This document shows positions 1-64,000 of a DNA stretch of 64,000 nucleotides, in pieces. How positions within the stretch are numbered: the first letter of the stretch is position 1; each line of letters begins with the position of its first letter. Source of the DNA: Sorangium cellulosum (GTDB taxonomy: Bacteria > Myxococcota_A > Polyangia > Polyangiales > Polyangiaceae); the NCBI RefSeq assembly GCF_004135735.1, contig NZ_CP012670.1, forward strand, positions 6,960,501-7,024,500, given 5' to 3'. The notes beneath the pieces were generated by a model. The model did no database searches. It worked only from the letters and a program-made list of their open reading frames with translations, and was not told where the DNA came from. Made by a program: the position numbers and the translations under genes.

Positions 1-2
1 GC

Positions 3-1598
3 GCGGCGGACCGGTCCTACGGCCGGTACAACGAGAAGCTGCTCGGCATCGCCGGCGGCATCGGGTTCTACGGGACGATCTACCAGGATCTCGCGACGAA
101 CCAGGGCCTGTCGTTCGACACGCTGTGGCCGCTGCTCATCGACGGGGACCTGGAGGAGAACGTCGTGGCCGCCACGGTGGCCTTCGACCACTTCGCCCGG
201 CAGCTCGCGCGCCCGGAGGACGGCCCGCACTACCTGCGCAACACGGGCGCCATCGACCCGAACGACCCGTGGTCCGAGTGGCGGGTCCTGCGCTCGGACA
301 AGGACAGCGACGACTACGGCGCTGGCACCGACTTCGGCGAGCTCGAGGGCACGACCAACAGCCCCGTGCTCGTGCAGATCCCGAACGGCTCGACCGGCTA
401 CCTGAAGGACATCGGGTTCGGCGGGCACCCGCTCGAGAACGCGAACTCGGACGACAACGGCGACTTCGACACCGACTACACGATCAACGCGGGCAGCTAC
501 TACGACAAGATCCACACGGCCATCCTGCTCTCCCAGTCGGAGGACCGGTTCGTGAGCAGCTCCCGCCGCGATTTCTACGACGCCCGCTTCCGCGCGGTCG
601 GCATGGCGGACGTGCTGCCCGAGGGCTACCGCCGCCTGCTCGCCAACGCGCTCACCGGCGATCGCGCGCTCCTCGCGCCGCGCCTCGAGGCCGACGAGAA
701 CGGCTTCCCGGTGCTCGACGCGGACGCGGAGGATCCGAGCGACCCGCTCGCGAAGGAGTTCCCGGCGCGCCCGATGGGGTGGGTGAGCTGGTGGCCGAAC
801 GAGGGGCCGAAGGTCTGCTTCCCGAGCAACGGGAGGAACCTCTGCTCGAGCTACCTCGGCGGCGACTTCGACCCGGAGACCGTGCCGCGAACGATCCCCG
901 TCGATCCGCAGGTCGGCTGGGAGGTCCAGAAGTTCCTGATCGCCTGGACGCTCGCGTACATCCCGGCGAACGGCAAGACGCACTGGCTGGACATGATGCG
1001 CATCTACCGCCTCGGCACCCACTCCGACCCCGGGATCGAGCAGCGCATCGAGTGGCAAGATCCGACGTCCGGGCAGATCTACTACGCCCGCACGTACGGC
1101 ATGGAGTGCCTCTTCGGGACCGGCAAGAACAGGGCCGACTGCCAGGCCTCCGGCGGCAAGTGGGTGCAGAAGGGCATCGCGGCGCGCGTGCTCGAGTACG
1201 CCAACGAGCTCACCGCGAAGGGCTACCAGCTCGATCCGAGGTACGAGGCGCAGCCGGGCATCCCCGAGGACGGGGTCGTCGCGGATCCCGCGTTCACCGC
1301 CGGGTACGGCCCCGGCTTCAACAAGTACGGCCGCGCGATGGTCGTGCACCACCCGGACGGCACCCCGATCGTCAGCCACGACCCCATGATCAAGGACGTG
1401 GACCCGACGACGGGTGGACTGGTGGATGTGCAGCCGTGCGATCAGAACATCGACCCGACCTGCACGCCGCTCACCATCCACAAGAACCACTACGCGTACG
1501 AGCTGAGGAGCTACAAATCGGTGCCGGACTACATGCTCAAGATGATGGCCAGGTTCGGCCTCGCCGATCCGGATCAGCTGGGCGTGTTCCCCGAGTGA
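3..1598 (+). CDS. C-terminal part of a large protein of unknown function (5' end outside window)
   Basis: The reading frame is open from base 3 to a TGA at 1596-1598, giving about 531 residues. There is no convincing start, so the gene begins upstream of the window. The visible part is rich in Tyr, Trp, Asn and Asp, has four Cys in its second half, and lacks membrane segments. This is the look of a secreted or periplasmic protein. I do not recognise a catalytic motif; the C-terminal region of a myxobacterial zinc metalloprotease is possible but unsupported here. A hairpin followed by a pyrimidine-rich tract lies directly downstream and probably ends its transcript. Confidence 0.85.
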   Translation, partial: AADRSYGRYNEKLLGIAGGIGFYGTIYQDLATNQGLSFDTLWPLLIDGDLEENVVAATVAFDHFARQLARPEDGPHYLRNTGAIDPNDPWSEWRVLRSDKDSDDYGAGTDFGELEGTTNSPVLVQIPNGSTGYLKDIGFGGHPLENANSDDNGDFDTDYTINAGSYYDKIHTAILLSQSEDRFVSSSRRDFYDARFRAVGMADVLPEGYRRLLANALTGDRALLAPRLEADENGFPVLDADAEDPSDPLAKEFPARPMGWVSWWPNEGPKVCFPSNGRNLCSSYLGGDFDPETVPRTIPVDPQVGWEVQKFLIAWTLAYIPANGKTHWLDMMRIYRLGTHSDPGIEQRIEWQDPTSGQIYYARTYGMECLFGTGKNRADCQASGGKWVQKGIAARVLEYANELTAKGYQLDPRYEAQPGIPEDGVVADPAFTAGYGPGFNKYGRAMVVHHPDGTPIVSHDPMIKDVDPTTGGLVDVQPCDQNIDPTCTPLTIHKNHYAYELRSYKSVPDYMLKMMARFGLADPDQLGVFPE

Positions 1599-1616
1599 TC
1601 CGCCCCTCGCCGTGAC

Positions 1617-1637
1617 AGGGCCCCGCGCCGGGGCCCT
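1617..1637 (+). terminator. Rho-independent-like terminator after the partial gene
   Basis: AGGGCCCC and GGGGCCCT form a perfect 8-bp stem around a 5-base loop, 19 bases after the stop codon. A tract of 66 pyrimidines in 68 bases follows (1640-1707). It is C-rich rather than T-rich, so efficiency is uncertain. Confidence 0.55.
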
Positions 1638-1851
1638 CACCCCTCCTTCTCTCGCCTCTCCTTCCCCCTCGCCTCTCTCCTCTCTCCTCCTCTCCTTCCC
1701 CCTCCTCGTGAACGCGCGCGGGCCGCGGCCCGCGCGGCGCGTCCAGCCCGCGGCCGTCGGCCACCGGGTAGAGCTCGCCCCGCCGCCTTTCCAGGTCGCG
1801 CCGGCGCGACGGCGGCATTACCGTTCTCCACGGCGCGGCGCGCGCCATGGC

Positions 1852-2436
1852 ATGGCCCTCTCCCCCGCCCTTCCCACCATCGTTCCGGCGCAGCGCTCGG
1901 ACGCGCGCGCCTTCGCGGCCTACCTCGTCGAGCACATGGCCGAGTCCGGCCGGCAGGGCGTCCCGCACTTCGCCGTCACGACCTCGCTCGTCGCCGAGGA
2001 GGTCGAGCAGAGCGCGCTCGACCGCTGGAGCCGCGCGCTCAGCGAGCCGCTCTGGGGGCGGGCCTGGCTGCTCCGGGTGAGCGCCCCCCGGGCGCGCATC
2101 ATCGGACACATCGAGCTGCGAGGCGGCCGCGTTCCGTCAGAAAATCACCGTGCGGTCGTGGCCATGGGCATCCTCGGCCCCTGCACGGGCCAGGGGCACG
2201 GCCGGCGCCTGCTCGAGACGGCGATCGCGTGGGCCCGTGACGAGGCGGGCCTCTCGTACCTCGATCTCGGCGTCTTCTCGAACAACGAGCGCGCCCGGCG
2301 GCTCTACGCGCGCATGGGCTTCATCCCGGTGGGCACCCGCGAGGACGCCTTCCGGGTGGACGGGGTCACCCTGGACGACATCCAGATGACCCTCGCGCTC
2401 CGCCCCCCCGGCCAGCGCACCACGCCCGCTCGCTGA
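1852..2436 (+). CDS. GNAT family N-acetyltransferase
   Basis: A 194-residue protein that should transfer an acetyl group from acetyl-CoA to an amine. Motif A is seen as GQGHGRRLLE at residues 113-122, the pyrophosphate-binding loop of the GNAT fold. The C-terminal half keeps the usual N-N-x-x-A-x-x-L-Y-x-x-x-G-F pattern (residues about 144-157). The frame is open further upstream, but the preceding stretch is Arg/Pro-rich and unlike the family, so the ATG at 1852 is chosen. The substrate cannot be told; a RimI-like or small-molecule role is equally possible. It stands alone, with 253 bases before the next gene. Confidence 0.88.
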   Translation: MALSPALPTIVPAQRSDARAFAAYLVEHMAESGRQGVPHFAVTTSLVAEEVEQSALDRWSRALSEPLWGRAWLLRVSAPRARIIGHIELRGGRVPSENHRAVVAMGILGPCTGQGHGRRLLETAIAWARDEAGLSYLDLGVFSNNERARRLYARMGFIPVGTREDAFRVDGVTLDDIQMTLALRPPGQRTTPAR

Positions 2437-2690
2437 GCGGCCGTGCCACCGTGCGGCGCCCCGGGCGCGGCGCCCCAGGGGTCGGGCCGGGAGGGACCTC
2501 GGCGGCCTCGGGGCACCCGGGTCGCCTCGAGCGCCGCGTGGCCCCGAGGCGTCGTGGAGGGTACCCATCGCCGCGCGGATCGGTCATGACGGTACCCGCC
2601 GTTCTGGGCGCCTGTCTGTCGATCCGGCCGCCCCGCCGGCGTCGGGTGTCTCCCGGCCGCCACCGCAGTCCATCGCCACCGAAAGCCACC

Positions 2691-3890
2691 ATGCGTCGCT
2701 CGCCGCTTCTGCCGATCTTCCTGACTGTCTTCGTCGACGTCCTCGGCCTCACGCTCGTCCTGCCGCTGCTCCCGTTCTACGCCGAGCACTTCGGCGCCAC
2801 GCCGCTCGTCGTCGGCCTGCTCGCGGCGAGCTACGCCGTGTGTCAGCTCATCTCGGGGCCGATCCTCGGGCGGATCTCCGACCGGGCGGGCCGCAAGCCG
2901 ACGCTGCTCGCGAGCCAGATGGGCACCTTCATCGGCTTCCTGGTGCTCGGCTCGGCGGACTCGCTCTGGATGCTGTTCCTGGGGAGGATCATCGACGGCC
3001 TCACGGCCGGGAACCTGACGATCGCGCAGGCGTACATCAGCGACGTGACCCGGCCGGAGGAGCGCACCAAGGCGTTCGGCCTCATCGGCATCGCCTTCGG
3101 CGGCGGGTTCCTCCTCGGCCCGGCCATCTCGGGGTTCCTCGCGCACCGGTTCGGCTACGCGTCCCCGGCCTTCGGCGCGGCGGCGCTGTCGCTGACGGCG
3201 ATCCTCCTGACGGCCGCGCTGCTGCCCGCGAAGCAGCCCGCGCCGGCGGCCTCGTCCGCGGCGGCGCCCGCCGGCGCTGCGTCGCCGGCGCCGCTCGGCC
3301 GCGGCAACGCCTTCCGCCGGTTCTTCGACCGGCCGCTCCCGCGCCGCCGGCTGCTCGAGTTCCTCGCCTTCTCGCTCTCGTTCTCGACGCTCATCGGCGG
3401 CCTCGCGCTCTTCCTGGAGCGGCGCTTCGCGTTCGACGTCGAGAAGACGGGCTACCTCTACGCCTTCTCCGGCCTCGTGGGCGGGAGCATCCAGGGGGGC
3501 ATCGGCCGGCTGGTCAAGCGGCTCGGCGAGGAGCGGCTCGCGCGGGTCGGCTTCTCGGCGATGGTCGTCGGCTACGGCCTGCTCGGCGTGGCCTACGACC
3601 TGCCCACGCTGCTGCTGCTCGTGGCGGTGGCGGCGTTCGGCGCGGCGGTGGTGCGGCCGAGCATCACCACGCTGCTCACGAAGAGCGTGGGCCGCGACGA
3701 GCAGGGCGCGGCGCTCGGCGTGAGCCAGTCGCTGGCGAGCGTCTCGCAGATCGTCGGCCCCATCGCCGCCGGGTGGCTGATCGAGCACCGGGCGCTCGCG
3801 GCGTACGGCCTGATGGCCGCGAGCTTCGCGGCCCTCGGCGTCCTGCTCGGCGCGCAGAAGATCCCGGCCGGCGAGCCGGTCGAGTCCTGA
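2691..3890 (+). CDS. MFS transporter, TetA/DHA1-like drug:proton antiporter
   Basis: A 399-residue inner-membrane protein with about twelve hydrophobic segments and a hydrophilic Ala/Pro-rich loop in the middle (residues about 180-205). The MFS motif A, GRISDRAGRKP, lies at residues 60-70 after the second segment, as in the TetA and multidrug DHA1 families. It probably exports a small hydrophobic compound in exchange for protons. The start is placed at the ATG opening MRRSPLLPIF, directly before the first membrane segment. The open frame back to 2451 is Arg/Pro-rich and unlikely to be translated. No adjacent TetR-type regulator is visible, and the substrate is unknown. Confidence 0.9.
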   Translation: MRRSPLLPIFLTVFVDVLGLTLVLPLLPFYAEHFGATPLVVGLLAASYAVCQLISGPILGRISDRAGRKPTLLASQMGTFIGFLVLGSADSLWMLFLGRIIDGLTAGNLTIAQAYISDVTRPEERTKAFGLIGIAFGGGFLLGPAISGFLAHRFGYASPAFGAAALSLTAILLTAALLPAKQPAPAASSAAAPAGAASPAPLGRGNAFRRFFDRPLPRRRLLEFLAFSLSFSTLIGGLALFLERRFAFDVEKTGYLYAFSGLVGGSIQGGIGRLVKRLGEERLARVGFSAMVVGYGLLGVAYDLPTLLLLVAVAAFGAAVVRPSITTLLTKSVGRDEQGAALGVSQSLASVSQIVGPIAAGWLIEHRALAAYGLMAASFAALGVLLGAQKIPAGEPVES

Positions 3891-3927
3891 GCGGCGCGCC
3901 TCCGGGGGGGCGGGGGCCTCCGGGGGC

Positions 3928-5154
3928 TCAGGCGCGCGCGCCCTTCACGAAGGGCACGACCGCCTCGACGAGCGGCGGCGTCACGTCGTCGAGCCTGCGG
4001 GGGTTCTCCCAGGCGAACGGCTCGATGAGGCGCGACGGGCGCAGGCCGACGCGGCGGCGCGAGCACTCCACGATGAGCGACAGCGCGCCGTGGCGATCGT
4101 GGAACCAGTCGACCTCCAGGCCCGCCTTGCGGAACCCCCAGGCGGAGCGGACGTACGACATCGCGCGGTACGGCCTGCGATCCGCGGCGCGCGCGACGCG
4201 CTGGGCGTAGGCGTGGTGCTCGGCGACGTCGTCGACGGGCCAGAGCCGGTGCGCGGGCGGGTACAGCACGGCGCCGCCGGCGCTGTGCAGCGACAGCGCG
4301 CGGTCGATCCGGCGCGAGGACAGCGCGTGCGCGACGGCCTCGACCTCCGGCTCGCTGGCCGGGCGGCTGCCGGGCGAGCAGACGAGCCCGACGAGGCGCT
4401 GCACGACGCCGCGCTCGTACCAGCCGGCGTCGAAGTTCCGGTTGAGGTCGACGCCGCGGGCGTTGCCGCGCACGTACCGGTGGCGCCCGGCGCGGAGGTT
4501 CATCTCGACGCGGAGGAGGCCGTCGGGGTTCATGATGGGGACGGCGAAGATCGATCGGCCGCCGAGATCCTCGGCCACGAGGCGCTCGAGCAGCGCGAGG
4601 TGGGTCTCGATGCCGATCCACCCGAGCGGGTGGATCCCCGACAGGATCACGGTCGTCCGCCCGCGGTCGCGCAGCCAGGCGCCCGCGGGGGCGCCCTGGC
4701 CAGGTGGACCGGCGCGGTCGGCCGGCAGCGCGAGGGCGGGCTCGTCCGGCGCCGGCGCGTCCGGGCCGCCGGGCGCGCCGATGCCGTCGCGCGCCCCGGG
4801 GGGCGGGGCGCCATTGAGGGATCTCGCCCCGCCGTGGGACGACCTCGCCGCGCCGTGCGCTGACAGCGCCGCGAGGCCCGCGCCCTCCCGGCCCAGGCCC
4901 GCGCCCGCCCGGCTGGAGGCGCCGATCTGCACGGCGAGCAGCGGCTCGCCGTGGACCGAGCGCCCGATGAGCGAGAGCCGCGCGCCCCGGTCGGCGAGCC
5001 GCTCGAGCGCCTCCAGGAGCTCCCCGTACCCGCGGTAAGGGCCGAGGCCACGGCGGGCGAGCAGGCGCGAGAGGGGCGTGCGGCGATGTACGAACAGGGC
5101 CGCCCTCAGGGCCGCCCGGCCTCGCTCCCCCGACTCCTGATCGGACTCCGGCAT
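3928..5154 (-). CDS. M14-family zinc carboxypeptidase-like protein with altered zinc site
   Basis: A 408-residue protein with the M14 carboxypeptidase core. Visible landmarks are GIHPLGWI (173-180), NPDG (209-212), RGVDLNRNF (233-241), the third metal His in LSLHS (His290) and the catalytic Glu in LIVECS (Glu363). In carboxypeptidase A the first motif reads HxxEW; here the Glu that binds zinc is replaced by Gly178, so activity is doubtful or the site is remodelled. Residues about 78-165 form a low-complexity Ala/Gly/Pro insertion before the zinc motif. There is no signal peptide. An AAAGGTG Shine-Dalgarno-like sequence precedes the ATG. It converges with the MFS gene. Confidence 0.85.
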   Translation of the reverse strand: MPESDQESGERGRAALRAALFVHRRTPLSRLLARRGLGPYRGYGELLEALERLADRGARLSLIGRSVHGEPLLAVQIGASSRAGAGLGREGAGLAALSAHGAARSSHGGARSLNGAPPPGARDGIGAPGGPDAPAPDEPALALPADRAGPPGQGAPAGAWLRDRGRTTVILSGIHPLGWIGIETHLALLERLVAEDLGGRSIFAVPIMNPDGLLRVEMNLRAGRHRYVRGNARGVDLNRNFDAGWYERGVVQRLVGLVCSPGSRPASEPEVEAVAHALSSRRIDRALSLHSAGGAVLYPPAHRLWPVDDVAEHHAYAQRVARAADRRPYRAMSYVRSAWGFRKAGLEVDWFHDRHGALSLIVECSRRRVGLRPSRLIEPFAWENPRRLDDVTPPLVEAVVPFVKGARA

Positions 5155-5268
5155 GCAGGGCTCACCTTTACCTCAGATGGGGGGAATCATAGAGCACGGG
5201 TCGCGTGTTCGCGCGCTTCGGAGCGGGCCGCTGGCCAGCCCCGGATCGTCGTGACAGCGGGCTCATGC

Positions 5269-5799
5269 ATGGAATTCGATGACAACGGGTGGGTCAGTGG
5301 ACGGATCGAGTTGCTGCCGGCCAGCCACGGCTGGTCGCTGCTGTCGCCGGAGCCCGAGGCGCGGATCGAGGAGCACCGCTGGGCGCACCAGGCGCGCGTC
5401 TTCTTCGGCGCGGAGCTCGCGCTGGTGCAGAAGAAGTCATACCCGTCGGGGGCCACGCCGATGGTCGACGCCGTGGAGGTCGACGTCGCGCGCGCCGGCG
5501 GCGCGCCGAGCCGGGTGCTCGTGCTGACGGTGCCGCTGGATCGCGCGCCGGAGGTGCGGGCGGCGGCGGCGGCGGGCGTGCGGGCGATCGGCGGGCGCGG
5601 GTTCGACGCGCTGCTCGCGCGCGCGCGGCGGGCCTGGCAGGTGCGCGAGCCGCAGGTCGCCGGCGACGACGCGCGCGCGCCGCTGACGGTGGCCGCGATC
5701 CTGGCGGCGGTGCTGCTCGCGCCCGTGGTGCCCCCGGGAGAGGCGACGATCTTCGGGGTGAAGGGGGCGCGGGAGCGGCTCTCACGGGCGGGCCTCTGA
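5269..5799 (+). CDS. Hypothetical protein
   Basis: A 176-residue protein I do not recognise. The N-terminal half is rich in Trp, Glu and His (VSGRIELLPASHGW; EEHRWAHQARVFFG). Near the C terminus lies one Ala/Val/Leu-rich hydrophobic stretch (about residues 145-162). The ATG opening MEFDDNG is chosen; a GTG six codons upstream is possible. Codon third positions are strongly G/C as in its neighbours, which supports real coding. The M14-like gene is divergent, so the gap 5155-5268 probably holds both promoters. Confidence 0.65.
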   Translation: MEFDDNGWVSGRIELLPASHGWSLLSPEPEARIEEHRWAHQARVFFGAELALVQKKSYPSGATPMVDAVEVDVARAGGAPSRVLVLTVPLDRAPEVRAAAAAGVRAIGGRGFDALLARARRAWQVREPQVAGDDARAPLTVAAILAAVLLAPVVPPGEATIFGVKGARERLSRAGL

Positions 5800-5871
5800 C
5801 GGGGCGGCGCCGGCCAGGCGCGTCCGTCGGGCGTCCGCTCCCTTCATCGGGTACGATCCGCGGAGGTCCCC

Positions 5872-6468
5872 ATGTCGCTCGCCCCCACGCTCGTCCGCCC
5901 GGCCACGCTCGCCGACCTGGAGGCGCTGCCGCCGACGTGGCGCGGCGAGATCCTCGACGACACGCTGTACGCCTTCCCTCGCCCGCGCGCGCCGCACGCG
6001 AGCGTCGAGGGCCTGATCACGACCGACCTGACGAACCCGTTCCAGCGCGGGCGCGGCGGCCCCGGCGGCTGGTGGATCCTCCCCGAGCCGAGCATCCAGC
6101 TTCCGCGGGCGCCCGAGGTATCGCCCGACATCGCGGGCTTCCGCCGGGACCGCCTCCCGACGCTCCCCAGCGACGGCCCCATCACCGTCGTGCCGGACTG
6201 GGTCTGCGAGATCTTGTCGCCCAGCACCGCGAGCTACGACCAGATCGTCAAGCGCCGCTTTTACGTCAGGATCGGCGTCCAGCACATCTGGTACGTGGAC
6301 CCCCGCGACCGGACGCTCCTCGTCGCCCAGCACATCGACGGCAGGTGGATGGAGCTCGGCCTCCACGGCCAGGACGAGCGGGTGCGCGCCGCGCCGTTCG
6401 ACGCGATCGAGATCGACCTCGCGGCGTGGTGGGACGGCCTCGCGCCGGAAGCGAGCGCCGATCCCTGA
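5872..6468 (+). CDS. Uma2 family (DUF820) PD-(D/E)XK nuclease-like protein
   Basis: A 198-residue protein with the Uma2 pattern: EVSPDIAGFR in the middle (the Asp of a PD-(D/E)XK core), PDWVCEILSPST (the Glu), then a basic KRRFYVRIGVQHIWYVDP segment. The family has a restriction-endonuclease-like fold and is expanded in cyanobacteria and myxobacteria; its biological role is not established. The ATG is preceded by a good ribosome-binding site (GGAGG) five bases away. It is a single gene, followed by a long inverted repeat. Confidence 0.88.
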   Translation: MSLAPTLVRPATLADLEALPPTWRGEILDDTLYAFPRPRAPHASVEGLITTDLTNPFQRGRGGPGGWWILPEPSIQLPRAPEVSPDIAGFRRDRLPTLPSDGPITVVPDWVCEILSPSTASYDQIVKRRFYVRIGVQHIWYVDPRDRTLLVAQHIDGRWMELGLHGQDERVRAAPFDAIEIDLAAWWDGLAPEASADP

Positions 6469-6567
6469 CGGCGGGAGCCGCCGGCGCGGACGCCCTCCTC
6501 GGGGGGCCGAGGCGCCACGGAGCGGCGCGCCAGCCGGGCTCTGCCGGCGCCCCGGCCCCTCCGCGAC

Positions 6568-6683
6568 GGGTGGTGGTCACGTAGGGGGTGCTCACCTCCG
6601 GGGCTTGCGTTTCGGCGGGCCCCTTTTGTGGCCCGCCTGCACTCCAGCCCCTCCGGTGAGCACCCCCTACGTGACCACCACCC
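6568..6683. repeat. Long nested inverted repeat (29-bp perfect outer arms)
   Basis: Bases 6568-6596 are the exact reverse complement of 6655-6683. Inside lie GGGGCT (6600-6605) paired with AGCCCC (6646-6651), and a perfect 8-bp hairpin GGCGGGCC/GGCCCGCC (6614-6621 and 6630-6637) around a CCTTTTGT loop. The whole 116-bp element can fold as one long hairpin on either strand. It sits between the Uma2 gene and the next gene on the same strand, so it could terminate transcription, but the arms are far longer than a terminator needs. Confidence 0.9.
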
Positions 6684-6734
6684 TGCGACGAACCTGGGAC
6701 GAACCCGGGCGACGACGTACTAGCGTGCGCGCCC

Positions 6735-9173
6735 GTGCGCTCCCGCTTCCCGCTCGTGGCCGTCCTGTTCTTCGTCTCTGGCGCCACCGGGCTCCTCTAC
6801 GAGGTCGCCTTCTCCAAGCAGCTCGCCTACGTCTTCGGCGCCACCGCCTACGCCGTCAGCACGGTCCTCGCCGCCTTCATGGGCGGCCTCGCGCTCGGCG
6901 CGCACCTCGGCGGCCGCCACGCCGCGGCCGCCCGCCGTCCGCTCGTCGCCTACGGCGTGCTCGAGGCGATCGTCGGCGCCATCTGCGCGGTCTCGCCGTT
7001 CCTGTTCGAGGCGCTGACCTCGGCCTATGTCGGCGTCGTCCGCGCCGCGCCCGACTCGCTCGCGCTGCTCACCGCGGCGCGCGCCGCGCTGACCGCCCTC
7101 GTGGTCGTCGTCCCCACGGTCGCGATGGGCGCCACGCTCCCCGTGCTCTCGCGCATCCTCCGCGCCGAGGGCGCCCCCGACGGCGACGCGCCCCCCGCCG
7201 AGCACGACGCCGCGCGCCGCCTCGCCTCGCTGTACGCCATCAACACGGCCGGCGGCGCGGCCGGCGCGCTCTCCGGCGCCTACGTCGTCCTGCCGCACCT
7301 CGGCATCCGCGGCGCGCTCTGGTCCGCGGCGATCGCGAACCTCCTCCTCGGCGCCGTCGCCGTCGCCGCCGGGCTCCGCGGCCCCGCGCTCGGCCCCGCC
7401 GCCGCGCCCCCCCGCGCCCCGGACGCCCGCGCCGCGGGGGCCGGCCCCACGGCGGCGCGCGCCGCGGCGGCCGGCGCCCCGCGCGCTCCCCTCCCGGCCG
7501 CGACCGGCCCCGCCGAGCCGGCCTTCCTGCTGCTGCTCGCGTTCGCCTCGGGCTTCCTCGTCTTCGCCGCCGAGGTGGTCCAGACGCACCTGCTCGCGCT
7601 CCTCATCGGCAACAGCGCCTACGCCTTCGGGCTGATGCTCGCCGTCTTCCTCGTCTGCCTCGCGGCGGGCGCCGCGCGCTCGCCCGCCCTCGCGCGGCGC
7701 CACGGCGACAGCGCGCTCTTCCGCGGCCTCGTCGCCGCGGCCCTCTCGCTCGCCGCCACCATCCCGCTCTGGGATCAGCTCCCGTGGCTCTTCGCGTTCG
7801 CCGGCGAGCACGTCCACGGGTGGGCCGGCCGGGAGGGGGTCCGCGCGCTCGCCGCGCTCGCGATCCTCGCGCTGCCCACGCTGTGCATGGGCCTCACCTT
7901 CCCCCTGCTCCTCGCGCGCGCCGCCGCGCACGCCGACGTCGCCGCGCGCGTCGGCAGGCTGACCGCCGCGAACACGCTGGGCACGATCGCCGGCTCCATC
8001 ATCACCGGCTACCTGCTCCTGCCCGCGCTCGGCTCGGAGCGCGCCCTCGTCGCGATCGCCCTGGCCTTCGCCCTCCTCGCCGTCCTCGCCGCGGCGCGCG
8101 CGGGCGTGGAGCCCCGCCGCGCCCTCGCGCTGGCCGCCGCCGCGGCCGTCCTCGCGGCGCTCGCGCCCCGCTGGGACATGGCCCGCATGACGAGCGGCGC
8201 GAACGTCTACTTCGCCATGGGGCCGCGGCCCGAGCGCCTCGACTTCGTGCGCGAGGACGTGCACGGCGGCGTCACCACGGTCGCGCGCCGCGCGGGCGTC
8301 ACGACCCTGTACACGAACGGCAAGTTCCAGGGCGACGACGGCCCCGAGATGACGGCGCAGCGGCGGTTCGCGCATTTCCCGTCGCTCTTCGTCCGCGAGC
8401 CGCGGAGCGCGCTCGTGATCGGGCTCGGCACGGGCACGACCACCGGCACCCTCGCGGCCTACCCCTTCGCGCGCATCGACGTCGCCGAGATCTCCCCGGC
8501 GATCGTCGAGGCCTCGCGGCGCTTCTTCGCGGGCCCGAGCCTGGGCGCGCTCGACGATCCCCGCGTGCGCCTCTCGCTCAACGACGGCAGGAACGAGCTG
8601 CTCGTGGCGCAGGCCCGCTACGACCTCATCGCCATCGAGCTCACCAGCGTCTGGTTCGCGGGCGCCGCGAGCCTGTACAGCCGCGAGTTCTACGAGCTCG
8701 CCCGGTCGCGGCTCACCGCGGGCGGCGTCCTCCAGCAGTGGGTGCAGCTCCATCACATCCGGCGGCGGGAGCTCGCCGTCGTGGTGCGGACCATGCGCAG
8801 CGCCTTCCCGCACGTGGCGCTGTTCGTGGGCGGCGCGCAGGGCATCCTGGTCGCGAGCGCCGAGCCGCTCGTCGCCTCCGGGGCGCGCCTCGCGGAGCTC
8901 GAGGCGCGCCCCGCGGTCCAGGCGACGCTCGCCGGCGCGCGGCTGCCCGACCTGCTCGACGACCTCGTGGCCTCGGGCGAGGAGCTCGATCGGTTCATCG
9001 CCGACGCGGCCGAGGACGGCGGGCCGATCGTGTCCACGGACGACAACCTCTACCTCGAGTACGCCACCCCGAAGGGCAACGTGCTCCCGTACGACGAGTC
9101 GCTCGCCGCGTCGCTCGCGCTCCTCGCGCAGTACCGGACGCGGGCGCCGCGCGCGCGGCACCTCGCGCCGTGA
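6735..9173 (+). CDS. Fused membrane / spermidine-synthase-like protein
   Basis: An 812-residue protein with two parts. Residues 1-about 480 are hydrophobic, with around a dozen membrane segments split by a Pro/Ala-rich loop (about 215-255). The C-terminal 300 residues form a spermidine-synthase-like Rossmann domain with the nucleotide loop VIGLGTGTTTG and the segment RYDLIAIELTS. Such fusions are widespread in environmental bacteria; the substrate is not established, and a true polyamine-synthase role should not be assumed. The start is GTG at 6735, directly ahead of the first membrane segment. The palindrome at 6568-6683 lies upstream, and a TAGCGT box lies eight bases before the start. Confidence 0.85.
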   Translation: MRSRFPLVAVLFFVSGATGLLYEVAFSKQLAYVFGATAYAVSTVLAAFMGGLALGAHLGGRHAAAARRPLVAYGVLEAIVGAICAVSPFLFEALTSAYVGVVRAAPDSLALLTAARAALTALVVVVPTVAMGATLPVLSRILRAEGAPDGDAPPAEHDAARRLASLYAINTAGGAAGALSGAYVVLPHLGIRGALWSAAIANLLLGAVAVAAGLRGPALGPAAAPPRAPDARAAGAGPTAARAAAAGAPRAPLPAATGPAEPAFLLLLAFASGFLVFAAEVVQTHLLALLIGNSAYAFGLMLAVFLVCLAAGAARSPALARRHGDSALFRGLVAAALSLAATIPLWDQLPWLFAFAGEHVHGWAGREGVRALAALAILALPTLCMGLTFPLLLARAAAHADVAARVGRLTAANTLGTIAGSIITGYLLLPALGSERALVAIALAFALLAVLAAARAGVEPRRALALAAAAAVLAALAPRWDMARMTSGANVYFAMGPRPERLDFVREDVHGGVTTVARRAGVTTLYTNGKFQGDDGPEMTAQRRFAHFPSLFVREPRSALVIGLGTGTTTGTLAAYPFARIDVAEISPAIVEASRRFFAGPSLGALDDPRVRLSLNDGRNELLVAQARYDLIAIELTSVWFAGAASLYSREFYELARSRLTAGGVLQQWVQLHHIRRRELAVVVRTMRSAFPHVALFVGGAQGILVASAEPLVASGARLAELEARPAVQATLAGARLPDLLDDLVASGEELDRFIADAAEDGGPIVSTDDNLYLEYATPKGNVLPYDESLAASLALLAQYRTRAPRARHLAP

Positions 9174-9190
9174 GAGGTGGTGGGGCGCGT

Positions 9191-9254
9191 CGAGGGCTCA
9201 GCCCCCGGCCGCGAGGGCCGCTCAGCCCACGCCCGCGAGGCCGCTCAGCCCCCG
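9191..9254. repeat. Three-copy 23-24 bp degenerate repeat spanning the ompA-like stop codon
   Basis: Three copies of a CGCGAGGGCCGCTCAGCCC-like unit occur, with TCA triplets at 9198, 9222 and 9245 (spacing 24 and 23). The TCA at 9245-9247 is the stop codon (TGA on the minus strand) of the OmpA-like gene, so the stop is reiterated downstream. Confidence 0.6.
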
Positions 9255-10048
9255 CCCGTCGGCGACGCGCCGTCCTTCGCGGGCGCGCCCTCCTTGGCCG
9301 GCGGGAGGGGCTCGCCCTCCTGCGCCGCGTTGCCCGGCGGCCCGACCTGCACCGGCTTGATCTCGTCGCCGGTGGCCACGAAGCCCTTGCGGGGCGGCGG
9401 CGCCGGCCGCTGCCGCGCCTGCTCGGCGCGCAGCTTGCGTTCTTCCAGGCTCAGCACCTCCAGCGCGAGGCCGCCCGCGTACGGGTCCTTGCCGAGGAAG
9501 GGGCGCCCGTTCACCTCGGCCACGTGGAACTCGACGCGACGGTTCTCGCTGCGCCCCGCCGCGATCTCGTTCGGCCCGAGCGGGCGCGACTCGCCGAAGC
9601 CGACCGCGATGAGCCGGGTGTTCTCGATCCCGCGGTCGACCAGCCAGTCGGCGACCGCGAGGGCGCGCTGCGCGCTGAGCTCCTGGTTGTGCTCCTCGCT
9701 CGCCTGCGCGTCGGTGTGCCCCTCGATGCGCAGCCGCGTCACCTCCGGGTGCTCCTTGAGGAACTGGAGCAGCGTCTCCAGCGTCTTCTCGCTGCCCGGC
9801 CGGATCGCGGCCTGGTTCGTGTTGAAGACGATCTTGCCCTCGATGAAGACCTGGCTCTCCCCGCCCCTCTCCGACCACGGGCGCTCCGGATACCAGCGTG
9901 GGAGTGCGCGCTGCTCCTCGGCGCGCGGCAGGTCGCGCGGCGGCAGCCGGTTGTCCCCGCATCCGTGGCCGGCCTGCACGACGGCGATCGCCGCCGCGAC
10001 GGCGAACGGCAGGGCGGTGCGTCCTGCCTGCTTCCTCTTCGGGTCCAT
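9245..10048 (-). CDS. OmpA-family peptidoglycan-binding protein
   Basis: A 267-residue envelope protein. The N terminus MDPKRKQAGRTALPF followed by an Ala/Val segment is an export signal ending near Cys32; the lipobox is poor. Residues about 80-185 are an OmpA C-terminal domain that grips peptidoglycan: IEGHTDAQASEEHN, LSAQRALAVADWL and GRSENRRVEF are family hallmarks. The last 70 residues are a Pro/Lys-rich tail. Upstream in-frame codons to 10204 are rejected because they lie in the palindrome and lack a signal sequence. It probably anchors the outer membrane to the wall. It is divergent from larE. Confidence 0.9.
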   Translation of the reverse strand: MDPKRKQAGRTALPFAVAAAIAVVQAGHGCGDNRLPPRDLPRAEEQRALPRWYPERPWSERGGESQVFIEGKIVFNTNQAAIRPGSEKTLETLLQFLKEHPEVTRLRIEGHTDAQASEEHNQELSAQRALAVADWLVDRGIENTRLIAVGFGESRPLGPNEIAAGRSENRRVEFHVAEVNGRPFLGKDPYAGGLALEVLSLEERKLRAEQARQRPAPPPRKGFVATGDEIKPVQVGPPGNAAQEGEPLPPAKEGAPAKDGASPTGGG

Positions 10049-10097
10049 CTCGTCCTTTAGCGTGTCAGAACCGGCGCTCGAACCGCAAGTAAACCTG

Positions 10098-10232
10098 GCG
10101 GCAGCGGCGGCGGGGCCCGTGGGGTGCTCCCCGGAGGGGCGCTCGTGCCGGCGGGCCACGAGAGGGGCACGCCGGAACGCGAGCCCCGGAGGCGAGCGCC
10201 TCATGGGCCCCGCGCCCCGCCACCGCTGCCGC
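10098..10232. repeat. Long inverted repeat in a divergent promoter gap
   Basis: Bases 10098-10116 and 10214-10232 are reverse complements over 19 bp with one mismatch (G-T pairable). The interior contains further nested pairs such as CTCGTG/CACGAG. The element fills most of the 230-bp gap between the divergently transcribed OmpA-like gene and larE, so it is not a simple terminator. Confidence 0.75.
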
Positions 10233-10278
10233 GGGGCCGACCGGCGCGCCGGGCGGCTTGTGGTAAAGGAAGGGTCCC

Positions 10279-11139
10279 ATGCCTGCGCCGTCGCTCACCG
10301 CCGAGGGCTCCCCTGTCGATCACAAGCTGGCCGGCCTGCGCGCCCGCCTCCGGGAGCTCGGCTCCGTCCTCGTCTGTTATTCCGGAGGGGTCGACAGCGC
10401 CTTCGTCCTCGCGGTCGCCCATCAGGAGCTCGGCCCGAGGGCCGTCGGCATGACCGCGGTCTCGCCGAGCCTCGCGCCGGCCGAGAAGGAGGAGGCCGCG
10501 GCGATCGCCCGGCTGATCGGCGCCGATCACCGGCTGGTCGAGTCGTCGGAGATCGACGACCCGAGCTACGTGGCGAACAACCCCGACCGCTGCTTCCACT
10601 GCAAGAGCGAGCTCTACCGGATCGCCGCGCGGAAGCGGGCCGAGTGGAGCCTCGCGGCGATCCTGAACGGCACCAACACGGACGACCTCGGCGACTACCG
10701 CCCTGGCCTCGAGGCGGCGCGGGAGGCGGGCGTGCTGAGCCCCCTCGTCGAGCTCGGCTTCAGCAAGGCCGACGTGCGCGCCGGCGCGGCGCGCGTCGGC
10801 CTGCCCATCTGGGACAAGCCGGCGGCCGCCTGCCTCTCGAGCCGCATCCCCTACGGCACCAGCGTCACGCGCGAGCGGCTCGCCCAGATCGGCGGCTTCG
10901 AGGCCGCCCTGCGCAGCATGGGGTTTCGCCAGGTCCGCGTCCGCTACCATGACGAGCTCGCGCGCATCGAGCTCGACGCGAGCGAGCTCGCGCGCGCCGC
11001 CGAGCCGTCGATCCGCGCCGAGATCGTGGCCGCCGGCAAGCGGCACGGCTTCCGCTACGTGACGCTCGACCTCGGCGGCTACCGGACCGGCAGCCACAAC
11101 GAGGTGCTCGTGGGCCGCGCCCTCAAGATCGTGAGCTGA
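10279..11139 (+). CDS. larE: ATP-dependent sacrificial sulfur transferase LarE
   Basis: A 286-residue PP-loop ATP pyrophosphatase. The ATP loop SGGVDS is at residues 35-40. Further family landmarks are RCFHCKSELY, ILNGTNTDDLGDYRPG, and KPAAACLSSRIPYG with the candidate sulfur-donating Cys at 185. LarE sulfurates the pyridinium biscarboxylic acid mononucleotide during synthesis of the nickel-pincer cofactor of lactate racemase. In several LarE proteins the sulfur comes from the protein's own Cys. larB and larC are not in the window. The ATG is preceded by AAGGAAGG. A 10-bp stem-loop follows the stop codon. Confidence 0.92.
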   Translation: MPAPSLTAEGSPVDHKLAGLRARLRELGSVLVCYSGGVDSAFVLAVAHQELGPRAVGMTAVSPSLAPAEKEEAAAIARLIGADHRLVESSEIDDPSYVANNPDRCFHCKSELYRIAARKRAEWSLAAILNGTNTDDLGDYRPGLEAAREAGVLSPLVELGFSKADVRAGAARVGLPIWDKPAAACLSSRIPYGTSVTRERLAQIGGFEAALRSMGFRQVRVRYHDELARIELDASELARAAEPSIRAEIVAAGKRHGFRYVTLDLGGYRTGSHNEVLVGRALKIVS

Positions 11140-11140
11140 C

Positions 11141-11185
11141 CCCGGCGGAGACGCGGAGCGCGCGGCTCGCGGCGGCTCCGCCGGG
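11141..11185 (+). terminator. Stem-loop after larE
   Basis: CCCGGCGGAG (11141-11150) pairs perfectly with CTCCGCCGGG (11176-11185) two bases after the larE stop. The 25-base loop and missing T-run make it a weak terminator candidate. Confidence 0.4.
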
Positions 11186-11288
11186 CGCCCGAGGAGGGCG
11201 ACCTCCGCGGCCCATGACGCGGCGCCGAGCGGGTGACCGTGGTCTCGCATCCGTTGCCACGCCGTGGGGGTCGCCGCATGCTCGATCC

Positions 11289-11594
11289 ATGAGCGAAGCC
11301 ACGGCCGAGCCGATCGTCATCTACCGCAGCGTCAACCGTGACGGCGCGACGTTCGCGCTCGAGCCGCGGTCGCTCGATCGACTCCGCACCATGTTCGGAT
11401 CGGCGGTGCGCGCTCGCGACCGGATCTTCATCGCGCACGAGACGCGGGCTGACTACGAAGAGGTGCAGGGGAGCATCGCGCCGCAGATCGTGATTCTCCT
11501 GACGGGCCTCAGCGAGGATCACCTGCGACCGCTCGGCGGCGTCGTGTTCCGCGACCCGGTCAGCGAGAGGGATCTCCCGCGGACGGCGGCATAG
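11289..11594 (+). CDS. Small hypothetical protein
   Basis: A 101-residue protein with no motif I recognise. It opens MSEATAEPIVIYRSVNRDG and has a central hydrophobic strand (PQIVILLTGL). There is no signal peptide or membrane segment. The ATG at 11289 is chosen over the upstream ATG at 11214, because the extra 25 residues are Arg-rich and unlike the rest. Third-position G/C bias is clear but a little lower than in its neighbours. It is followed at once by the 21-bp tandem array. Confidence 0.6.
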   Translation: MSEATAEPIVIYRSVNRDGATFALEPRSLDRLRTMFGSAVRARDRIFIAHETRADYEEVQGSIAPQIVILLTGLSEDHLRPLGGVVFRDPVSERDLPRTAA

Positions 11595-11622
11595 GCTCGG
11601 CTGCGCTGCCGTTCCCGACCCT

Positions 11623-11785
11623 CCCATCTGGACACGCCGCACGCCCATCTGGACACGCCGCACGCCCATCTGGACACGCCGCACGCCCATCTGGACACGC
11701 CGCACGCCCATCTGGACACGCCGCACGCCCATCTGGACACGCCGCAGCCCATCTGGACACGCCGCAGCCCATCTGGACACGCCGC
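11623..11785. repeat. Eight-copy 21/20-bp tandem repeat, intergenic
   Basis: The unit CCCATCTGGACACGCCGCA(C)G starts at 11623, 11644, 11665, 11686, 11707, 11728, 11748 and 11768: six starts 21 bp apart, then two 20 bp apart. Copies are nearly identical, and there are no unique spacers. It lies between a hypothetical gene and the end of ppsR. The core GGACACG is shared with the array inside cdd. Confidence 0.95.
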
Positions 11786-11840
11786 TTCCCTGCCTTCGTG
11801 CCGTGCGGCGGCGCCGCACGTGCCGCTCGCCCGCGCGGCC

Positions 11841-12686
11841 TCACATCAGCGTCGCGCGCGCCGCCTTGGCGCGCTCGTCGCGCTCCTTCATGTGCTCCAG
11901 GATGATCACCGCCGTCTCCTCGATGGCGCGCCCGGTGACGTCGACCACCGGCCACTCCGGGTGCGCGTCGAAGAGCCGACGCGCGAACTCCAGCTCCTGC
12001 CGGACGTGCTCGCGCATCGCGTAGTTCGTCTCCGCGGGCATCCCGAGCTGGCGCAGGCGCGCCTGCCGGATCTCGCAGAGCTGGTCGATCCCGATGGTGA
12101 GGCCCACGATCCTGTCCTGAGGGGCCTCCATCAGTTCGAGCGGCGGCGGGACGCCGAGCACCAGGGGGTAGTTCGCGACCTTGAGGCCGCGCTGCGCGAG
12201 CAGCGTCGAGAGCGGCGTCTTCGATGTGCGGGAGACGCCCACGAGGACGATGTCCGCCTTCCTGAAGTTCCGCGGCTCCTTGCCGTCGTCGCTCTTGACG
12301 GCGAACTCGACCGCCTCGATGCGCCGGAAATACTCCTCGCTGAGCGGGAGCATCGCGCTCGGCAGGTTGATCGGCTCCCGGTCGAGGAAGGTGCCGAGCC
12401 GGACGATGAGCGAGCCGATCAGATCGATCGCCTCGATGTTCAGCTCGGCCGTGGAGGCGTGGACGAACTCGCGCAGCTCGGGGCTGACCACGGTGAACAC
12501 GACGAGCGCGCCCTCCCGCGCCGCGCGCTCCAGCACGGGCCGCGCGACCTCCTGCGTCCGCACGCGGGTGTGGAGGCGGATCTGCACGCCCGCCTTCGGG
12601 TACTGGAGCAGCGCCGCGCGCACGGCCTTCTCCGCCGTCTCTCCCGTGGAGTCGCTCAGGACGTCGATGAACTTCGGCTTATCCAT
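11841..12686 (-). CDS. ppsR: Pyruvate,phosphate dikinase / PEP synthase regulatory protein (DUF299)
   Basis: A 281-residue bifunctional kinase/phosphorylase. The family inactivates PEP synthase or pyruvate,phosphate dikinase by ADP-dependent phosphorylation and reactivates it by phosphorolysis. Landmarks are the N-terminal IDVLSDSTGETAE, the P-loop-like VGVSRTSKTPLS (about residues 150-161), LANYP-type VANYPLV and LTIGIDQL. The ATG opening MDKPKF is chosen because GAGGGAAG lies eight bases upstream; the ATG seven codons earlier has no ribosome-binding site. No ppsA or ppdK gene is in the window, so the target is elsewhere. Confidence 0.93.
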   Translation of the reverse strand: MDKPKFIDVLSDSTGETAEKAVRAALLQYPKAGVQIRLHTRVRTQEVARPVLERAAREGALVVFTVVSPELREFVHASTAELNIEAIDLIGSLIVRLGTFLDREPINLPSAMLPLSEEYFRRIEAVEFAVKSDDGKEPRNFRKADIVLVGVSRTSKTPLSTLLAQRGLKVANYPLVLGVPPPLELMEAPQDRIVGLTIGIDQLCEIRQARLRQLGMPAETNYAMREHVRQELEFARRLFDAHPEWPVVDVTGRAIEETAVIILEHMKERDERAKAARATLM

Positions 12687-12786
12687 GTCCGATGCTTCCC
12701 TCGCCATCTCGGCAGCGGCGCTCGAGGCAGGGCCCGTGCCTCGGTCAGTCAGGGGCGCAGAGGATCGCCCGCGGGCGCGCGCGCCG

Positions 12787-13890
12787 TCAACCGAACAGCC
12801 CTCTCAGCTTCTCCATGAACGAGGACTGCTGAGGTTGCACGTTCTCGCCGAGCTCCTTCGCGAGCTGCGCGATGAGCTCCTTCTGGGACGCGGTGAGCTG
12901 CGTCGGCACCTCGACGCTCACCTCGACCAGCTGATCGCCGCGCCCGCCGACGACGCGGCGCGGTATGCCCTTGCCCTTGATCCGGAGCACCGAGCCGGGC
13001 TGGGTGCCCGGGGGGATCCGCAGCTTGCCCTTGCCGTCGAGCGTCGGGATCTCCAGCTCGCCGCCGAGCGCCGCGCGCGCGAACGAGATCGGCACGGCGC
13101 ACACGACGTCGTCGCCGACGCGGCGGAAGAGCTCGTGCGGCGCGACGCGGATCGTGAGCTCGAGGTCGCCCGGCCCGCGGCCCTCGCGGGAGGTGTTGCC
13201 CCCGCGCTCCACGAGCCGGGTCGCGCCGTTCTCCACGCCCGGCGGGATGGTCACCTCGATGGTCTTCTGCTTGGCCGCGAGGCCCGCGCCGCGGCACGTC
13301 TTGCACGGGTCGGTCACGATCCGGCCCGAGCCGCGGCACCGCCCGCAGGGGCGCTCGATCGCGATCGGGAACATGCCCTGCTGCATGCGGACGCGGCCGC
13401 GCCCCGCGCACGCCGAGCAGCGCTCGGTCTGCGCCCCGGGCGCGGAGCCCGAGCCGGCGCAGTCGCCGCAGGGCTCGATGCGATCGTAGGTGATCTGCTT
13501 GGTGCAGCCGAACGCCGCCTCCTCGAAGCTGATCCGCACCTCTTTCTGCAGCGTCCCGCGGTCGCCGACCCGGATGCCGAGGGCGCCGAGGAGGTCGCCG
13601 AAGATGGCGTCGAGGTTCAGGTCGTGCATGTCGAAGGGCACGCCCTGGAAGCCCGGGCCGCCGGCGGCGGCGCCGACGGCGGCCGGGCCGAATCGATCGA
13701 ACGCCGCGCGCTTCTGCGGATCGCTCAGGATCTGGTACGCCGCGTTCAGCTCCTTGAAGCGGACGTGCGCCCCCTGGTCCCCCGGGTTCTTGTCGGGATG
13801 GTGCTGCGCGGCGAGGCGCCGGAAGGCGCTTTTGATCTCATCCTGCGTCGAGGAGCGCTCGACGCCCAGAACTTCGTACGGATCCCGCAC
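12787..13890 (-). CDS. dnaJ: DnaJ-type co-chaperone
   Basis: A 367-residue protein with the full type I layout. The J domain (residues 1-66) has HPD in AAQHHPDKNPG. A short Gly/Phe-poor linker follows. The zinc domain has four repeats: CGDCAGSG, CSACAGRG, CGRCRGSG and CKTCRGAG. A C-terminal substrate-binding domain completes it. It would deliver unfolded protein to DnaK and stimulate its ATPase. The start is GTG. It is not next to dnaK or grpE, so it may be a second DnaJ paralogue. It is followed by ppsR on the same strand, 100 bases away. Confidence 0.92.
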   Translation of the reverse strand: MRDPYEVLGVERSSTQDEIKSAFRRLAAQHHPDKNPGDQGAHVRFKELNAAYQILSDPQKRAAFDRFGPAAVGAAAGGPGFQGVPFDMHDLNLDAIFGDLLGALGIRVGDRGTLQKEVRISFEEAAFGCTKQITYDRIEPCGDCAGSGSAPGAQTERCSACAGRGRVRMQQGMFPIAIERPCGRCRGSGRIVTDPCKTCRGAGLAAKQKTIEVTIPPGVENGATRLVERGGNTSREGRGPGDLELTIRVAPHELFRRVGDDVVCAVPISFARAALGGELEIPTLDGKGKLRIPPGTQPGSVLRIKGKGIPRRVVGGRGDQLVEVSVEVPTQLTASQKELIAQLAKELGENVQPQQSSFMEKLRGLFG

Positions 13891-13942
13891 GAGGTGCGAA
13901 ATAGCATCGATCGCCCCGCCGGGACAGCGCCTAGCAGGGCGC

Positions 13943-15709
13943 TCATTCCGCCGATTTCACGTCCGCTCCGGCGAGGTCGCGCTTCATCACCTTGCCCGTC
14001 GGGTTGCGCGGCAAGGCGTCGAGGAAGACGACCTCGCGGGGGACCTTGGGGCCCGCGAGCTGGGCGCGGCAGTGCGCCTTGATGTCCTCCTCGCTCGCGG
14101 CCGCCCCGGGGCGCAGGGCGACGAACGCGCGCACGCGCTCGCCGAGGTCGCGATCGGGCGCGCCCACCACGGCCGCCTCGGCGACCGCCGGGTGGTCGTG
14201 GAGGACCGACTCGACCTCCGCGGGGTACACGTTCACGCCGCCCGAGATGATGAGGTCCCGCTTGCGGCCTTCGATGTGGTAGCAGCCGCGCGCGTCGCGG
14301 CGCGCGAGGTCGCCGACCGAGAAGTAGCCGTCCAGCATCGACGCGCGCGTGGACTCGGGATCTCCGTGGTAGCCGGAGACGAGCAGGGGGCTCCTTGCGT
14401 AGAGCTCCCCCACCTCGCCGTCCCTGCACGGCCGCCCGTCCTCGCCCACGAGCAGGAGCTCGCTGCCGGCGACGGGGCGCCCGATGGTGCCCGGCGACGC
14501 GCGCAGATCCTCGGGGCCCGCGATCGTGACGATGCCCGTCTCGGTCGCGCCGTAGAGGTTGTAGAGCCGGTCGCCGAACACGCCCATCACCTCCGACGCG
14601 AGCGCCGGCGAGAGCGGCGCGCCGCCCGTGAAGATCGCCGTGAGCGACGACGTGTCGTGGGCGCGGAGGCGCGCCTCGCCGAGCTCGAGCACGCGCTGGA
14701 GCATCGTCGGGACGACGGCCGTGGTGGTCACGCGGTAACGCTGGATCGCCTCGAGGAAGAGCTCGGGCCGGAACTCCGGGAGGACGACGATCGTCGCGCC
14801 GAGCACGAGCGACATGGTGACGAAGCCGAACGCCGTGAGGTGGTAGAGCGGGCAGACGGCGAGGTGCACGTCGCCCACGCGCATCGGGGTCGCGCCGATC
14901 GCCCCGAGCGCCGACACGGCGGCCCCGCCGCCGAAGCCGCGCACCGCGCCCTTCGGCTTGCCGGTGGTGCCGGAGGTGTACATCACCACGGAGGCGCGCT
15001 CGCTCCGATCCGGCGCGGCGCCGCGCTCGCCCCGATCCGGCGCGGCGCCGCGCTCGGCCATGAGCTCGTCGAGGTGCGAGAAGCCCGGGGCGCGCTCGCC
15101 GATCGCGATCATGCGCTCGCGCGGGATCCCCTCGAGCCGCGGCGCGGCCTCGCCGATCACGTCCGCGATGTCGGAGTCGAACAGGAGCAGGCTCGCCCCG
15201 GAGTGGCCGGCGAGGTAGGCGAGCTCCGCCGGGGTCGAGCGCCACGAGGCCGTCACCACGGAGCCGCCGACGCGGGCGATCGCGACCTGGCAGATCAGGA
15301 ACTCGGGGCGGTTCTTGAGCACGAGGAGCGCCGTCGCGCCCGGGCCGACGCCGCGCCGAGCGAGCGCGAGGCCCAGCCGATCGACGCGCTCGTTCAGCTC
15401 GAAGAAGGAGTAGACCCGATCCTCGCCCCGGTCGTCCGCCGCGCCGCCGGCCGCGCGCGGCGCGAGGCTCCGCGGGTCGACGACCGCGATCCGGTGCGGG
15501 CTGTTCTCGGCGTGAAACCGGAACAGCAGCGACGGGTTCGCCTTGCCCCGCGCGAGCTCGCGCGCGAGGACCTTGAGCCCCGGCCAACGCAGCGCGGCGA
15601 GGAGCCCCGACCGCGCCACCGCCCGCCGGGCCACGCGAGCCCCTTCCGTGAGAGCGCTCATCTTGCGCCGCCCGCCGGAGAGCGCGGCGAGCACGCGAGG
15701 ACCATCCAT
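13943..15709 (-). CDS. Acyl-CoA synthetase / AMP-dependent ligase
   Basis: A 588-residue adenylate-forming enzyme. It activates a carboxylic acid with ATP and joins it to CoA. Motifs are VMYTSGTTGKPKG (P-loop A3), NLYGATETG (A5), the VGDL Asp (A7), EGRKRDLIISGGVNVYP (A8) and the catalytic Lys in PRNPTGKVMKRDL (A10). The order and length fit long-chain fatty acyl-CoA synthetases. A duplicated 9-residue unit (RGAAPDRGE) sits just before A3. The start at 15709 has no ribosome-binding site but a TAAAGT box seven bases upstream; the second Met at 15661 is the alternative. It is divergent from the PilZ gene, with only 47 bases between. Confidence 0.9.
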   Translation of the reverse strand: MDGPRVLAALSGGRRKMSALTEGARVARRAVARSGLLAALRWPGLKVLARELARGKANPSLLFRFHAENSPHRIAVVDPRSLAPRAAGGAADDRGEDRVYSFFELNERVDRLGLALARRGVGPGATALLVLKNRPEFLICQVAIARVGGSVVTASWRSTPAELAYLAGHSGASLLLFDSDIADVIGEAAPRLEGIPRERMIAIGERAPGFSHLDELMAERGAAPDRGERGAAPDRSERASVVMYTSGTTGKPKGAVRGFGGGAAVSALGAIGATPMRVGDVHLAVCPLYHLTAFGFVTMSLVLGATIVVLPEFRPELFLEAIQRYRVTTTAVVPTMLQRVLELGEARLRAHDTSSLTAIFTGGAPLSPALASEVMGVFGDRLYNLYGATETGIVTIAGPEDLRASPGTIGRPVAGSELLLVGEDGRPCRDGEVGELYARSPLLVSGYHGDPESTRASMLDGYFSVGDLARRDARGCYHIEGRKRDLIISGGVNVYPAEVESVLHDHPAVAEAAVVGAPDRDLGERVRAFVALRPGAAASEEDIKAHCRAQLAGPKVPREVVFLDALPRNPTGKVMKRDLAGADVKSAE

Positions 15710-15744
15710 GGGGGCGACTTTACTCTGGCGCGCGCGCGCCGTGA

Positions 15745-15750
15745 TAGGGT
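15745..15750 (+). promoter_or_regulatory. Putative -10 box (TAGGGT) of the PilZ gene
   Basis: TAGGGT lies six bases before the GTG start, preceded by GTGA. The same ten bases GTGATAGGGT occur on the minus strand at 23827-23818, ahead of another gene. No clear -35 hexamer is seen. The opposite-strand TAAAGT (15722-15717) would serve the divergent gene. Confidence 0.4.
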
Positions 15751-15756
15751 GGCGCC

Positions 15757-16161
15757 GTGACGGAGACTGATCGCCGCTCTACCCCGCGCGCCGCCATCGA
15801 GCTGAGCGTGGAGTACAAACGACTGAACACGTTCTTCGCCGACTACACGCGCAACATCTCCAAGGGCGGCATGTTCATCGGAACGGATCGCCCGCTCGCG
15901 GTCGGCACCGAGTTCGTGTTCGCCCTCTCGATCCGCACCCTGCCGGAGCCGCTCCGCCTCCGGGGGCAGGTGAAGCGGATCGTGATGCCGTCCGAGGCGA
16001 CGGAGGGCTCTCCGCCGGGGATGGGGATCGAGTTCCAGTACGAGAGCGACGCGGAGCGGGCCGCGACCGAGTCGATCGTCGAGCAGCTGATGATGAACGA
16101 GCTCGGGGAGACGCTCGCGTCCAAGCTGCTCGGCAGGCGGCTCGGCGAGGGCTCTCGGTAG
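15757..16161 (+). CDS. PilZ domain protein (myxobacterial paralogous type)
   Basis: A 134-residue cytosolic single-domain protein. The c-di-GMP-binding signature is visible in two parts: RSTPR (RxxxR, residues 7-11) and NISKGG (NxSxxG) about 25 residues later. It would act as a small c-di-GMP effector. In the related myxobacterial paralogous family the signature is often degenerate, but here both parts are intact. The start is GTG. A GTGATAGGGT box ends six bases before it, with no Shine-Dalgarno sequence, so the mRNA may be leaderless. It is divergent from the acyl-CoA synthetase. Confidence 0.88.
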   Translation: MTETDRRSTPRAAIELSVEYKRLNTFFADYTRNISKGGMFIGTDRPLAVGTEFVFALSIRTLPEPLRLRGQVKRIVMPSEATEGSPPGMGIEFQYESDAERAATESIVEQLMMNELGETLASKLLGRRLGEGSR

Positions 16162-16220
16162 CGCTCGGGCCCGGTCGCCGGGGGGTGCGCCCGCGCGTCC
16201 CCCGTGTACACTGCCCCGCA

Positions 16221-18467
16221 ATGTCGCCGTCGACCTTGTCCCCCCGGCGCCGTCTCGCCCGGGGCCTCGCCGCGCTCGCGCTCGCGCTCTCTCCCGTCGC
16301 CTGCGGAGCCTCTGGCCCGTCGGGCGCGAAGGGGCCGCCCGGCGCCGCCGAGGGTCGCGTCGCTCCGGTCGACGTCCGCGACGCCGATTTCTCCGCGAGC
16401 CTCTACTCGATCGTGCGAGGCGGCGAGCCGAGCGCGCAGCGCGCGGGCCTGCTCATCGGCGTCGTCCGCAGGCAGCTCGCGCACGCCGCGGCGCGCTTCG
16501 ACGCGGGGCACCCCGACCGCGGCCTCCAGAGCGTGCTCGGCGCGCTCTACCTCGTCCGGCCTGGCGAGGGCCGCGCCGAGATGATCGACGCCGTGGGCGA
16601 GCGCGCGCTCGCGAGCGCGATCGAGCGGCTGAGCCCCCGCGGCGACGAGGGGCGGGCGCAGGCCCTGATGGAGCTCCGCGCCGCCGCGCTGCCGCGCGGC
16701 AGCCGGGCCCGCGCCGAGGTCGACGAGCACCTCGCCGCGCTCGCCCGCTGGATGAAGGACACGCGAACCGGCGAGCCGCTCGAGCGGCTCGGCATGGACC
16801 AGCGCGCGTCGGTCGCTCGCGCCCTCGTCGACAGCCGCCCGGAGTCGATCCAGCGCGCCGCCGCCGCCACCGCGGCGTGGATCGACCGGGCGATCGAGTT
16901 CAACATCGAGTACCAGCAGGGTGGAAAGAGGCCGGAGCGGGACGAGGCCGTCGAGGCCGCGCGCGCGCTGGAGTCGGGCGGCGCCACCCTGGCCGCGCTG
17001 TTCCTCCGCCACGGGGACGCGAAGGGCGCCGTCGAGCAGATCGATCGCACGAGCGCGCGCCGGGTGATCCCGCCCGGGCTCTACCAGCGGCTCAAGGCCG
17101 CCGCGACGGAGGACGACGCGGCGTCGTGGCAGGCGCTCGCGATGGCGTTCGCGCACCACGCGGGGCAGGAGCGCGACGTCGAGACCGGGCTCTCGCAGGA
17201 TCTGCTCGACGGGGCGCTCTGGGGCACGGCCCTCGAGGCCTACCGCCGCGATCCGCGGAGCCAGGACAGCGCCGCGCTCCTCTCGCAGCTGATGATCCGC
17301 CTCGGCATGTCCGAGGCGACGCCGCTCGTGGTCGCGGGCGCGCTGGGGGACCGGCCGAGCCTCGACGCGCTCGGGGCGGCGCTCGGGCTCGTGCTGAGCG
17401 CGCTCGCCGAGGAGGCGTCGACCGACGACTTCGACGCGGCCCGGCGCACCTACCACGCCGCGGGGCCGCTGCTCGTGCTCGCGGATCGGGCGGCGCGCAG
17501 CGGCGGCGCGCTCGATCCGTCGGGCGCGAGCGTCCGCTCCCTCATGGCGTCGCTCGAGCTGCGCGCCGGCAACCTCGCGGCCGCGCTGCCGCTGCTCCAC
17601 GCGGCGACCGCGGCCGAGCCGACGGTCAACGGGCTCACGGTGCTCGCGATGGCCGAGCGGCAGGCGGGCGAGCCCCAGGCCGCCCTGGAGGACGTGCGAC
17701 GGGCGCTGGGAGCGCCGGACGCGCGCACCGCGCTGCTCGACGTGATCCAGGCGCACGTGCTCGCCTTCGAGCTGCACCGCGACGCTGGCGCGCACGACCG
17801 GGCCAAGGAGTCCCTCGACGCAGCGCTCGCGGCCGCCCTCGACGCCCGGCAGCGCGCGCGGGATCCCGGCACGAAGGCGCGCGTCGAGCGGCTGCTCGGG
17901 CGCGTCCTCGACGGCTACGGCGACGGGAAGGGGGCGGCCCGGGCGCACGAGCGCGCGTTCGCCCTCGTGACGGCCGATCCCTCGCTGCTCGGGGCGACCA
18001 TGCTGGACGCGGTCGGGCGCGCGCTCGTCCGGCGCGATCTCCAGAGCGCGCGGCGGGCGCTGAAGCGCGGCCTCGAGGCGAACTTGGACGAAGAGGATCT
18101 CGTCTACGGCGGGCTCTGGGTCCTGCTGCTGGAGCGCTCGCTCGGCGTCGCCACCGACGGCACCGCGGGCCGTGCGCTCGAGGGCGCGACGAGCCGCACG
18201 TCATGGACGGGGAAGCTCGCCGCGTGGGCGAACGGCAAGCTCAGCGACGCGGAGCTCGGCAGGCTCGCCCAGAGCGCGGCGCAGCGCGTGGAGGCGCAAT
18301 TCTACACGGCGATGGCCAGGAAGGCGGCCGGCGACGCGGGCGCGGACGAGCAGCTCCGGGCGGTGGCGAAGAGCCCCGTGATCGACCTGCTCGAGGTGCA
18401 CCTCGCGCGCGACCTGCTGGCCCCCTCGCTGCACCTCGATCTGCCCGCCAGCGCGAGGCTCCCGTAA
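16221..18467 (+). CDS. TPR-like repeat lipoprotein
   Basis: A 748-residue protein made almost wholly of amphipathic helices. The N terminus (LARGLAALALALSPVAC) is a signal peptide ending in a Cys with a tolerable lipobox, so it is probably a lipoprotein at residue 20. The middle and C-terminal regions have the A-G-x-x-x-x-A spacing of tetratricopeptide repeats (RAGNLAAALPLLHAA; QAGEPQAALEDVRRAL). This implies a scaffold for protein partners. The function is unknown. The ATG at 16221 directly precedes the signal peptide. The stop codon is the first TAA of an 11-bp tandem array. Confidence 0.78.
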   Translation: MSPSTLSPRRRLARGLAALALALSPVACGASGPSGAKGPPGAAEGRVAPVDVRDADFSASLYSIVRGGEPSAQRAGLLIGVVRRQLAHAAARFDAGHPDRGLQSVLGALYLVRPGEGRAEMIDAVGERALASAIERLSPRGDEGRAQALMELRAAALPRGSRARAEVDEHLAALARWMKDTRTGEPLERLGMDQRASVARALVDSRPESIQRAAAATAAWIDRAIEFNIEYQQGGKRPERDEAVEAARALESGGATLAALFLRHGDAKGAVEQIDRTSARRVIPPGLYQRLKAAATEDDAASWQALAMAFAHHAGQERDVETGLSQDLLDGALWGTALEAYRRDPRSQDSAALLSQLMIRLGMSEATPLVVAGALGDRPSLDALGAALGLVLSALAEEASTDDFDAARRTYHAAGPLLVLADRAARSGGALDPSGASVRSLMASLELRAGNLAAALPLLHAATAAEPTVNGLTVLAMAERQAGEPQAALEDVRRALGAPDARTALLDVIQAHVLAFELHRDAGAHDRAKESLDAALAAALDARQRARDPGTKARVERLLGRVLDGYGDGKGAARAHERAFALVTADPSLLGATMLDAVGRALVRRDLQSARRALKRGLEANLDEEDLVYGGLWVLLLERSLGVATDGTAGRALEGATSRTSWTGKLAAWANGKLSDAELGRLAQSAAQRVEAQFYTAMARKAAGDAGADEQLRAVAKSPVIDLLEVHLARDLLAPSLHLDLPASARLP

Positions 18468-18508
18468 AGGTGCGATAAAGGTGCGATAAAGGTGCGATAA
18501 AGGTGCGA
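18465..18508. repeat. Four-copy 11-bp tandem repeat beginning at a stop codon
   Basis: TAAAGGTGCGA is repeated exactly four times (18465, 18476, 18487, 18498). The first TAA is the stop of the TPR lipoprotein gene. Because 11 is not a multiple of three, the copies place TAA in all three forward frames. Confidence 0.97.
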
Positions 18509-18646
18509 TGTCGGCCCCGGCGCGCGCTCCCAGGGGCGCGGCGGGGGGCGCGGAGCGGAGGACGAGCGCCGTCGAGCGGCGCGCGACCGCTGCGTGGACA
18601 GGAAAAAGGTTCCCAGGCCCGCGCGGTCTTGTTGAATCATTGCGAG

Positions 18647-19210
18647 ATGCCCGATGACCGGAACGATCCGCTCGAGAAGCTCGCCGCCGCGCACCGGAGC
18701 CTGGAAGAGAACCTGAACGATCTGGCGCGCTCCGCGCGCTCCCTGGGCGATCCTCGCGGGCGCGCCGCCGCGCTCGAGGGGCTCTCCTGCGTCGTCGCCT
18801 ACTTCGAGCGCTCGATGAGCCGGCACCAGGAGGACGAGGAGCGCTCGCTGTTCCCGCGGCTCGCGGTCCTGGAGTCGGTCGCGCCGACGCTCGATCGGCT
18901 CCGGCAGGAGCACAAGGCCCAGCGGCGCGCGCTCGACGAGCTGCGCGCCGCGATCGAGCGGGACGGCGGCGCCGACGCGGCCGAGGCGCTCCCCCCGCTG
19001 ATCGACGGGCTGCGCGCGGCGTACCAGCGCTACGTGGCCTGCGAGGAGCAGGAGGTCTTTCCGGCGGCTCGCCGGTTCCTCCAGGCCTCCGCGATGCATT
19101 CGATCATGAACGAGATGGAGACGCGCCGGGGGCGCGGCGGGCAGGGCAACCCCGCCAAGGGCATCAGCGGCCGTCCATCCCGCCCTGGCGGCATGCGCCG
19201 GGGCCCGTAG
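18647..19210 (+). CDS. Hemerythrin HHE-domain protein
   Basis: A 187-residue cytosolic protein with a four-helix HHE cation-binding bundle. Candidate di-iron ligands are His in KLAAAHRSLEE, His and Glu in SRHQEDEERSLFPRL, His in LRQEHKAQRRAL, and Glu in ACEEQEVFPAARR. These fit O2, NO or iron handling, or repair of iron centres; the exact role is not known. The last 35 residues are a basic Gly/Arg-rich tail. The ATG at 18647 opens MPDDRNDPLEKL; the frame upstream is Arg-rich and rejected. It stands alone between the 11-bp array and a convergent gene. Confidence 0.87.
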   Translation: MPDDRNDPLEKLAAAHRSLEENLNDLARSARSLGDPRGRAAALEGLSCVVAYFERSMSRHQEDEERSLFPRLAVLESVAPTLDRLRQEHKAQRRALDELRAAIERDGGADAAEALPPLIDGLRAAYQRYVACEEQEVFPAARRFLQASAMHSIMNEMETRRGRGGQGNPAKGISGRPSRPGGMRRGP

Positions 19211-19239
19211 CGCGCCTCACCGCCCTGGGGGACGCGGTG

Positions 19240-20349
19240 CTAGTCGCGCGCGCGGTCGAGCGCCGCGCGCAGGTAGTTCTGCGCTCGCAGCGCGTAGGCC
19301 CCGTCGGGGTGCTGCTCCAGGTGAAGGCGGAACGCGTCCGCCGACTGCGCGAACCTCCCCAGCCGGTACAGCGCGACGCCGCGGGCCAGCTGCCGTGGAT
19401 ACGCGCGGTCGAGCGCGGCGAGCTCGTCGATCTTCTTCAGCCGGTACTGCTCCTCGGCGCGCTGCGCCGCCCGGGCGCGCATCGCCGCCGCGAGCGTGCC
19501 TGGCCCCGGCTCCACGGCCCGGTCGGCGCGCGCCGCGATCACCTCCGGAGGCGCCGCGAGCTCCTGCACGTCTCTCCCGGCGCGGAGCGGGTGCGAGAGC
19601 AAGAACCGGAACAGCGCGCGCTCCTCGTCGAGCGTCACGTCGAAGGGGCTCCGCTGGAGCCCGACGATGGCGCCCCAGCGCTTCTTGAAGAGCACCCCGA
19701 GCACCGTGCCATCCATGGCGACGCGGCGCGCCTCGCCGCCGCCGCGCCGGCGCGCCTCGCCTCTCTCCAGCCACGCGTTCCGGCGCAGCAACCCGACGAA
19801 GTTGCCGCCGAGCTCGCGGAGCTCCTCGGTCTCCTCGCCGGTCGCCTCGAACCGGCGCACCTCGCGGGCGAACGACCTCTGCTGGTACGCCCGCAGCCGG
19901 AGCACCGCCTCGTCCCCCTGCGCGAGCGCGGGGCCCACGGCCGCGAGCACGCGCTTGCGCGCGGCGAACAGCTCGGCCTCCGTGGGGTCACCGCTCCCGT
20001 CCACGAGCCCGAAGGCGCGGAAGGCGGAGCCGAGCTCGCGCACCTCGGCGTCCAGCCCGAGCTCCTCGGCCTCACGGGCGCGGACGCTGTCAGCGTCCCG
20101 CGCGCGAGCGAGCGCCCGCGCATCCGCGAACGGCAGCGGCAGCTCGGTCGGCTCCACCGGCCGCGGCACGGCGAGGATCGCGGCGGAGCCCGCGATGAAG
20201 ACGGCCACGAGCCCCGGCTCCCACCCTTCGAGGTGCCTCCTCCAGCCGCGGCGCGCTCCCGCGCCGCCTCGAGCTCGCGCGCCGGCGCGGCTCGACGGCG
20301 CCGAGCCCGGCTCCACGCGCTTGACAGCGACGCTCTCGGCTCGCGACAT
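19240..20349 (-). CDS. Membrane-anchored protein with C-terminal TPR-like region
   Basis: A 369-residue protein. An Arg/Gly/Ala-rich cytoplasmic start is followed by one membrane segment (GLVAVFIAGSAAILAV, about residues 45-60). A long helical periplasmic region comes next, ending in a TPR-like unit (LYRLGRFAQSADAFRLHLEQHPDGAYALRAQNYL). That last unit resembles the outer-membrane YbgF/BamD class. I cannot name the function. The start at 20349 is supported by AGGAG seven bases upstream; the frame runs 32 codons further without one. It is convergent with the hemerythrin gene and divergent from a PilZ gene. Confidence 0.75.
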   Translation of the reverse strand: MSRAESVAVKRVEPGSAPSSRAGARARGGAGARRGWRRHLEGWEPGLVAVFIAGSAAILAVPRPVEPTELPLPFADARALARARDADSVRAREAEELGLDAEVRELGSAFRAFGLVDGSGDPTEAELFAARKRVLAAVGPALAQGDEAVLRLRAYQQRSFAREVRRFEATGEETEELRELGGNFVGLLRRNAWLERGEARRRGGGEARRVAMDGTVLGVLFKKRWGAIVGLQRSPFDVTLDEERALFRFLLSHPLRAGRDVQELAAPPEVIAARADRAVEPGPGTLAAAMRARAAQRAEEQYRLKKIDELAALDRAYPRQLARGVALYRLGRFAQSADAFRLHLEQHPDGAYALRAQNYLRAALDRARD

Positions 20350-20424
20350 TGATCGTCTCCTCTGCGCCTCAGGATAACCCGACGCGAGCCGGGTTCCGTG
20401 CCGCGCAGTTCGCCAGGGGGGACC

Positions 20425-20730
20425 GTGCGAGATCACCGCAAGCACCCGCGCAAGCTCATCGGGCTCTCGATCGCCTTCCGGATCGGGGATGGCCCGCGCG
20501 TCGATGCGACGTGTCGCGACATCAGCCTCGGTGGGATGTTCATCGAGACGGCCTCGCCGGCCCCCTTCGGAGCGACCATCGAGGTGCTGCTGCCCCTGGC
20601 GGGCCTGAAGCAGGCCGCCGCGATCCCGTCGATCGTGCGATGGACCACCCCCGAGGGGATGGGGGTGCAGTTCGGGGCGATGGGCGCGCGGGAGACCTAC
20701 GCGCTCACGCAGCTCCTCGGCTCGCGCTGA
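20425..20730 (+). CDS. PilZ domain protein
   Basis: A 101-residue single-domain c-di-GMP receptor candidate. RKHPR (RxxxR) is near the N terminus and DISLGG (DxSxxG) about 30 residues later; both parts of the signature are intact. GTG at 20425 is chosen because AGGGGGG lies four bases upstream; the GTG nine codons earlier is the alternative. A TTGACA at 20321-20326 with GACATT 18 bases on could be its promoter, inside the divergent gene's start. Together with the PilZ gene at 15757 it suggests c-di-GMP signalling, but no cyclase or phosphodiesterase is in the window. Confidence 0.85.
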   Translation: MRDHRKHPRKLIGLSIAFRIGDGPRVDATCRDISLGGMFIETASPAPFGATIEVLLPLAGLKQAAAIPSIVRWTTPEGMGVQFGAMGARETYALTQLLGSR

Positions 20731-20758
20731 TCCGCCGCGCCGCGCCTGGGCGGCGCGC

Positions 20759-22072
20759 TCAGTCCTCGAGGGTCAGCGGGATGTCGATCTGCTGCGGGCC
20801 TCCCGCGAAGCGCCCCCTGTAGAGGCCCTCGGCGCAGGCCTGCAACGCCGGCCGGAGCGGCGGATCGAAGCGCAGCGCGGCGATGCCGCCGTCGGGGCGC
20901 ACGGAGATGCGCAGCGTCGAGACGACCGAGCGGCGCACCGAGGACGAGCCGCGCGCGCTCTCGCGCGCGAAGCAGCCCGACAGCAGCGCCTGCACGGAGG
21001 CCGGGGTCAGCCTGGAGGGCAGCGGCGCCGCCCCGGCCTCGGGCGCGGGCGCCGCGGGGACGGGCGCCGGCTCGACGGACGACGGCGGCAGCGGCGCTGC
21101 GAGCTCCGGGGCGTCGGGTTCGGCGGACTCCGCGGGGCGGGCGACCCCGGCGGCCTCCGCGGGCTCCGCGGGTTCGGCGGACTCCTCTGCCAGAGCGGCC
21201 ACCGCCCGACCCGCGGCAGCCTTGCTCGGCGCCTGCGCGTCGGCGGCCGGCGACCGCGGGGAGGGCGCGGGCGTCGCCACGGAGGGGGCGCCCTCCGGCT
21301 GCGCAGGGCGCGGGAGGAGGCGGGCCGCGCGGCCGCCGTCGAGCGAGAACGTGCCGCGCGACGGCCCGACGAGGAGGCGCGCCGTGGTCGCGCCGCGGTA
21401 CGCGGCGGGGCCGACCGCGACGGTGCCGTGCTCCACGTCGACCTCGACGCGGTCGTCGAGGCGGGTCACGGTGAACAGCGTGCCGTGCACCGCCACCCGG
21501 GTGCCGCCCACGTCGACGGCGAACGCCTCGACGAGCCCCTCCTCGGGCGCGCGCGTGACGACCTCGGCGCGCAGCGAGCCCTGCTCGAGCGCGACCACGT
21601 GGCCGACCCCCGCCGCGCCGACGGCGCGCACCACGACGCGGCTCCTCGGCAGGAGCGTCCAGCGCACGGAGCCGGCGTCGATGAACGAGACCGCGGCGTC
21701 CGCGGTCTCGATGGAATCGCCGGACCGGAGGGCCCGGAAGTCCCGATCACCGGCCGCGCCGGCGCCCCCTGCGGCCCAGGGCACCTCCGCGAGATCGCGG
21801 GCGCGCGGCGCCGCGACCGACGCGACGGGGGGGGCCGAGCGGCTGGCCGCGAGCACCACGAGCGCGATGGCCGCCGCGGCCGCAGCGAACGCGAGCGCGC
21901 GCCCGAGCGGCGAGCGCTGCGGCCGCGCCGCGCGAACGGCGGGGGCGGGCGCCTCGAGCCGCGCGAACAGCTCGCGCTCGATGGCGTCCCAGCGCGGCTC
22001 CGGGGGCTCTTCGGCGCGCAGCAGCCGGTCCATGTGCTCGCGTGCCCGTTCGTAATGCTTTGCGCCGCTCAC
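20759..22072 (-). CDS. FecR-like anti-sigma factor / membrane regulator
   Basis: A 437-residue protein translationally coupled to the ECF sigma gene: its GTG start overlaps the sigma stop as GTGA. Residues 1-50 are cytoplasmic and could bind sigma. A membrane segment (ALAFAAAAAAIALVVLAA) follows, then a FecR-type beta domain (about 100-240) with VAVHGTLFTVTRLDDRVEVDVEHG. A Pro/Glu/Ala-rich linker leads to a C-terminal domain with LSGCFAR, TLRISVRPDGGI and ACAEGLYRGRF. That last domain resembles the TonB/AgmX-type C-terminal modules common in myxobacterial envelope proteins. It probably restrains the sigma factor and senses an envelope signal. Confidence 0.8.
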   Translation of the reverse strand: MSGAKHYERAREHMDRLLRAEEPPEPRWDAIERELFARLEAPAPAVRAARPQRSPLGRALAFAAAAAAIALVVLAASRSAPPVASVAAPRARDLAEVPWAAGGAGAAGDRDFRALRSGDSIETADAAVSFIDAGSVRWTLLPRSRVVVRAVGAAGVGHVVALEQGSLRAEVVTRAPEEGLVEAFAVDVGGTRVAVHGTLFTVTRLDDRVEVDVEHGTVAVGPAAYRGATTARLLVGPSRGTFSLDGGRAARLLPRPAQPEGAPSVATPAPSPRSPAADAQAPSKAAAGRAVAALAEESAEPAEPAEAAGVARPAESAEPDAPELAAPLPPSSVEPAPVPAAPAPEAGAAPLPSRLTPASVQALLSGCFARESARGSSSVRRSVVSTLRISVRPDGGIAALRFDPPLRPALQACAEGLYRGRFAGGPQQIDIPLTLED

Positions 22073-22809
22073 ATGTCCTCCGTGTCGACGGCAGCCTTGT
22101 CCGCCGCGGGACACGCCGCCGCAGCGCCCCCGACGCCGCCCCGCGCGCGCGGCACCCCCGGGCCAGCCGCGCCGTCGGCCCTGTCCTCGCCGCCCTCGGC
22201 CAGCTCGGCGGCGAGCTGGGCGAGCGCGGGCTCGCCGCGCATCATCGCCTCGACCTCGCGGCGCGCGTAAAACAGCCGCGTCCTCACCGTCAGCACCGGC
22301 GCGTCGACGATCTCCGCGATCTCGGCGGGCGCGATCCCCTCGAGCTCGTGCAGGACGTAGACGATCCGCTTCTTCTCGGGGAGCCGCGCGATCACGCGGC
22401 GGAAGGCGTCGATCCGGCGCGCGCGCGCGGCGTCCTCGTCCGGGAGCATGCCGCGGTCGACCTCGAGATCGACGCTCGGCTCGCCGGCGAGCACCGGCCG
22501 GCTGCGCGCCGCGCGCCGGGCCATCAGCACCGCGTTGACCGTCACGCGGTGGAGCCACGTGGAGAACTTCGACTGGCCACGGAAGTCCTTCAGGCTCCGG
22601 TGGACCTGGATGAACACCTCCTGGATCACGTCCTCGGCGTCGGCGTTCGGCCCGAGCATCCTGAAGACGAGCCGCGCGACGTCGCGCCGGTAACGGCGGA
22701 AGATCTCGGCGAAGGCCGCCGGATCGCCGCTCTGGAAGCGACGGATGCACTCGCCCACGTCATCGGGCTCGGTCACGGGCGAGAGCCTAGCCGCGCCTGC
22801 CGGCGTCAT
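22069..22809 (-). CDS. ECF (extracytoplasmic function) RNA polymerase sigma factor
   Basis: A 246-residue sigma-70 family protein. Region 2 is DPAAFAEIFRRYRRDVARLV followed by GPNADAEDVIQEVFIQVHR and FSTWLHRVTVN. Region 4 is ARLPEKKRIVYVLHELEG with the helix-turn-helix IAEIVDAPVLTVRTRLFYAR. The C-terminal 50 residues are an Ala/Gly tail. The ATG at 22809 is chosen; GTG at 22776, 11 codons later, is equally possible. Neither has a strong ribosome-binding site. It is co-transcribed with, and overlaps, the FecR-like gene, which should be its regulator. The upstream gap holds no recognised promoter. Confidence 0.9.
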   Translation of the reverse strand: MTPAGAARLSPVTEPDDVGECIRRFQSGDPAAFAEIFRRYRRDVARLVFRMLGPNADAEDVIQEVFIQVHRSLKDFRGQSKFSTWLHRVTVNAVLMARRAARSRPVLAGEPSVDLEVDRGMLPDEDAARARRIDAFRRVIARLPEKKRIVYVLHELEGIAPAEIAEIVDAPVLTVRTRLFYARREVEAMMRGEPALAQLAAELAEGGEDRADGAAGPGVPRARGGVGGAAAACPAADKAAVDTEDM

Positions 22810-23208
22810 GGGGCTCGACGGCGACACGACCAGCGCCGGGCGACGAGACGGGTGGCCGCCTCCGAGCGCGGCGTCGAGCGGCTGCAGCACGAGCGCCGGA
22901 CACGCGTCCCCGGCGCCTCGCGCAGGCAGCTCGCCGTCACCGGGATCCGCCGCGCCGGGCCCGAGGAGGAGGAACGACTGCGAGAGGTGCGCCCAGAACG
23001 CCCCCCTCTCGATCGTCACGGTGCCCACGGAGGCGTTCGATGCGCCGGCTGCTCGGCTCATTCATGTCGCCACCGCGTCGACGGAGGCCCTCGGTGCGCC
23101 GGCCGCCCGGAGGATTCACGGGGCCCGCGCGGGGCAGCTCGCCGCGGCATCACGCCGGAGGCGCACAAAAGTTGTTCCTGAAGGCGCATCAGCGCGAACT
23201 TTCACGGC
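22810..23208. other. Intergenic region upstream of the ECF sigma gene
   Basis: About 400 bases without a convincing gene. It presumably contains the sigma-factor promoter, but I see no clear hexamers. At 23012-23119 there are two degenerate 54-bp tandem units. On the minus strand they read MNPPGGRRTEGLRRRGGD and MNEPSSRRIERLRGHRDD, so the duplication kept the frame; the 60-codon frame has no other support as a gene. Confidence 0.5.
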
Positions 23209-23295
23209 ATGATCTTCATCGCCGTGTCGCTGACCGTCGCCCTCGTCGCCGCCGACCTGCTCGATCTGGGCTCCCGCCGCCGGGAGCGCGTCTAG
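23209..23295 (+). CDS. Possible 28-residue membrane microprotein
   Basis: ATG at 23209 opens MIFIAVSLTVALVAADLLDL, then a GSRRRERV tail and TAG. The sequence is one hydrophobic segment followed by a basic end, as in small inner-membrane proteins. The flanking bases just upstream (CACAAAAGTTG, GAACTTTC) are unusually A/T-rich for this genome, which fits a promoter region. No good ribosome-binding site is present, so this is only a candidate. Confidence 0.35.
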   Translation: MIFIAVSLTVALVAADLLDLGSRRRERV

Positions 23296-23401
23296 GGACA
23301 AAAAAGAGCGCCCGGCGAGCGCCGCGCCGAACAACGGTCGACGTGCGCTCAGGCCGGGCGGTCCTGCGATCGCGGGGAGCCTTCCGGTTCGTCCGGTCGG
23401 C

Positions 23402-23788
23402 TTACCCCGCGGCCTCGGCGCCCTCGGCCGCTGCGCCGCCCTTCTTGGGCAGGTCGAACAGCGCGGAGAGCCCCACCTGCTCCTGCTTCTTCTGCTCCAG
23501 GATGCGATTGACCGCGCGCAGGAGGCGCGTCTTCGCGGGGCCGCTGATCGGCTTGCCCTGGAGGGCCGCGTTCAGCGTCCGGTCGGTCACCGGACGGCCG
23601 CTGCGCGGCTTCTTGGCGCTGGCCGCCTCCTTCTTCTTCGCGGCGTCCTCGCTGCCGCGCGCCAGCCGCTTGGTCAGGCGGATCGACCGGTCCTCCGGCC
23701 GGAGCCGCTCGAGCTTGACCGACGCCGCGAGGATGCGGCGGGGGTCGATCTTCTTTTCCTTCAAGAAATCTTCGATCTTGGTGCCCAT
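23402..23788 (-). CDS. Lys-rich hypothetical protein
   Basis: A 128-residue basic protein opening MGTKIEDFLKEKKIDPRRIL, with a Lys/Ala-rich linker (AAKKKEAASAKKPRSGRPV) in the middle. A helical segment follows (SGPAKTRLLRAVNRILEQKK). It has no membrane segment or known motif. Its pattern of a small N-terminal helix plus Lys/Ala linker recalls nucleoid-associated or regulatory helper proteins, but this is a guess. GTGATAGGGT lies 30-39 bases upstream of the ATG on its strand and is a candidate promoter element. Confidence 0.65.
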   Translation of the reverse strand: MGTKIEDFLKEKKIDPRRILAASVKLERLRPEDRSIRLTKRLARGSEDAAKKKEAASAKKPRSGRPVTDRTLNAALQGKPISGPAKTRLLRAVNRILEQKKQEQVGLSALFDLPKKGGAAAEGAEAAG

Positions 23789-23877
23789 CGTCGTCACTTG
23801 CCCCGAAAGGGCCGCGACCCTATCACGCGCCGCCGCTCCGCGCATCTGCGACGTTTACCCTTCGTCGCGCGCTGGGG

Positions 23878-23883
23878 TAGCTT
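23878..23883 (+). promoter_or_regulatory. Putative promoter of punA (TAGCTT -10, TTTACC -35)
   Basis: TAGCTT ends six bases before the GTG start, and TTTACC lies at 23854-23859, 18 bases upstream. With this spacing transcription would start at or next to the GTG, which suggests a leaderless mRNA. Confidence 0.4.
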
Positions 23884-23889
23884 GTCTCG

Positions 23890-24741
23890 GTGACCACGCT
23901 CTCCGAGCTCGACGAGGCCGTTCGCGTCATTCGCCACCATGTCCCGGCGCCCCCGACCGTCGGCGTGGTGCTGGGGTCAGGGCTCGGGGGCTGGGGCGAC
24001 GCGCTCGCCGATCTCGTCAAGCTGCCGTACGCGGAGATCCCCGGTATGCCCCGGGCCGCCGTCGTCGGGCACGCCGGGTTCTTCTGCGCCGGTCGCGTCG
24101 GGGACGTGCCGGTCGCCTGCCTGCAGGGGCGTGCGCACCTCTACGAGGGGCATCCGCTGGCGAAGGTCGTCTTCGGCGTGCGCGTGCTCGCGCGGCTCGG
24201 CTGCCGCGCCGTGCTCCTGACCAACGCGGCCGGCGGGATCCACCACGGCTTCGCCGCCGGCGACCTCATGCTGCTGATCGATCACCTGAACCTGATGGGG
24301 AAGAACCCGCTCGTCGGGCCGAACGACGACGCGCTCGGCAAGCGCTTCCCGGACATGACCTACGCGCACGATCCCAGGCTGCTCGAGCTCGCGCGGGCGG
24401 CGGCGAGCGAGGCAGGGGTCCCGCTGCGCGAGGGGGTCTACGCCGCGCTGCTCGGACCGTCGTACGAGACCCCCGCGGAGATCCGGATGCTGCGCACGCT
24501 CGGGGCCGATGCGGTCGGGATGAGCACGGTCCCCGAGATCATCGCGCTGAGGCACATGGGCGTCCCGGCCGCCGCCATCTCGTGCATCACGAACCTCGCC
24601 GCGGGGCTGACCCGGCGCGAGCTCGACCACGCGGAGGTCGAGGAGACCGCCCGGAAGGCGCGCGCACGGTTCTCCGGGCTGCTCTCGGCGTGGGTGCGCC
24701 GCGCGGGCGAAGACGCCGCGGCCTGGAGCTCCGCGTCATGA
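23890..24741 (+). CDS. punA: Purine nucleoside phosphorylase (class I, trimeric type)
   Basis: A 283-residue cytosolic enzyme. It splits inosine, guanosine or deoxy-analogues with phosphate into base and ribose-1-phosphate. Family landmarks are VVLGSGLGG (phosphate loop), GRAHLYEGH, LTNAAGGIHHGF (central phosphate/base site), LGPSYETPAEIRML, AVGMSTVPEIIALRHMG and the purine-site Asn in CITNLAAG. The length fits the trimeric family. The start is GTG. Its TGA overlaps the ATG of cdd by four bases, so the two salvage enzymes are co-translated. Confidence 0.93.
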   Translation: MTTLSELDEAVRVIRHHVPAPPTVGVVLGSGLGGWGDALADLVKLPYAEIPGMPRAAVVGHAGFFCAGRVGDVPVACLQGRAHLYEGHPLAKVVFGVRVLARLGCRAVLLTNAAGGIHHGFAAGDLMLLIDHLNLMGKNPLVGPNDDALGKRFPDMTYAHDPRLLELARAAASEAGVPLREGVYAALLGPSYETPAEIRMLRTLGADAVGMSTVPEIIALRHMGVPAAAISCITNLAAGLTRRELDHAEVEETARKARARFSGLLSAWVRRAGEDAAAWSSAS

Positions 24742-25325
24742 GCCGCGCGCCGCAAGCGCCCAGCGAGTCGCAGGCCGGACACGGCGAGTCGCAGGCCGGA
24801 CACGGCGAGTCGCAGGCCGGACACGGCGAGGCGCAGGCCGGACACGGCGAGGCGCAGGCCGGACACGGCGAGGCGCAGGCCGGACACGGCGAGGCGCAGG
24901 CCGGACACGGCGAGGCGCAGGGAATCGACTGGGCTGCGCTCGATCAAGCGGCCCTCGCCGCCCGCGAGCGAGCCTACGCGCCGTACTCGGGCTACGCCGT
25001 GGGCGCGGCGATCGTCGTGCGCTCCGGCCGGGTGTTCACCGGCTGCAACGTCGAGAACGCCTCGTACGGGCTCACCATCTGCGCGGAGCGCTCGGCGATC
25101 GTGCAGATGGTGGCGGCCGGCGAGCGCGATCCGGTCGCCCTCACCGTCGCCACCAGCGGGCCCGTCCTGGGCAGCCCGTGCGGCATGTGCCGGCAGACCC
25201 TCGCGGAGTTCGCCAGAGAGCTTCCGATCCGCCTCATCGCCGCCGGAGGCGACGCGCCACCGCGGGGCACGTCTCTCTCGACGCTCCTGCCGGACGCGTT
25301 CGGAGCGGCGGCACTGTCACGCTGA
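24738..25325 (+). CDS. cdd: Cytidine deaminase with N-terminal heptapeptide repeats
   Basis: A 195-residue protein. Residues about 65-195 are a normal homotetrameric cytidine deaminase that turns cytidine or deoxycytidine into uridine. Signs are YAPYSGYAVGAA, CNVENASYG, the catalytic TICAERSAI and the zinc Cys pair PCGMCRQTL. Residues 10-61 are seven perfect or near-perfect copies of E(S/A)QAGHG encoded by a 21-bp minisatellite, foreign to the family. The ATG overlaps the punA stop (ATGA), which fixes the start upstream of the repeats. Length beyond the repeats is family-typical, so the core should be active. Confidence 0.92.
   Translation: MSRAPQAPSESQAGHGESQAGHGESQAGHGEAQAGHGEAQAGHGEAQAGHGEAQAGHGEAQGIDWAALDQAALAARERAYAPYSGYAVGAAIVVRSGRVFTGCNVENASYGLTICAERSAIVQMVAAGERDPVALTVATSGPVLGSPCGMCRQTLAEFARELPIRLIAAGGDAPPRGTSLSTLLPDAFGAAALSR
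24765..24911. repeat. Seven-copy 21-bp in-frame repeat at the start of cdd
   Basis: The unit GAGTCGCAGGCCGGACACGG plus C is repeated seven times, the first three with TCG and the last four with GCG, followed by a partial eighth. Each unit adds seven residues, so copy number can change without breaking the frame. Confidence 0.97.
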
Positions 25326-25403
25326 TCGCCCGTCACACCCCGGGAGCGGCGCGCCCGCGGAGCAGCGCGCCCCGCGGAGCAACGCGCCCCGCGGAGCGTT
25401 GGC

Positions 25404-28400
25404 TCACTCGATCGGCCGCGCCTCGGCCTGCTCGATCTGCGACAGCGCCGCCGCGAGCGCCTCGCGCGCGCGCTCCAGCGAGGTCCTGTCCTCGCCCCAC
25501 TTCGCGCGCGCCTTCTGAAGGCGAGCGCGCTCGACGGCCAGCTCCTCGGCGATCCGCTCGCCCTGGAGCTTCAGCGCGTCGCGCTCCTCGGTCCGGTGCG
25601 AGAGCTGAGCGCCGAGCTCGTTCTCCCGCTGCTCGGCCTCGGCCAGGCGGCCCTGGAGCTCGGCAACGGAGCGCGCCCGCTCGGCGAGCTCACCCAGCAG
25701 GCGATCACGCTCCTTGCCGAGCGCGGAGAGCTCGCCCGCCCGCTGCGCCAGCTGCTGCTCGAGCTCCGCCGCGCGCGACTCGAGCTGCGCCACATGGCTG
25801 CGCGCCTGCCCGAGCTCGGTCGAGAGCCCGCGGGCGATCTCGTCCAGCTCGTCCTTGGCAGCCGCCCAGGCGGCCTCCCGCTCGGCGATCTCGGCCTGGT
25901 GCGCGGCGCGGACCGTCCCGAGCTCCTGCGCGTGCGCCTGCTCGGCGGCGCGCGCTGCCTGCGCTTGCTCCTCGAGGAGCTCGCGCTCCCGCGCCGCGAG
26001 GTCCTCCTTCGTGGCCTCGAGCGCCCGCGTGTGCTCCTCCGCCTGCGCCGCGAGCACCCGCGCGTGCTCGATCCGGAGGCCGTTCAGCGCAGCCGCGTGC
26101 TCGCGATCGCGCCGCTCCACCTCGCCCGCGTGCTCGCCACGCAGCGCCTCGATCGCGGCGGCGTGCTCGCCGCGCAGCGCCTCGATCGCGGCGGCGTGCT
26201 CGCCGCGCAGCGCCTCGATCGCCGCGGCGTGCTCGGCCTGCTGCCGCTCGAGCGTGGCGGCCTGCTCGGCGCGCGCCCCGTGCAGCGCGGCCGCGTGCTC
26301 CGCCTGGAGCTGCTCGATCGCCCGCGCGTGCTCCTCCCGCGCCCCGTCCAGCGAGGCCGCATGCTCGCGATCGCGACGCTCGATCTCGCCCGCGTGCTCG
26401 CGCCGGAGCGCCTCGATGGCGCCCTCGTGCTCGCTCCGTGACGCCGCCATCGCCGCGGCGTGCTCGGCCCGCAGGCCATCCGTCGCCGCGGCGTGCTCGC
26501 CCGCGAGCTTCTCCAGGGCCGCGGCGTGCTCGCCCGCGAGCTTCTCCACGGCCGCGGCGTGCTCGGCCCGCAGGCCATCCGTCGCCGCGGCGTGCTCGCC
26601 CGCGAGCTTCTCCAGGGCCGCGGCGTGCTCGCCCGCGAGCTTCTCCACGGCCGCGGCGTGCTCGGCCCGCAGGCCATCCGTCGCCGCGGCGTGCTCGCCC
26701 GCGAGCTTCTCCAGGGCCGCGGCGTGCTCGCCCGCGAGCCTGTCGGCGGCGGCGCGGTGCTCCTGGGCCTGCTGCTCCGCCCGGGCGGCGTGCTCGGCGT
26801 TGAGCCTGTCGATCTCCGCGCGGTGGGCCTGGGTCGCCTGCTCGAAGCGCTCCCGCTCTGCCTGCGCGCTCTCCTCGATCTCGCGCCGCGCCGACAGCTC
26901 GACCGCGGCGATCGCCTGAGCCTTCTCCTCCGCCGCGGCGCGCAGCGCGTCCGTGTGCGCCGCCTCCGCCTCCATCAGCGCCTGCCGGGCCGCCGAGAGC
27001 TCCGCGTCGCGCGCGGCGACCTGCGCCTGGAGCTTCTCGGTGCGCGCCTTGAAGTCGTCGGCGCGCTTCGCGGCGAGCTCCTTGTCCGCGCGCAGCGACG
27101 CGAGCTGCCCGTCGAGGTCCTCGCTCGCGCGCTCGAGCTCCAGGATCCTGTCGATCTGGTCGGCCTTCTCTCGCTCGAGCGACAGCGACTGATCGCGGAG
27201 CTCCAGGAGCTCCTTGTCCTTGCGCGACATCTGATCGCGCAGCGCGAGGATCTCCTTGTCCTTCTTGTTCAGCGCCTCGCGGAGATCGAGGAACTCGCGG
27301 CTCGACACCCCGCCGGGCCTCGACGTCGTGCCCGCCGCGGCGAGCTTCGCCCTGAGCTCGTCGACCTCGCGCCGCAGGCGGGCCGCCTCCTGGCTGCCGT
27401 CGTTCGCGGTGGACAGCTCGCTCTCCAGGCGGAGCGACGTCGCGCGCGCGGCGTCCGCCTCCCTGGTGAGGCGGGCGATCTCGCCCTTCGACCTGTCCAG
27501 CTCGGCGCGCAGGCGCTCGATCTCGCCCGGGTCCGCATCGGAGCGGGGCGGAGCGGACGGCACCGGGGTCATCCGCCCGCGCTCCGAGCTCGGGGCGCGG
27601 TACGCGGCGACCGGCGAGCTCACGGGCGGCGGCGCCGAGGCCGGCGCGGGCGGGGCGGGCGGAGGCGTTCGCGTCGACGGCGCGACCGAGGCCCGGACCT
27701 CGGTCCGCTCGTCCTCCTCGTCGCGGATCAGCCGGGTGAACGCGCCTCCGATGAACTCGTCGATGTCCTCGTCCGCCTTGCCGGAGGCCGACCGCGCCGC
27801 GGTCACCGGCAGCGGCCTCGGCGGGCTCGACGCGCGCACCCGCGGATCGGGCGGCGCCGAGAGCGGCGGGCTCGACGCGCGCACCCGCGGATCGGGCGGC
27901 GCCGAGAGCGGCGGGCTCGACGCGCGCACCCGCGGATCGGGCGGCGCCGAGAGCGGCGGGCTCGACGCGCGCACCCGCGGATCGGGCGGCGCCGAGAGCG
28001 GCGGGCTCGACGCGCGCACCCGCGGATCGGGCGGCGGCCCGAGCGGCGGGCCCGACGGGCGCGCCCGCGGATCGGGCGGCGGCGCCGGCGGCGGGGCGCT
28101 CGTGGAGGCGCCGGTCGACGAGACGGCCGCCGTGATGATCGTGGGATCGCCGGAGTCCTCGTCGAGGTCGGCCTCGAGCACCTCGGCCTCGTCGATCATG
28201 ATCGGATCGGCCTCGGCGTCCCCCGCGTCGAGCGGGACATAGTTGCGGATGTGCTCGAGGAGCTCGCCGAAGGCGATCGGCTTGTGGATGTAGTCCTCCG
28301 CGCGCGTCCTGAGCTTCCTGTGCTGCTCGAACGTCTCCTCGCTCGACTCGCTCGACATGATGACGAGCGGGACGTCCTTGAGCTGCGCATCCTTCTTGAG

Positions 28401-28598
28401 CTTGTTGCAGACCGAGAAGCCGTTCATCCGCGGCAGCTCGATCGACAGCAGGATGAGGTCGGGCCGATCGGCCGCTGCGGCTTGCAGGCCGACGTTGCCG
28501 TCGTCGACGACCTGAACGGTGCAGCCCAGACGACCCAATTCCGTGCGGAGCTCCCCGGCAAACGCCGGATCGCTCTCAAATACGAGGACCTTCGTCAT
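25404..28598 (-). CDS. AglZ/FrzS-like pseudo-receiver protein with long coiled coil
   Basis: A 1064-residue protein. Residues 1-122 are a response-regulator receiver fold (MTKVLVFESD; CNKLKKDAQLKDVPLVIM; HRKLRTRAEDYIHKP), close in pattern to Myxococcus FrzS and AglZ. The phospho-acceptor Asp is replaced by Ser52 (LILLSIELP), so it is a pseudo-receiver. A Pro-rich linker with six 15-residue repeats follows (residues about 170-260). The last 700 residues are a near-continuous coiled coil with EHAAA-type repeats. FrzS and AglZ are polar proteins of gliding/twitching motility; AglZ has this length and layout. The ATG at 28598 is chosen because it starts the receiver fold exactly. No other motility gene is adjacent. 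Confidence 0.82.
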   Translation of the reverse strand: MTKVLVFESDPAFAGELRTELGRLGCTVQVVDDGNVGLQAAAADRPDLILLSIELPRMNGFSVCNKLKKDAQLKDVPLVIMSSESSEETFEQHRKLRTRAEDYIHKPIAFGELLEHIRNYVPLDAGDAEADPIMIDEAEVLEADLDEDSGDPTIITAAVSSTGASTSAPPPAPPPDPRARPSGPPLGPPPDPRVRASSPPLSAPPDPRVRASSPPLSAPPDPRVRASSPPLSAPPDPRVRASSPPLSAPPDPRVRASSPPRPLPVTAARSASGKADEDIDEFIGGAFTRLIRDEEDERTEVRASVAPSTRTPPPAPPAPASAPPPVSSPVAAYRAPSSERGRMTPVPSAPPRSDADPGEIERLRAELDRSKGEIARLTREADAARATSLRLESELSTANDGSQEAARLRREVDELRAKLAAAGTTSRPGGVSSREFLDLREALNKKDKEILALRDQMSRKDKELLELRDQSLSLEREKADQIDRILELERASEDLDGQLASLRADKELAAKRADDFKARTEKLQAQVAARDAELSAARQALMEAEAAHTDALRAAAEEKAQAIAAVELSARREIEESAQAERERFEQATQAHRAEIDRLNAEHAARAEQQAQEHRAAADRLAGEHAAALEKLAGEHAAATDGLRAEHAAAVEKLAGEHAAALEKLAGEHAAATDGLRAEHAAAVEKLAGEHAAALEKLAGEHAAATDGLRAEHAAAMAASRSEHEGAIEALRREHAGEIERRDREHAASLDGAREEHARAIEQLQAEHAAALHGARAEQAATLERQQAEHAAAIEALRGEHAAAIEALRGEHAAAIEALRGEHAGEVERRDREHAAALNGLRIEHARVLAAQAEEHTRALEATKEDLAARERELLEEQAQAARAAEQAHAQELGTVRAAHQAEIAEREAAWAAAKDELDEIARGLSTELGQARSHVAQLESRAAELEQQLAQRAGELSALGKERDRLLGELAERARSVAELQGRLAEAEQRENELGAQLSHRTEERDALKLQGERIAEELAVERARLQKARAKWGEDRTSLERAREALAAALSQIEQAEARPIE
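27821..28090. repeat. Six 45-bp repeats coding the Pro-rich linker
   Basis: The period is exactly 45 bp, with GCGGGCTCGA recurring at 27821, 27866, 27911, 27956 and 28001, and a diverged copy from 28046. Each unit codes 15 residues (RVRASSPPLSAPPDP) in the linker between pseudo-receiver and coiled coil. Confidence 0.93.
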
Positions 28599-28793
28599 GT
28601 TCTGGGGGTGTGCGCGGGTTCGGAGGGGAGCCCAAGATATCGGCCCCCGTCGACGAGTGTCAAACACGAGGCTGCCCGCGCCGACGGGGCCGTCTGGCCG
28701 ATGCGTCAGGGGGGCGTGGCGGCGTCGGGGCGGGCGATCTGGGCCGCGCTCCGCCGCGGCCAGCGCGGGGCCGGCGGCCGCCGCGCGCGCAGG

Positions 28794-29918
28794 TCAGGAC
28801 GCGGCGAAGCGGCCGGGCGGCTCGTCGCCGAAGCACAGGCCCATCTCGCGGGCCGTGACGACCGTATCCGAGTCGAGCGGCACCGTCTTCGTCTTGCCGG
28901 CCACCTCGTCGAGGGGGACCAGCTCGATCCGGCTCCCGCGCAGCGCGACCATGCCGCTCTCGCAGCCCTCCGCGAGGTACCGGACCGCGGCCGCGCCGTA
29001 ACGGAGGGCGAGGAGCCGGTCCGCCGTCGTCGGCCCGCCGCCGCGCTGCAGGTGCCCGAGCACCATGGAGCGCGCCTCCTTGCCGGTGCGGGCAGCGAGC
29101 TCCTTGGCGACGCGCTCGGCCACGCCCCCGAGCACGACGGTGCGGCGGAACGTGTCGCCCGCGTCCTTGATGATCAGCTCGCCCCCTTCCGCGCACGCCC
29201 CCTCCGCCGCGACCACGATGGAGAAGCGCCGGCCGCGCGACTCCCGCAGGCGGATCTTCTCGGCGATCGGCTCGTACCGGAACGGGATCTCCGGCATCAG
29301 GATGACGTCGGCGCCGCCGGCGATCCCGGCGTTGAGCGCGATCCAGCCGGCGTGCCGCCCCATCACCTCCACGACCATGATCCGCTCGTGTGCCTCGGTC
29401 GTGGAGTGGAGCCGATCGAGCGCCTCGGTCGCGATCGACACGGCCGTGTCGAAGCCGAACGTCATGTCGGTGCAGCACACGTCGTTGTCGATCGTCTTCG
29501 GCACGCCGACGACGAGCGGCAGCCCGCGCTGGACGAGCTCGTGCGCGATCCGCATCGAGCCGTCGCCGCCCACCGCGATGAGCGCGTCGAACCCTCGCTC
29601 GCGAAAGCGCCGCACCAGCTCCTCGGAGCGGTCCCGGGGCACGAGCCCGTGCTCGCCGGGCGTCGGGTAGTGGAACGGATCACCGCGGTTGACGGTGCCC
29701 AGGATGGTGCCCCCGAGGTGCACGATGCCCCGGACCCGCTCGCGATCCAGCCGGATGAGCCCGTCCGGCGCGTCCTCGAGGAGCCCGCGGTACCCCTGCC
29801 GGATCCCCCAGACCTCCCAGCCGCGCTCGAGCGCGGCGAGCGTGGCCGCGCGGATCACGGCGTTGAGCCCGGGCGCGTCACCCCCGCCGGTATTGATAGC
29901 GATCTTGCGTGCCGCCAT
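28794..29918 (-). CDS. pfkA: ATP-dependent 6-phosphofructokinase
   Basis: A 374-residue glycolytic enzyme that phosphorylates fructose-6-phosphate. Motifs are NTGGGDAPGLNAVIR, AVGGDGSM, the catalytic PKTIDND, VEVMGRHAGWIA and LGHLQRGG. The residue after GGD is Gly, as in ATP-using rather than pyrophosphate-using enzymes. The length is longer than E. coli PfkA (320) and nearer the group III/mixed-substrate family. The ATG opening MAARKIAINTGG is preferred; an ATG 15 codons upstream is possible. It is divergent from a membrane-protein gene. Confidence 0.92.
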   Translation of the reverse strand: MAARKIAINTGGGDAPGLNAVIRAATLAALERGWEVWGIRQGYRGLLEDAPDGLIRLDRERVRGIVHLGGTILGTVNRGDPFHYPTPGEHGLVPRDRSEELVRRFRERGFDALIAVGGDGSMRIAHELVQRGLPLVVGVPKTIDNDVCCTDMTFGFDTAVSIATEALDRLHSTTEAHERIMVVEVMGRHAGWIALNAGIAGGADVILMPEIPFRYEPIAEKIRLRESRGRRFSIVVAAEGACAEGGELIIKDAGDTFRRTVVLGGVAERVAKELAARTGKEARSMVLGHLQRGGGPTTADRLLALRYGAAAVRYLAEGCESGMVALRGSRIELVPLDEVAGKTKTVPLDSDTVVTAREMGLCFGDEPPGRFAAS

Positions 29919-30244
29919 GAGGCGCGCAGCATTGCGAGCCCTCCTCGCCGACGCAATAGGCATCCCCCTCCCCCGGCCTGAATGGCGCGGAGCGCCCTGG
30001 GCCAGCGACCCCGCGCCGCGCGGCACGAGCACGATCGGCGGCGCGCGCAGGAGGCGGATCGAGCGCCCCCGCGAAGCGCGCTTCGCACCTGGATCCGGCG
30101 CGCTCCTTCCCGCCGGGAGCGCCGCGGCGGCGCTGCCGGGAGCGCCGTCGCGGCGATCTTCGCCGGACGGTCGCCGGCATCCGGTCGCGACCCCGCCGGC
30201 GGGGTATAGGCATGCGCGCGGTCGCCCCGGCCGCTCGCCCACGT
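29919..30244. other. Divergent promoter region, pfkA / flippase-like gene
   Basis: A 326-base gap with no credible gene. It should hold the promoters of both flanking genes. Near the right end the self-complementary CCCCGCCGGCGGGG is followed by TATAGG (30205-30210), a candidate -10 box for the plus-strand gene with a leader of about 30 bases. Nothing else stands out. Confidence 0.45.
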
Positions 30245-31483
30245 ATGAACCGCGCCACCCTGATCCGAGGCATCCAGCTCATCGTCACCCTGACGCTCGC
30301 GTCGTTCGCCTACGTGCTGTACGGGGCGATCAGGAGCGAGCAGGCGAGCCTCGCGGCCGGGCTCGCGCACGCGCGGCCGGGCTGGTTGATCGTCGCCGCC
30401 GTGCTGGCGCTGCAGGAGGGCGTGTTCGGGGGCCTCAGGATCTGGGTCCTCGGGCGCGTGCTCTGGCCCGGGCTCCGCCTCCGCACCGCGGTGACCTCGG
30501 AGTTCGTGCTGATGTTCTGCGCCGGGGTGACCCCGGGGCAGGCCGGCGCGGCGCCCTCGCAGATCGCGGTGCTCGCGCACGGCGGCATGCGGTTCGTCGA
30601 CGTGGCCACGGCGGAGCTGCTCACGGCGTCGTGCACGGTCACCTTCTTCCTCGTCACCGCCGTGACCCTCTTCGCGCTCCGGCAGGCCGGGATGCTCGTC
30701 GTGCACGGCGGCGAGCAGCTCGAGTGGCTGCTCTCGATCAGCGTCGTCATGTTCGGCGCGGCGCTCGTCGCGCTGATCGTGGCGGCGGCGTACCCGCCGC
30801 TCCTCAAGGCGCTCGTCCGCGCGCTGTCCGCGCCGCTCGGCGCGCTCCTCCGCGCGGTCCTGCGGGGCGCCCGGCGCGTGCCCCGGCTGCGGGCCCGCGC
30901 CGAGGCCGCGCTCGCCGCGCCCGGCAAGACGACCGCGCGCCTGCTGCGGAGCGTGGACGATTTCCACGAGGGCTTCCGAATCTACATGCGCCGCGGCAAG
31001 CGCGCCTACGCCACCGCGCTGCTGCTCACGTTCGGCTTCTTCTGCTCGCGGTTCGCCGTGGCCTACTTCATCCTGCTCGGGCTCGGCATTCCGACCACGC
31101 CCTCGACCTTCGTCGCGGTGGGCCCGCCGATCGTCCAGGTCATCCTGGTCCAGGCGCTCCTCAATTTCGCGCTGTACATGAGCCCGACGCCCGGCGCGAG
31201 CGGCATCGCCGAGCTCGGCTCGAACGCGCTCATGTCGCCCTGGGTCAAGGGCCCGTTCGAGCTGCCGTACCTCGTCCTCTGGCGCCTGCTCGCCCTGTTC
31301 CTGTGCATGTTCGTGGGGGGCGTCTACGTCTTCCGCTACCTCGGCGCCGACGTGCTCGAGGCGCGCGTGAAGCAGACCGAGGCGGAGAAGCGCGCGCTCG
31401 CGGACGCGCAGCGCGCCGCCGACGCCCCGCCCGCGCTCGAGGGGCAGGAGGAGGCCGCGGAGCGGCGGCGCAGCATGGGGTGA
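30245..31483 (+). CDS. Flippase-like membrane protein (LPG synthase TM-domain family)
   Basis: A 412-residue inner-membrane protein with about eight hydrophobic segments. The family signature SPTPGASGIAEL lies in the C-terminal half. FEGGL-like FCAGVTPGQAGAAPSQI near residue 95 matches the second conserved loop of the lysylphosphatidylglycerol-synthase TM / UPF0104 domain. It lacks the MprF aminoacyl-transfer domain, so a lipid-flippase or lipid-binding role is likelier than lipid aminoacylation. The C-terminal 45 residues are a hydrophilic Glu/Ala tail. ATG at 30245 gives the normal N terminus just ahead of the first membrane segment. Confidence 0.83.
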   Translation: MNRATLIRGIQLIVTLTLASFAYVLYGAIRSEQASLAAGLAHARPGWLIVAAVLALQEGVFGGLRIWVLGRVLWPGLRLRTAVTSEFVLMFCAGVTPGQAGAAPSQIAVLAHGGMRFVDVATAELLTASCTVTFFLVTAVTLFALRQAGMLVVHGGEQLEWLLSISVVMFGAALVALIVAAAYPPLLKALVRALSAPLGALLRAVLRGARRVPRLRARAEAALAAPGKTTARLLRSVDDFHEGFRIYMRRGKRAYATALLLTFGFFCSRFAVAYFILLGLGIPTTPSTFVAVGPPIVQVILVQALLNFALYMSPTPGASGIAELGSNALMSPWVKGPFELPYLVLWRLLALFLCMFVGGVYVFRYLGADVLEARVKQTEAEKRALADAQRAADAPPALEGQEEAAERRRSMG

Positions 31484-31511
31484 GCGGCGAGCCGCGCGGC
31501 GCGGGGAGGGA

Positions 31512-32993
31512 TCAACGCGTGGGGACGGGCACGGCCGCGAACTGGACGGCCTTCCCGCGGCGCACCTTGACGAGCGCCACCGAGCCTTCCTTGAGCTTGG
31601 CGATGGCCGCGCGCAGGCCGGCGACGTCCTTGATGGGGGTGCCGTTCACCTCGAGGATCACGTCGCCCACCTTGAGCTCCTGGACGTCGCTGCCCCGGGC
31701 GACCCCGTCGACCCGCACCCCGTCGCCGGCGACGTCGGAGACCTGGATGCCGAGCTTCTCGGCGCTCTGCTGCCGCTCGGGCCTCGCGCCCTGCCCCGGC
31801 CGCGCGCGGCTGGCCGCCTCGCTCGCCTCGTCCTGGAGCGCGTCCAGCCTGGCCACGATCTCGTGCCGCTTCTGGGCGCGCAGCACGGTCACCTCGATCT
31901 CGGAGCCGGGCGGGTTGCGCGCCACGAGGCGCGGCAGCTCCTCGGCGTGGTGGACCGGGACGTCGTTCACCGCGACGATCACGTCGCCGGGCTTGATGCC
32001 CGCGCGCGCGGCCGCCCCGCCGGGCTCGAGCTCGGCGACGAGCGCGCCCTTCGGCGCGTCCAGCTTGAGCGCGCTGGCGAGATCGCGCGTGATCGGCTGG
32101 AACAGGAGGCCGAGCTTGCCGCGCTCGACGTAGCCCTTCTCGCGGAGCTGCGGGAGCACGTCCTTCAGCGCGTCGACCGGGATCGCGAAGCCGATGCCGT
32201 TCGCCCCCGCGCGGATCGCGGTGTTGATGCCCACGACCTCGCCCCGCCAGTTGAACAGCGGCCCGCCGCTGTTGCCCGGGTTGATCGAGGCGTCGGTCTG
32301 GATGAAGTCGTCGTACGGGCCCGCGCCGATCGCGCGCGCCTTCGCGCTCACGATGCCGAGCGTGACCGTGTGCCCGAGCCCGAACGGGTTCCCGACCGCG
32401 AGCACGTGCTCGCCGACGCGCAGCAGCTCGCTCGACCCGAGCGGCGCCACGGGCAGCCCGGCGGCGCCCTTCAGGTGGAGGAGCGCGAGATCGAGCTTGG
32501 GATCGCGGCCGACGACCTCCGCCTCGAACTCCCGCTCGTCGGCGAGCCGGACGCGGACGCCGGAGGCGTCGTGGATGACGTGCTCGTTCGTCACGACGTA
32601 GCCGCTCGGGTCGATGATGAAGCCGGTGCCGAGCGCCGTCTGCGGCGGCCGCTGGATCTGCGGGCCGAGCCGGCCTCCGCCGTGCGGGCCGAAGAAGAAC
32701 TCGAACGGATCGAGCCCCTGGCGGCCCCGGGATTCGTGCGTCGTGGTGATGTTGACGACCATCGGCCTGACCCGCTCGGAGAGCGCGGCGACGTCGAAGG
32801 TGGCCGGCACCGGCGCGGGCGGGAGGGTCACGGTCGACACCGGCGGCGTGGTGGGCGCGGCCGCGGCGGCGGCGACCTGGGTGGAAGGAGGCGTGGCGTG
32901 AGCCTGCTGGCCGCACCCGCCGAGCGACAGCGCGGCCAGCGAGAGCAGCGCGAGGGCTGAAGCGCGGGTGCGAGGGGAAACCGCTTGAATCAT
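31512..32993 (-). CDS. HtrA/DegP-type serine protease lipoprotein with two PDZ domains
   Basis: A 493-residue periplasmic protease that degrades or refolds damaged envelope proteins. A signal peptide ends in the lipobox LSLGGC (Cys27), so it is membrane-anchored, unlike E. coli DegP. A Pro/Ala-rich linker follows. The trypsin-like domain has the full triad: His138 (TNEHVI), Asp168 (KLDLALL) and Ser242 (GNSGGPL). Two PDZ domains follow (about 305-385 and 415-490), the second after a Gln/Arg-rich linker. GGAG lies five bases before the ATG. It is divergent from proC, with 263 bases between them. Confidence 0.92.
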   Translation of the reverse strand: MIQAVSPRTRASALALLSLAALSLGGCGQQAHATPPSTQVAAAAAAPTTPPVSTVTLPPAPVPATFDVAALSERVRPMVVNITTTHESRGRQGLDPFEFFFGPHGGGRLGPQIQRPPQTALGTGFIIDPSGYVVTNEHVIHDASGVRVRLADEREFEAEVVGRDPKLDLALLHLKGAAGLPVAPLGSSELLRVGEHVLAVGNPFGLGHTVTLGIVSAKARAIGAGPYDDFIQTDASINPGNSGGPLFNWRGEVVGINTAIRAGANGIGFAIPVDALKDVLPQLREKGYVERGKLGLLFQPITRDLASALKLDAPKGALVAELEPGGAAARAGIKPGDVIVAVNDVPVHHAEELPRLVARNPPGSEIEVTVLRAQKRHEIVARLDALQDEASEAASRARPGQGARPERQQSAEKLGIQVSDVAGDGVRVDGVARGSDVQELKVGDVILEVNGTPIKDVAGLRAAIAKLKEGSVALVKVRRGKAVQFAAVPVPTR

Positions 32994-33256
32994 GGAATCT
33001 CCGTCGGGCAGCCGAAGGGGCCCCGTCCTGCCGTGGGCGAACGTGGGACCGACCGCGTTCATTCCGGCGCAGAAATAACGTCCCGCGGCCCGCTGACAAG
33101 AGCGCTCGCCGCGCGCGGGAGGCGCGGCGGGCCTCGCGCCCCGCGCCGCGGCGGCGCCGCCGTCCATGGCGTCACGCCCTCCTCTCGGCGATGCGATCGA
33201 GATTTGAGCCGCGGCGCGGGGAGGGCTGCTAGGGTGCGCGCTCCTGGAGGCCATCC

Positions 33257-34114
33257 ATGCGGAGCGACGAGGGGCGACTGCGAGATCGCAAGATCGGGTT
33301 TCTTGGCGGGGGCAACATGGCAGAGGCGCTCATCCGGGGCCTGCTCCAGGGGGGCGCCGTGGGCCCCGAGCAGGTCCGGGCGAGCGATCTGAAGAGCGAG
33401 CGCCTGGCGTTCCTCCGCGACCGCTACGGCATCGAGACCACCGAGGACAACGACGCGCTCTGCCGGTGGGCCGACGTCCTCGTCATCGCCGTCAAGCCGC
33501 AGATCGTCGATCGCGTCCTCGGCCCCATCGCGGCCGGGCTCGGCCCCACCGACGTCGTGATCTCCGTCGCGGCCGGCGTGCCGATCGACGCCATCGAGGC
33601 CCGCCTGCCGGAGGGCGCGCGCGTCATCCGGAGCATGCCGAACACGGCCGCGATCGCGCTCGCCGGCGCCACGGCGATCTCCGCCGGCAGCCACGCCACG
33701 AGCGACGATGTCGAGATCGCGCGGACCCTGTTCCAGGCCGTCGGCCGCGCGGTCGTGCTGGACGAGTCGCTGCTCGACGCGGTGACCGGCCTGTCCGGCA
33801 GCGGCCCCGCCTACGTCATGCTGATGATCGAGGCGCTCGCCGACGGGGGCGTGAAGGTCGGCCTCGGCCGGGACGCGGCGCTCTTGCTCGCCGCGCAGAC
33901 GGTGTACGGCGCCGCCAAGCTCCAGCTCGAGACCGGCGAGCACCCGGGCCGCCTGAAGGACATGGTGACGAGCCCCGGCGGCACGGCGATCGCGGGGCTC
34001 CACACGCTGGAGGCAGGCGGCCTCCGGCGCACGCTGATCGACGCGGTCGAGGCCGCGTCCAACCGCTCGGCCGAGCTCGGCGCGCAGATGGCGCAGAAGC
34101 TCCGCCGCACCTGA
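33257..34114 (+). CDS. proC: Pyrroline-5-carboxylate reductase
   Basis: A 285-residue cytosolic enzyme for the last step of proline synthesis, reducing pyrroline-5-carboxylate with NAD(P)H. The Rossmann loop is IGFLGGGNMAEALIRG at residues 13-28. The C-terminal dimer domain has the signature DAVTGLSGSGPAYVMLMIEAL, TSPGGTAIAGL and the end region LIDAVEAASNRS. Length and order are normal. GGAGG lies five bases ahead of the ATG, and a TAGGGT box (33230-33235) is a possible -10. It is a single gene. Confidence 0.95.
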   Translation: MRSDEGRLRDRKIGFLGGGNMAEALIRGLLQGGAVGPEQVRASDLKSERLAFLRDRYGIETTEDNDALCRWADVLVIAVKPQIVDRVLGPIAAGLGPTDVVISVAAGVPIDAIEARLPEGARVIRSMPNTAAIALAGATAISAGSHATSDDVEIARTLFQAVGRAVVLDESLLDAVTGLSGSGPAYVMLMIEALADGGVKVGLGRDAALLLAAQTVYGAAKLQLETGEHPGRLKDMVTSPGGTAIAGLHTLEAGGLRRTLIDAVEAASNRSAELGAQMAQKLRRT

Positions 34115-34238
34115 CCCGGAGGCCGAGCTCCCCTCCTCGCCGGCCCGCGAGAGGAGGAGTCGCGACCGGGTGGATCGACGGCACGAGCGGCGATCGCGCC
34201 CGGGGTGGGCGCGGCTCCCAAGCTGCGCTCGTCTGCTG

Positions 34239-34244
34239 TATAAG
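34239..34244 (+). promoter_or_regulatory. Putative -10 box (TATAAG) six bases before a GTG start
   Basis: TATAAG matches the -10 consensus in five of six bases. It is followed by GGGGCC(C) and the GTG of the one-heme lipoprotein at 34251. No -35 box is obvious. Transcription would begin at the start codon. Confidence 0.45.
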
Positions 34245-34250
34245 GGGCCC

Positions 34251-34727
34251 GTGCTCCGCCCCGCTTCGCTGATCCCGCTGCTCGCCCTCGCCCTCTCGCT
34301 CGCCGCCTGCGAGACGACGATCGAGCAGGGCTGCCTCTCGGGCCCGTGCGGCTCCGACGCCGCCGGGCAGGGCGCCGCGGGGGGGGACGACGCTCCGGAC
34401 TGCTCTGCGACACCGGACACGGGGTCTTACCCCTGCGAGGTGTACGAGGTGCTGAAGGCGAGATGCCACACCTGTCACAAGCCGCCGGATCAGGGGGGCA
34501 TCCTGTTCTCGCTGCTCACGTTCGAGGACACGCGCGTCGCCGCCGACGACGGCCTCCTCCGCATCGACGAGATCCGGGATGCGGTCGAGACGCGGCGCAT
34601 GCCGCCCCTCGGCACCACGCTGACCGCGGACGAGGAGCAGGTGCTGCTCGACTGGCTCGACGGCTGCGGCCAGCCGCTGCCGGAAGGCGAAGGGTGCGAG
34701 TGCAACGATCCCGCGGCCTGCCCCTAG
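34251..34727 (+). CDS. Lipoprotein with one c-type heme-binding motif
   Basis: A 158-residue protein. The first 20 residues are a signal peptide ending in the lipobox LSLAAC (Cys20). After a Gly/Ala/Asp linker with several Cys comes CHTCH (72-76), a CxxCH site for covalent heme attachment. MPPLG at 117-121 supplies a likely axial Met. The layout is that of a small cytochrome c tethered outside the inner membrane, perhaps for electron transfer. Four further Cys at the C terminus (CGQPLPEGEGCECNDPAAC) may form disulfides. GTG at 34251 puts the signal peptide at the very N terminus. It is a single gene ahead of rnpB. Confidence 0.8.
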   Translation: MLRPASLIPLLALALSLAACETTIEQGCLSGPCGSDAAGQGAAGGDDAPDCSATPDTGSYPCEVYEVLKARCHTCHKPPDQGGILFSLLTFEDTRVAADDGLLRIDEIRDAVETRRMPPLGTTLTADEEQVLLDWLDGCGQPLPEGEGCECNDPAACP

Positions 34728-34873
34728 GACGGCGATCGGCTCGAGATCCGCAGCAACCAGCCCGTGAGGGAGAAGACCGCGAGGGCGCACGGGACACGAC
34801 GGAGGGGGAACAGCGCTCTCTTTCGTCGTTCCTTGCGCCCCTTGCGGTGTCTCTTCTTGCTGCATCCGGGGTG

Positions 34874-34902
34874 TTGGCGTTCTGCGATCTCTTGACTATG
34901 TT
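34874..34902 (+). promoter_or_regulatory. Promoter of rnpB
   Basis: TTGGCG (34874-34879) and TATGTT (34897-34902) are separated by 17 bases. Each matches the sigma-70 consensus in four of six positions. The spacing predicts a transcript start near 34909-34911, exactly where the P1 helix of RNase P RNA begins. Confidence 0.6.
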
Positions 34903-34910
34903 CGCCGCGT

Positions 34911-35373
34911 CGCAGCGGGACAGACGATCGCCGGCGACCGGGGAAACCCGGGCGCGGGAGGAAAGTCCGAGCTCCGCAGGGCAGGGTGCCGGGTAACGCC
35001 CGGTGAGAGCGATCTCGAGGAAAGTGCCACAGAGAACAGACCGCCGCGCCGCGTGCCCCGCAAGGGTGAGGAGCCGTTCGCCCCGCGGGGCGACGCTCCG
35101 AGCCTCCGCAGGCGCGCCGCGCGGCAAGGGTGAAACGGCGGGGTAAGAGCCCACCGCGCCCTTGGCAACAAGGGCGGCACGGCAAACCCCACCTGGAGCA
35201 AGGCCGTGTAGGGAGGCGTCCGCGGCGGCGACAGCCGTCGCGGCGAGGGTTGCCCGCCCCAGGCCTCCGGGTTGGCTGCTTGAGGCGCGCGGTGACGCGC
35301 GTCCTAGAGGAATGATCGTCGGCGCGAGGGGGGCGACCCCCCGCGCAACAGAACTCGGCTTATGTCCCCTGCG
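34911..35373 (+). ncRNA. rnpB: RNase P RNA (bacterial class A)
   Basis: The catalytic RNA that trims the 5' leader of pre-tRNAs. Conserved blocks appear in the normal order: GAGGAAAGTCCGAGCTCC and AGGGTGCCGGGTAACGCCCG near the 5' end; AGTGCCACAGAGAACAGACC; AAGGGTGAAACGG; GTAAGAGCCCACCGC; GGCAAACCCCACCTGGAGC; and ACAGAACTCGGCTTATG at the 3' end. P1 is formed by CGCAG/GGGAC at the 5' end and GTCCC/CTGCG at the 3' end, which sets both boundaries. Length (about 463 bases) is somewhat above E. coli (377), with extended GC-rich helices. ORFs across this interval are spurious. Confidence 0.97.
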
Positions 35374-35381
35374 ACCACGAG

Positions 35382-35399
35382 GCCCCGCTCCGGCGGGGC
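35382..35399 (+). terminator. rnpB terminator
   Basis: GCCCCGC and GCGGGGC form a 7-bp stem around TCCG, nine bases after the mature RNA end. It is followed by TTCGTGCTTCT, a weak T-rich tail. Confidence 0.7.
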
Positions 35400-35403
35400 T
35401 TCG

Positions 35404-35511
35404 TGCTTCTGGGCTCGCCCGCCGTCCACCTGCTCCTGGGCTCGCCCGCCGTCCACTCGCTTCTGTGCTCGCCCGCCGTCCACTCGCTTCTGTGCTCGCC
35501 CGACGCCCACC
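35404..35511. repeat. Four-copy 27-bp tandem repeat between rnpB and rpoH
   Basis: Copies start at 35404, 35431, 35458 and 35485, each around GGGCTCGCCCGCCGTCCAC with a few substitutions. The array lies between the rnpB terminator and the convergent rpoH stop (35524), where both transcripts end. Confidence 0.93.
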
Positions 35512-35523
35512 TGTGGCAAGGCG

Positions 35524-36375
35524 CTACGCCGCCAGCGGCTGAAGCCGGTCGCGCAGCTTCTTCTTCGCCCGCGCCTCGAGCTGCCGCGCCCGCTCGCGCG
35601 ACACGCCGAGGCGGCGCCCGATCTCGGCGAGCGACAGCTCTTCCTCCGGATCGGCCATCATCCGGGTCTCGACGATGTACCGCTCGCGCGGGTCGAGGTT
35701 CTCCACCGCCTGCGTCAGCCGCTCGCGGAGCAGCGCCCCCTCCTCGGCCCGGGAGAAGCGCTCCTCCTGGTCCTGATCGTCCGCCGCGAGCGTGTCGACC
35801 AGCGACCGGGCGCCGTCCTCGAACACCTTGGTGTCGAGCGACACGTCCCGGGCCTCCAGCCGGTGGGCCATCTCCAGGACCTTCTCGGCGGGCGCGCCGA
35901 ACTTCTCGGCGAGCAGCCGGTCGCCCTCCTCCCCTTCGCCCACGAGCCCGGCGATGCGCGCCCGTTCCCGCCGCAACCGGAAGAACATCTTCGAGCGCAG
36001 CGGGCCCGAGCCCACCCCGACCAGGCTCCAGGAGTGGATGACGTGGTTCAGGATGTACGCCCGGATCCAGTAGGCCGCGTAGGTCACGAAGCGATTTCCG
36101 CGGTCCGGGTCGTACTTGCGGATCGCGTGGACGATCCCGAAGTTCCCCTCGGCGATGAGGTCGGCGAGCGGAATACCGTAGCGCCGGTAGCTGATCGCGA
36201 TCGAGACAACATGCCTCAGGTTCGCGAGCGCGAGCGCGGCCGCGGCCTGCTCGTCGCCGTGGTCCCGCCACCGTCGAGCGAGCTCGACCTCCTCCTCGCG
36301 CGACAGCTCCGGGATCTGCCGAACATGCGTGATGTAGCGCGAGACCGCGCTGGCCTGATCTCGGGACGTTTGCAC
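35524..36375 (-). CDS. rpoH: Heat-shock sigma factor RpoH (sigma-32)
   Basis: A 283-residue sigma factor, almost the length of E. coli RpoH (284). Region 2 reads DLIAEGNFGIVHAIRKYDP and RFVTYAAYWIRAYI. The RpoH box is present as LRSKMFFRLRR (about 126-136), the feature that separates RpoH from the vegetative sigma. Region 4 has the helix-turn-helix LAEIGRRLGVSRERARQLE. GTG at 36375 is chosen because AAGGA lies six bases upstream and it gives the normal N terminus; the longer open frame to 36609 is rejected. It should direct chaperone and protease genes, possibly dnaJ and htrA here. Confidence 0.93.
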   Translation of the reverse strand: MQTSRDQASAVSRYITHVRQIPELSREEEVELARRWRDHGDEQAAAALALANLRHVVSIAISYRRYGIPLADLIAEGNFGIVHAIRKYDPDRGNRFVTYAAYWIRAYILNHVIHSWSLVGVGSGPLRSKMFFRLRRERARIAGLVGEGEEGDRLLAEKFGAPAEKVLEMAHRLEARDVSLDTKVFEDGARSLVDTLAADDQDQEERFSRAEEGALLRERLTQAVENLDPRERYIVETRMMADPEEELSLAEIGRRLGVSRERARQLEARAKKKLRDRLQPLAA

Positions 36376-36587
36376 AGGGTTTCCTTCGAGGTCCGAGGAC
36401 CCCGGTTCGGTTGATGAGGCCGGCGCACGCCGGACCTCGACTCTCGCGGGCGGGGCCCGACGCCGGGTCCCGATCGCGTTGATCGCCTCGCCGGCACTTG
36501 CCGCCGAAGTGGTTGGTTCGACATTCCAAAGGGAGCAGCCCACCAAAACCGCGATGCAGTTGGCATGCCGCCCCGGGCGGGCAGCTT

Positions 36588-36616
36588 GTGCACCGTGGCG
36601 CGAAGCCACGGCGCAC
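36588..36616. other. Stem-loop upstream of rpoH
   Basis: GTGCACCGTGGC and GCCACGGCGCAC pair over 12 bp with one mismatch around GCGAA. It lies 213 bases upstream of the rpoH start and might be part of a long leader or an operator; there is no direct evidence for either. Confidence 0.45.
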
Positions 36617-36773
36617 GGCGGCTCACGCGCGCCCGCGCGCGCGCCGGAGAGAAAGACGAAGGGCTAGAGAGCCGGGAAGGGCTCGATGCTCCGGACGGCC
36701 CCGCCCAGGCCGACCGTGTGCATCTCGCGTCGGCCGCGCCGGCAAGGAGCGTCGCGGACCGGGACAGAGGGGG

Positions 36774-36798
36774 AAGCGCTCGCGGGGGGCGAGCGCTT
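36774..36798 (-). terminator. Stem-loop downstream of erpA-like gene
   Basis: AAGCGCTCGC and GCGAGCGCTT pair perfectly around five C residues (minus-strand reading). It lies 67-91 bases after the stop of the erpA-like gene, in a position fitting a terminator, though no T-run follows. Confidence 0.5.
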
Positions 36799-36820
36799 GT
36801 GCGTCAGACGAAGGTCAGAC

Positions 36821-36870
36821 GGAACGAGGCGGAACGAGGCGGAATCAGACGGAATCAGACGGAATCAGAC
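36821..36870. repeat. Five-copy 10-bp tandem repeat containing the erpA-like stop codon
   Basis: GGAACGAGGC occurs twice and GGAATCAGAC three times, in exact 10-bp register. The TCA at 36865-36867 is the minus-strand TGA of the erpA-like gene, and two further TGA copies follow downstream at 10-bp steps. Confidence 0.95.
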
Positions 36871-37188
36871 GGAGAACGACGACCCGCAGCCGCAGGTGCT
36901 CTTCACGCTCGGGTTGCTGAACTTGAAGCCCGAGCCGTGGAGCCCCTCCACGTAGTCGATCTCGGTACCGTCGAGGTACTGGAAGCTCAGCGGGTCGACG
37001 TAGAGCTTGATGCCCTTGTCCTCGAACTCCTCGTCGAACTCCGTCGGCTTGTCCTCGAAGTACAGGTCGTAGGAGAAGCCGGCGCATCCGCCGCCCACGA
37101 CCCGCAGGCGCAGCCCCTGCCCCAGCAACTCCTCCGCGGTCGCGATCTCCATCACCTTCTCGGCTGCCTTCTGCGTGATCGTGATCAT
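36865..37188 (-). CDS. erpA: Iron-sulfur cluster insertion protein (ErpA/IscA/HesB family)
   Basis: A 107-residue A-type carrier that passes iron-sulfur clusters to client enzymes. The three conserved cysteines are in place: Cys35 in VGGGCAGF, and Cys99 and Cys101 in STCGCGSSFSV. The length is typical. AGGAGA lies eight bases before the ATG. It stands alone rather than in an isc or suf operon, and ErpA versus IscA cannot be settled from sequence by eye. It is divergent from the sahR-metH operon. Confidence 0.9.
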   Translation of the reverse strand: MITITQKAAEKVMEIATAEELLGQGLRLRVVGGGCAGFSYDLYFEDKPTEFDEEFEDKGIKLYVDPLSFQYLDGTEIDYVEGLHGSGFKFSNPSVKSTCGCGSSFSV

Positions 37189-37452
37189 CCTGAAATCTCC
37201 TCTGCGTGCTCTGTCCGGCGGGGGACTGTAGGTCCTTGCCTGGGGCGCTCTCCCCGTCGGATGACGAGCCGTGCGGTGAGCCCGGCCGGCCGCGCCCTGA
37301 GGTGGGGAGCTCGGAGCCAGCGAAAGATACGCACGTTCAGCGATGTCCGCCAGTACCTCAGCCGCGGCAGGTACGGCCGCGCGGGTCGCGCTTGACGCGC
37401 GCGCCCCGGACCGGCAGGCTCCCATCCGGCCATCCGGATTGGAAGATATAAC
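37189..37452. promoter_or_regulatory. Divergent regulatory region, erpA / sahR-metH
   Basis: A 264-base gap that must carry promoters both ways. Just before the sahR start lie the direct repeat CATCCGG/CCATCCGG, the palindrome ATCCGGAT (37432-37439) and an A/T-rich patch AGATATAAC that also includes the ribosome-binding GGAAG. These are candidates for autoregulation by SahR. No cobalamin or SAM riboswitch pattern was seen. Confidence 0.35.
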
Positions 37453-38525
37453 GTGCCCGATCTCAGCGCCACGACCGAGCTCCTTCGCCTCCTGGGCGAC
37501 CCGACCCGCGTCCGCCTGCTGGCGCTGCTCGGCCGCGAGGAGCTGACCGTCGCGGAGATCACCGACGTGACCCAGCTCGCGCAGTCCCGGGTCTCCACGC
37601 ACCTCGGCAAGCTGCGGGAGGCCGGGCTCGTCCGGGACCGGCGCGACGGGGCCTCGTCCTTCTACACGCTGAGCCACGACGCGATGCCCGAGGAGGCCCG
37701 GCGGATCTGGGCGCTGCTCGAGGCGACCACGGAGGACCCGCTGATCGAGCAGGACCGCGAGCGCGTCCGCGAGGTGGTGCGGGCGCGCGCCGGCGGGGCG
37801 AGCTGGGCCGACTCGGTGGCCGGGCGCATGGAACGTCACTACTCGCCCGGGCGGACGTGGGAGGCCTCGCTGCGCGGGCTGCTCGGGCTGCTCTCGCTCG
37901 GCGATGTGCTCGACGTGGCGTCGGGCGACGGCGCCCTGGCCGAGCTCGTCGCGCCGCGGTGCCGCTCCATGACGTGCCTCGACGCGAGCGAGGCGGTGAT
38001 CGAGGCGGCCCGGCTGCGCCTCGCGCGCCTCGACAACGTCCGGTTCGCGCGCGGCGACATGCACGAGCTGCCGTTCGAGGCGGCGTCGTTCGACCAGGTG
38101 ATGCTGATGAACTGCCTGACGTTCGCCCGCTCGCCGTCCCGCGCGCTCGCGGAGGCCGCCCGCGTGCTGCGGCCCGGCGGCGCGCTCGCCGGGGTGACGC
38201 TCAAGGCGCACCGGCACGAGATCGCGGCCGTCACGTACAGCCACGTGCGTTTCGGCTTCGAGCCGCGCGAGCTCCGGGCGATGCTCGAGGCCGCGGGCTT
38301 CCTCGTGGACGCCTGCGACGTGACCTCGCGCGAGAGGCGCCCCCCGCACTTCGAGGTCATCTCGATCCACGCCCGCCGGCTCGGCGGGGACACGGCCGCC
38401 CGCCCGGCCCGCGAGGCCGACGGCGGCGCGCCCCGGCCCGCGCAGGCGCCACAGCAAGCACAGCAGCACGGCGGCCCCACGGCCGCTGGTTCCGCGGTAA
38501 AGAAGCCCAGGAGAAGAGTAGAACC

Positions 38526-38529
<4 letters not shown>
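37453..38529 (+). CDS. sahR: SahR-like regulator: ArsR helix-turn-helix fused to a SAM-methyltransferase fold
   Basis: A 358-residue protein. Residues 1-75 are an ArsR-type winged helix ([35 protein letters not shown]). Residues 125-315 are a methyltransferase fold with [14 protein letters not shown] (152-165) and a [14 protein letters not shown] strand. This pairing next to methyl-cycle genes is the hallmark of SahR, which uses the methyltransferase fold to sense S-adenosylhomocysteine and controls ahcY, metH and related genes. The last 40 residues are a Pro/Gln/Ala tail. The start is GTG with GGAAG upstream. It overlaps metH by four bases. Confidence 0.85.
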
Positions 38530-42275
<3,746 letters not shown>

Positions 42276-42322
42276 GCGGGCCCGAGGTCGAGGAGATCCT
42301 GCCGGGGAGGTCCTGCCGGGCG

Positions 42323-42359
42323 GCCCGGCGCGCGGAGAGGGGCTCTCCGGGGGCCGGGC
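42323..42359 (+). terminator. Hairpin after metH
   Basis: GCCCGGC (42323-42329) pairs with GCCGGGC (42353-42359), enclosing a second perfect stem GGAGAG/CTCTCC around GGG. It starts 48 bases after the metH stop. No T-run follows. Confidence 0.5.
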
Positions 42360-42422
42360 GGCGCGGCACGGCCCCGCGCGGCCCACACCCCGCGGCGTCC
42401 AACGGCGCGGCGGGAGCCGTGA

Positions 42423-42428
42423 TAGACA
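42423..42428 (+). promoter_or_regulatory. Putative -10 box (TAGACA) of the methyltransferase gene
   Basis: GTGATAGACA ends seven bases before the ATG at 42436. There is no Shine-Dalgarno sequence. The GTGATAG start is shared with the boxes at 15741 and 23827 (minus strand). Confidence 0.35.
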
Positions 42429-42435
42429 GGCGTCC

Positions 42436-43242
42436 ATGTCCGAGGCCGAGTGGTTTGCCATGAACCGCAGCGCCTGGAACGCGCGGACCCCCGTGCACCT
42501 GGGCTCCAGGTTCTACGATATGCCCGCTTTCCGGGCCGGCGCGAGCTCGCTCAAGCCGATCGAGCTCGATCAGGTCGGCGACGTGCGCGGAAAGACGCTC
42601 CTCCACCTCCAGTGCCACTTCGGCCAGGACACGCTCTCCTGGGCGCGGCTGGGCGCCCGCGTCACCGGGCTCGACCTCTCGGACGAGGCCATCAAGGCCG
42701 CGCGCGCGCTCGCAAAGGAGCTGTCGATCGACGCGCGCTTCGTGGAGGCCAACGTCTACGACGCGCCCGCGGCCCTCGGGGGCGAGGCGTTCGATATCGT
42801 CTTCACCTCGTACGGCGTCCTCGGGTGGCTGCCGGACATGGGGCGCTGGGCGCGCGCGGCCGCCTCGTGCCTGAAGCCCGGGGGCGTGCTGCACCTCGTC
42901 GAGTTCCACCCGCTGGTCTGGACCTTCGACGACGCGTTCGAGCGCGTCGCGTATGCGTACGACGGGCACGGGGAGCCGATCCTCACCGAGCAGACAGGCA
43001 CGTACACCGACCGCGACGCGGCCGTGACGCTCAAGGAGGTCGGCTTCAACCACGGAATCGGGACCGTGGTCACGGCGCTCCTGGAGGCGGGCCTCACGCT
43101 GGAGCGGCTCCGCGAATTCGACTGGTCGCCTTACGACATCTTCCCCGACATGGAGGAAGGGCCGCCCGGGCAGCTCCGCATGCGAAAGTTCGGGCGGCGC
43201 CTGCCGCTCGTCATGGCGCTCGCGGCGCGCCGGCGCGCCTGA
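42436..43242 (+). CDS. Class I SAM-dependent methyltransferase
   Basis: A 268-residue cytosolic enzyme. The SAM loop is TLLHLQCHFGQDTLSWARLG (about 54-73); the acidic strand end is VTGLDLSDEAIKAAR. A third motif is FDIVFTSYGVLGWLPDM, and PGGVLHLVEFHPL follows. The conserved HLQCHFGQDTL segment fits a family widespread in bacteria whose substrate is not known. It follows metH on the same strand after a hairpin, so it is probably a separate transcript with its own box at 42423. Confidence 0.88.
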   Translation: MSEAEWFAMNRSAWNARTPVHLGSRFYDMPAFRAGASSLKPIELDQVGDVRGKTLLHLQCHFGQDTLSWARLGARVTGLDLSDEAIKAARALAKELSIDARFVEANVYDAPAALGGEAFDIVFTSYGVLGWLPDMGRWARAAASCLKPGGVLHLVEFHPLVWTFDDAFERVAYAYDGHGEPILTEQTGTYTDRDAAVTLKEVGFNHGIGTVVTALLEAGLTLERLREFDWSPYDIFPDMEEGPPGQLRMRKFGRRLPLVMALAARRRA

Positions 43243-43274
43243 TCCCCCTCCCCCGGGCCGCCGCTGGTCGCTGG

Positions 43275-43949
43275 CTACAGGACGCTCGGCGGCGCGACGA
43301 TGTGCGGGTTCACCCGGACCTCCTCGGCGGCCGCCGCGGACCAGCGCGCCATCGCCGGGAGCGACGTGATCGTGGCCGTGTAGGCGCGCGCGGTGTCGTC
43401 GATCTCGACGTCGTACGTGAGCAGGCGCGTCACGACAGGGGCGAACATCGCGTCGGCGATCGAGAAGGCGCCGAACAGGAACGGGCCCCCCTGGCCGAAC
43501 CGCGCGCGGCAGTCGCGGAAGATCTCGAGGACACGGGCGACGTCCCGGGCAGCGGCGCCCGAGAGCTCGCGCCGCGGGTGCCGGCGCGCGATGTCCATCG
43601 ACAGCTCCCGGCGCATGTCCATGAAGCCCGCGTGCATCTCGCAGCTCACCGACCGCGCGACCGCGCGAGCCTCGCGCCCCTCGGGCCACAGCTTCGCCCC
43701 GGGGAAGAGCTCGGCCACGTACTCGCAGATGGCGAGCGACTCCCACACGACGAGCTCGCCGTGGCGCAGGGCCGGCACCTTGCGGGTCGGCGAGTGCTGG
43801 GCCACCCGATCGACCCAGTCGGGGAGCTCGTAGCCGATCAGGTGCTCCTCGAACGGGACGCCCGCGTGGGACATCGCGAGCCACGGCCTGAGCGACCAGG
43901 AGGAGCGGTTCTTGCTGCCGATGTAGAGGTGGAGCGGGGCGGTGCTCAT
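43275..43949 (-). CDS. Glutathione S-transferase family protein
   Basis: A 224-residue protein. The thioredoxin-like N-terminal half reads LHLYIGSKNRSSWSLRPWLAM, with the Ser cluster where the catalytic residue of Zeta/Nu-like enzymes lies. VPALRHGELVVWESLAICEYV is the glutathione-binding strand and its Glu-Ser pair. The helical C-terminal half has FLFGAFSIADAMFAPVV, the N-capping box of the GST fold. It probably conjugates or reduces with glutathione; the substrate is unknown. AAGGAG lies seven bases upstream of the ATG. It is convergent with the methyltransferase gene. Confidence 0.9.
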   Translation of the reverse strand: MSTAPLHLYIGSKNRSSWSLRPWLAMSHAGVPFEEHLIGYELPDWVDRVAQHSPTRKVPALRHGELVVWESLAICEYVAELFPGAKLWPEGREARAVARSVSCEMHAGFMDMRRELSMDIARRHPRRELSGAAARDVARVLEIFRDCRARFGQGGPFLFGAFSIADAMFAPVVTRLLTYDVEIDDTARAYTATITSLPAMARWSAAAAEEVRVNPHIVAPPSVL

Positions 43950-44073
43950 CGTCGGTTCTCCTTGTCACGATGGATCGTGCGCGGCGCGATCCGGGCGCCC
44001 CCGCGCTCGCGCGGATCGCGAGGGCGCGGCGCCGGTCCGGCGCCGGCGACGGTGCAGGCGGAGCGGGGGCGCA

Positions 44074-44901
44074 TCAAGGCGCTCCGCACAGGACGCGCTC
44101 GTCGAGGGGGAGGCGCCCGCTGCGCTCCGGGGCGGCGAAGGTGCCGGGCGCTCGCAGCGCGTCGCGGAGGCGCGCGTCGGCGAGCGCGACGCGCTCGGCG
44201 GGCGCCGCCGGGATCGGCCCGGCGCACGGGATCGGCTGCACCAGCGCGTACACCACCGGGCCGGGCGAAAGGAGGCTCTCGTACAGCGCGTGGCCGAAGA
44301 CCAGCGCCGCGGCCTCGCCCCGGCGCACGGCGCCCCGCACCTCCTCGGCGCGGTCCAGCAGGCCGGACGCGTCGTCGAGCGGAGCCGACCTGCGCGCGTC
44401 ATGGAGCAAGAGGAGGCCGCCCTCGTCGAGCAGCGCGAGCCCGTCGAGCTCGCGCGTGCGCGCCGGCGGGAGCGCCTCGGCGCCGGGATCGAGGCGCGCG
44501 GCGATCGATCGGTGCTGGCGGGCGTGGAGCTCGGCCTTGGCGCGCGGGAAGGCGCTCCACACGAGCATGTTCAGGAAGTCGTGCCAGTTGCTCGGCCGCG
44601 TGGGCACGCGGCCCTCGACGTGGATCCGCGCGTCGTAGAGCGCCGCGGGATCGACGGGGCCGCGCCGCCTGCGTCGCCGCGGCCTCGGCGCCTGCTCCGC
44701 GAAGCGCACGGGGAAGCCCGGGCCGAGCGCGCGGTTGTAGTCCTCGACCGAGGGCCAGGCGGCGAAGCTCGCGAACGCCTCGGCCCGGGGGCGGATGGGC
44801 CAGAAGAGCCCGCTCTTCTCGTAGAAGAGCGGCTCCCAGGAGAGAGACCTGCGCGACGGTGCGCCGGGGGGGCGCGGCGCAGCTCGGCCGGCGGCGCTCA
44901 C
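44074..44901 (-). CDS. DUF3025 domain protein
   Basis: A 275-residue protein of a family with no known function. The signature VPTRPSNWHDFLNMLVWSAFPRAKA is complete (about residues 90-114). An aromatic stretch SWEPLFYEKSGLFWPI precedes it near the N terminus. There are no membrane segments. GTG at 44901 is chosen as the last start before the conserved region; there is no clear ribosome-binding site. The gene is divergent from the ferredoxin-hydrolase gene across a 519-base gap containing a palindrome and a 19-bp array. Confidence 0.83.
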   Translation of the reverse strand: MSAAGRAAPRPPGAPSRRSLSWEPLFYEKSGLFWPIRPRAEAFASFAAWPSVEDYNRALGPGFPVRFAEQAPRPRRRRRRGPVDPAALYDARIHVEGRVPTRPSNWHDFLNMLVWSAFPRAKAELHARQHRSIAARLDPGAEALPPARTRELDGLALLDEGGLLLLHDARRSAPLDDASGLLDRAEEVRGAVRRGEAAALVFGHALYESLLSPGPVVYALVQPIPCAGPIPAAPAERVALADARLRDALRAPGTFAAPERSGRLPLDERVLCGAP

Positions 44902-44979
44902 CCGGCGCAGGGTAGGAGGACGGCGGCGAGAGCTCAAGCCGCGAGCCGCGCGCGAACGCGAGGTCTCGACGGGCTGCCC

Positions 44980-45132
44980 GGCCCAGGGAGAGGGGGTTGT
45001 CCGCGCGGGGTGGGGGCCCCGCCGAACTCGCCTGAGCCCTGTCTCCTCCGGCTCTGCCGGAGGAGACAGGGCAACCGGGCTCAGACACGGCCCGTCCCCC
45101 ACCCCGCGCGGACAACCCCCTCTCCCTGGGCC
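44980..45132. repeat. 153-bp nested inverted repeat (37-bp perfect outer arms)
   Basis: Bases 44980-45016 are the exact reverse complement of 45096-45132. Inside, GCCCTGTCTCCTCCGG and CCGGAGGAGACAGGGC form a second perfect 16-bp stem with a 5-base loop. CTGAGCCC/GGGCTCAG can form a competing third pair. The element lies in the gap between two divergent genes and has no coding content. Confidence 0.97.
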
Positions 45133-45227
45133 TACCCGATTGATTCGGGCGTATCCGATCGAACGGGGCCAGCTCGATCGAGCTAGATTTGCCCGATCGA
45201 GCTGGGCCTGCCCGATCGACACGGAAT
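45133..45227. repeat. Five-copy array with exact 19-bp period (CGATCGA core)
   Basis: CGATTGA at 45137 and CGATCGA at 45156, 45175, 45194 and 45213 are each exactly 19 bases apart. Flanks are also similar (T-[AG]-[CT]-C-core, then a G-rich run). The third copy contains the perfect palindrome AGCTCGATCGAGCT (45171-45184). The array starts one base after the 153-bp palindrome and ends 193 bases before the ferredoxin-hydrolase start. It could be a set of operators. Confidence 0.9.
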
Positions 45228-45420
45228 CAGCGACGAGCCTGCGCGACGCGGTACAGCCGCAATGCCGCCTCCCGGGACTTCGCATTCCGCGTTTCGGCAG
45301 GCGACTCCGATCTTCCGGCCCGTGGCGGTGCCGCGCTGCCCGACCGAGGTGCAGATGGAACGCTCGATTCACAAGGATCGGTCTCCACGCCCGCCTCGCG
45401 CGTGTCATCCTCCAGCGAAT

Positions 45421-46302
45421 ATGGCCCGCTTCGAGGAACGCCTGCCCGAGAACGCCCCTGGCGACTACTTCGTGGACCGGACGTGCATCGACTGCGATGT
45501 TTGCCGCCAGATCGCCCCCACCGTGTTCAAGCAAGCGCCCGCCGCCCGTCAGGCCATCGTCTTTCACCAGCCCGAGGGCCCGGACGAGCACCTCCGCGCG
45601 GCCATGGCCATGGTGTCTTGCCCGACCGCATCCATCGGCACGAGCGCCCGGCAGAGCTCGGGCGCCGCGGCCGCCGCCTTCCCGGAGCCGATCGCGGAGG
45701 GCGTCTATTACTGCGGCTACACCTCGGCGTCGTCTTATGGGGCGGCGAGCTACCTCATCCAGAGGCCCGAGGGCAACGTGCTCGTGGACTCGCCCCGGGC
45801 CGCGCGGCCGCTCCTCAAGCGGATCGCCGAGCTCGGCGGCGTCCGGACCCTCGTGCTCACCCACCGCGACGACGTGGCCGATCACCGGATCTTCCACGAT
45901 GTGTTCGGGTGCGATCGCGTGATCCACGAGGCCGACGTCGACGACGGGACGGCCCCCGCCGAGGTGACGATCCAGGGCGAGAGCCCCCTCGCCCTCGCCC
46001 CCGATCTCACGGTGATCCCCGTCCCCGGCCACACGCGGGGCAGCGTCGCGCTGCTCGTCCGCGAGCGATACCTCTTCACGGGAGACCACCTCTGGCTCTC
46101 CGGCGAGACCGGCCGCCTCGACGCGTCGCGAGACGTCTGCTGGCACTGGTGGGCAGAGCAGATCCGCTCGATGGAACGCCTCCTCCAGCACCGGTTCACG
46201 TGGGTGCTCCCCGGCCACGGCCGCCGCTACCGCGCGCCCTCCGAGGAGGCGATGCGCGCCGAGCTCGTCGCGCTCATCGAGCGCATGAAGATCGCGCGCT
46301 GA
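45421..46302 (+). CDS. Ferredoxin / metallo-beta-lactamase-fold hydrolase fusion
   Basis: A 293-residue protein. Residues 1-75 are a one-cluster ferredoxin: Cys22, Cys25, Cys28 and Cys67 (CIDCDVC, then SCPTASIG) can hold a 4Fe-4S cluster. Residues 85-290 are a metallo-beta-lactamase fold with LTHRDDVADH in place of the usual THxHxDH, then VPGHTRGSV, FTGDHLW and LPGHGRRY. The THRDDVADH variant recurs in a cyanobacterial/plant-like subfamily; its substrate is not known. A redox-controlled hydrolase or redox partner is likely. ATG at 45421 opens the ferredoxin domain exactly. It precedes allB on the same strand by 68 bases. Confidence 0.88.
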   Translation: MARFEERLPENAPGDYFVDRTCIDCDVCRQIAPTVFKQAPAARQAIVFHQPEGPDEHLRAAMAMVSCPTASIGTSARQSSGAAAAAFPEPIAEGVYYCGYTSASSYGAASYLIQRPEGNVLVDSPRAARPLLKRIAELGGVRTLVLTHRDDVADHRIFHDVFGCDRVIHEADVDDGTAPAEVTIQGESPLALAPDLTVIPVPGHTRGSVALLVRERYLFTGDHLWLSGETGRLDASRDVCWHWWAEQIRSMERLLQHRFTWVLPGHGRRYRAPSEEAMRAELVALIERMKIAR

Positions 46303-46370
46303 CAGGGAGAGCGAGCGCCGGCGGCGCCGCCCCGGCGGCTCGCCCGGCGCCGTGGTATCCTCTCCTCCCG

Positions 46371-47729
46371 ATGACACCGGACCTCGTCGTTCGCGGGTTG
46401 CGGGTGCTCACCGGGGGCGCCGCGCGGCCGGCCTCGGTGCACATCCGGGGCGGCACGATCGTGGACGTCGCCGGCCACGACGAGGTGCCAGAGGGCTGTC
46501 CCGTCGTGGACGCGCCGGAGGGCGCGGTGGTGATGCCCGGGCTGGTCGACGCGCACGTGCACATCAACGAGCCCGGACGGACCGAGTGGGAAGGGTTCGA
46601 GACGGCGACGCGCGCCGCCGCGGCCGGCGGCGTCACGTCGCTCGTGGACATGCCGCTCAACAGCATCCCGCCGACCACGACCGTGGCGCACCTCGAGGAG
46701 AAGGCGCGGGCCGCGGAAGGGCGGTGTCGCGTCGACGTGGGCTTCTGGGGCGGCGCCGTCCCGGGCAACGCGGGGGAGCTGATTCCGTTGCTCGAGGCCG
46801 GCGCGCTCGGCTTCAAGTGCTTCCTGATCGACTCCGGCGTCGCCGAGTTCGGGCACGTGGCCGAGGCGGACCTCCGCGCGGCGCTCGCGGCGCTCGCGGG
46901 CACCGGGGCGCCGCTGCTCGTCCACGCCGAGCTCCCCGGCCCCATCGACGCGGCGCGCGCGGCGATCGCGGGCCTCGATCCGCGGACGTACGCCGCCTAC
47001 CTCCGCTCGCGGCCGCGCGAGGCCGAGGACGAGGCGATCGCGCTGCTCGCGTCGCTCTGCCAGGCGACGGGCGCGACCGCGCACGTGGTCCACCTCTCGT
47101 CGGCGACGGCGCTCGGCGTCCTGCGCGCGGCGCGCGACGGCGGGGTCGCGCTGTCCGCCGAGACGACGCCGCATTACCTCCACTTCGCCGCCGAGGAGAT
47201 CCCGGACGGCGCGACGCCCTTCAAGTGCGCGCCGCCGATCCGCGAGCGGGAGAACCGCGAGGCGCTCTGGGCCGCGCTGGAGGGCGGGCTCATCGATCTG
47301 GTCGTCTCCGATCACTCGCCGTGCACCCCCGAGCTCAAGCGGCTCGAGGCGGGTGATTTCGACGCCGCCTGGGGCGGGATTTCGAGCCTGGAGCTCGGCC
47401 TCTCGATCGTCTGGACCGACGCCCGTCGCCGGGGGATCCCGATCGAGCGGCTCCCGGGCTGGCTGTGCCGGGGGCCCGCGAGGCTCGCCGGGCTGCGCCG
47501 CAAGGGGGAGATCCAGCGAGGGTTCGACGCGGATCTCGTGATCTGGGATCCCGAGGCGAGCTTCCGGGTCGAGCCGCCGCGCCTCCAGCACCGAAACAAG
47601 GTGACGCCGTATGCGGGGGAGGAGCTCCACGGCGTCGTGCAGGCCACCTACCTCCGCGGCGAGAAGGTCTACGAGCGCGGGGGCTTCCCCGGTGAGGCGA
47701 GGGGGCGATGGTTGAAGCGAGAGGGGTGA
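46371..47729 (+). CDS. allB: Allantoinase
   Basis: A 452-residue amidohydrolase that opens the ring of allantoin to allantoate. The metal site is visible as PGLVDAHVHINEPG, the carboxylated Lys region GFKCFLIDSG, VVHLSSATALG and the final Asp in VVSDHSPC. SLVDMPLNSIPPT is typical of the allantoinase branch of cyclic amidohydrolases. The length is normal. A TATCCT box ends nine bases before the ATG, with no strong ribosome-binding site. Its 3' end overlaps the allantoicase-UraD gene by 22 bases. Confidence 0.95.
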   Translation: MTPDLVVRGLRVLTGGAARPASVHIRGGTIVDVAGHDEVPEGCPVVDAPEGAVVMPGLVDAHVHINEPGRTEWEGFETATRAAAAGGVTSLVDMPLNSIPPTTTVAHLEEKARAAEGRCRVDVGFWGGAVPGNAGELIPLLEAGALGFKCFLIDSGVAEFGHVAEADLRAALAALAGTGAPLLVHAELPGPIDAARAAIAGLDPRTYAAYLRSRPREAEDEAIALLASLCQATGATAHVVHLSSATALGVLRAARDGGVALSAETTPHYLHFAAEEIPDGATPFKCAPPIRERENREALWAALEGGLIDLVVSDHSPCTPELKRLEAGDFDAAWGGISSLELGLSIVWTDARRRGIPIERLPGWLCRGPARLAGLRRKGEIQRGFDADLVIWDPEASFRVEPPRLQHRNKVTPYAGEELHGVVQATYLRGEKVYERGGFPGEARGRWLKREG

Positions 47730-49249
47730 CGGCGCCGGCGTTCGCGGAGGCGCTGGATCTGGCCTCGGAGCGCCTGGGCGGCGCGGTGCTCGCGGCGAGC
47801 GACGAGTTCTTCGCGCCGAAGGAGAACCTGCTCAGGGCGTCGAGGCCGGTGTTCCTGGAGCACGAGTACACCGATCGCGGCAAGTGGATGGACGGCTGGG
47901 AGACGCGCAGGCGAAGGACCCCCGGGTTCGACTGGTGCCTCGTGCGGCTGGGGCTGCCCGGCATCGTCCGCGGGATCCTCGTCGATACGGCGTTCTTCCG
48001 GGGCAATTACCCGGAACACTGCTCGATCGAGGCGTGCGCGGCGCGCCCCGACGCGCTGCTCGATCCGCGGGCCCGCTGGGTCGAGATCGTGCCGCGCTCG
48101 CCGCTCGCGGGCGACGCGCAGAACGCGTTCGCGGTGAGCTGCTCGTCCCGGTTCACGCACCTCAGGCTCAACATCTACCCGGACGGCGGGGTGGCGCGGC
48201 TCCGGGTGCACGGCGACGCCGTGCCCGACTGGCGCCGGCTGGACCGCCCGGGCCGGGAGATCGATCTGGCGGCGGCGGAGAACGGCGCCCGCGTGCTGTC
48301 GTGCAGCGACATGTTCTTCGGGGTGCGCCACAACCTCATCATGCCGGGTCGCGCGGCGAACATGGGAGAGGGGTGGGAGACGCGCCGCCGGAGGGGACCC
48401 GGCCACGACTGGGCGCTCGTGGCGCTCGCGGCCCAGGGCGAGATCGACCGCATCGAGGTCGATACCAGCCATTTCAAGGGCAATTATCCGGACAGCTGCA
48501 TGATCGAGGGCATCGACGCGGCGGGGCGCTCCGCGGAGGAGCTCGCCGGCGTCGAGGGCTGGCGGGAGATCGTGCCGCAGACGAAGCTCCAGCCGCACAC
48601 GCGCCATCTCTTCGAGGGAGAGCTGCGCGCGACGGGGCCGTTCACGCACGTCCGCCTGAACATCTATCCTGACGGGGGCGTGAGCCGGCTCCGCGTCCAC
48701 GGCAAGGCGACGCGGAGCGGGGCGGCGGAGCAGCGGCTCCGCCTCCTCAACGCGCTCACGGCGCCCGAGGCGGAGGCAGAGCTCCGCGTGGCGTGCGGCG
48801 CCTCGGCGTGGGCGTCGCAGATGGCCGAGGCGCGGCCGTTCCGCGACGAGGAGCACCTGCGCGCGACGGCGGAACAGGTCTTCGCGCGGCTCGGGCCGGA
48901 GGACTGGCTCGAGGCGTTCCGCGCGCACCCGCGCATCGGCGAGGCCCGGCCGGCGGACGTGGCCGCGGGGAAGAGCGCGCTCGCGCGGCGCTTCTCGAGC
49001 CAGGAACAGGCGGGGACGAGCGCGGCGGACCAGGAGACGCGGGAGGCGCTCGCGCGGGACAACCGCGCTTACGATGAGAAGTTCGGCCACATCTTCATCG
49101 TCTGCGCGACGGGGAAGAGCGCGGGCGAGATGCTGCAGATCCTGCGCGAGCGGCTGGAGCACACGCCCGAGGAGGAGCTCGCCATCGCCGCGGAAGAGCA
49201 GCGGAAGATCACGGCGATCCGGCTGAAGAAGATGCTCTGGGGCGGGTAG
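47708..49249 (+). CDS. Allantoicase fused to OHCU decarboxylase
   Basis: A 513-residue two-enzyme fusion. Residues 20-335 are allantoicase, which splits allantoate to ureidoglycolate and urea. It has its usual two repeats, seen as WETRRRR(T/G)PG, GNYP(E/D)xC and RLNIYPDGGV(A/S)RLRVHG in each. Residues 340-513 are OHCU decarboxylase (UraD): the catalytic His is in FRAHPRIGE (His407), with SSQEQAG and FGHIFIVCATGKSA. UraD makes S-allantoin, so the two fused steps lie on either side of AllB. The ATG at 47708 overlaps the allB end by 22 bases. Both halves look complete. Confidence 0.94.
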   Translation: MVEARGVTAPAFAEALDLASERLGGAVLAASDEFFAPKENLLRASRPVFLEHEYTDRGKWMDGWETRRRRTPGFDWCLVRLGLPGIVRGILVDTAFFRGNYPEHCSIEACAARPDALLDPRARWVEIVPRSPLAGDAQNAFAVSCSSRFTHLRLNIYPDGGVARLRVHGDAVPDWRRLDRPGREIDLAAAENGARVLSCSDMFFGVRHNLIMPGRAANMGEGWETRRRRGPGHDWALVALAAQGEIDRIEVDTSHFKGNYPDSCMIEGIDAAGRSAEELAGVEGWREIVPQTKLQPHTRHLFEGELRATGPFTHVRLNIYPDGGVSRLRVHGKATRSGAAEQRLRLLNALTAPEAEAELRVACGASAWASQMAEARPFRDEEHLRATAEQVFARLGPEDWLEAFRAHPRIGEARPADVAAGKSALARRFSSQEQAGTSAADQETREALARDNRAYDEKFGHIFIVCATGKSAGEMLQILRERLEHTPEEELAIAAEEQRKITAIRLKKMLWGG

Positions 49250-49414
49250 TCGCGGGGCGGCGGGCGGCGGACGGCGGGCAGCGAGCGACGGAGGCGACCG
49301 CCTGAGGCCGCTCGCCCCGTCCCGGTCAGGCATCAAGGGTTGACGACGAGTCCGCCTTCTGCCACGAGTCGGTCGCGCGCGCCCGGCGCGCGGAGAGCAC
49401 GGCGGAGGCACCCG

Positions 49415-49528
49415 ATGAGCACAGAGAACACGAACAACGGCGAGGACTGGACCTTTCCCAAGCTCCTCGCGCTCGCAGCCACGACGCTCGTCGTGGCCCT
49501 GTCGGTCATCTACACGATCGCCCCCTGA
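49415..49528 (+). CDS. Small single-span membrane protein in the ureide cluster
   Basis: A 37-residue protein. A hydrophilic start (MSTENTNNGEDWTFPK) is followed by one membrane segment (LLALAATTLVVALSVIY) and a short TIAP end. GGAGG lies seven bases before the ATG, the best ribosome-binding site in the area, and the Asn-rich codons contrast with G/C-rich non-coding sequence. It sits between the allantoicase-UraD gene and the convergent uraH. It may assist a transporter or membrane-bound urate enzyme. The function is unknown. Confidence 0.7.
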   Translation: MSTENTNNGEDWTFPKLLALAATTLVVALSVIYTIAP

Positions 49529-49622
49529 ACGGCGCTCCACGCCAGGGCCCGGGACCGCGGTGCCCGGGGACCCCCGCGGCTCGCTCCCTCCGGCAGAGAC
49601 GTGGTCCCGCTCCGTTTCTGCC

Positions 49623-49659
49623 GTTCGCCGCCCGCCACCGCCTGGCGCAGGCGGCGAAC
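49623..49659. terminator. Stem-loop between the small membrane protein gene and uraH
   Basis: GTTCGCCGCC (49623-49632) pairs perfectly with GGCGGCGAAC (49650-49659). A second stem (CGGCAGAGAC/GTTTCTGCCG, one mismatch) lies just upstream. The genes converge here, so the pair may act as a two-way terminator. Confidence 0.5.
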
Positions 49660-49738
49660 GCAACGAACCAGCTCACACACCCGCTCGGCCTGGTGTCGTG
49701 CTCGCCGCCTCGCGGCGGGACGGCGCGCGCGGGTGCGC

Positions 49739-50080
49739 TCAGCTGCCGCGGTAGGTGGTGTAGCCGTGAGGGCTGAGCAGCAGCGGGACGTGATGGTGCT
49801 GCGCCGGGTCGCGGATCTCGAAGAGGACCGACACGGTGGGGTAGAAGCTCTCGACGCCGAGCGCCGCGAAATAGGCGCCCGTGTGGAAGGTGAGCCGGTA
49901 GATGCCCTCGAGGAGGCGCTCGCCCGGGGGGAGCAGCGCCTTCTGCCGGCCGTCGTCGTCGGTCGCGCCGCGACCTAGCTCCCGGTAGCCGCCGGCGCCC
50001 TGGATCTCCAGCACCACCTGCACGCCGCTCGCCGGGCGGCCCCGCGACGTGTCCAGCACATGGGTCGTGATCGCGCTCAT
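49739..50080 (-). CDS. uraH: 5-hydroxyisourate hydrolase (transthyretin-like)
   Basis: A 113-residue tetrameric enzyme that hydrolyses 5-hydroxyisourate to OHCU, the substrate of UraD. All three signatures are present: THVLDTSRGRPA at the start (His7), HHHVPLLLSPHGYTTYRGS at the end with the diagnostic YRGS C terminus, and a central Arg. GGAGG lies six bases before the ATG. It is convergent with the allB operon but belongs to the same pathway. Confidence 0.95.
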   Translation of the reverse strand: MSAITTHVLDTSRGRPASGVQVVLEIQGAGGYRELGRGATDDDGRQKALLPPGERLLEGIYRLTFHTGAYFAALGVESFYPTVSVLFEIRDPAQHHHVPLLLSPHGYTTYRGS

Positions 50081-50370
50081 CGTTCCCCTCCACGGCCCGC
50101 GCCCCGCTGGGACGCGGGCCTGAGCCGGTGTCGTCTTATCACGCGCCCCGGCGCCCGGGGTGTACGCTGCGGCAGGTGGAACGCACACGAGAAGCGTCCT
50201 GACTCGGCACGTCGAGCGGCGCTCGTGGTCCTCGCGGGCGCCGTCCGGCGGCCGGCGCCGCGCGGGCCGTCTCCGGGGGCGCCCGCGCGGCCGGGGCGCC
50301 GGGCGCCCCGGGGCGCCGCCGTTGCGTGCCCGGTGCCCGGGGTGTATCCGTCGTTGGAGGACCTCAAGCG
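50081..50370. other. Divergent gap, uraH / phoD
   Basis: A 290-base GC-rich gap that must carry both promoters. GCGCCCGGGGTGTA (about 50150) and GTGCCCGGGGTGTA (about 50333) form a spaced direct repeat. Between them, GGGGCGCCGGGCGCCCC can fold into a strong hairpin. No clear promoter hexamers are seen. Confidence 0.4.
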
Positions 50371-52605
50371 ATGATGAGACGCCGAGACTTTCTTCGCACC
50401 ACCCTGGTCACCGCCGGCGCGGTGGTCGTGCCGGCCGCCTGCACCGACGACGAGCCGACCATCGGCGCGTGCGACGTGCACGACGCCGACGGGTTCTTCC
50501 CCCAGTCGGTGGCCTCCGGCGACCCGAAGCCCGACAGCGTCGTGTTGTGGACCCGGGTCGTCGACGGCAAACAGCAGGCGGACCTGAGCCTGGCGCTCGC
50601 CATCGCGCTCGACCCGGAGTTCACCCAACTGCTGGAGCTGACGCCGGTCTCCGGGGGCCTGCTGACCGCCGGGTCGGGCAGCACGCGCGTCCTCGTCACG
50701 GCCCGGGCGGCGTTCGATCACTGCGTCAAGGTCAAGGTGACCGGACTCACCCCCGGGACCACGTACTATTACCGGTTCTATTACACGACGGGAGACGCCT
50801 GCTACCGCTCGCGCATGGGGCGGACGCGGACGGCGCCGGCGCCCGACGAGGACGTGCCCGTGCGCTTCGCCTTCGTGTCGTGTCAGGACTACATCGGTCG
50901 CTACTACAACGCCTATGCGGCGCTCGCGAAGGAAGAGCTCGACTTCGTCGTCCACCTCGGGGACTACATCTACGAGACGACCGGCGACCCGAGCTTCCAG
51001 AGCGCATCGAGCGAGCGAACGGTCACGTTCTCCGACGCGGACGGCGCCCTCGCGCTGGCCTCGGCGGACGGCGAGCCCTATCACGCCGCAAGGACGCTGA
51101 GCAATTACCGGGAGCTCTACAGGACGTACCGTTCGGACCCGAAGCTCCAGGCGGTGCACGAGCGCTTTCCCATGATCGCCACCTGGGATGATCACGAGTT
51201 CTCCAACGACTGCCACGGCGCGACGGCGACCTATTTCGACGGCCGGCAAGCGGAGACGGACGAGGAGCGCCGCAAGGCGGCCAATCAGGCGTGGTTCGAG
51301 TACATGCCGGTCGACTACCCCGACGGCGACGGCTTCGCGTACGACCGCGAGGCCAAGCACCCGGACGACATCAAGATTTACCGGGACTTCACCTTCGGCA
51401 AGCACGTCCACCTCGTGATGACGGACCTGCGCTCCTACCGCGCGGACCACCTGATCCCGGAGGACGCCTTCCCGGGGAAGATCGTCGTCGACAAAGACAA
51501 GCTCCACGCCGTGCTCGGCGAGCCGCCCGTCTCTGCGAGCCCGTACTTCGACGTCGACGGCCAAGGCTACGAAGACGTCAAGAAGGCGCTGGAGGATGCT
51601 GCGTCCGTGCTCAAGTTCGACCCGAGCTTCGGGTATGCCCCGAACGAGGGGGCCCGCCTGCTCAGCGGCACGTTCGTCAAGGCGCTCCTGGAGAGCATCA
51701 GCCCGGGGAGCACCGAGCAGATGCCGACCCTCTCCGAGACCGCGCTGGGCGGCATGGACCCCGGGTTCTCCTATGCCGACCTCGGGAAGACGGCGTTTTA
51801 CGGCGCCATGGGCTCGCGTTACCTGGTCGTCAAGGACGTCTTCGATGTCGTCTCGACCCCTGTCGCCCAGGATGACCCGGCGCGCGCCGCCGTCATGGGG
51901 GAAGCGCAGGAGGCGTGGTTCTTGACCACGATGCAGGAGTCCAAGAGCACCTGGAAGGTGTGGGGCAACGAATACTGCCTCTCGCAGCTCGCCATCGATC
52001 TCACGACGACCGCCCTCGAGGATGAGCGGTTCAAGCAGCGCTTCTACATGAGCTGCGACGGCTGGGACGGCTTTCGCCACCGGCGGAGCGAGCTGATCGA
52101 GCAGCTCGCGGAGGTCGGCAATGTGGTGGCCATCACGGGCGACATCCACGCCTTCCTCGCGGGGACGCCGGCCGCGGACGGCGATCCATCGAAGAAGATC
52201 GTCGAGTTCGTCGGCTCGTCGATCTCGTCGAGCACGTTCCACTCGGGGCTCGTGCGGCAGATCGCGCTCGATCCGCTCCTGAGCACCGTCCCCGACGCGC
52301 CGTTCGTCGCAGAGAGCCTCGAGGCATTGCTCACCGATACGGGAACCAAGATCAACCCTCACCTGGCCTTCGCCGATGCCAGGCACAACGGGTTCTGCAT
52401 CGCGGAGGCGAACGCCACCGAGCTCGTGGTGAGCATGTACCTGATTCCCGAGAACGTGGCCGAGTTGCCGCTGTACGGCGAGGGCGATACGATCGAAGGG
52501 ATGGTGATCGAGCGGTTCAAGACCGTGGCGGACGAGTCCGAGCTGTACAAGGACGACGGCGGCACGTGGAAGAGGTGGGATCCGGAGGCGGGGAGCTGGG
52601 CCTGA
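50371..52605 (+). CDS. PhoD-like alkaline phosphatase / phosphodiesterase, Tat-exported
   Basis: A 744-residue periplasmic or secreted metal-dependent phosphatase. The twin-arginine signal MMRRRDFLRTTLVTAGAVVVPAAC is at the N terminus and may end in a lipidated Cys. An N-terminal fibronectin-like PhoD domain follows (FFPQSVASGDPKPDSVVLWT; GLTPGTTYYYRFYY). The catalytic metal motifs come next: VHLGDYIYE, ATWDDHEFSND and ITGDIHAF. A long insertion (about 330-530) separates the last two. The length exceeds Bacillus PhoD (about 580). GGAGG lies ten bases before the ATG. Codon use is slightly less G/C-biased than its neighbours. Confidence 0.9.
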   Translation: MMRRRDFLRTTLVTAGAVVVPAACTDDEPTIGACDVHDADGFFPQSVASGDPKPDSVVLWTRVVDGKQQADLSLALAIALDPEFTQLLELTPVSGGLLTAGSGSTRVLVTARAAFDHCVKVKVTGLTPGTTYYYRFYYTTGDACYRSRMGRTRTAPAPDEDVPVRFAFVSCQDYIGRYYNAYAALAKEELDFVVHLGDYIYETTGDPSFQSASSERTVTFSDADGALALASADGEPYHAARTLSNYRELYRTYRSDPKLQAVHERFPMIATWDDHEFSNDCHGATATYFDGRQAETDEERRKAANQAWFEYMPVDYPDGDGFAYDREAKHPDDIKIYRDFTFGKHVHLVMTDLRSYRADHLIPEDAFPGKIVVDKDKLHAVLGEPPVSASPYFDVDGQGYEDVKKALEDAASVLKFDPSFGYAPNEGARLLSGTFVKALLESISPGSTEQMPTLSETALGGMDPGFSYADLGKTAFYGAMGSRYLVVKDVFDVVSTPVAQDDPARAAVMGEAQEAWFLTTMQESKSTWKVWGNEYCLSQLAIDLTTTALEDERFKQRFYMSCDGWDGFRHRRSELIEQLAEVGNVVAITGDIHAFLAGTPAADGDPSKKIVEFVGSSISSSTFHSGLVRQIALDPLLSTVPDAPFVAESLEALLTDTGTKINPHLAFADARHNGFCIAEANATELVVSMYLIPENVAELPLYGEGDTIEGMVIERFKTVADESELYKDDGGTWKRWDPEAGSWA

Positions 52606-52670
52606 GCCCTCGCCGAGCGCCGGGCAGCTCTCGAGTACGCCACGAGGGCGCCCGCTCTTGAACCCCGGTA

Positions 52671-52798
52671 GGCCCGGGGCGCGACGGTGGGTCCGGGCAT
52701 TGCCGGAGGGGCCAGCGCGGAGGCGGGCAAACGATAGAGCGCCCGCCGGAGCGCCGGCCCCGGAGGCGAGGCCCGGACCCACCCCCGCGCCCCGGGCC
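52671..52798. repeat. 128-bp nested inverted repeat between convergent genes
   Basis: Bases 52671-52698 pair with 52771-52798 over 28 bp with two mismatches. The interior is a second, less perfect inverted repeat (GGGGCCAGCGCGGAGGCGGGC against GCCCGCCGGAGCGCCGGCCCC). It lies between the convergent phoD and beta-propeller genes, so a two-way terminator is plausible, but it resembles three other long palindromes in the window. Confidence 0.85.
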
Positions 52799-52877
52799 GG
52801 GCCACCGGCGAGGCCTCCGGGATGCCGCCGCGCCCCCCGTGGCCCCCTGGGACGGGAGCTCGGGGCGCCGCCGCCCT

Positions 52878-54164
52878 CTAGCGCGCCAGCATGACCACGG
52901 TCCCGTCCCGGCACGCGACCGCCATCCGCTCCTCGCCGGCCGGGATCACCGCGATCGGCGTCGAGCAGACGCGCTCCGCGGCGATCGAGACGCTCCCATC
53001 CACGCCGACGACGCCCGCGCGCCCGCCCGCCCGCGCGAACCCGACGCGGCCGGCGCGGTCGATCACGACCGGCGGGCTCGGCTTCGCGTCCACCGGGCCG
53101 AAGAAGCCGGCGCGCCCGCCGCCGGCCGGAGGAGCGGGCGGAGGCCGGTCGAGGGCGATCCGGAACGCCTCGTCGCCCGAGGCGTCGACCCCGAGGAGCA
53201 GACCGGCCGACGTCATGAGCACGGCCGTGCCACCGGCCCCGATCGCGGGCGGCCCGTCGAGCATGCCGAGGGCGCTCCCGGCGCGGACGCTGGTGGTCCC
53301 GGTCGGCAGATCCAGCGCGACCAGGCGGCGGCCGTCGACGACCGCGAGCAGCGTCCGGGCGCCTTCGAGCGCGGCGCCGTGACGGGGCAGGCCGCCGAGG
53401 GAGCCGAGCCGCCTCGGCGCGCCCGGCGGACGCCAGGTCAGCACCGCGCCCGACTCGGTGGTCACGAGCGTGCCCTCGGGGCCCGCGAGCAGGGCGCCGA
53501 CCGCGCGGTCCGGGATCTCGACGCGCGCCCGCACGCCCCCGTCCGCGGCGAGCTCCACGAGCGACCGCCCCACGGCCGCCACGAAGCCGCCGTCGTCGAG
53601 CGCGAGCGGCGTGACGTCGGCATCCCGCCCCCGGACGCCGAGCGGCACCGCGAAGCGCACGCCGCCCGCGGGCGTGAGCCCCAGCGCGACGCCGGACGAG
53701 GTGATCATCGCGACGGTGCCGTCGCTGGTGATCACCGCCGGCGCGAGCGGCGCGCTGTTGCCGATGCGCACGCGCCAGCGCTCCCGGCCGTCCGATCCGA
53801 GCTTGACGACCTCGGGCACGGTCAGCGCGATGACGAGGTCGCCCCGGGCGTCCGCCAGCGGCGCCGCGTCGATGCCGCCGCGGAGCTGCCTCCGCCACGC
53901 CTCGCGCGCGGGGCTCGGCAGCGGCGACGGGGAGCGGCCGGTGCGGCGCGCGTCGAGCCGCTCGCTCGGGGCGAAGCCGCGGGGCGCGCCGACCACGACG
54001 GTGTGCGGCCGGCTCGTGTCGACGGCATCGGCGAAGGCGAGCGGCGCCGCGACGGGGAGCAGGGCCGCGGCGGGGAGCAGGAGGGCCGCGGCCGCGACGA
54101 GGCCCGCCCTCCACGAGCGACGTGGCCAGCGCGGGGCGCGCCGCGGCGCGCGATCGGCGCTCAC
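52878..54164 (-). CDS. Exported beta-propeller (PQQ-like repeat) protein
   Basis: A 428-residue protein. The Arg-rich start and hydrophobic segment (AGLVAAAALLLPAAALLPVA) are a signal peptide. The rest is built of about seven short blades with the pattern G-x-V-A-x-I-T-S-(S/D)-G (VITSDGTVAMITSSG; VVIDRAGRVGFARAGG), as in PQQ-like or BamB-like propellers. There is no catalytic motif; it is probably a binding or scaffold protein in the periplasm. The GTG start overlaps the TGA of the upstream zinc-ribbon gene (GTGA), so the two are translationally coupled. Confidence 0.8.
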   Translation of the reverse strand: MSADRAPRRAPRWPRRSWRAGLVAAAALLLPAAALLPVAAPLAFADAVDTSRPHTVVVGAPRGFAPSERLDARRTGRSPSPLPSPAREAWRRQLRGGIDAAPLADARGDLVIALTVPEVVKLGSDGRERWRVRIGNSAPLAPAVITSDGTVAMITSSGVALGLTPAGGVRFAVPLGVRGRDADVTPLALDDGGFVAAVGRSLVELAADGGVRARVEIPDRAVGALLAGPEGTLVTTESGAVLTWRPPGAPRRLGSLGGLPRHGAALEGARTLLAVVDGRRLVALDLPTGTTSVRAGSALGMLDGPPAIGAGGTAVLMTSAGLLLGVDASGDEAFRIALDRPPPAPPAGGGRAGFFGPVDAKPSPPVVIDRAGRVGFARAGGRAGVVGVDGSVSIAAERVCSTPIAVIPAGEERMAVACRDGTVVMLAR

Positions 54165-56215
54165 CGGGCCCCCTTCAGGGTGAACTCGACCGACACCTCG
54201 GGGATCTCGGCGCCGCCCGGCGCGACGAACGGGGGCGCGACGGTGCCGTACGCGGTGAGGACCTCCCCGCGCTGGGCGGGGTTCTCGGCCCCGTGGACGA
54301 GCCGGACGCTGCACGCCGCCGGAGGGCGCGGCGCGGCGCCCGGGCTCGAGCCCGCGGCGGTCGCGCCGCCGTCCTTGCAGCCGGCGGCGCGCGGGACCGA
54401 GAGCAGGATCATCGTGGAATGGCCCTGCCGGCGCGCCTCGAGGACCTCGCCGCGCAGCGCGATCGGCTTGCCGATGAGGTCCTCCCCGCCGGCGGCGAGC
54501 TCGGCGTAGCCGACGGGGCCGCGCGCGGCGAACTCCTTCGCGGCGGTCTCGAGCCGGTCGACCCGGCGCACCGCGATCTTCGCGATGCGCGGGGCCATCC
54601 CCCGCATCTTCGCGCGCACCTCGAACTGGGTCGCGCCCACCGACGAGACGTTCATCACGTGCGCGAAGGTGCCGTCGGGGCGGACCGCGATCGGGTGCGC
54701 GCCGGCGAAGATCTGCGCCCCGCGGGCCGTGCGCCCGGCCAGCACGAAGCTCTCCTTGTCGATGACCACGCTCGGGCCGGGCGCCTCGATGGTGAGGGGC
54801 ACGATGCCGACCGCGACGCTCACCATGCCCTGCTCGCGCGGCCCGTCGGGCGGCGCGACGGTGAACGGCACCTGCCGGCTCAGCGTCCTCGCGTCGTCCG
54901 CGAGCCCCGTGACCGCCTCGGTGACGTCGATCGACCGGATCGCCCGGCCGCCCGAGAGCGCGAGCTCCTTGCCGTCGAGGAGCACCTGCGTGCCCGCGCT
55001 CGCCTCGACCACGACCTGGATGGAGGGGCGCTCCCCTTGCAGCGTGCCGAGGTCGGGGCGGATCCGGTACGCGACGTGGATCGAGACGCCGACCGTCTCG
55101 TCGCGCCCTCCCCCCGGGCGGTCGATGGCGACCTTCACCCGGTTCTCGCCGACGGAGAGCGGGCTCGCGAGCGGGATCTGCGCGACGCGGCCCGTGATCG
55201 TGGCGCGGTCGCCGCCGATGGACACGGTCGTGCCGTCGGGGCAGCTCTCGCACCGGAGCTCGATGACCTCGCGGCCGCCGGCGTCGGCGCGGGCGCGCGC
55301 GGTGACCGGCGGTGCGCTCGGCCAGAGCAGCGCGAACAGCACCGCGGCGATCGCGAGCACGCCGCCCGCGGCGACGACGGCGACGGCGCGGCGCGACGTG
55401 CGCGCGCGCCGGGGCGGCGGCACCATCCGCTGCTGCAGCCGGTGCGGGCGCAGCAGCATCGGGTTGGGCAGCGCCGCGGCGCGGGCGCGCACCGGCGCGA
55501 TCGTCGCGCCGAGCTCTTCGGCCGGCTGGTAGCGCGCGTCATGGTCGGGCGCGGGGTGAGGCTCGGGCTCGGCCGGCGCGCCGGGCACGGGCGCCGCGAT
55601 CCCGGGCGCGAGCGGCGCGATGCCGGGGCGGGCCACGCCGACCAGCGTGCGGGAGACGGCGGGGGGCGGCGCCGGGCAGCGCGCCGCGCCGGCGCCCGGG
55701 GGCAGCACCGCGGTCTGATCGAGGGGGGGCGCGCCGGCTGCCAGCGGCCCGCCGAGCCGCGCCCCGGGCGAACGGTGCGCGCCGGCTGCCGGGGGCGCGC
55801 CGGCCGCCGGGGGCACGTCGAAGCGCGCGCCCAGTCCGGCAGCCGCCGGGGTCCCGACGACGAGCGTGCCTCCGGAGAGGCGCGGATCGGCCGGCGCGGG
55901 CGCCACGCCGAAGCTCGCGACGGGCATGCCGACGAGCGTGCGCGAGCCGGCGCCCGGCACGCCGGCCATCGGCGCCGGCGCGGTGCCGCTGTTCGGCGCC
56001 GGCGCGGTGCCGCCGTGGCCAGCGCCGCCGGGGCCGGCCGAGGCGGACGCGAGGTGCCGGAGCGCGTCGGGGAGCGCGACGCCGACCATGGTGCGGGTCG
56101 CGGGCCTCTGGGCATGGAAAGCCCCGGGGCCGCCCGGCCCCGACAGCGCAGCGCCACAGTGCGGGCACATGATCGAGCCCTCGGGCGTGGGTTTCCCGCA
56201 GTGCGGGCAATGCAT
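54161..56215 (-). CDS. Zinc-ribbon, single-span membrane protein with RTxVG motifs
   Basis: A 684-residue protein. Residues 1-22 are a zinc ribbon (MHCPHCGKP...CPHCGAAL). A 210-residue Pro/Ala/Gly linker contains three short matches to RT(M/L)VG(V/M) and one TLVVG. One membrane segment follows (AVAVVAAGGVLAIAAVLFALLW, about 280-300), then about 380 residues of beta-rich periplasmic sequence with several Ig-like or carbohydrate-binding-like strands. Similar RTLVG-type motifs recur in linkers of myxobacterial zinc-ribbon proteins and may be kinase or FHA targets; that is inference. The function is unknown. It is coupled to the propeller gene by GTGA. Confidence 0.78.
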   Translation of the reverse strand: MHCPHCGKPTPEGSIMCPHCGAALSGPGGPGAFHAQRPATRTMVGVALPDALRHLASASAGPGGAGHGGTAPAPNSGTAPAPMAGVPGAGSRTLVGMPVASFGVAPAPADPRLSGGTLVVGTPAAAGLGARFDVPPAAGAPPAAGAHRSPGARLGGPLAAGAPPLDQTAVLPPGAGAARCPAPPPAVSRTLVGVARPGIAPLAPGIAAPVPGAPAEPEPHPAPDHDARYQPAEELGATIAPVRARAAALPNPMLLRPHRLQQRMVPPPRRARTSRRAVAVVAAGGVLAIAAVLFALLWPSAPPVTARARADAGGREVIELRCESCPDGTTVSIGGDRATITGRVAQIPLASPLSVGENRVKVAIDRPGGGRDETVGVSIHVAYRIRPDLGTLQGERPSIQVVVEASAGTQVLLDGKELALSGGRAIRSIDVTEAVTGLADDARTLSRQVPFTVAPPDGPREQGMVSVAVGIVPLTIEAPGPSVVIDKESFVLAGRTARGAQIFAGAHPIAVRPDGTFAHVMNVSSVGATQFEVRAKMRGMAPRIAKIAVRRVDRLETAAKEFAARGPVGYAELAAGGEDLIGKPIALRGEVLEARRQGHSTMILLSVPRAAGCKDGGATAAGSSPGAAPRPPAACSVRLVHGAENPAQRGEVLTAYGTVAPPFVAPGGAEIPEVSVEFTLKGAR

Positions 56216-56399
56216 GGCGCCATGGTAGCGAGGAACCGCGGCGCGGTCAGGCTCCGGGCGCCCGGGCGCGCGCCGGGGCGCCCGATCCGCGGCCCGGGGG
56301 CGCCGTCCGCTCTGCGGGGCTCGCGCCGCGCGCGCCTGGGGCCGCCGGCGCCGCGCGCAACAGTTGGCCCGGACGCGACAGGTACGCTAACGCGGACGC

Positions 56400-57197
56400 A
56401 TGCTCGCGAAGCGCATCATCCCGTGCCTCGATGTCAAAGACGGCCGCGTCGTGAAGGGCGTCCGCTTCGTGGGGCTGCGGGACGCCGGCGATCCCGTCGA
56501 GGCCGCCCGTCGCTACGACGCCGAGGGCGCGGATGAGATCACGTTCCTCGACATCACCGCGTCGCACGAGAAGCGCGGGATCTTGCTCGACGTCGTGGCG
56601 CGGACCGCGGACGTGCTGTTCACGCCGCTGACGGTCGGCGGCGGCGTCCGGTCCGAGCAGGACGTCGAGGCGCTCCTCCATGCGGGGGCCGACAAGGTGG
56701 CGATCAACACGGCCGCCGTGAACGATCCCGACCTCGTGCGGCGCGCCGCGGACCGGTGGGGCGCGCAGGCGATCGTGGTCGCGATCGACGCGCGCCGCAT
56801 CGAGGATCCCTCGCGCGTGGCCTGGACCGTGGTGACCCACGGCGGCCGGCGGGACACGGGGCGCGACGCGGTCGCGTGGGCGGAGGAGATCGCGCGCGCC
56901 GGCGCGGGGGAGCTGCTGGTCACGAGCATGGACCGCGACGGCACGCGGGACGGGTACGATCTGCTGCTGACCGCCGCCATCGCGCGCGCCGTGTCGGTCC
57001 CGGTGATCGCCTCGGGCGGCGTCGGGACGCTGGACCACCTGCGCGCCGGGCTCGTCGAGGGCGGGGCCGACGCGGCGCTCGCCGCGTCGATCTTCCACGA
57101 CGGCGAGTACACGATCGGCGAGGCGAAGGCGTACCTCGAGGCGGCGGGGGTGCCGGTCCGGCCAGCGCGCGCCGCGGCGGAGCGGGGGCTGTCGTGA
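56400..57197 (+). CDS. hisF: Imidazole glycerol phosphate synthase cyclase subunit
   Basis: A 265-residue TIM barrel in histidine synthesis. With HisH it uses ammonia to turn PRFAR into imidazole glycerol phosphate and AICAR. Catalytic Asp11 is in [15 protein letters not shown] and the second Asp in VVAIDARR. The phosphate loops are [14 protein letters not shown] and [12 protein letters not shown]. The length is normal. No other his gene is nearby, which is unusual but seen in scattered his pathways. Its TGA overlaps the GTG of the next gene. Confidence 0.95.
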
Positions 57198-59584
57198 GCG
57201 CGTGCGTCACGCTGGACGAGGTCCTCGCGGCGGCGCACGCGCGCTGCGCCTCGCTGGTGCCGGAGACGTCGGGCTACCTCGCGCTCGCGGTGAGCGACGC
57301 GACGTCGCGCCTGCCGCTGCGGCTCGACGAGCGCGCGGTGCTGCTCACGACCGAGGGCACGGTCACGGTGCGCTCGCGCGGGGAGCCGGTGGCGCCCGCG
57401 GAGGCCGCTCGGCACCTGCGCGACCTGCTCGCGCGGCTGCTCGCCGCGTCCGCCGGGAGCATGCCGAACCTCACGGCCACGGCGCGCCCGCGCGCCGTGG
57501 CGGAGCGGGATCCGGATGCGGTCGCGCGAGAGCTCGAGGCCGCGCTGATCCCGGTGAACCGCCACGCCGCCCGGCGCGCGCTCGCGCGGCTCGCCCGCGA
57601 GACGCTGCGCGCCAGGGACGCCGGCCGGCTGCGGCGCGCGCGCGGCGAGGTCCAGGCGAGGCCGCCGGCGCCCGGCGCGGAGGCGGCGCCGGCGCAGCTC
57701 GCGGAAGCCGCCGGCGCAGCCGCGCCGCGCGCCGAGGCGGCCGCGCCGCCGCGCGCCGAGGCGGCCGCGCCGCCGCGCGCCGAGGCGGCCGCGCCGCCGC
57801 GCGCCGAGGCGGCCGCGCCGCCGCGCGCCGAGGCGGCCGCGCCGCGCGCCGAGGCGGCCGCGCCGCCGCGCGCCGAGGCGGCCGCCGCGCCCGCGCCCGC
57901 CGGGATCGCGCTGCCCCTCGATCCCGGGCCGGTGGCTCCCGCGGGGGTCGAGCTGACGCTCGACCTCGGGGAGGCCGCCTGTGAAGAGGCCGGGCTGACG
58001 GTCCCTGCCCCGGCGATCGTCGACGACGCGGCCGGGCCCGCAGCCTTCGAGCCGCCGTCCCGGGCCGATCCGGCGCACGGGTACGCCGCTTACGAAAGCG
58101 AGCTGGCCGAGGGCTTCCCGGAGCCGACCCCGACCATCGTGCAGGCGGTGGTGGAGGTCGAGCCAGCGGCAGCGCTGGCGGAGATCCCGCTCATCCCGGA
58201 GCTCGTCGAGCCGGCGCGGACGGTCGCGCCGGTGGCGCCGATCGCCCCCGTGGCGCCGATCGCTGCCGCGGTGCTGGACGCGGCCGTGGCGGTCGATCCT
58301 GCCGAAGCGCGTGCCGTGCCCGCCTCGGAGACGGACGCCGTCGCGCGCGACACGGCGGCGTGCGAGGGAGCGTTCACGAGCCCGGAGGGCATCGAGGCGA
58401 TCCTCGTCGCGTTTTCCCCGGACCCCACCGGCGTCGTACCGCGCACGCAGGAGCCGACGCCGACGGTGGCCACGCCGGTCTGGACCGAGGCGGCGGACGC
58501 CGAGAGCGCTATCGATGTCGGCATGGCGGTGGCGCCCGCCGGCGTCGCGGAAGACGCCCCCGCCGGCGTCGCGGAAGACGCCCCCGCCGGCGTCGCGGAA
58601 GACGCCCCCGCCGGCGTCGCGGAAGACGCCCCCGCCGGCGTCGCGGAAGACGCCCCCGCCGGCGTCGCGACCGTCCCGGCGGCCACGGTCGAGGCCTCGC
58701 GCGCGACGGCCGTCGCGACCGCCGATCCTCGGCCCGCGGAGGAGCCCGCGCCCCAGCTCACCCCGGCCTACGGCGGCTTGTCCTCCGCCCACCGCGAGGC
58801 GCTCGCCTCCGTGCCCTCCTGTCCTCGAGCCAGCGTGGCATCGCCCGAGGAATCGCCGGCAGCGCGGCACACGCTGCCCTGGCCGGTCCCGGCGAGGTGC
58901 GACGCGCGCGATCTGGCCGCGCCCCCCGCGGACGCGGCGCCCGCCGAGATGGCGCCGGCCGAGATGGCGCCCGCCGAGATGGCGCCCGCCGAGATGGCGC
59001 CGGCCGACGTGCCGCCGGCGGAGGAGCCGTGCCCGCCCGGCCTCGCCCCCATCGACGCCATCGTGTGGAGCGCCTCGCGGAGAGCCCGGAGCGCGCCCCC
59101 TCCGGCCGACGGCGACGGCGCCCACGCCTCCCGGGTCGACGAGCTCATGGCGCGCTTCGTGGCGAGGTCGGAGCGCAGCACGCAGCGCCGCGCCGCGCGC
59201 AGCATGAAGGTGCTGGCCGGCCTCGACCCCACGCTCACGCCGCCCCCGGTCGCGGTCCTCCCGGCGAACGCCGCGCTCGCGATCCCGGGCGCGCGCCCGC
59301 CGGCCACCGTCACCCGGAGCGCCGCGAGCCGCCCCGATCCGTCCGAGGATGCCGCGCACCGGGCCTCGCTGGACGGGCGCAGCAGGCCGCCTGCGCCGCT
59401 CTGGACGCCGCGCCGGAAGGGGCTGTCCCTCTGGCTCGCGCTCGTCGCGCTCGCGCTGCTCGGCGCCGGGCTCGCCGGGACCCTGCGTCCGGAGCTGTTC
59501 GCCTCGCTGGCGCAACCGCTCGCGCGCGAGGCGCCTCACGCCGCGCCGCACGCGGCGGCGAAGGCCCCCCTCGCTCACGATTGA
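57194..59584 (+). CDS. Low-complexity protein with C-terminal membrane anchor
   Basis: A 796-residue protein I cannot name. Residues 1-140 look folded ([47 protein letters not shown]). Three tandem repeats follow: PPRAEAAA (about 176-230), APAGVAED five times (447-486) and APAEM four times (582-601), all inside a long Ala/Pro/Glu linker. A membrane segment ([19 protein letters not shown], about 748-766) lies near the end, so most of the protein is probably cytoplasmic and tail-anchored. GTG overlaps the hisF stop (GTGA). The folded start recurs in myxobacterial hypothetical proteins as far as I can judge. Confidence 0.72.
57721..57883. repeat. 24-bp in-frame repeats (PPRAEAAA)
   Basis: GCCGCGCGCCGAGGCGGCCG-type units of 24 bp, with two 21-bp units lacking one Pro codon, are repeated about seven times. 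They code an Ala/Glu/Pro stretch in the low-complexity protein. Confidence 0.9.
58532..58651. repeat. Five-copy 24-bp in-frame repeat (APAGVAED)
   Basis: GC(G/C)CCCGCCGGCGTCGCGG plus AAGAC is repeated five times without gaps; copies are virtually identical, which suggests recent expansion. Confidence 0.95.
58937..58996. repeat. Four-copy 15-bp in-frame repeat (APAEM)
   Basis: GCGCC(C/G)GCCGAGATG is repeated four times in the same low-complexity gene. Confidence 0.93.
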
Positions 59585-59617
59585 CGCTGCCCCCGGGGAG
59601 CGACGAAGATCCCCGCC

Positions 59618-60001
59618 ATGCAAGAGCAGACCATGGCGATCGTGAAGTCGCTCGTGAGCGTGGCGTGGGCGGACGGCGAGTTCCACGACGCCGAGCGCGA
59701 GATGGTCGAGGGCCTCATCTCGGCGTTCGAGGCGAGCGAGGACGAGGCGAAGGAGATCCGCGCCTACGCCGCCGAGAAGAAGACGCTGGACGACGCGCCC
59801 ATCGGCCAGCTCGGCGGCGACGACCGCCGCGCGCTGCTCCAGCACGCGGTGCTGCTCACCTTCGTCGACGGCGAGCAGCACGACGCGGAGCGGCAGTACC
59901 TCGCCGCGCTCTGCAAGAAGCTGGAGCTCCCGGACGGCGAGGCCGCGCAGATCATCCAGGCGGCCGAGGCCCGCGCCAGGCGGCTCCTCCCCCTGCTCTG
60001 A
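59618..60001 (+). CDS. TerB-like protein
   Basis: A 127-residue all-helical cytosolic protein with two similar halves, each carrying an acidic signature: ADGEFHDAEREMVEGLI and VDGEQHDAERQYLAALC. This is the TerB / co-chaperone-like fold, whose Asp and Glu residues can bind metal. Family members occur in tellurite-resistance and envelope-stress systems, but isolated copies are common and have no proven role. The ATG at 59618 gives the family length. It lies 33 bases after the low-complexity gene and may share its transcript. Confidence 0.85.
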   Translation: MQEQTMAIVKSLVSVAWADGEFHDAEREMVEGLISAFEASEDEAKEIRAYAAEKKTLDDAPIGQLGGDDRRALLQHAVLLTFVDGEQHDAERQYLAALCKKLELPDGEAAQIIQAAEARARRLLPLL

Positions 60002-60131
60002 CGCGGCGGACGCGGGCGCTCGCCCGGACAGCGACCTGCGCCCGCCGGCCGGGTCGGCCGACAGGAACGCACCGAGAGCGCCCTCGACCGACGCCCCGCC
60101 GAGGCGCGCCAGGACGCGCGGACTACCTCGC

Positions 60132-61445
60132 TCAGTCCGCGCGGAGCCGCAGCACCCGGTCGACGTCTCGCTCCTGCAGCTCCTCCTCGGCTGCCCTCTC
60201 GATCGCGTCGCGCAATGCCTGGTCGGCGCACGTGCCGGCGGCGATGCGGACGCGGCGCTTCAACGCGGGGTCGCCGGAGCTCGCGAGCGCCACGGCGGCG
60301 GCGATGCGACGCTCGGCGGGGGCCGCGCCGTCCTCGAGGACGCGGGCGAGATCGTCCGCGTCGAGGGCTGTCTCGCGGTAGCTCCCGCCGCCCGCGTCGC
60401 CGTGAGCGAGCCGGCCGAGCGCGCCGCGCCAGTCCTCGAAGGATCGCCCCCTCCGGTCGAGCGCGCCGAGGCGCGCCGAGGCGCCCGCGTGGCCGCGCGA
60501 CGCCATCACCTCCTGCACGCGCGCGAGCAGCACGCGGGTGTCGGCGCCGAGGTGAGCCAGCGGCGCGGCGCCGTGGCTCGCCGTCATCCGGGCCATGGTC
60601 GGCAGCAGGGTGGACGAGCCGTCGACGTGATCGAGCCACACGCCGCGCGCGTCGGCGCGAGCGCCGGCCACCTCGGTGATGGGGATGAGGCGCCGGGTGG
60701 CGATCCCCTGGATCACGACTCCATCGGTGCCCACGAGCGCGGTCCGCGGCATCACGAGCTGGAGGACCGGATAGACGAGCGCGAGCAGCACGAGCAGCGC
60801 CCCGAGGAATACCGTCGCGCCCCCGAGCGCCCACGCGAGCGGCGCCAGGCCGACGAGCGGGTACAGGAAGAGGCTCGCGAGCACGATCAGCGCCGCGCGG
60901 ACCCGGTGGGTGAGGTGCTCCGACAGGACGCTGACGAGGCGCATCCGGAAGGCGTGCTGATCCGCGGCGAAGCCCGCCGCGCGGAGGAGGAGGCCGGCCT
61001 CGTCGGCGTCCCGTACCCGCACCCAGAGGACGTCGCCGCCCTTCTTCCGGAGCACGACGTGATGGTGGCCGCCGAACGCGTCGATCCAGCCGTTATCGAG
61101 CTCGCGTCGCGCGAGGAGCGTCCTCCGGCCCGCCTGCTGGATCACGAGATCGCCGTCCTCTGCGACCACGGTCGCCGGCCGCGCCGTTCCGCGCCGGGGC
61201 GTCGGCGCCCTGCCGAGGGCGCGCATCAGGAGGAACGCGCCCGCGCCGCCGATCATGAACTGCGTCAGGGCGGCGGCGGGCGGCGCCGCGGCCGTGAGCG
61301 CGAGCCCGACCAGCAGCAACGCCCACGCGAGCCGGCGCGCGCGGCGCTCGCGCTGGAGGACCACGGCATGGCTCTCGATCTGGAGGCGGTCCACGGAGGG
61401 GGATTCTACAGCCTCGCCGAGGAGCCCGCGGCGAGCTCGCCGCAT
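60132..61445 (-). CDS. Membrane protein with bacterial PH-like regions
   Basis: A 437-residue protein. Two hydrophobic pairs are seen at about 40-75 (LAWALLLVGLALTAAAPPAAALTQFMIGGAG region) and 182-235. After each comes a beta-rich stretch of the sort found in bacterial PH domains (VVAEDGDLVIQQAGRRTLLARRELD; ALVGTDGVVIQGIATRRLIPITEV). The last 130 residues are helical and soluble. The function is unknown. ATG at 61445 has AGGGG close upstream; GTG at 61394 is an alternative start. It is convergent with the TerB-like gene. Confidence 0.72.
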   Translation of the reverse strand: MRRARRGLLGEAVESPSVDRLQIESHAVVLQRERRARRLAWALLLVGLALTAAAPPAAALTQFMIGGAGAFLLMRALGRAPTPRRGTARPATVVAEDGDLVIQQAGRRTLLARRELDNGWIDAFGGHHHVVLRKKGGDVLWVRVRDADEAGLLLRAAGFAADQHAFRMRLVSVLSEHLTHRVRAALIVLASLFLYPLVGLAPLAWALGGATVFLGALLVLLALVYPVLQLVMPRTALVGTDGVVIQGIATRRLIPITEVAGARADARGVWLDHVDGSSTLLPTMARMTASHGAAPLAHLGADTRVLLARVQEVMASRGHAGASARLGALDRRGRSFEDWRGALGRLAHGDAGGGSYRETALDADDLARVLEDGAAPAERRIAAAVALASSGDPALKRRVRIAAGTCADQALRDAIERAAEEELQERDVDRVLRLRAD

Positions 61446-61560
61446 GACCCCTGGGCCGCCGGCGGGGAGACGAGCCGCTCGGCGTTGCCACGATCGAGAT
61501 CACGCGTCGTGCGCGCGGCGAAGGAGCGGTCGCGCGGCAAGCGAATCGCTCGCCGGTGCT

Positions 61561-62436
61561 CTAGCCGAGCTCGGCCGTGCTCCGGAACCCGAACCCCGAG
61601 ATCGCGTTGATGAGCCGGTCCGCGACGCCCATGCCGCGCGCGCGCAGCTTCGTCTTGTCCCGCACGACGGCGCCCACCCGGCGCATCCAGACGAGCTCTT
61701 CCTCGCTCATGGCCCCCGCGTCGAGCGCGGCGAGCGCCTGATCGAGCTGGCCCGCGTCCCTGGGGCCGGCCCAGCAGGCGTTGACGTCGGGGTTCGACAG
61801 GACGAAGCGGTAGCAGTCCGTGGCCGTCGGCACCCGCTCGCCCTGCGGCACCAGCGCGCGATCGAGGAGCTGCCCCCACGACGTGGTCGTGTAGGTCACG
61901 ATGCCGGGGCGCTCGACCGGGAGGTGCGGGAACACGTCGCGCTCGGCGCCCGGGTGCGCCGCGTTGTAGCGGATCATCAGGAGATCCACCCGCGGATCGC
62001 GCGCGAGCACGGGGAACGTGGGGCGATGATGGCAGGAGATCATCAGCTTCCGCGCGCGCCCGCTCCGGATGACCTCCGCCGCGGCGTCGAGGATCGACGC
62101 GCGCGGGGGCAGGTTCCACCACCCGAGCAGGAGCACGTCGGCGTAGTCGAAGCCGAGCTCGCGCAGCGCCTTGTCGAGCGACTTGCCGATGCCGGACGGC
62201 CAGCGCGCGTAGCTCTGGACGACCACCTTCATGCGCTCGCGATCGCGCGCGCCGAGGCGCTTGAGCGCCGCGCCGAAGTCGGCGGAGCGCAGCGAGCCCC
62301 AGTAGAAGAAGTCGACGCCACGCTCGAAGGCGCGCTCGACGTCGCGTCCCGAGAGGCCGTAGCCCGACGCGAGGCCGAGCGGCGCGACCTCGAGGTCGCT
62401 GCGGTTGAGGCGGGCGGAGGACCAGGAGGTGAGCAT
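61561..62436 (-). CDS. Aldo/keto reductase family protein
   Basis: A 291-residue TIM-barrel oxidoreductase. It shows LNRSDLEVAPLGLASGYGL at the start, the AFERGVDFFYWG strand where family Asp-Tyr active-site residues fall, and FDYADVLLLGWWN. It also has ARKLMISCHHRP and VNACWAGPRDAGQLDQAL, the NADPH end. The usual catalytic Tyr is likely in FFYWG, while the conserved His is less clear, so activity is probable but not certain. ATG at 62436 opens MLTSWSSARL. It is divergent from the delta-60 lipoprotein gene. Confidence 0.82.
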   Translation of the reverse strand: MLTSWSSARLNRSDLEVAPLGLASGYGLSGRDVERAFERGVDFFYWGSLRSADFGAALKRLGARDRERMKVVVQSYARWPSGIGKSLDKALRELGFDYADVLLLGWWNLPPRASILDAAAEVIRSGRARKLMISCHHRPTFPVLARDPRVDLLMIRYNAAHPGAERDVFPHLPVERPGIVTYTTTSWGQLLDRALVPQGERVPTATDCYRFVLSNPDVNACWAGPRDAGQLDQALAALDAGAMSEEELVWMRRVGAVVRDKTKLRARGMGVADRLINAISGFGFRSTAELG

Positions 62437-62523
62437 CGGTCGAGGATCACCAAAGGTGCGGCTTCGCTCCAGGCCCTTCGCGCGAGGCACCTGCCGCCGG
62501 CGGGACAGGGACAGCGGAATCCC

Positions 62524-62553
62524 TTGACAGGCCGCTCATCCTGCCAGTAGAGA
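62524..62553 (+). promoter_or_regulatory. Promoter of the delta-60 lipoprotein gene
   Basis: A perfect TTGACA (62524-62529) is followed after 18 bases by TAGAGA (62548-62553, three of six matches). The start codon lies 51 bases further, behind AAGGAG. The A/T-rich patch TAAACGATTTTCACTTTCATC lies between, unusual for this genome. Confidence 0.5.
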
Positions 62554-62604
62554 CGCCGATCTAAACGATTTTCACTTTCATCTTCGATGAAGGAGCCGTG
62601 GAAC

Positions 62605-64000
62605 ATGCCTGCGAACAGGACCTGGCTGTCCGCCCGACGGACCGCGCTTGCGACTCTCGGAATCTCCTGGTGCGTGCTGCTCGGCGGAGTTGCCGCATGC
62701 GGTGACGACTCCGAGGCCACGTCGGGGCCGGGAGGCGGCGGGGGTGCGGGTGGCGCGCCCTCGACGAGCAGCAGCGGCGGGGGCGGCGAAGGCACCGGTG
62801 GCGAGGACGGCACCGGCGGCGAGGGTGGCGAGGACGGCACCGGCGGCGCCGGCGGCGAGGACGGCACCGGCGGCGCCGGCGGCGAGGACGGCACCGGCGG
62901 CGCCGGCGGCGAGGACGGCACCGGCGGCGAGGACGGCACCGGCGGCGCCGGCGGCGAGGACGGCACCGGCGGCGCCGGCGGCGAGGACGGCACCGGCGGC
63001 GCCGGCGGCGAGGACGGCACCGGCGGCGAGGAGCCCTGGGCGCGCGGGTTCGCGGGCGTCGTGGCGCTCGACGAGGCCGCGGACGATCGCTTCTGGGCCG
63101 TGGCGTTCGACGCCGAGTCCAGGGCCTACGCAGCGGGGCACGTGGCCGTGGGGAGCGACACCTACATGGCGGTGGCGCGCTTCAACACCGACGGCTCGTT
63201 CGACACGACCTTCGGCACGAACGGGATCGCGAGGGTCAACGTGGTCGCGGGCGGACCCGCGGAGACCGCGCGCGGCATCGTCCTGCAGTCCGACGGCAAG
63301 GTCGTGCTCGCCGGCAACGTCGAGCACGACCCGAGCCTGACGCAGCCCGACGCGGATCTCGCGGTCGTGCGGTTCAACGCCGATGGCACGCTCGACACGA
63401 CCTTCGGCACGGACGGCATCGCCATCCACGATCTCGGCGCCGGCGAGGGCAACACCGGCGACATGCTCTGGAACGTCGACCGCGACGCCGACGATCGGCT
63501 GGTCCTCTTCGCCAGCAAGAAGGCGGCCGACCGCGCCGACCGAGACCGCGCGATCGTGCGGCTCACCGCCAGCGGCGCGCTGGACACCACCTTCGCGACC
63601 GACGGCGTCCACACGCTCGACGTCGACGGCCTGAACCTGGGCGACAACCCGCGCAACGGGTTCGTGCAGGCCGACGGGAAGATCGTCTCCTCCGGCTACA
63701 CGAACGTGGGCGGCAGGAACCAGATCGTGCTGCTGCGGCTGAACGCGGACGGGACCCCCGACACGACCTTCTCCGCGGACGGCGTCGTGAGGCTCTCGCC
63801 GTTCCCCGTGGGCATGGCCGAGGCCTACGGCGCGGCCCGCCAGTCGGACGGCAAGTACGTGACCACCGGCTACGGGCGCGCCGAGGAGAGCGGCGCCGTG
63901 GATCTCGTGTCCTTCCGCGTCACGGCCGCGGGCGGGTTCGACGCGTCCTGGGGCGTGAACGGCGGCGTCCTGCTCGACGTGGCCGGCGACAACGACCGCG
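62605..64000 (+). CDS. Surface lipoprotein with delta-60 repeats (3' end outside window)
   Basis: The frame is open from ATG 62605 to the window end (465 codons), so the gene is cut off. AAGGAG nine bases upstream fixes the start. The signal peptide ends in LLGGVAACG (Cys32), then a Gly/Ser linker typical of myxobacterial lipoproteins. Residues about 65-142 are GTGGAGGED-type repeats from a 27-bp minisatellite. Then come delta-60 propeller units marked by F(N/D)xDGxxDTTFGT(N/D)G, followed by LQSDGKVVLAG, ADGKIVSSG and QSDGKYVTTG. Such proteins are exported beta-propellers whose ligands are unknown. Confidence 0.88.
   Translation, partial: MPANRTWLSARRTALATLGISWCVLLGGVAACGDDSEATSGPGGGGGAGGAPSTSSSGGGGEGTGGEDGTGGEGGEDGTGGAGGEDGTGGAGGEDGTGGAGGEDGTGGEDGTGGAGGEDGTGGAGGEDGTGGAGGEDGTGGEEPWARGFAGVVALDEAADDRFWAVAFDAESRAYAAGHVAVGSDTYMAVARFNTDGSFDTTFGTNGIARVNVVAGGPAETARGIVLQSDGKVVLAGNVEHDPSLTQPDADLAVVRFNADGTLDTTFGTDGIAIHDLGAGEGNTGDMLWNVDRDADDRLVLFASKKAADRADRDRAIVRLTASGALDTTFATDGVHTLDVDGLNLGDNPRNGFVQADGKIVSSGYTNVGGRNQIVLLRLNADGTPDTTFSADGVVRLSPFPVGMAEAYGAARQSDGKYVTTGYGRAEESGAVDLVSFRVTAAGGFDASWGVNGGVLLDVAGDNDR
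62794..63030. repeat. 27-bp in-frame repeats in the lipoprotein linker
   Basis: GGCACCGGCGGCGCCGGCGG plus CGAGGAC units of 27 bp, some shortened to 15 or 18 bp, run head to tail for about 235 bases. They code Gly-rich GTGGAGGED repeats. Confidence 0.93.

Follow-up and report, generated by a model that had tools for sequence, protein, structure and literature searches.

Locus and architecture of the two proteins

The window, i.e., the whole stretch of 64,000 nucleotides of DNA from Sorangium cellulosum, a soil myxobacterium of the Polyangiaceae, analysed here, carries two genes joined by a GTGA overlap (Table 1), an arrangement that may couple their translation. The first encodes a membrane protein with an N-terminal zinc ribbon (hereafter ZnR) and the second an exported beta-propeller. 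Both reading frames and the overlap lie exactly where the initial annotation had placed them, and the parts assigned there (an exported propeller, and a ZnR made of zinc ribbon, linker, one transmembrane span and a beta-rich periplasmic part) are recovered by Pfam, hydropathy and AlphaFold2. Searching the 11.26-Mb genome with either protein gives a single match (E up to 0.001). The dN/dS against three congeners is 0.46-0.65 for ZnR and 0.39-0.48 for the propeller, and the exact 4-nt overlap recurs in 23 of the 32 genomes with a kinase (see below) or propeller called adjacent to ZnR, window included; one of these 23, L070, is a frameshifted call in which the overlap joins kinase and propeller. 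On these three grounds, we consider that the pair is not a product of chance. The 1092-aa ZnR-kinase reading at L070 (G054) is that same frameshifted call, and a fusion is not claimed.

Table 1 Features of the ZnR-propeller locus, in window coordinates
Feature	Position	Strand	Details
ZnR gene	54161-56215	(-)	ATG start, 684 aa
Zinc ribbon	56144-56212	(-)	aa 2-24, CPHC...CPHC; PF13240
Linker motif 1	56075-56095	(-)	RTMVGVA
Linker motif 2	55922-55942	(-)	RTLVGMP
Linker motif 3	55631-55651	(-)	RTLVGVA, then RPGIAP; copy best conserved among close relatives
Transmembrane span	55301-55393	(-)	~aa 275-305; single hydrophobic span in hydropathy scan
Tandem Ig/macroglobulin-like beta-sandwich domains	54554-55303	(-)	aa 305-554, predicted periplasmic; AlphaFold2, Pfam, Foldseek/VIA
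OB-fold domain, C-terminal	54164-54520	(-)	aa 566-684; AlphaFold2
Stop/start overlap	54161-54164	(-)	GTGA, 4 nt; ZnR stop and propeller GTG start
Propeller gene	52878-54164	(-)	GTG start, 428 aa; exported PQQ/BamB-like beta-propeller
Predicted signal peptide of propeller	54030-54164	(-)	cleavage after AFA, aa 45; read by eye

The ribbon of ZnR narrowly passes the Zn_Ribbon_1 (PF13240) cut-off (25.7 vs 25 bits) with its four cysteines present. Of 59 distinct orthologues, 51 show the ribbon pattern, and some of the other eight are cut by contig ends. The arginine-rich N-terminal flank of the membrane span suggests, by the positive-inside rule, that the N-terminus lies inside. The beta-rich periplasmic part was modelled with a mean pLDDT of 88.9, Pfam Glucodextran_B was matched in 14 of the 26 members of ZnR alignment A4, and the OB domain resembles that of AspRS (VIA Z 10.6, rmsd 2.3, 86 residues). 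Two cysteines of the OB-fold domain are invariant across A2 and A4, while a juxtamembrane CxxC (aa 322/325) is invariant in A4 and absent from more distant ZnR families (e.g., L069, L077, L089). Prediction supports the topology proposed earlier, with the ribbon in the cytosol, one span, and the beta-rich part and propeller outside.

The propeller exceeds the PQQ_2 (PF13360) cut-off by a small margin (28.1 vs 27.6 bits), its AlphaFold2 model has a pLDDT of 85.6, and structural matches indicate eight blades. Two cysteines near its C-terminus (aa 400, 418) are kept by at least 90% of the members of A5. In structural comparison, its best matches comprise YxaL and Rv3035, at Z of about 35, and BamB, at Z of about 29-31 over about 310 residues, among others. 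A BamB orthologue is ruled out by the TIGR03300 score of 15.3 bits, against an equivalog cut-off of 285.2, and by the missing lipobox, no lipobox cysteine being seen by eye near the signal peptide.

Linkage across genomes

ZnR was found in 42 of the 59 genomes searched, its own included; one additional match, covering only aa 2-42, was set aside. The propeller adjoins ZnR or lies one gene away in 32 of these 42, again counting the own genome (19 pairs without a neighbouring kinase and 13 trios). Seen from the propeller, an E cut of about 2e-12 gives linkage in 23 of 28 genomes, and a cut of 1e-10 in 23 of 31. A scan of named genomes gave linkage in 23 of 28 loci, with three of the five misses cut by contig ends. 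By the initial annotation, the two genes occurring apart in most genomes with either one would speak against the pair; from either side, they are together in most. Within the order, linkage is seen in six families: f1, f3, f4, f5, f10 and, with weak propeller scores, f6.

Several lineages retain ZnR or the propeller alone. On the one contig of G036, the two genes are about 6.5 Mb apart. ZnR lacks either partner in G046, G050, G051 and G057, occurs alone in G007 and G041, and is alone at its locus in G031, where the propeller is on another contig; G028 has kinase and propeller, with no ZnR found.

A Ser/Thr kinase as third gene

The initial annotation had asked which third gene, if any, might join the pair; in relatives, this is a gene for a Hanks-type Ser/Thr kinase, placed beside or between the two. 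The kinase lies between ZnR and propeller in 13 of the 42 ZnR genomes and beside ZnR without the propeller in three more (16/42 in all). The linkage stands, but with the kinase in many relatives the pair is not the entire system, and the split in G036 and the solitary genes speak against a strict pair. In fetched ZnR loci outside the order, a kinase adjoins ZnR in 10 of 10, each with an HRD signature or a strong ectodomain match. Eight of these loci continue on their contig, and seven of the eight have no propeller (the other two of the ten end at the kinase). Because the kinase adjoins ZnR there, mostly without a propeller, ZnR and kinase look like the old core of the module.

The two kinases scanned match Pkinase at E of 1.6e-43 and 6.5e-51, and the activation segments follow DFG..[AS]PE. 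The periplasmic part is PPC-like, preceded by a hydrophobic segment that passes the transmembrane threshold in only 8 of 17 members, and 13 of 17 carry a zinc ribbon of their own near the N-terminus. Matches of the L081 kinase to PADLOC models, anti-phage kinases (PD-T4-6, MADS6) included, fall mostly on residues 134-415, few reaching 519, among the 25 of 34 matching models listed; no PADLOC model matched ZnR or the propeller. These are probably generic kinase matches, and they do not support a defence system.

At E below 1e-50, the kinase profile, whose 17 members stem from the same set, matches 22 of the 59 genomes. Presence and absence of the kinase on the ZnR tree require 11-12 changes, at least 7 of them on well-supported branches. 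Strong kinase matches (E below 1e-50) without a neighbouring ZnR occur in 10 of 28 genomes of the phylum sample, a count that covers the best 7-8 candidates per genome; weaker kinase matches are present in 62 further genomes, which lie outside this comparison. Outside the order, ZnR matches fall below about 50 bits in 16 of 26 matching genomes and lie mostly on the Ig-like stretch; many of these weak matches, which are not among the fetched loci, sit in frames of 1000-5000 aa.

No kinase gene lies beside ZnR in the window. A search of six genomes of the genus with a close relative's ectodomain sequence, run without an internal positive control, did not find the kinase ectodomain, and the kinase profile gave one weak partial match in the genus (41 of 130 candidates scored in G000); a profile with nearly the same ectodomain query stretch does find the family in other genomes. 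A kinase relocated elsewhere in Sorangium was not found by either search, within those 41 candidates for the profile. The genus seems to have lost the kinase.

A repeated motif in the ZnR linker

The pattern [RK]T[ML][LV]G[VM] occurs in 168 copies in the linkers of 51 orthologues, against 0.645 expected after shuffling. Genome-wide in G000, the Arg-anchored pattern has five matches, three of them in ZnR and the other two in what we take to be an FtsL-like and a tail-sheath-like protein, and a narrower pattern has three, two in ZnR. In eight genomes, a TMLG pattern gave 55 matches, and the 30 examined as loci comprise 9 ZnR and 21 other frames without a ribbon. A proteome-wide signal is not borne out by the matches in G000 or in the eight genomes. 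The tested patterns do not span all possible codons and residues, so the rarity of the motif elsewhere holds for them alone. More speculatively, and with weak support, the motif might mimic the P+1 loop of the kinase ([AT]-hydrophobic-hydrophobic-GTPYYMAPE), although Thr occupies the corresponding register in only 4 of the 37 distinct segments read, against Ala in 23.

Interpretation and alternatives

Because a kinase gene lies beside or between the two genes in many relatives, the pair looks like the remnant of an undescribed envelope-signalling unit. We judge the chances about even that it is a kinase-less form of a myxobacterial envelope-signalling module, with ZnR as membrane co-receptor or adaptor and the propeller as periplasmic partner. 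What sequences and models provide here is the architecture, the linkage, the kinase gene in relatives with its non-detection in the genus, and the repeated motif. Of the two roles proposed at the outset, a transmembrane sensor is better supported than an assembly module, both being predicted roles. Weighing against the signalling reading are the missing kinase of the window, a motif that does not follow the cis-kinase, the split in G036, the solitary genes and the strong kinase matches away from any ZnR.

In the working that we infer for this putative kinase signalling unit, including binding between its parts, the direction of signalling, the partner of the motif and any ligand, the core would be ZnR and a Hanks-type kinase, the latter comprising a hydrophobic segment, a PPC-like periplasmic domain and in most cases a ribbon of its own. 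The exported eight-bladed propeller would have joined this core in the order of the window. As a single-pass co-receptor or adaptor, ZnR might bind the propeller in the periplasm through its Ig-like/OB ectodomain, and also the kinase ectodomain where present. On the cytosolic side, its ribbon and its tail of repeated RT[ML][LV]G[VM] may serve to dock or present partners there, with kinases or a reader protein as plausible candidates. Because the cis-kinase appears to be gone in Sorangium and ZnR and propeller overlap directly, the unit there would work with one of many other kinases or serve as a scaffold.

Rather than signalling, ZnR and propeller might assemble or stabilise a complex of the envelope, in the manner of BamB in BAM or of Rv3035 with FecB/AftB, while a dispensable kinase would only regulate it; we consider this possible, though rather unlikely. 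The presence of YxaL, Rv3035 and BamB among the best structural matches of the propeller is in line with it, as are the 19 of 42 genomes whose pair has no neighbouring kinase. Furthermore, Rv3035/MMAR_1667 has been reported to belong to a FecB-AftB complex (PMC12802301). However, the conserved ribbon on the cytosolic side and the repeated motif suggest that ZnR has a function there, ZnR outside the order goes with the kinase and mostly without the propeller, and the BamB model is far under its cut-off.

A substrate role, in which the neighbouring kinase (or another one in Sorangium) would phosphorylate the repeated Thr motif at several sites for recognition by a phosphothreonine-binding protein, is improbable. 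The motif copies with a PG[IVF]A tail (long form) have Thr in 51 of 51 and never Ser, Arg or Lys precedes the Thr in 117 of 182 copies, and a seemingly active kinase is encoded in the same gene run in many relatives. Yet the motif is missing from 5 of 35 ZnR with a neighbouring kinase, whereas all 39 ribbon-complete ZnR whose fetched locus has no kinase retain it (three of these loci, L077, L143 and L154, end at a contig edge). Motif presence does not track the cis-kinase, which argues against a simple cis-kinase substrate; a substrate of the cis-kinase only is contradicted in part by this distribution. Gly at +3 also does not fit the usual +3 preference of FHA domains.

GltJ (AgmX) of Myxococcus xanthus has an N-terminal zinc ribbon, a cytosolic linker, one membrane span and a periplasmic part, together with GYF and TonB domains, with the ribbon tail serving as docking site for a motor or GTPase in the cytosol. 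ZnR shares this general plan, but that it is such a gliding-motility-type adaptor is very unlikely, given that a Pfam scan of the window's ZnR, read up to E 0.5, shows no GYF or TonB domain, and that no motility gene is among the few neighbours identified. Least probable of all are chance neighbours without joint function, to which the split in G036 and the lineages with one gene and not the others would lend themselves, against linkage in six families and the recurring 4-nt overlap.

Beyond the kinase-less module proposed above, we offer as speculation, itself unlikely, a phylum-wide, undescribed three-part myxobacterial receptor, in which a ribbon-tailed co-receptor would recruit a dedicated cytosolic reader or kinase through several copies of a private short linear motif, [RK]T[ML][LV]G[VM][AP]xPGIAP, a detachable propeller would bring in an external cue, and Sorangium would be rewired without a kinase of its own. 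No published account of a ZnR/propeller/kinase system was found in the open-access literature searched. To our knowledge, sensors, partners and substrates are known for few myxobacterial eukaryotic-like kinases. Being a membrane protein linked to a kinase and present in several classes of the phylum, ZnR, with the copies of its candidate docking motif and its detachable propeller, would offer a candidate receptor complex and candidate docking sites as a defined entry to these kinases, and Sorangium and Polyangium provide natural forms without the cis-kinase for comparison. More eukaryotic-like protein kinases were reported for M. xanthus and S. cellulosum than for any other genome then analysed (PMC2887360).

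Comparison with known systems

In relatives, the module resembles transmembrane Hanks kinases of the PknB/PknD type in having a kinase in the cytosol, a single hydrophobic segment and a beta-rich part outside, and in involving a beta-propeller, which in M. tuberculosis PknD is the sensor domain. In contrast, the module divides kinase, ribbon protein and propeller among three polypeptides, the kinase ectodomain is PPC-like and not PASTA or propeller, and the window is without a kinase. The PASTA kinase PknB/StkP is the best NCBIfam match of the two relatives' kinases scanned, yet these score 301 and 326.7 bits with NF033483 (PASTA kinase PknB), under the 450-bit equivalog cut-off, and differ in the ectodomain and the zinc ribbon near the N-terminus. 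Compared with GltJ, to which ZnR is similar in ribbon, linker, span and periplasmic part, ZnR has an OB/Ig ectodomain and the repeated RT[ML][LV]G motif in place of a GYF/TonB match. Finally, BamB and the PQQ-like propellers YxaL and Rv3035 resemble the window's protein in being exported PQQ_2 propellers with eight blades, whereas the latter differs from the BamB type in being without a lipobox and in having a ribbon-tailed membrane protein as its gene partner.

Organization of the two genes in the window

The initial annotation had described two genes at 52878-56215 joined by a stop/start overlap, and reading frames, domains and hydropathy bear this out exactly. In ZnR, the zinc-ribbon membrane protein, a four-cysteine ribbon is followed by a Pro/Ala-rich linker, a single hydrophobic span (approximately aa 275-305) and an exported 380-residue C-terminal part. 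The proposed topology, with the ribbon inside, one span, and the beta-rich part and propeller outside, stands as a prediction. A 4-nt stop/start overlap follows ZnR in 23 of 32 cases (window included) and precedes kinase and propeller genes alike, consistent with ZnR being co-produced with the partner encoded next, be it kinase or propeller. ZnR and propeller each had one match in their own 11.26-Mb one-contig genome. Against three congeners, dN/dS was 0.39-0.65 across both genes and, within ZnR, lower in the ectodomain than in the linker.

The propeller gene is faced by a PhoD-like phosphatase gene, and ZnR is adjoined by a divergent hisF block that is repeated in several relatives (e.g., loci L062, L082, L086, L091, L101 and L102). 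The Pro/Ala-rich protein of this block has a C-terminal hydrophobic span and no Pfam match.

Coordinates of the paired genes and neighboring features in the window
Feature	Position	Strand	Remarks
ZnR gene	54161-56215	minus	684 aa
Propeller gene	52878-54164	minus	428 aa; GTG start overlaps ZnR stop
PhoD-like phosphatase	50371-52605	plus	
hisF, long Pro/Ala-rich protein and TerB-like protein	56400-60001	plus	Divergent block
Pro/Ala-rich protein	57194-59584	plus	Within the hisF block
PAGVAEDA x5	58535-58654	plus	Tandem repeat within the Pro/Ala-rich protein

ZnR and the propeller are linked in most genomes

ZnR was searched in 59 genomes, the window's own included; 43 matched, and one match restricted to aa 2-42 (G041) was set aside, leaving 42. 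Searching with a profile later revealed more divergent copies in G007, G041 and G055. In the regions fetched around ZnR, every reading frame was scanned against ZnR, propeller and kinase-ectodomain profiles. ZnR and propeller shared one gene run in 32 of the 42 genomes, as 19 pairs (window included) and 13 trios with an intervening gene; three others had ZnR and kinase without propeller (G022, G043 and G042, whose contig ends there), and seven had neither partner (G031, G036, G044 at a contig end, G046, G050, G051 and G057). Within the order, this linkage extends over five families whose propeller scores are good (f1, f3, f4, f5, f10) and one whose scores are weak (f6). From the propeller side, ZnR lay alongside in 23 of 28 genomes at E ~2e-12 or better (exceptions G009, G010, G028, G031 and G036). 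A cut at 1e-10 gave 23/31, adding G022, G055 and G056, none with ZnR alongside that match; weaker matches are mixed with other propellers. The two genes are thus kept together, not apart, in most carriers of either.

In a scan of named genomes, several of which are also among the G-numbered genomes, the propeller was next to ZnR or behind the kinase in 23 of 28 loci, eight of them trios; in Minicystis rosea (L132) kinase and propeller are ~1.4 kb apart. The five misses comprised three loci cut by contig ends (L143, L150, L154) and two others (L148, L156). The coupling is not obligatory: in G036, a one-contig genome, ZnR and propeller are ~6.5 Mb apart, the propeller (L093) still beside the PhoD-like phosphatase and its next neighbor, and ZnR retaining some neighbors beyond hisF seen in Sorangium.

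A Ser/Thr kinase as the third gene

The initial annotation had raised a possible third gene, and a Ser/Thr kinase indeed lies between ZnR and propeller in 13 of the 42 genomes (Pkinase E 1.6e-43 and 6.5e-51 in the two scanned). The kinases called are ~630-840 aa long. A zinc ribbon is present in 13 of 17 profile members. In all 17 the ectodomain is directly preceded by a hydrophobic stretch, whose best 19-residue hydropathy is 1.24-2.51 (eight above the 1.7 threshold). The periplasmic part carries two EPN[DN]-type repeats; 2/17 members match PPC (best E 0.0016) and the profile matches the collagenase structure 5iku (E 1.2e-8), suggesting a PPC-like ectodomain. The ectodomain profile hit 22 of the 59 genomes at E < 1e-50, its own 17 members being drawn from those 59. 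In the window's genus it gave one weak partial match (G001, 8e-7, in a 1174-aa frame), and a search with a close relative's sequence found no such ectodomain in any of the six genus genomes. With one kinase as query, the window's genome gave at least 150 matches at E up to 1e-20, with 150 of 302 candidate places scored, so its kinase complement seems very large.

Distribution outside the order and probable history of the module

We fetched loci from all ten genomes outside the order with a ZnR match above about 50 bits. The kinase was immediately downstream of ZnR in 10/10; in three (L190, L192, L193) its ectodomain scores low (39-45 bits) but the HRD signature and ribbon are present. The propeller was present in G160 and absent in seven; in L190 and L195 the contig stops at the kinase. 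The full trio of G160 (L189), a genome assigned to a class other than the window's, closely resembles those of the family (ZnR E 1.2e-124), possibly through horizontal transfer or a mixed assembly.

A ZnR tree built by a quick method without bootstrap requires 11-12 changes of the kinase label, at least seven of which are imposed by well-supported branches. The window falls in a supported 14-row group in which three rows bear a kinase. Most simply, ZnR and kinase would form an old core that the propeller joined in the order, and the kinase would have been lost repeatedly. Repeated gain of the kinase is compatible with the ZnR tree taken alone, but is less likely because the ZnR-kinase pair also occurs in other classes. 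Strong kinase matches (E < 1e-50) lacked an adjoining ZnR in 10 of 28 phylum-sample genomes (G010, G019, G040, G049, G053, G164, G179, G215, G224, G308; best 7-8 candidates per genome scored; a further 62 genomes had weaker kinase matches), which counts against a strict unit.

A repeated motif in the ZnR linker

The linker repeats the consensus [RK]T[ML][LV]G[VM][AP]xPGIAP, with 168 copies in 49 of the 51 ribbon-recognizable rows (59 distinct rows in all), compared with a mean of 0.645 and a maximum of 3 when the same linkers were shuffled 200 times. The Thr position is Thr in 51/51 copies with a PG[IVF]A tail. An Arg-anchored pattern had five matches across the window's genome, three of them in ZnR; a TMLG pattern gave 55 in eight genomes, and the 30 read comprised nine in ZnR and 21 in other frames without a ribbon. 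As far as these patterns show, the motif is rare outside ZnR. Outside the order, a related form (e.g., RTLFGMPAL, KTVFGLAPV) occupies the same place in 9/10 loci, the L195 match being doubtful.

Of 74 ribbon-complete ZnR proteins, 39 came from fetched loci that lack a kinase (three of these loci are cut by a contig edge), and all 39 have the motif; of the 35 accompanied by a kinase, 30 have it, L195 included. Motif presence does not track the kinase encoded in the same gene run, so that kinase is probably not the sole partner of the motif. Five loci (L084, L086, L210, L211, L213) keep ribbon, kinase and propeller, lack RT[ML][LV]G, and have linkers of 116-169 residues, making them natural motif-minus controls.

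Predicted structures

An AlphaFold2 model of the ZnR ectodomain (26 sequences, mean pLDDT 88.9) shows tandem beta-sandwiches matching Ig/macroglobulin-like domains; whole-model TM-scores are low (~0.14-0.23), which is to be expected of a chain with several domains. Model comparison places an OB fold at the C-terminus (Z 10.6, rmsd 2.3, 86 residues). Pfam Glucodextran_B was matched in 14 of 26 ZnR members, the window's own not among them. The propeller model (22 sequences, pLDDT 85.6) is predicted to be eight-bladed from its structural matches to YxaL and mycobacterial Rv3035 (Z ~35 each), the designed Cake8 (Z 34) and BamB (Z 29-31).

Proposed role and comparison with known systems

We infer that ZnR might act as a co-receptor or adaptor, with the propeller as its periplasmic partner and the cytosolic tail as a docking array. 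Rival readings are envelope scaffolding without signalling, a ZnR tail serving as phospho-acceptor, and a GltJ-like motility adaptor. In mycobacteria, Rv3035/MMAR_1667 reportedly partners FecB and AftB at the cell envelope (PMC12802301), which sets a precedent for an envelope complex that includes a propeller of this kind.

No NCBIfam model names ZnR: the window's protein had one weak match (HrpD5, E 0.098) and two orthologues none. We found no description of the trio in the open-access literature searched. Kinases with external beta-rich sensors are an already known kind; what is new, as far as can be told, is the combination of a detachable propeller and a ribbon-tailed protein that is separate and bears a repeated motif.
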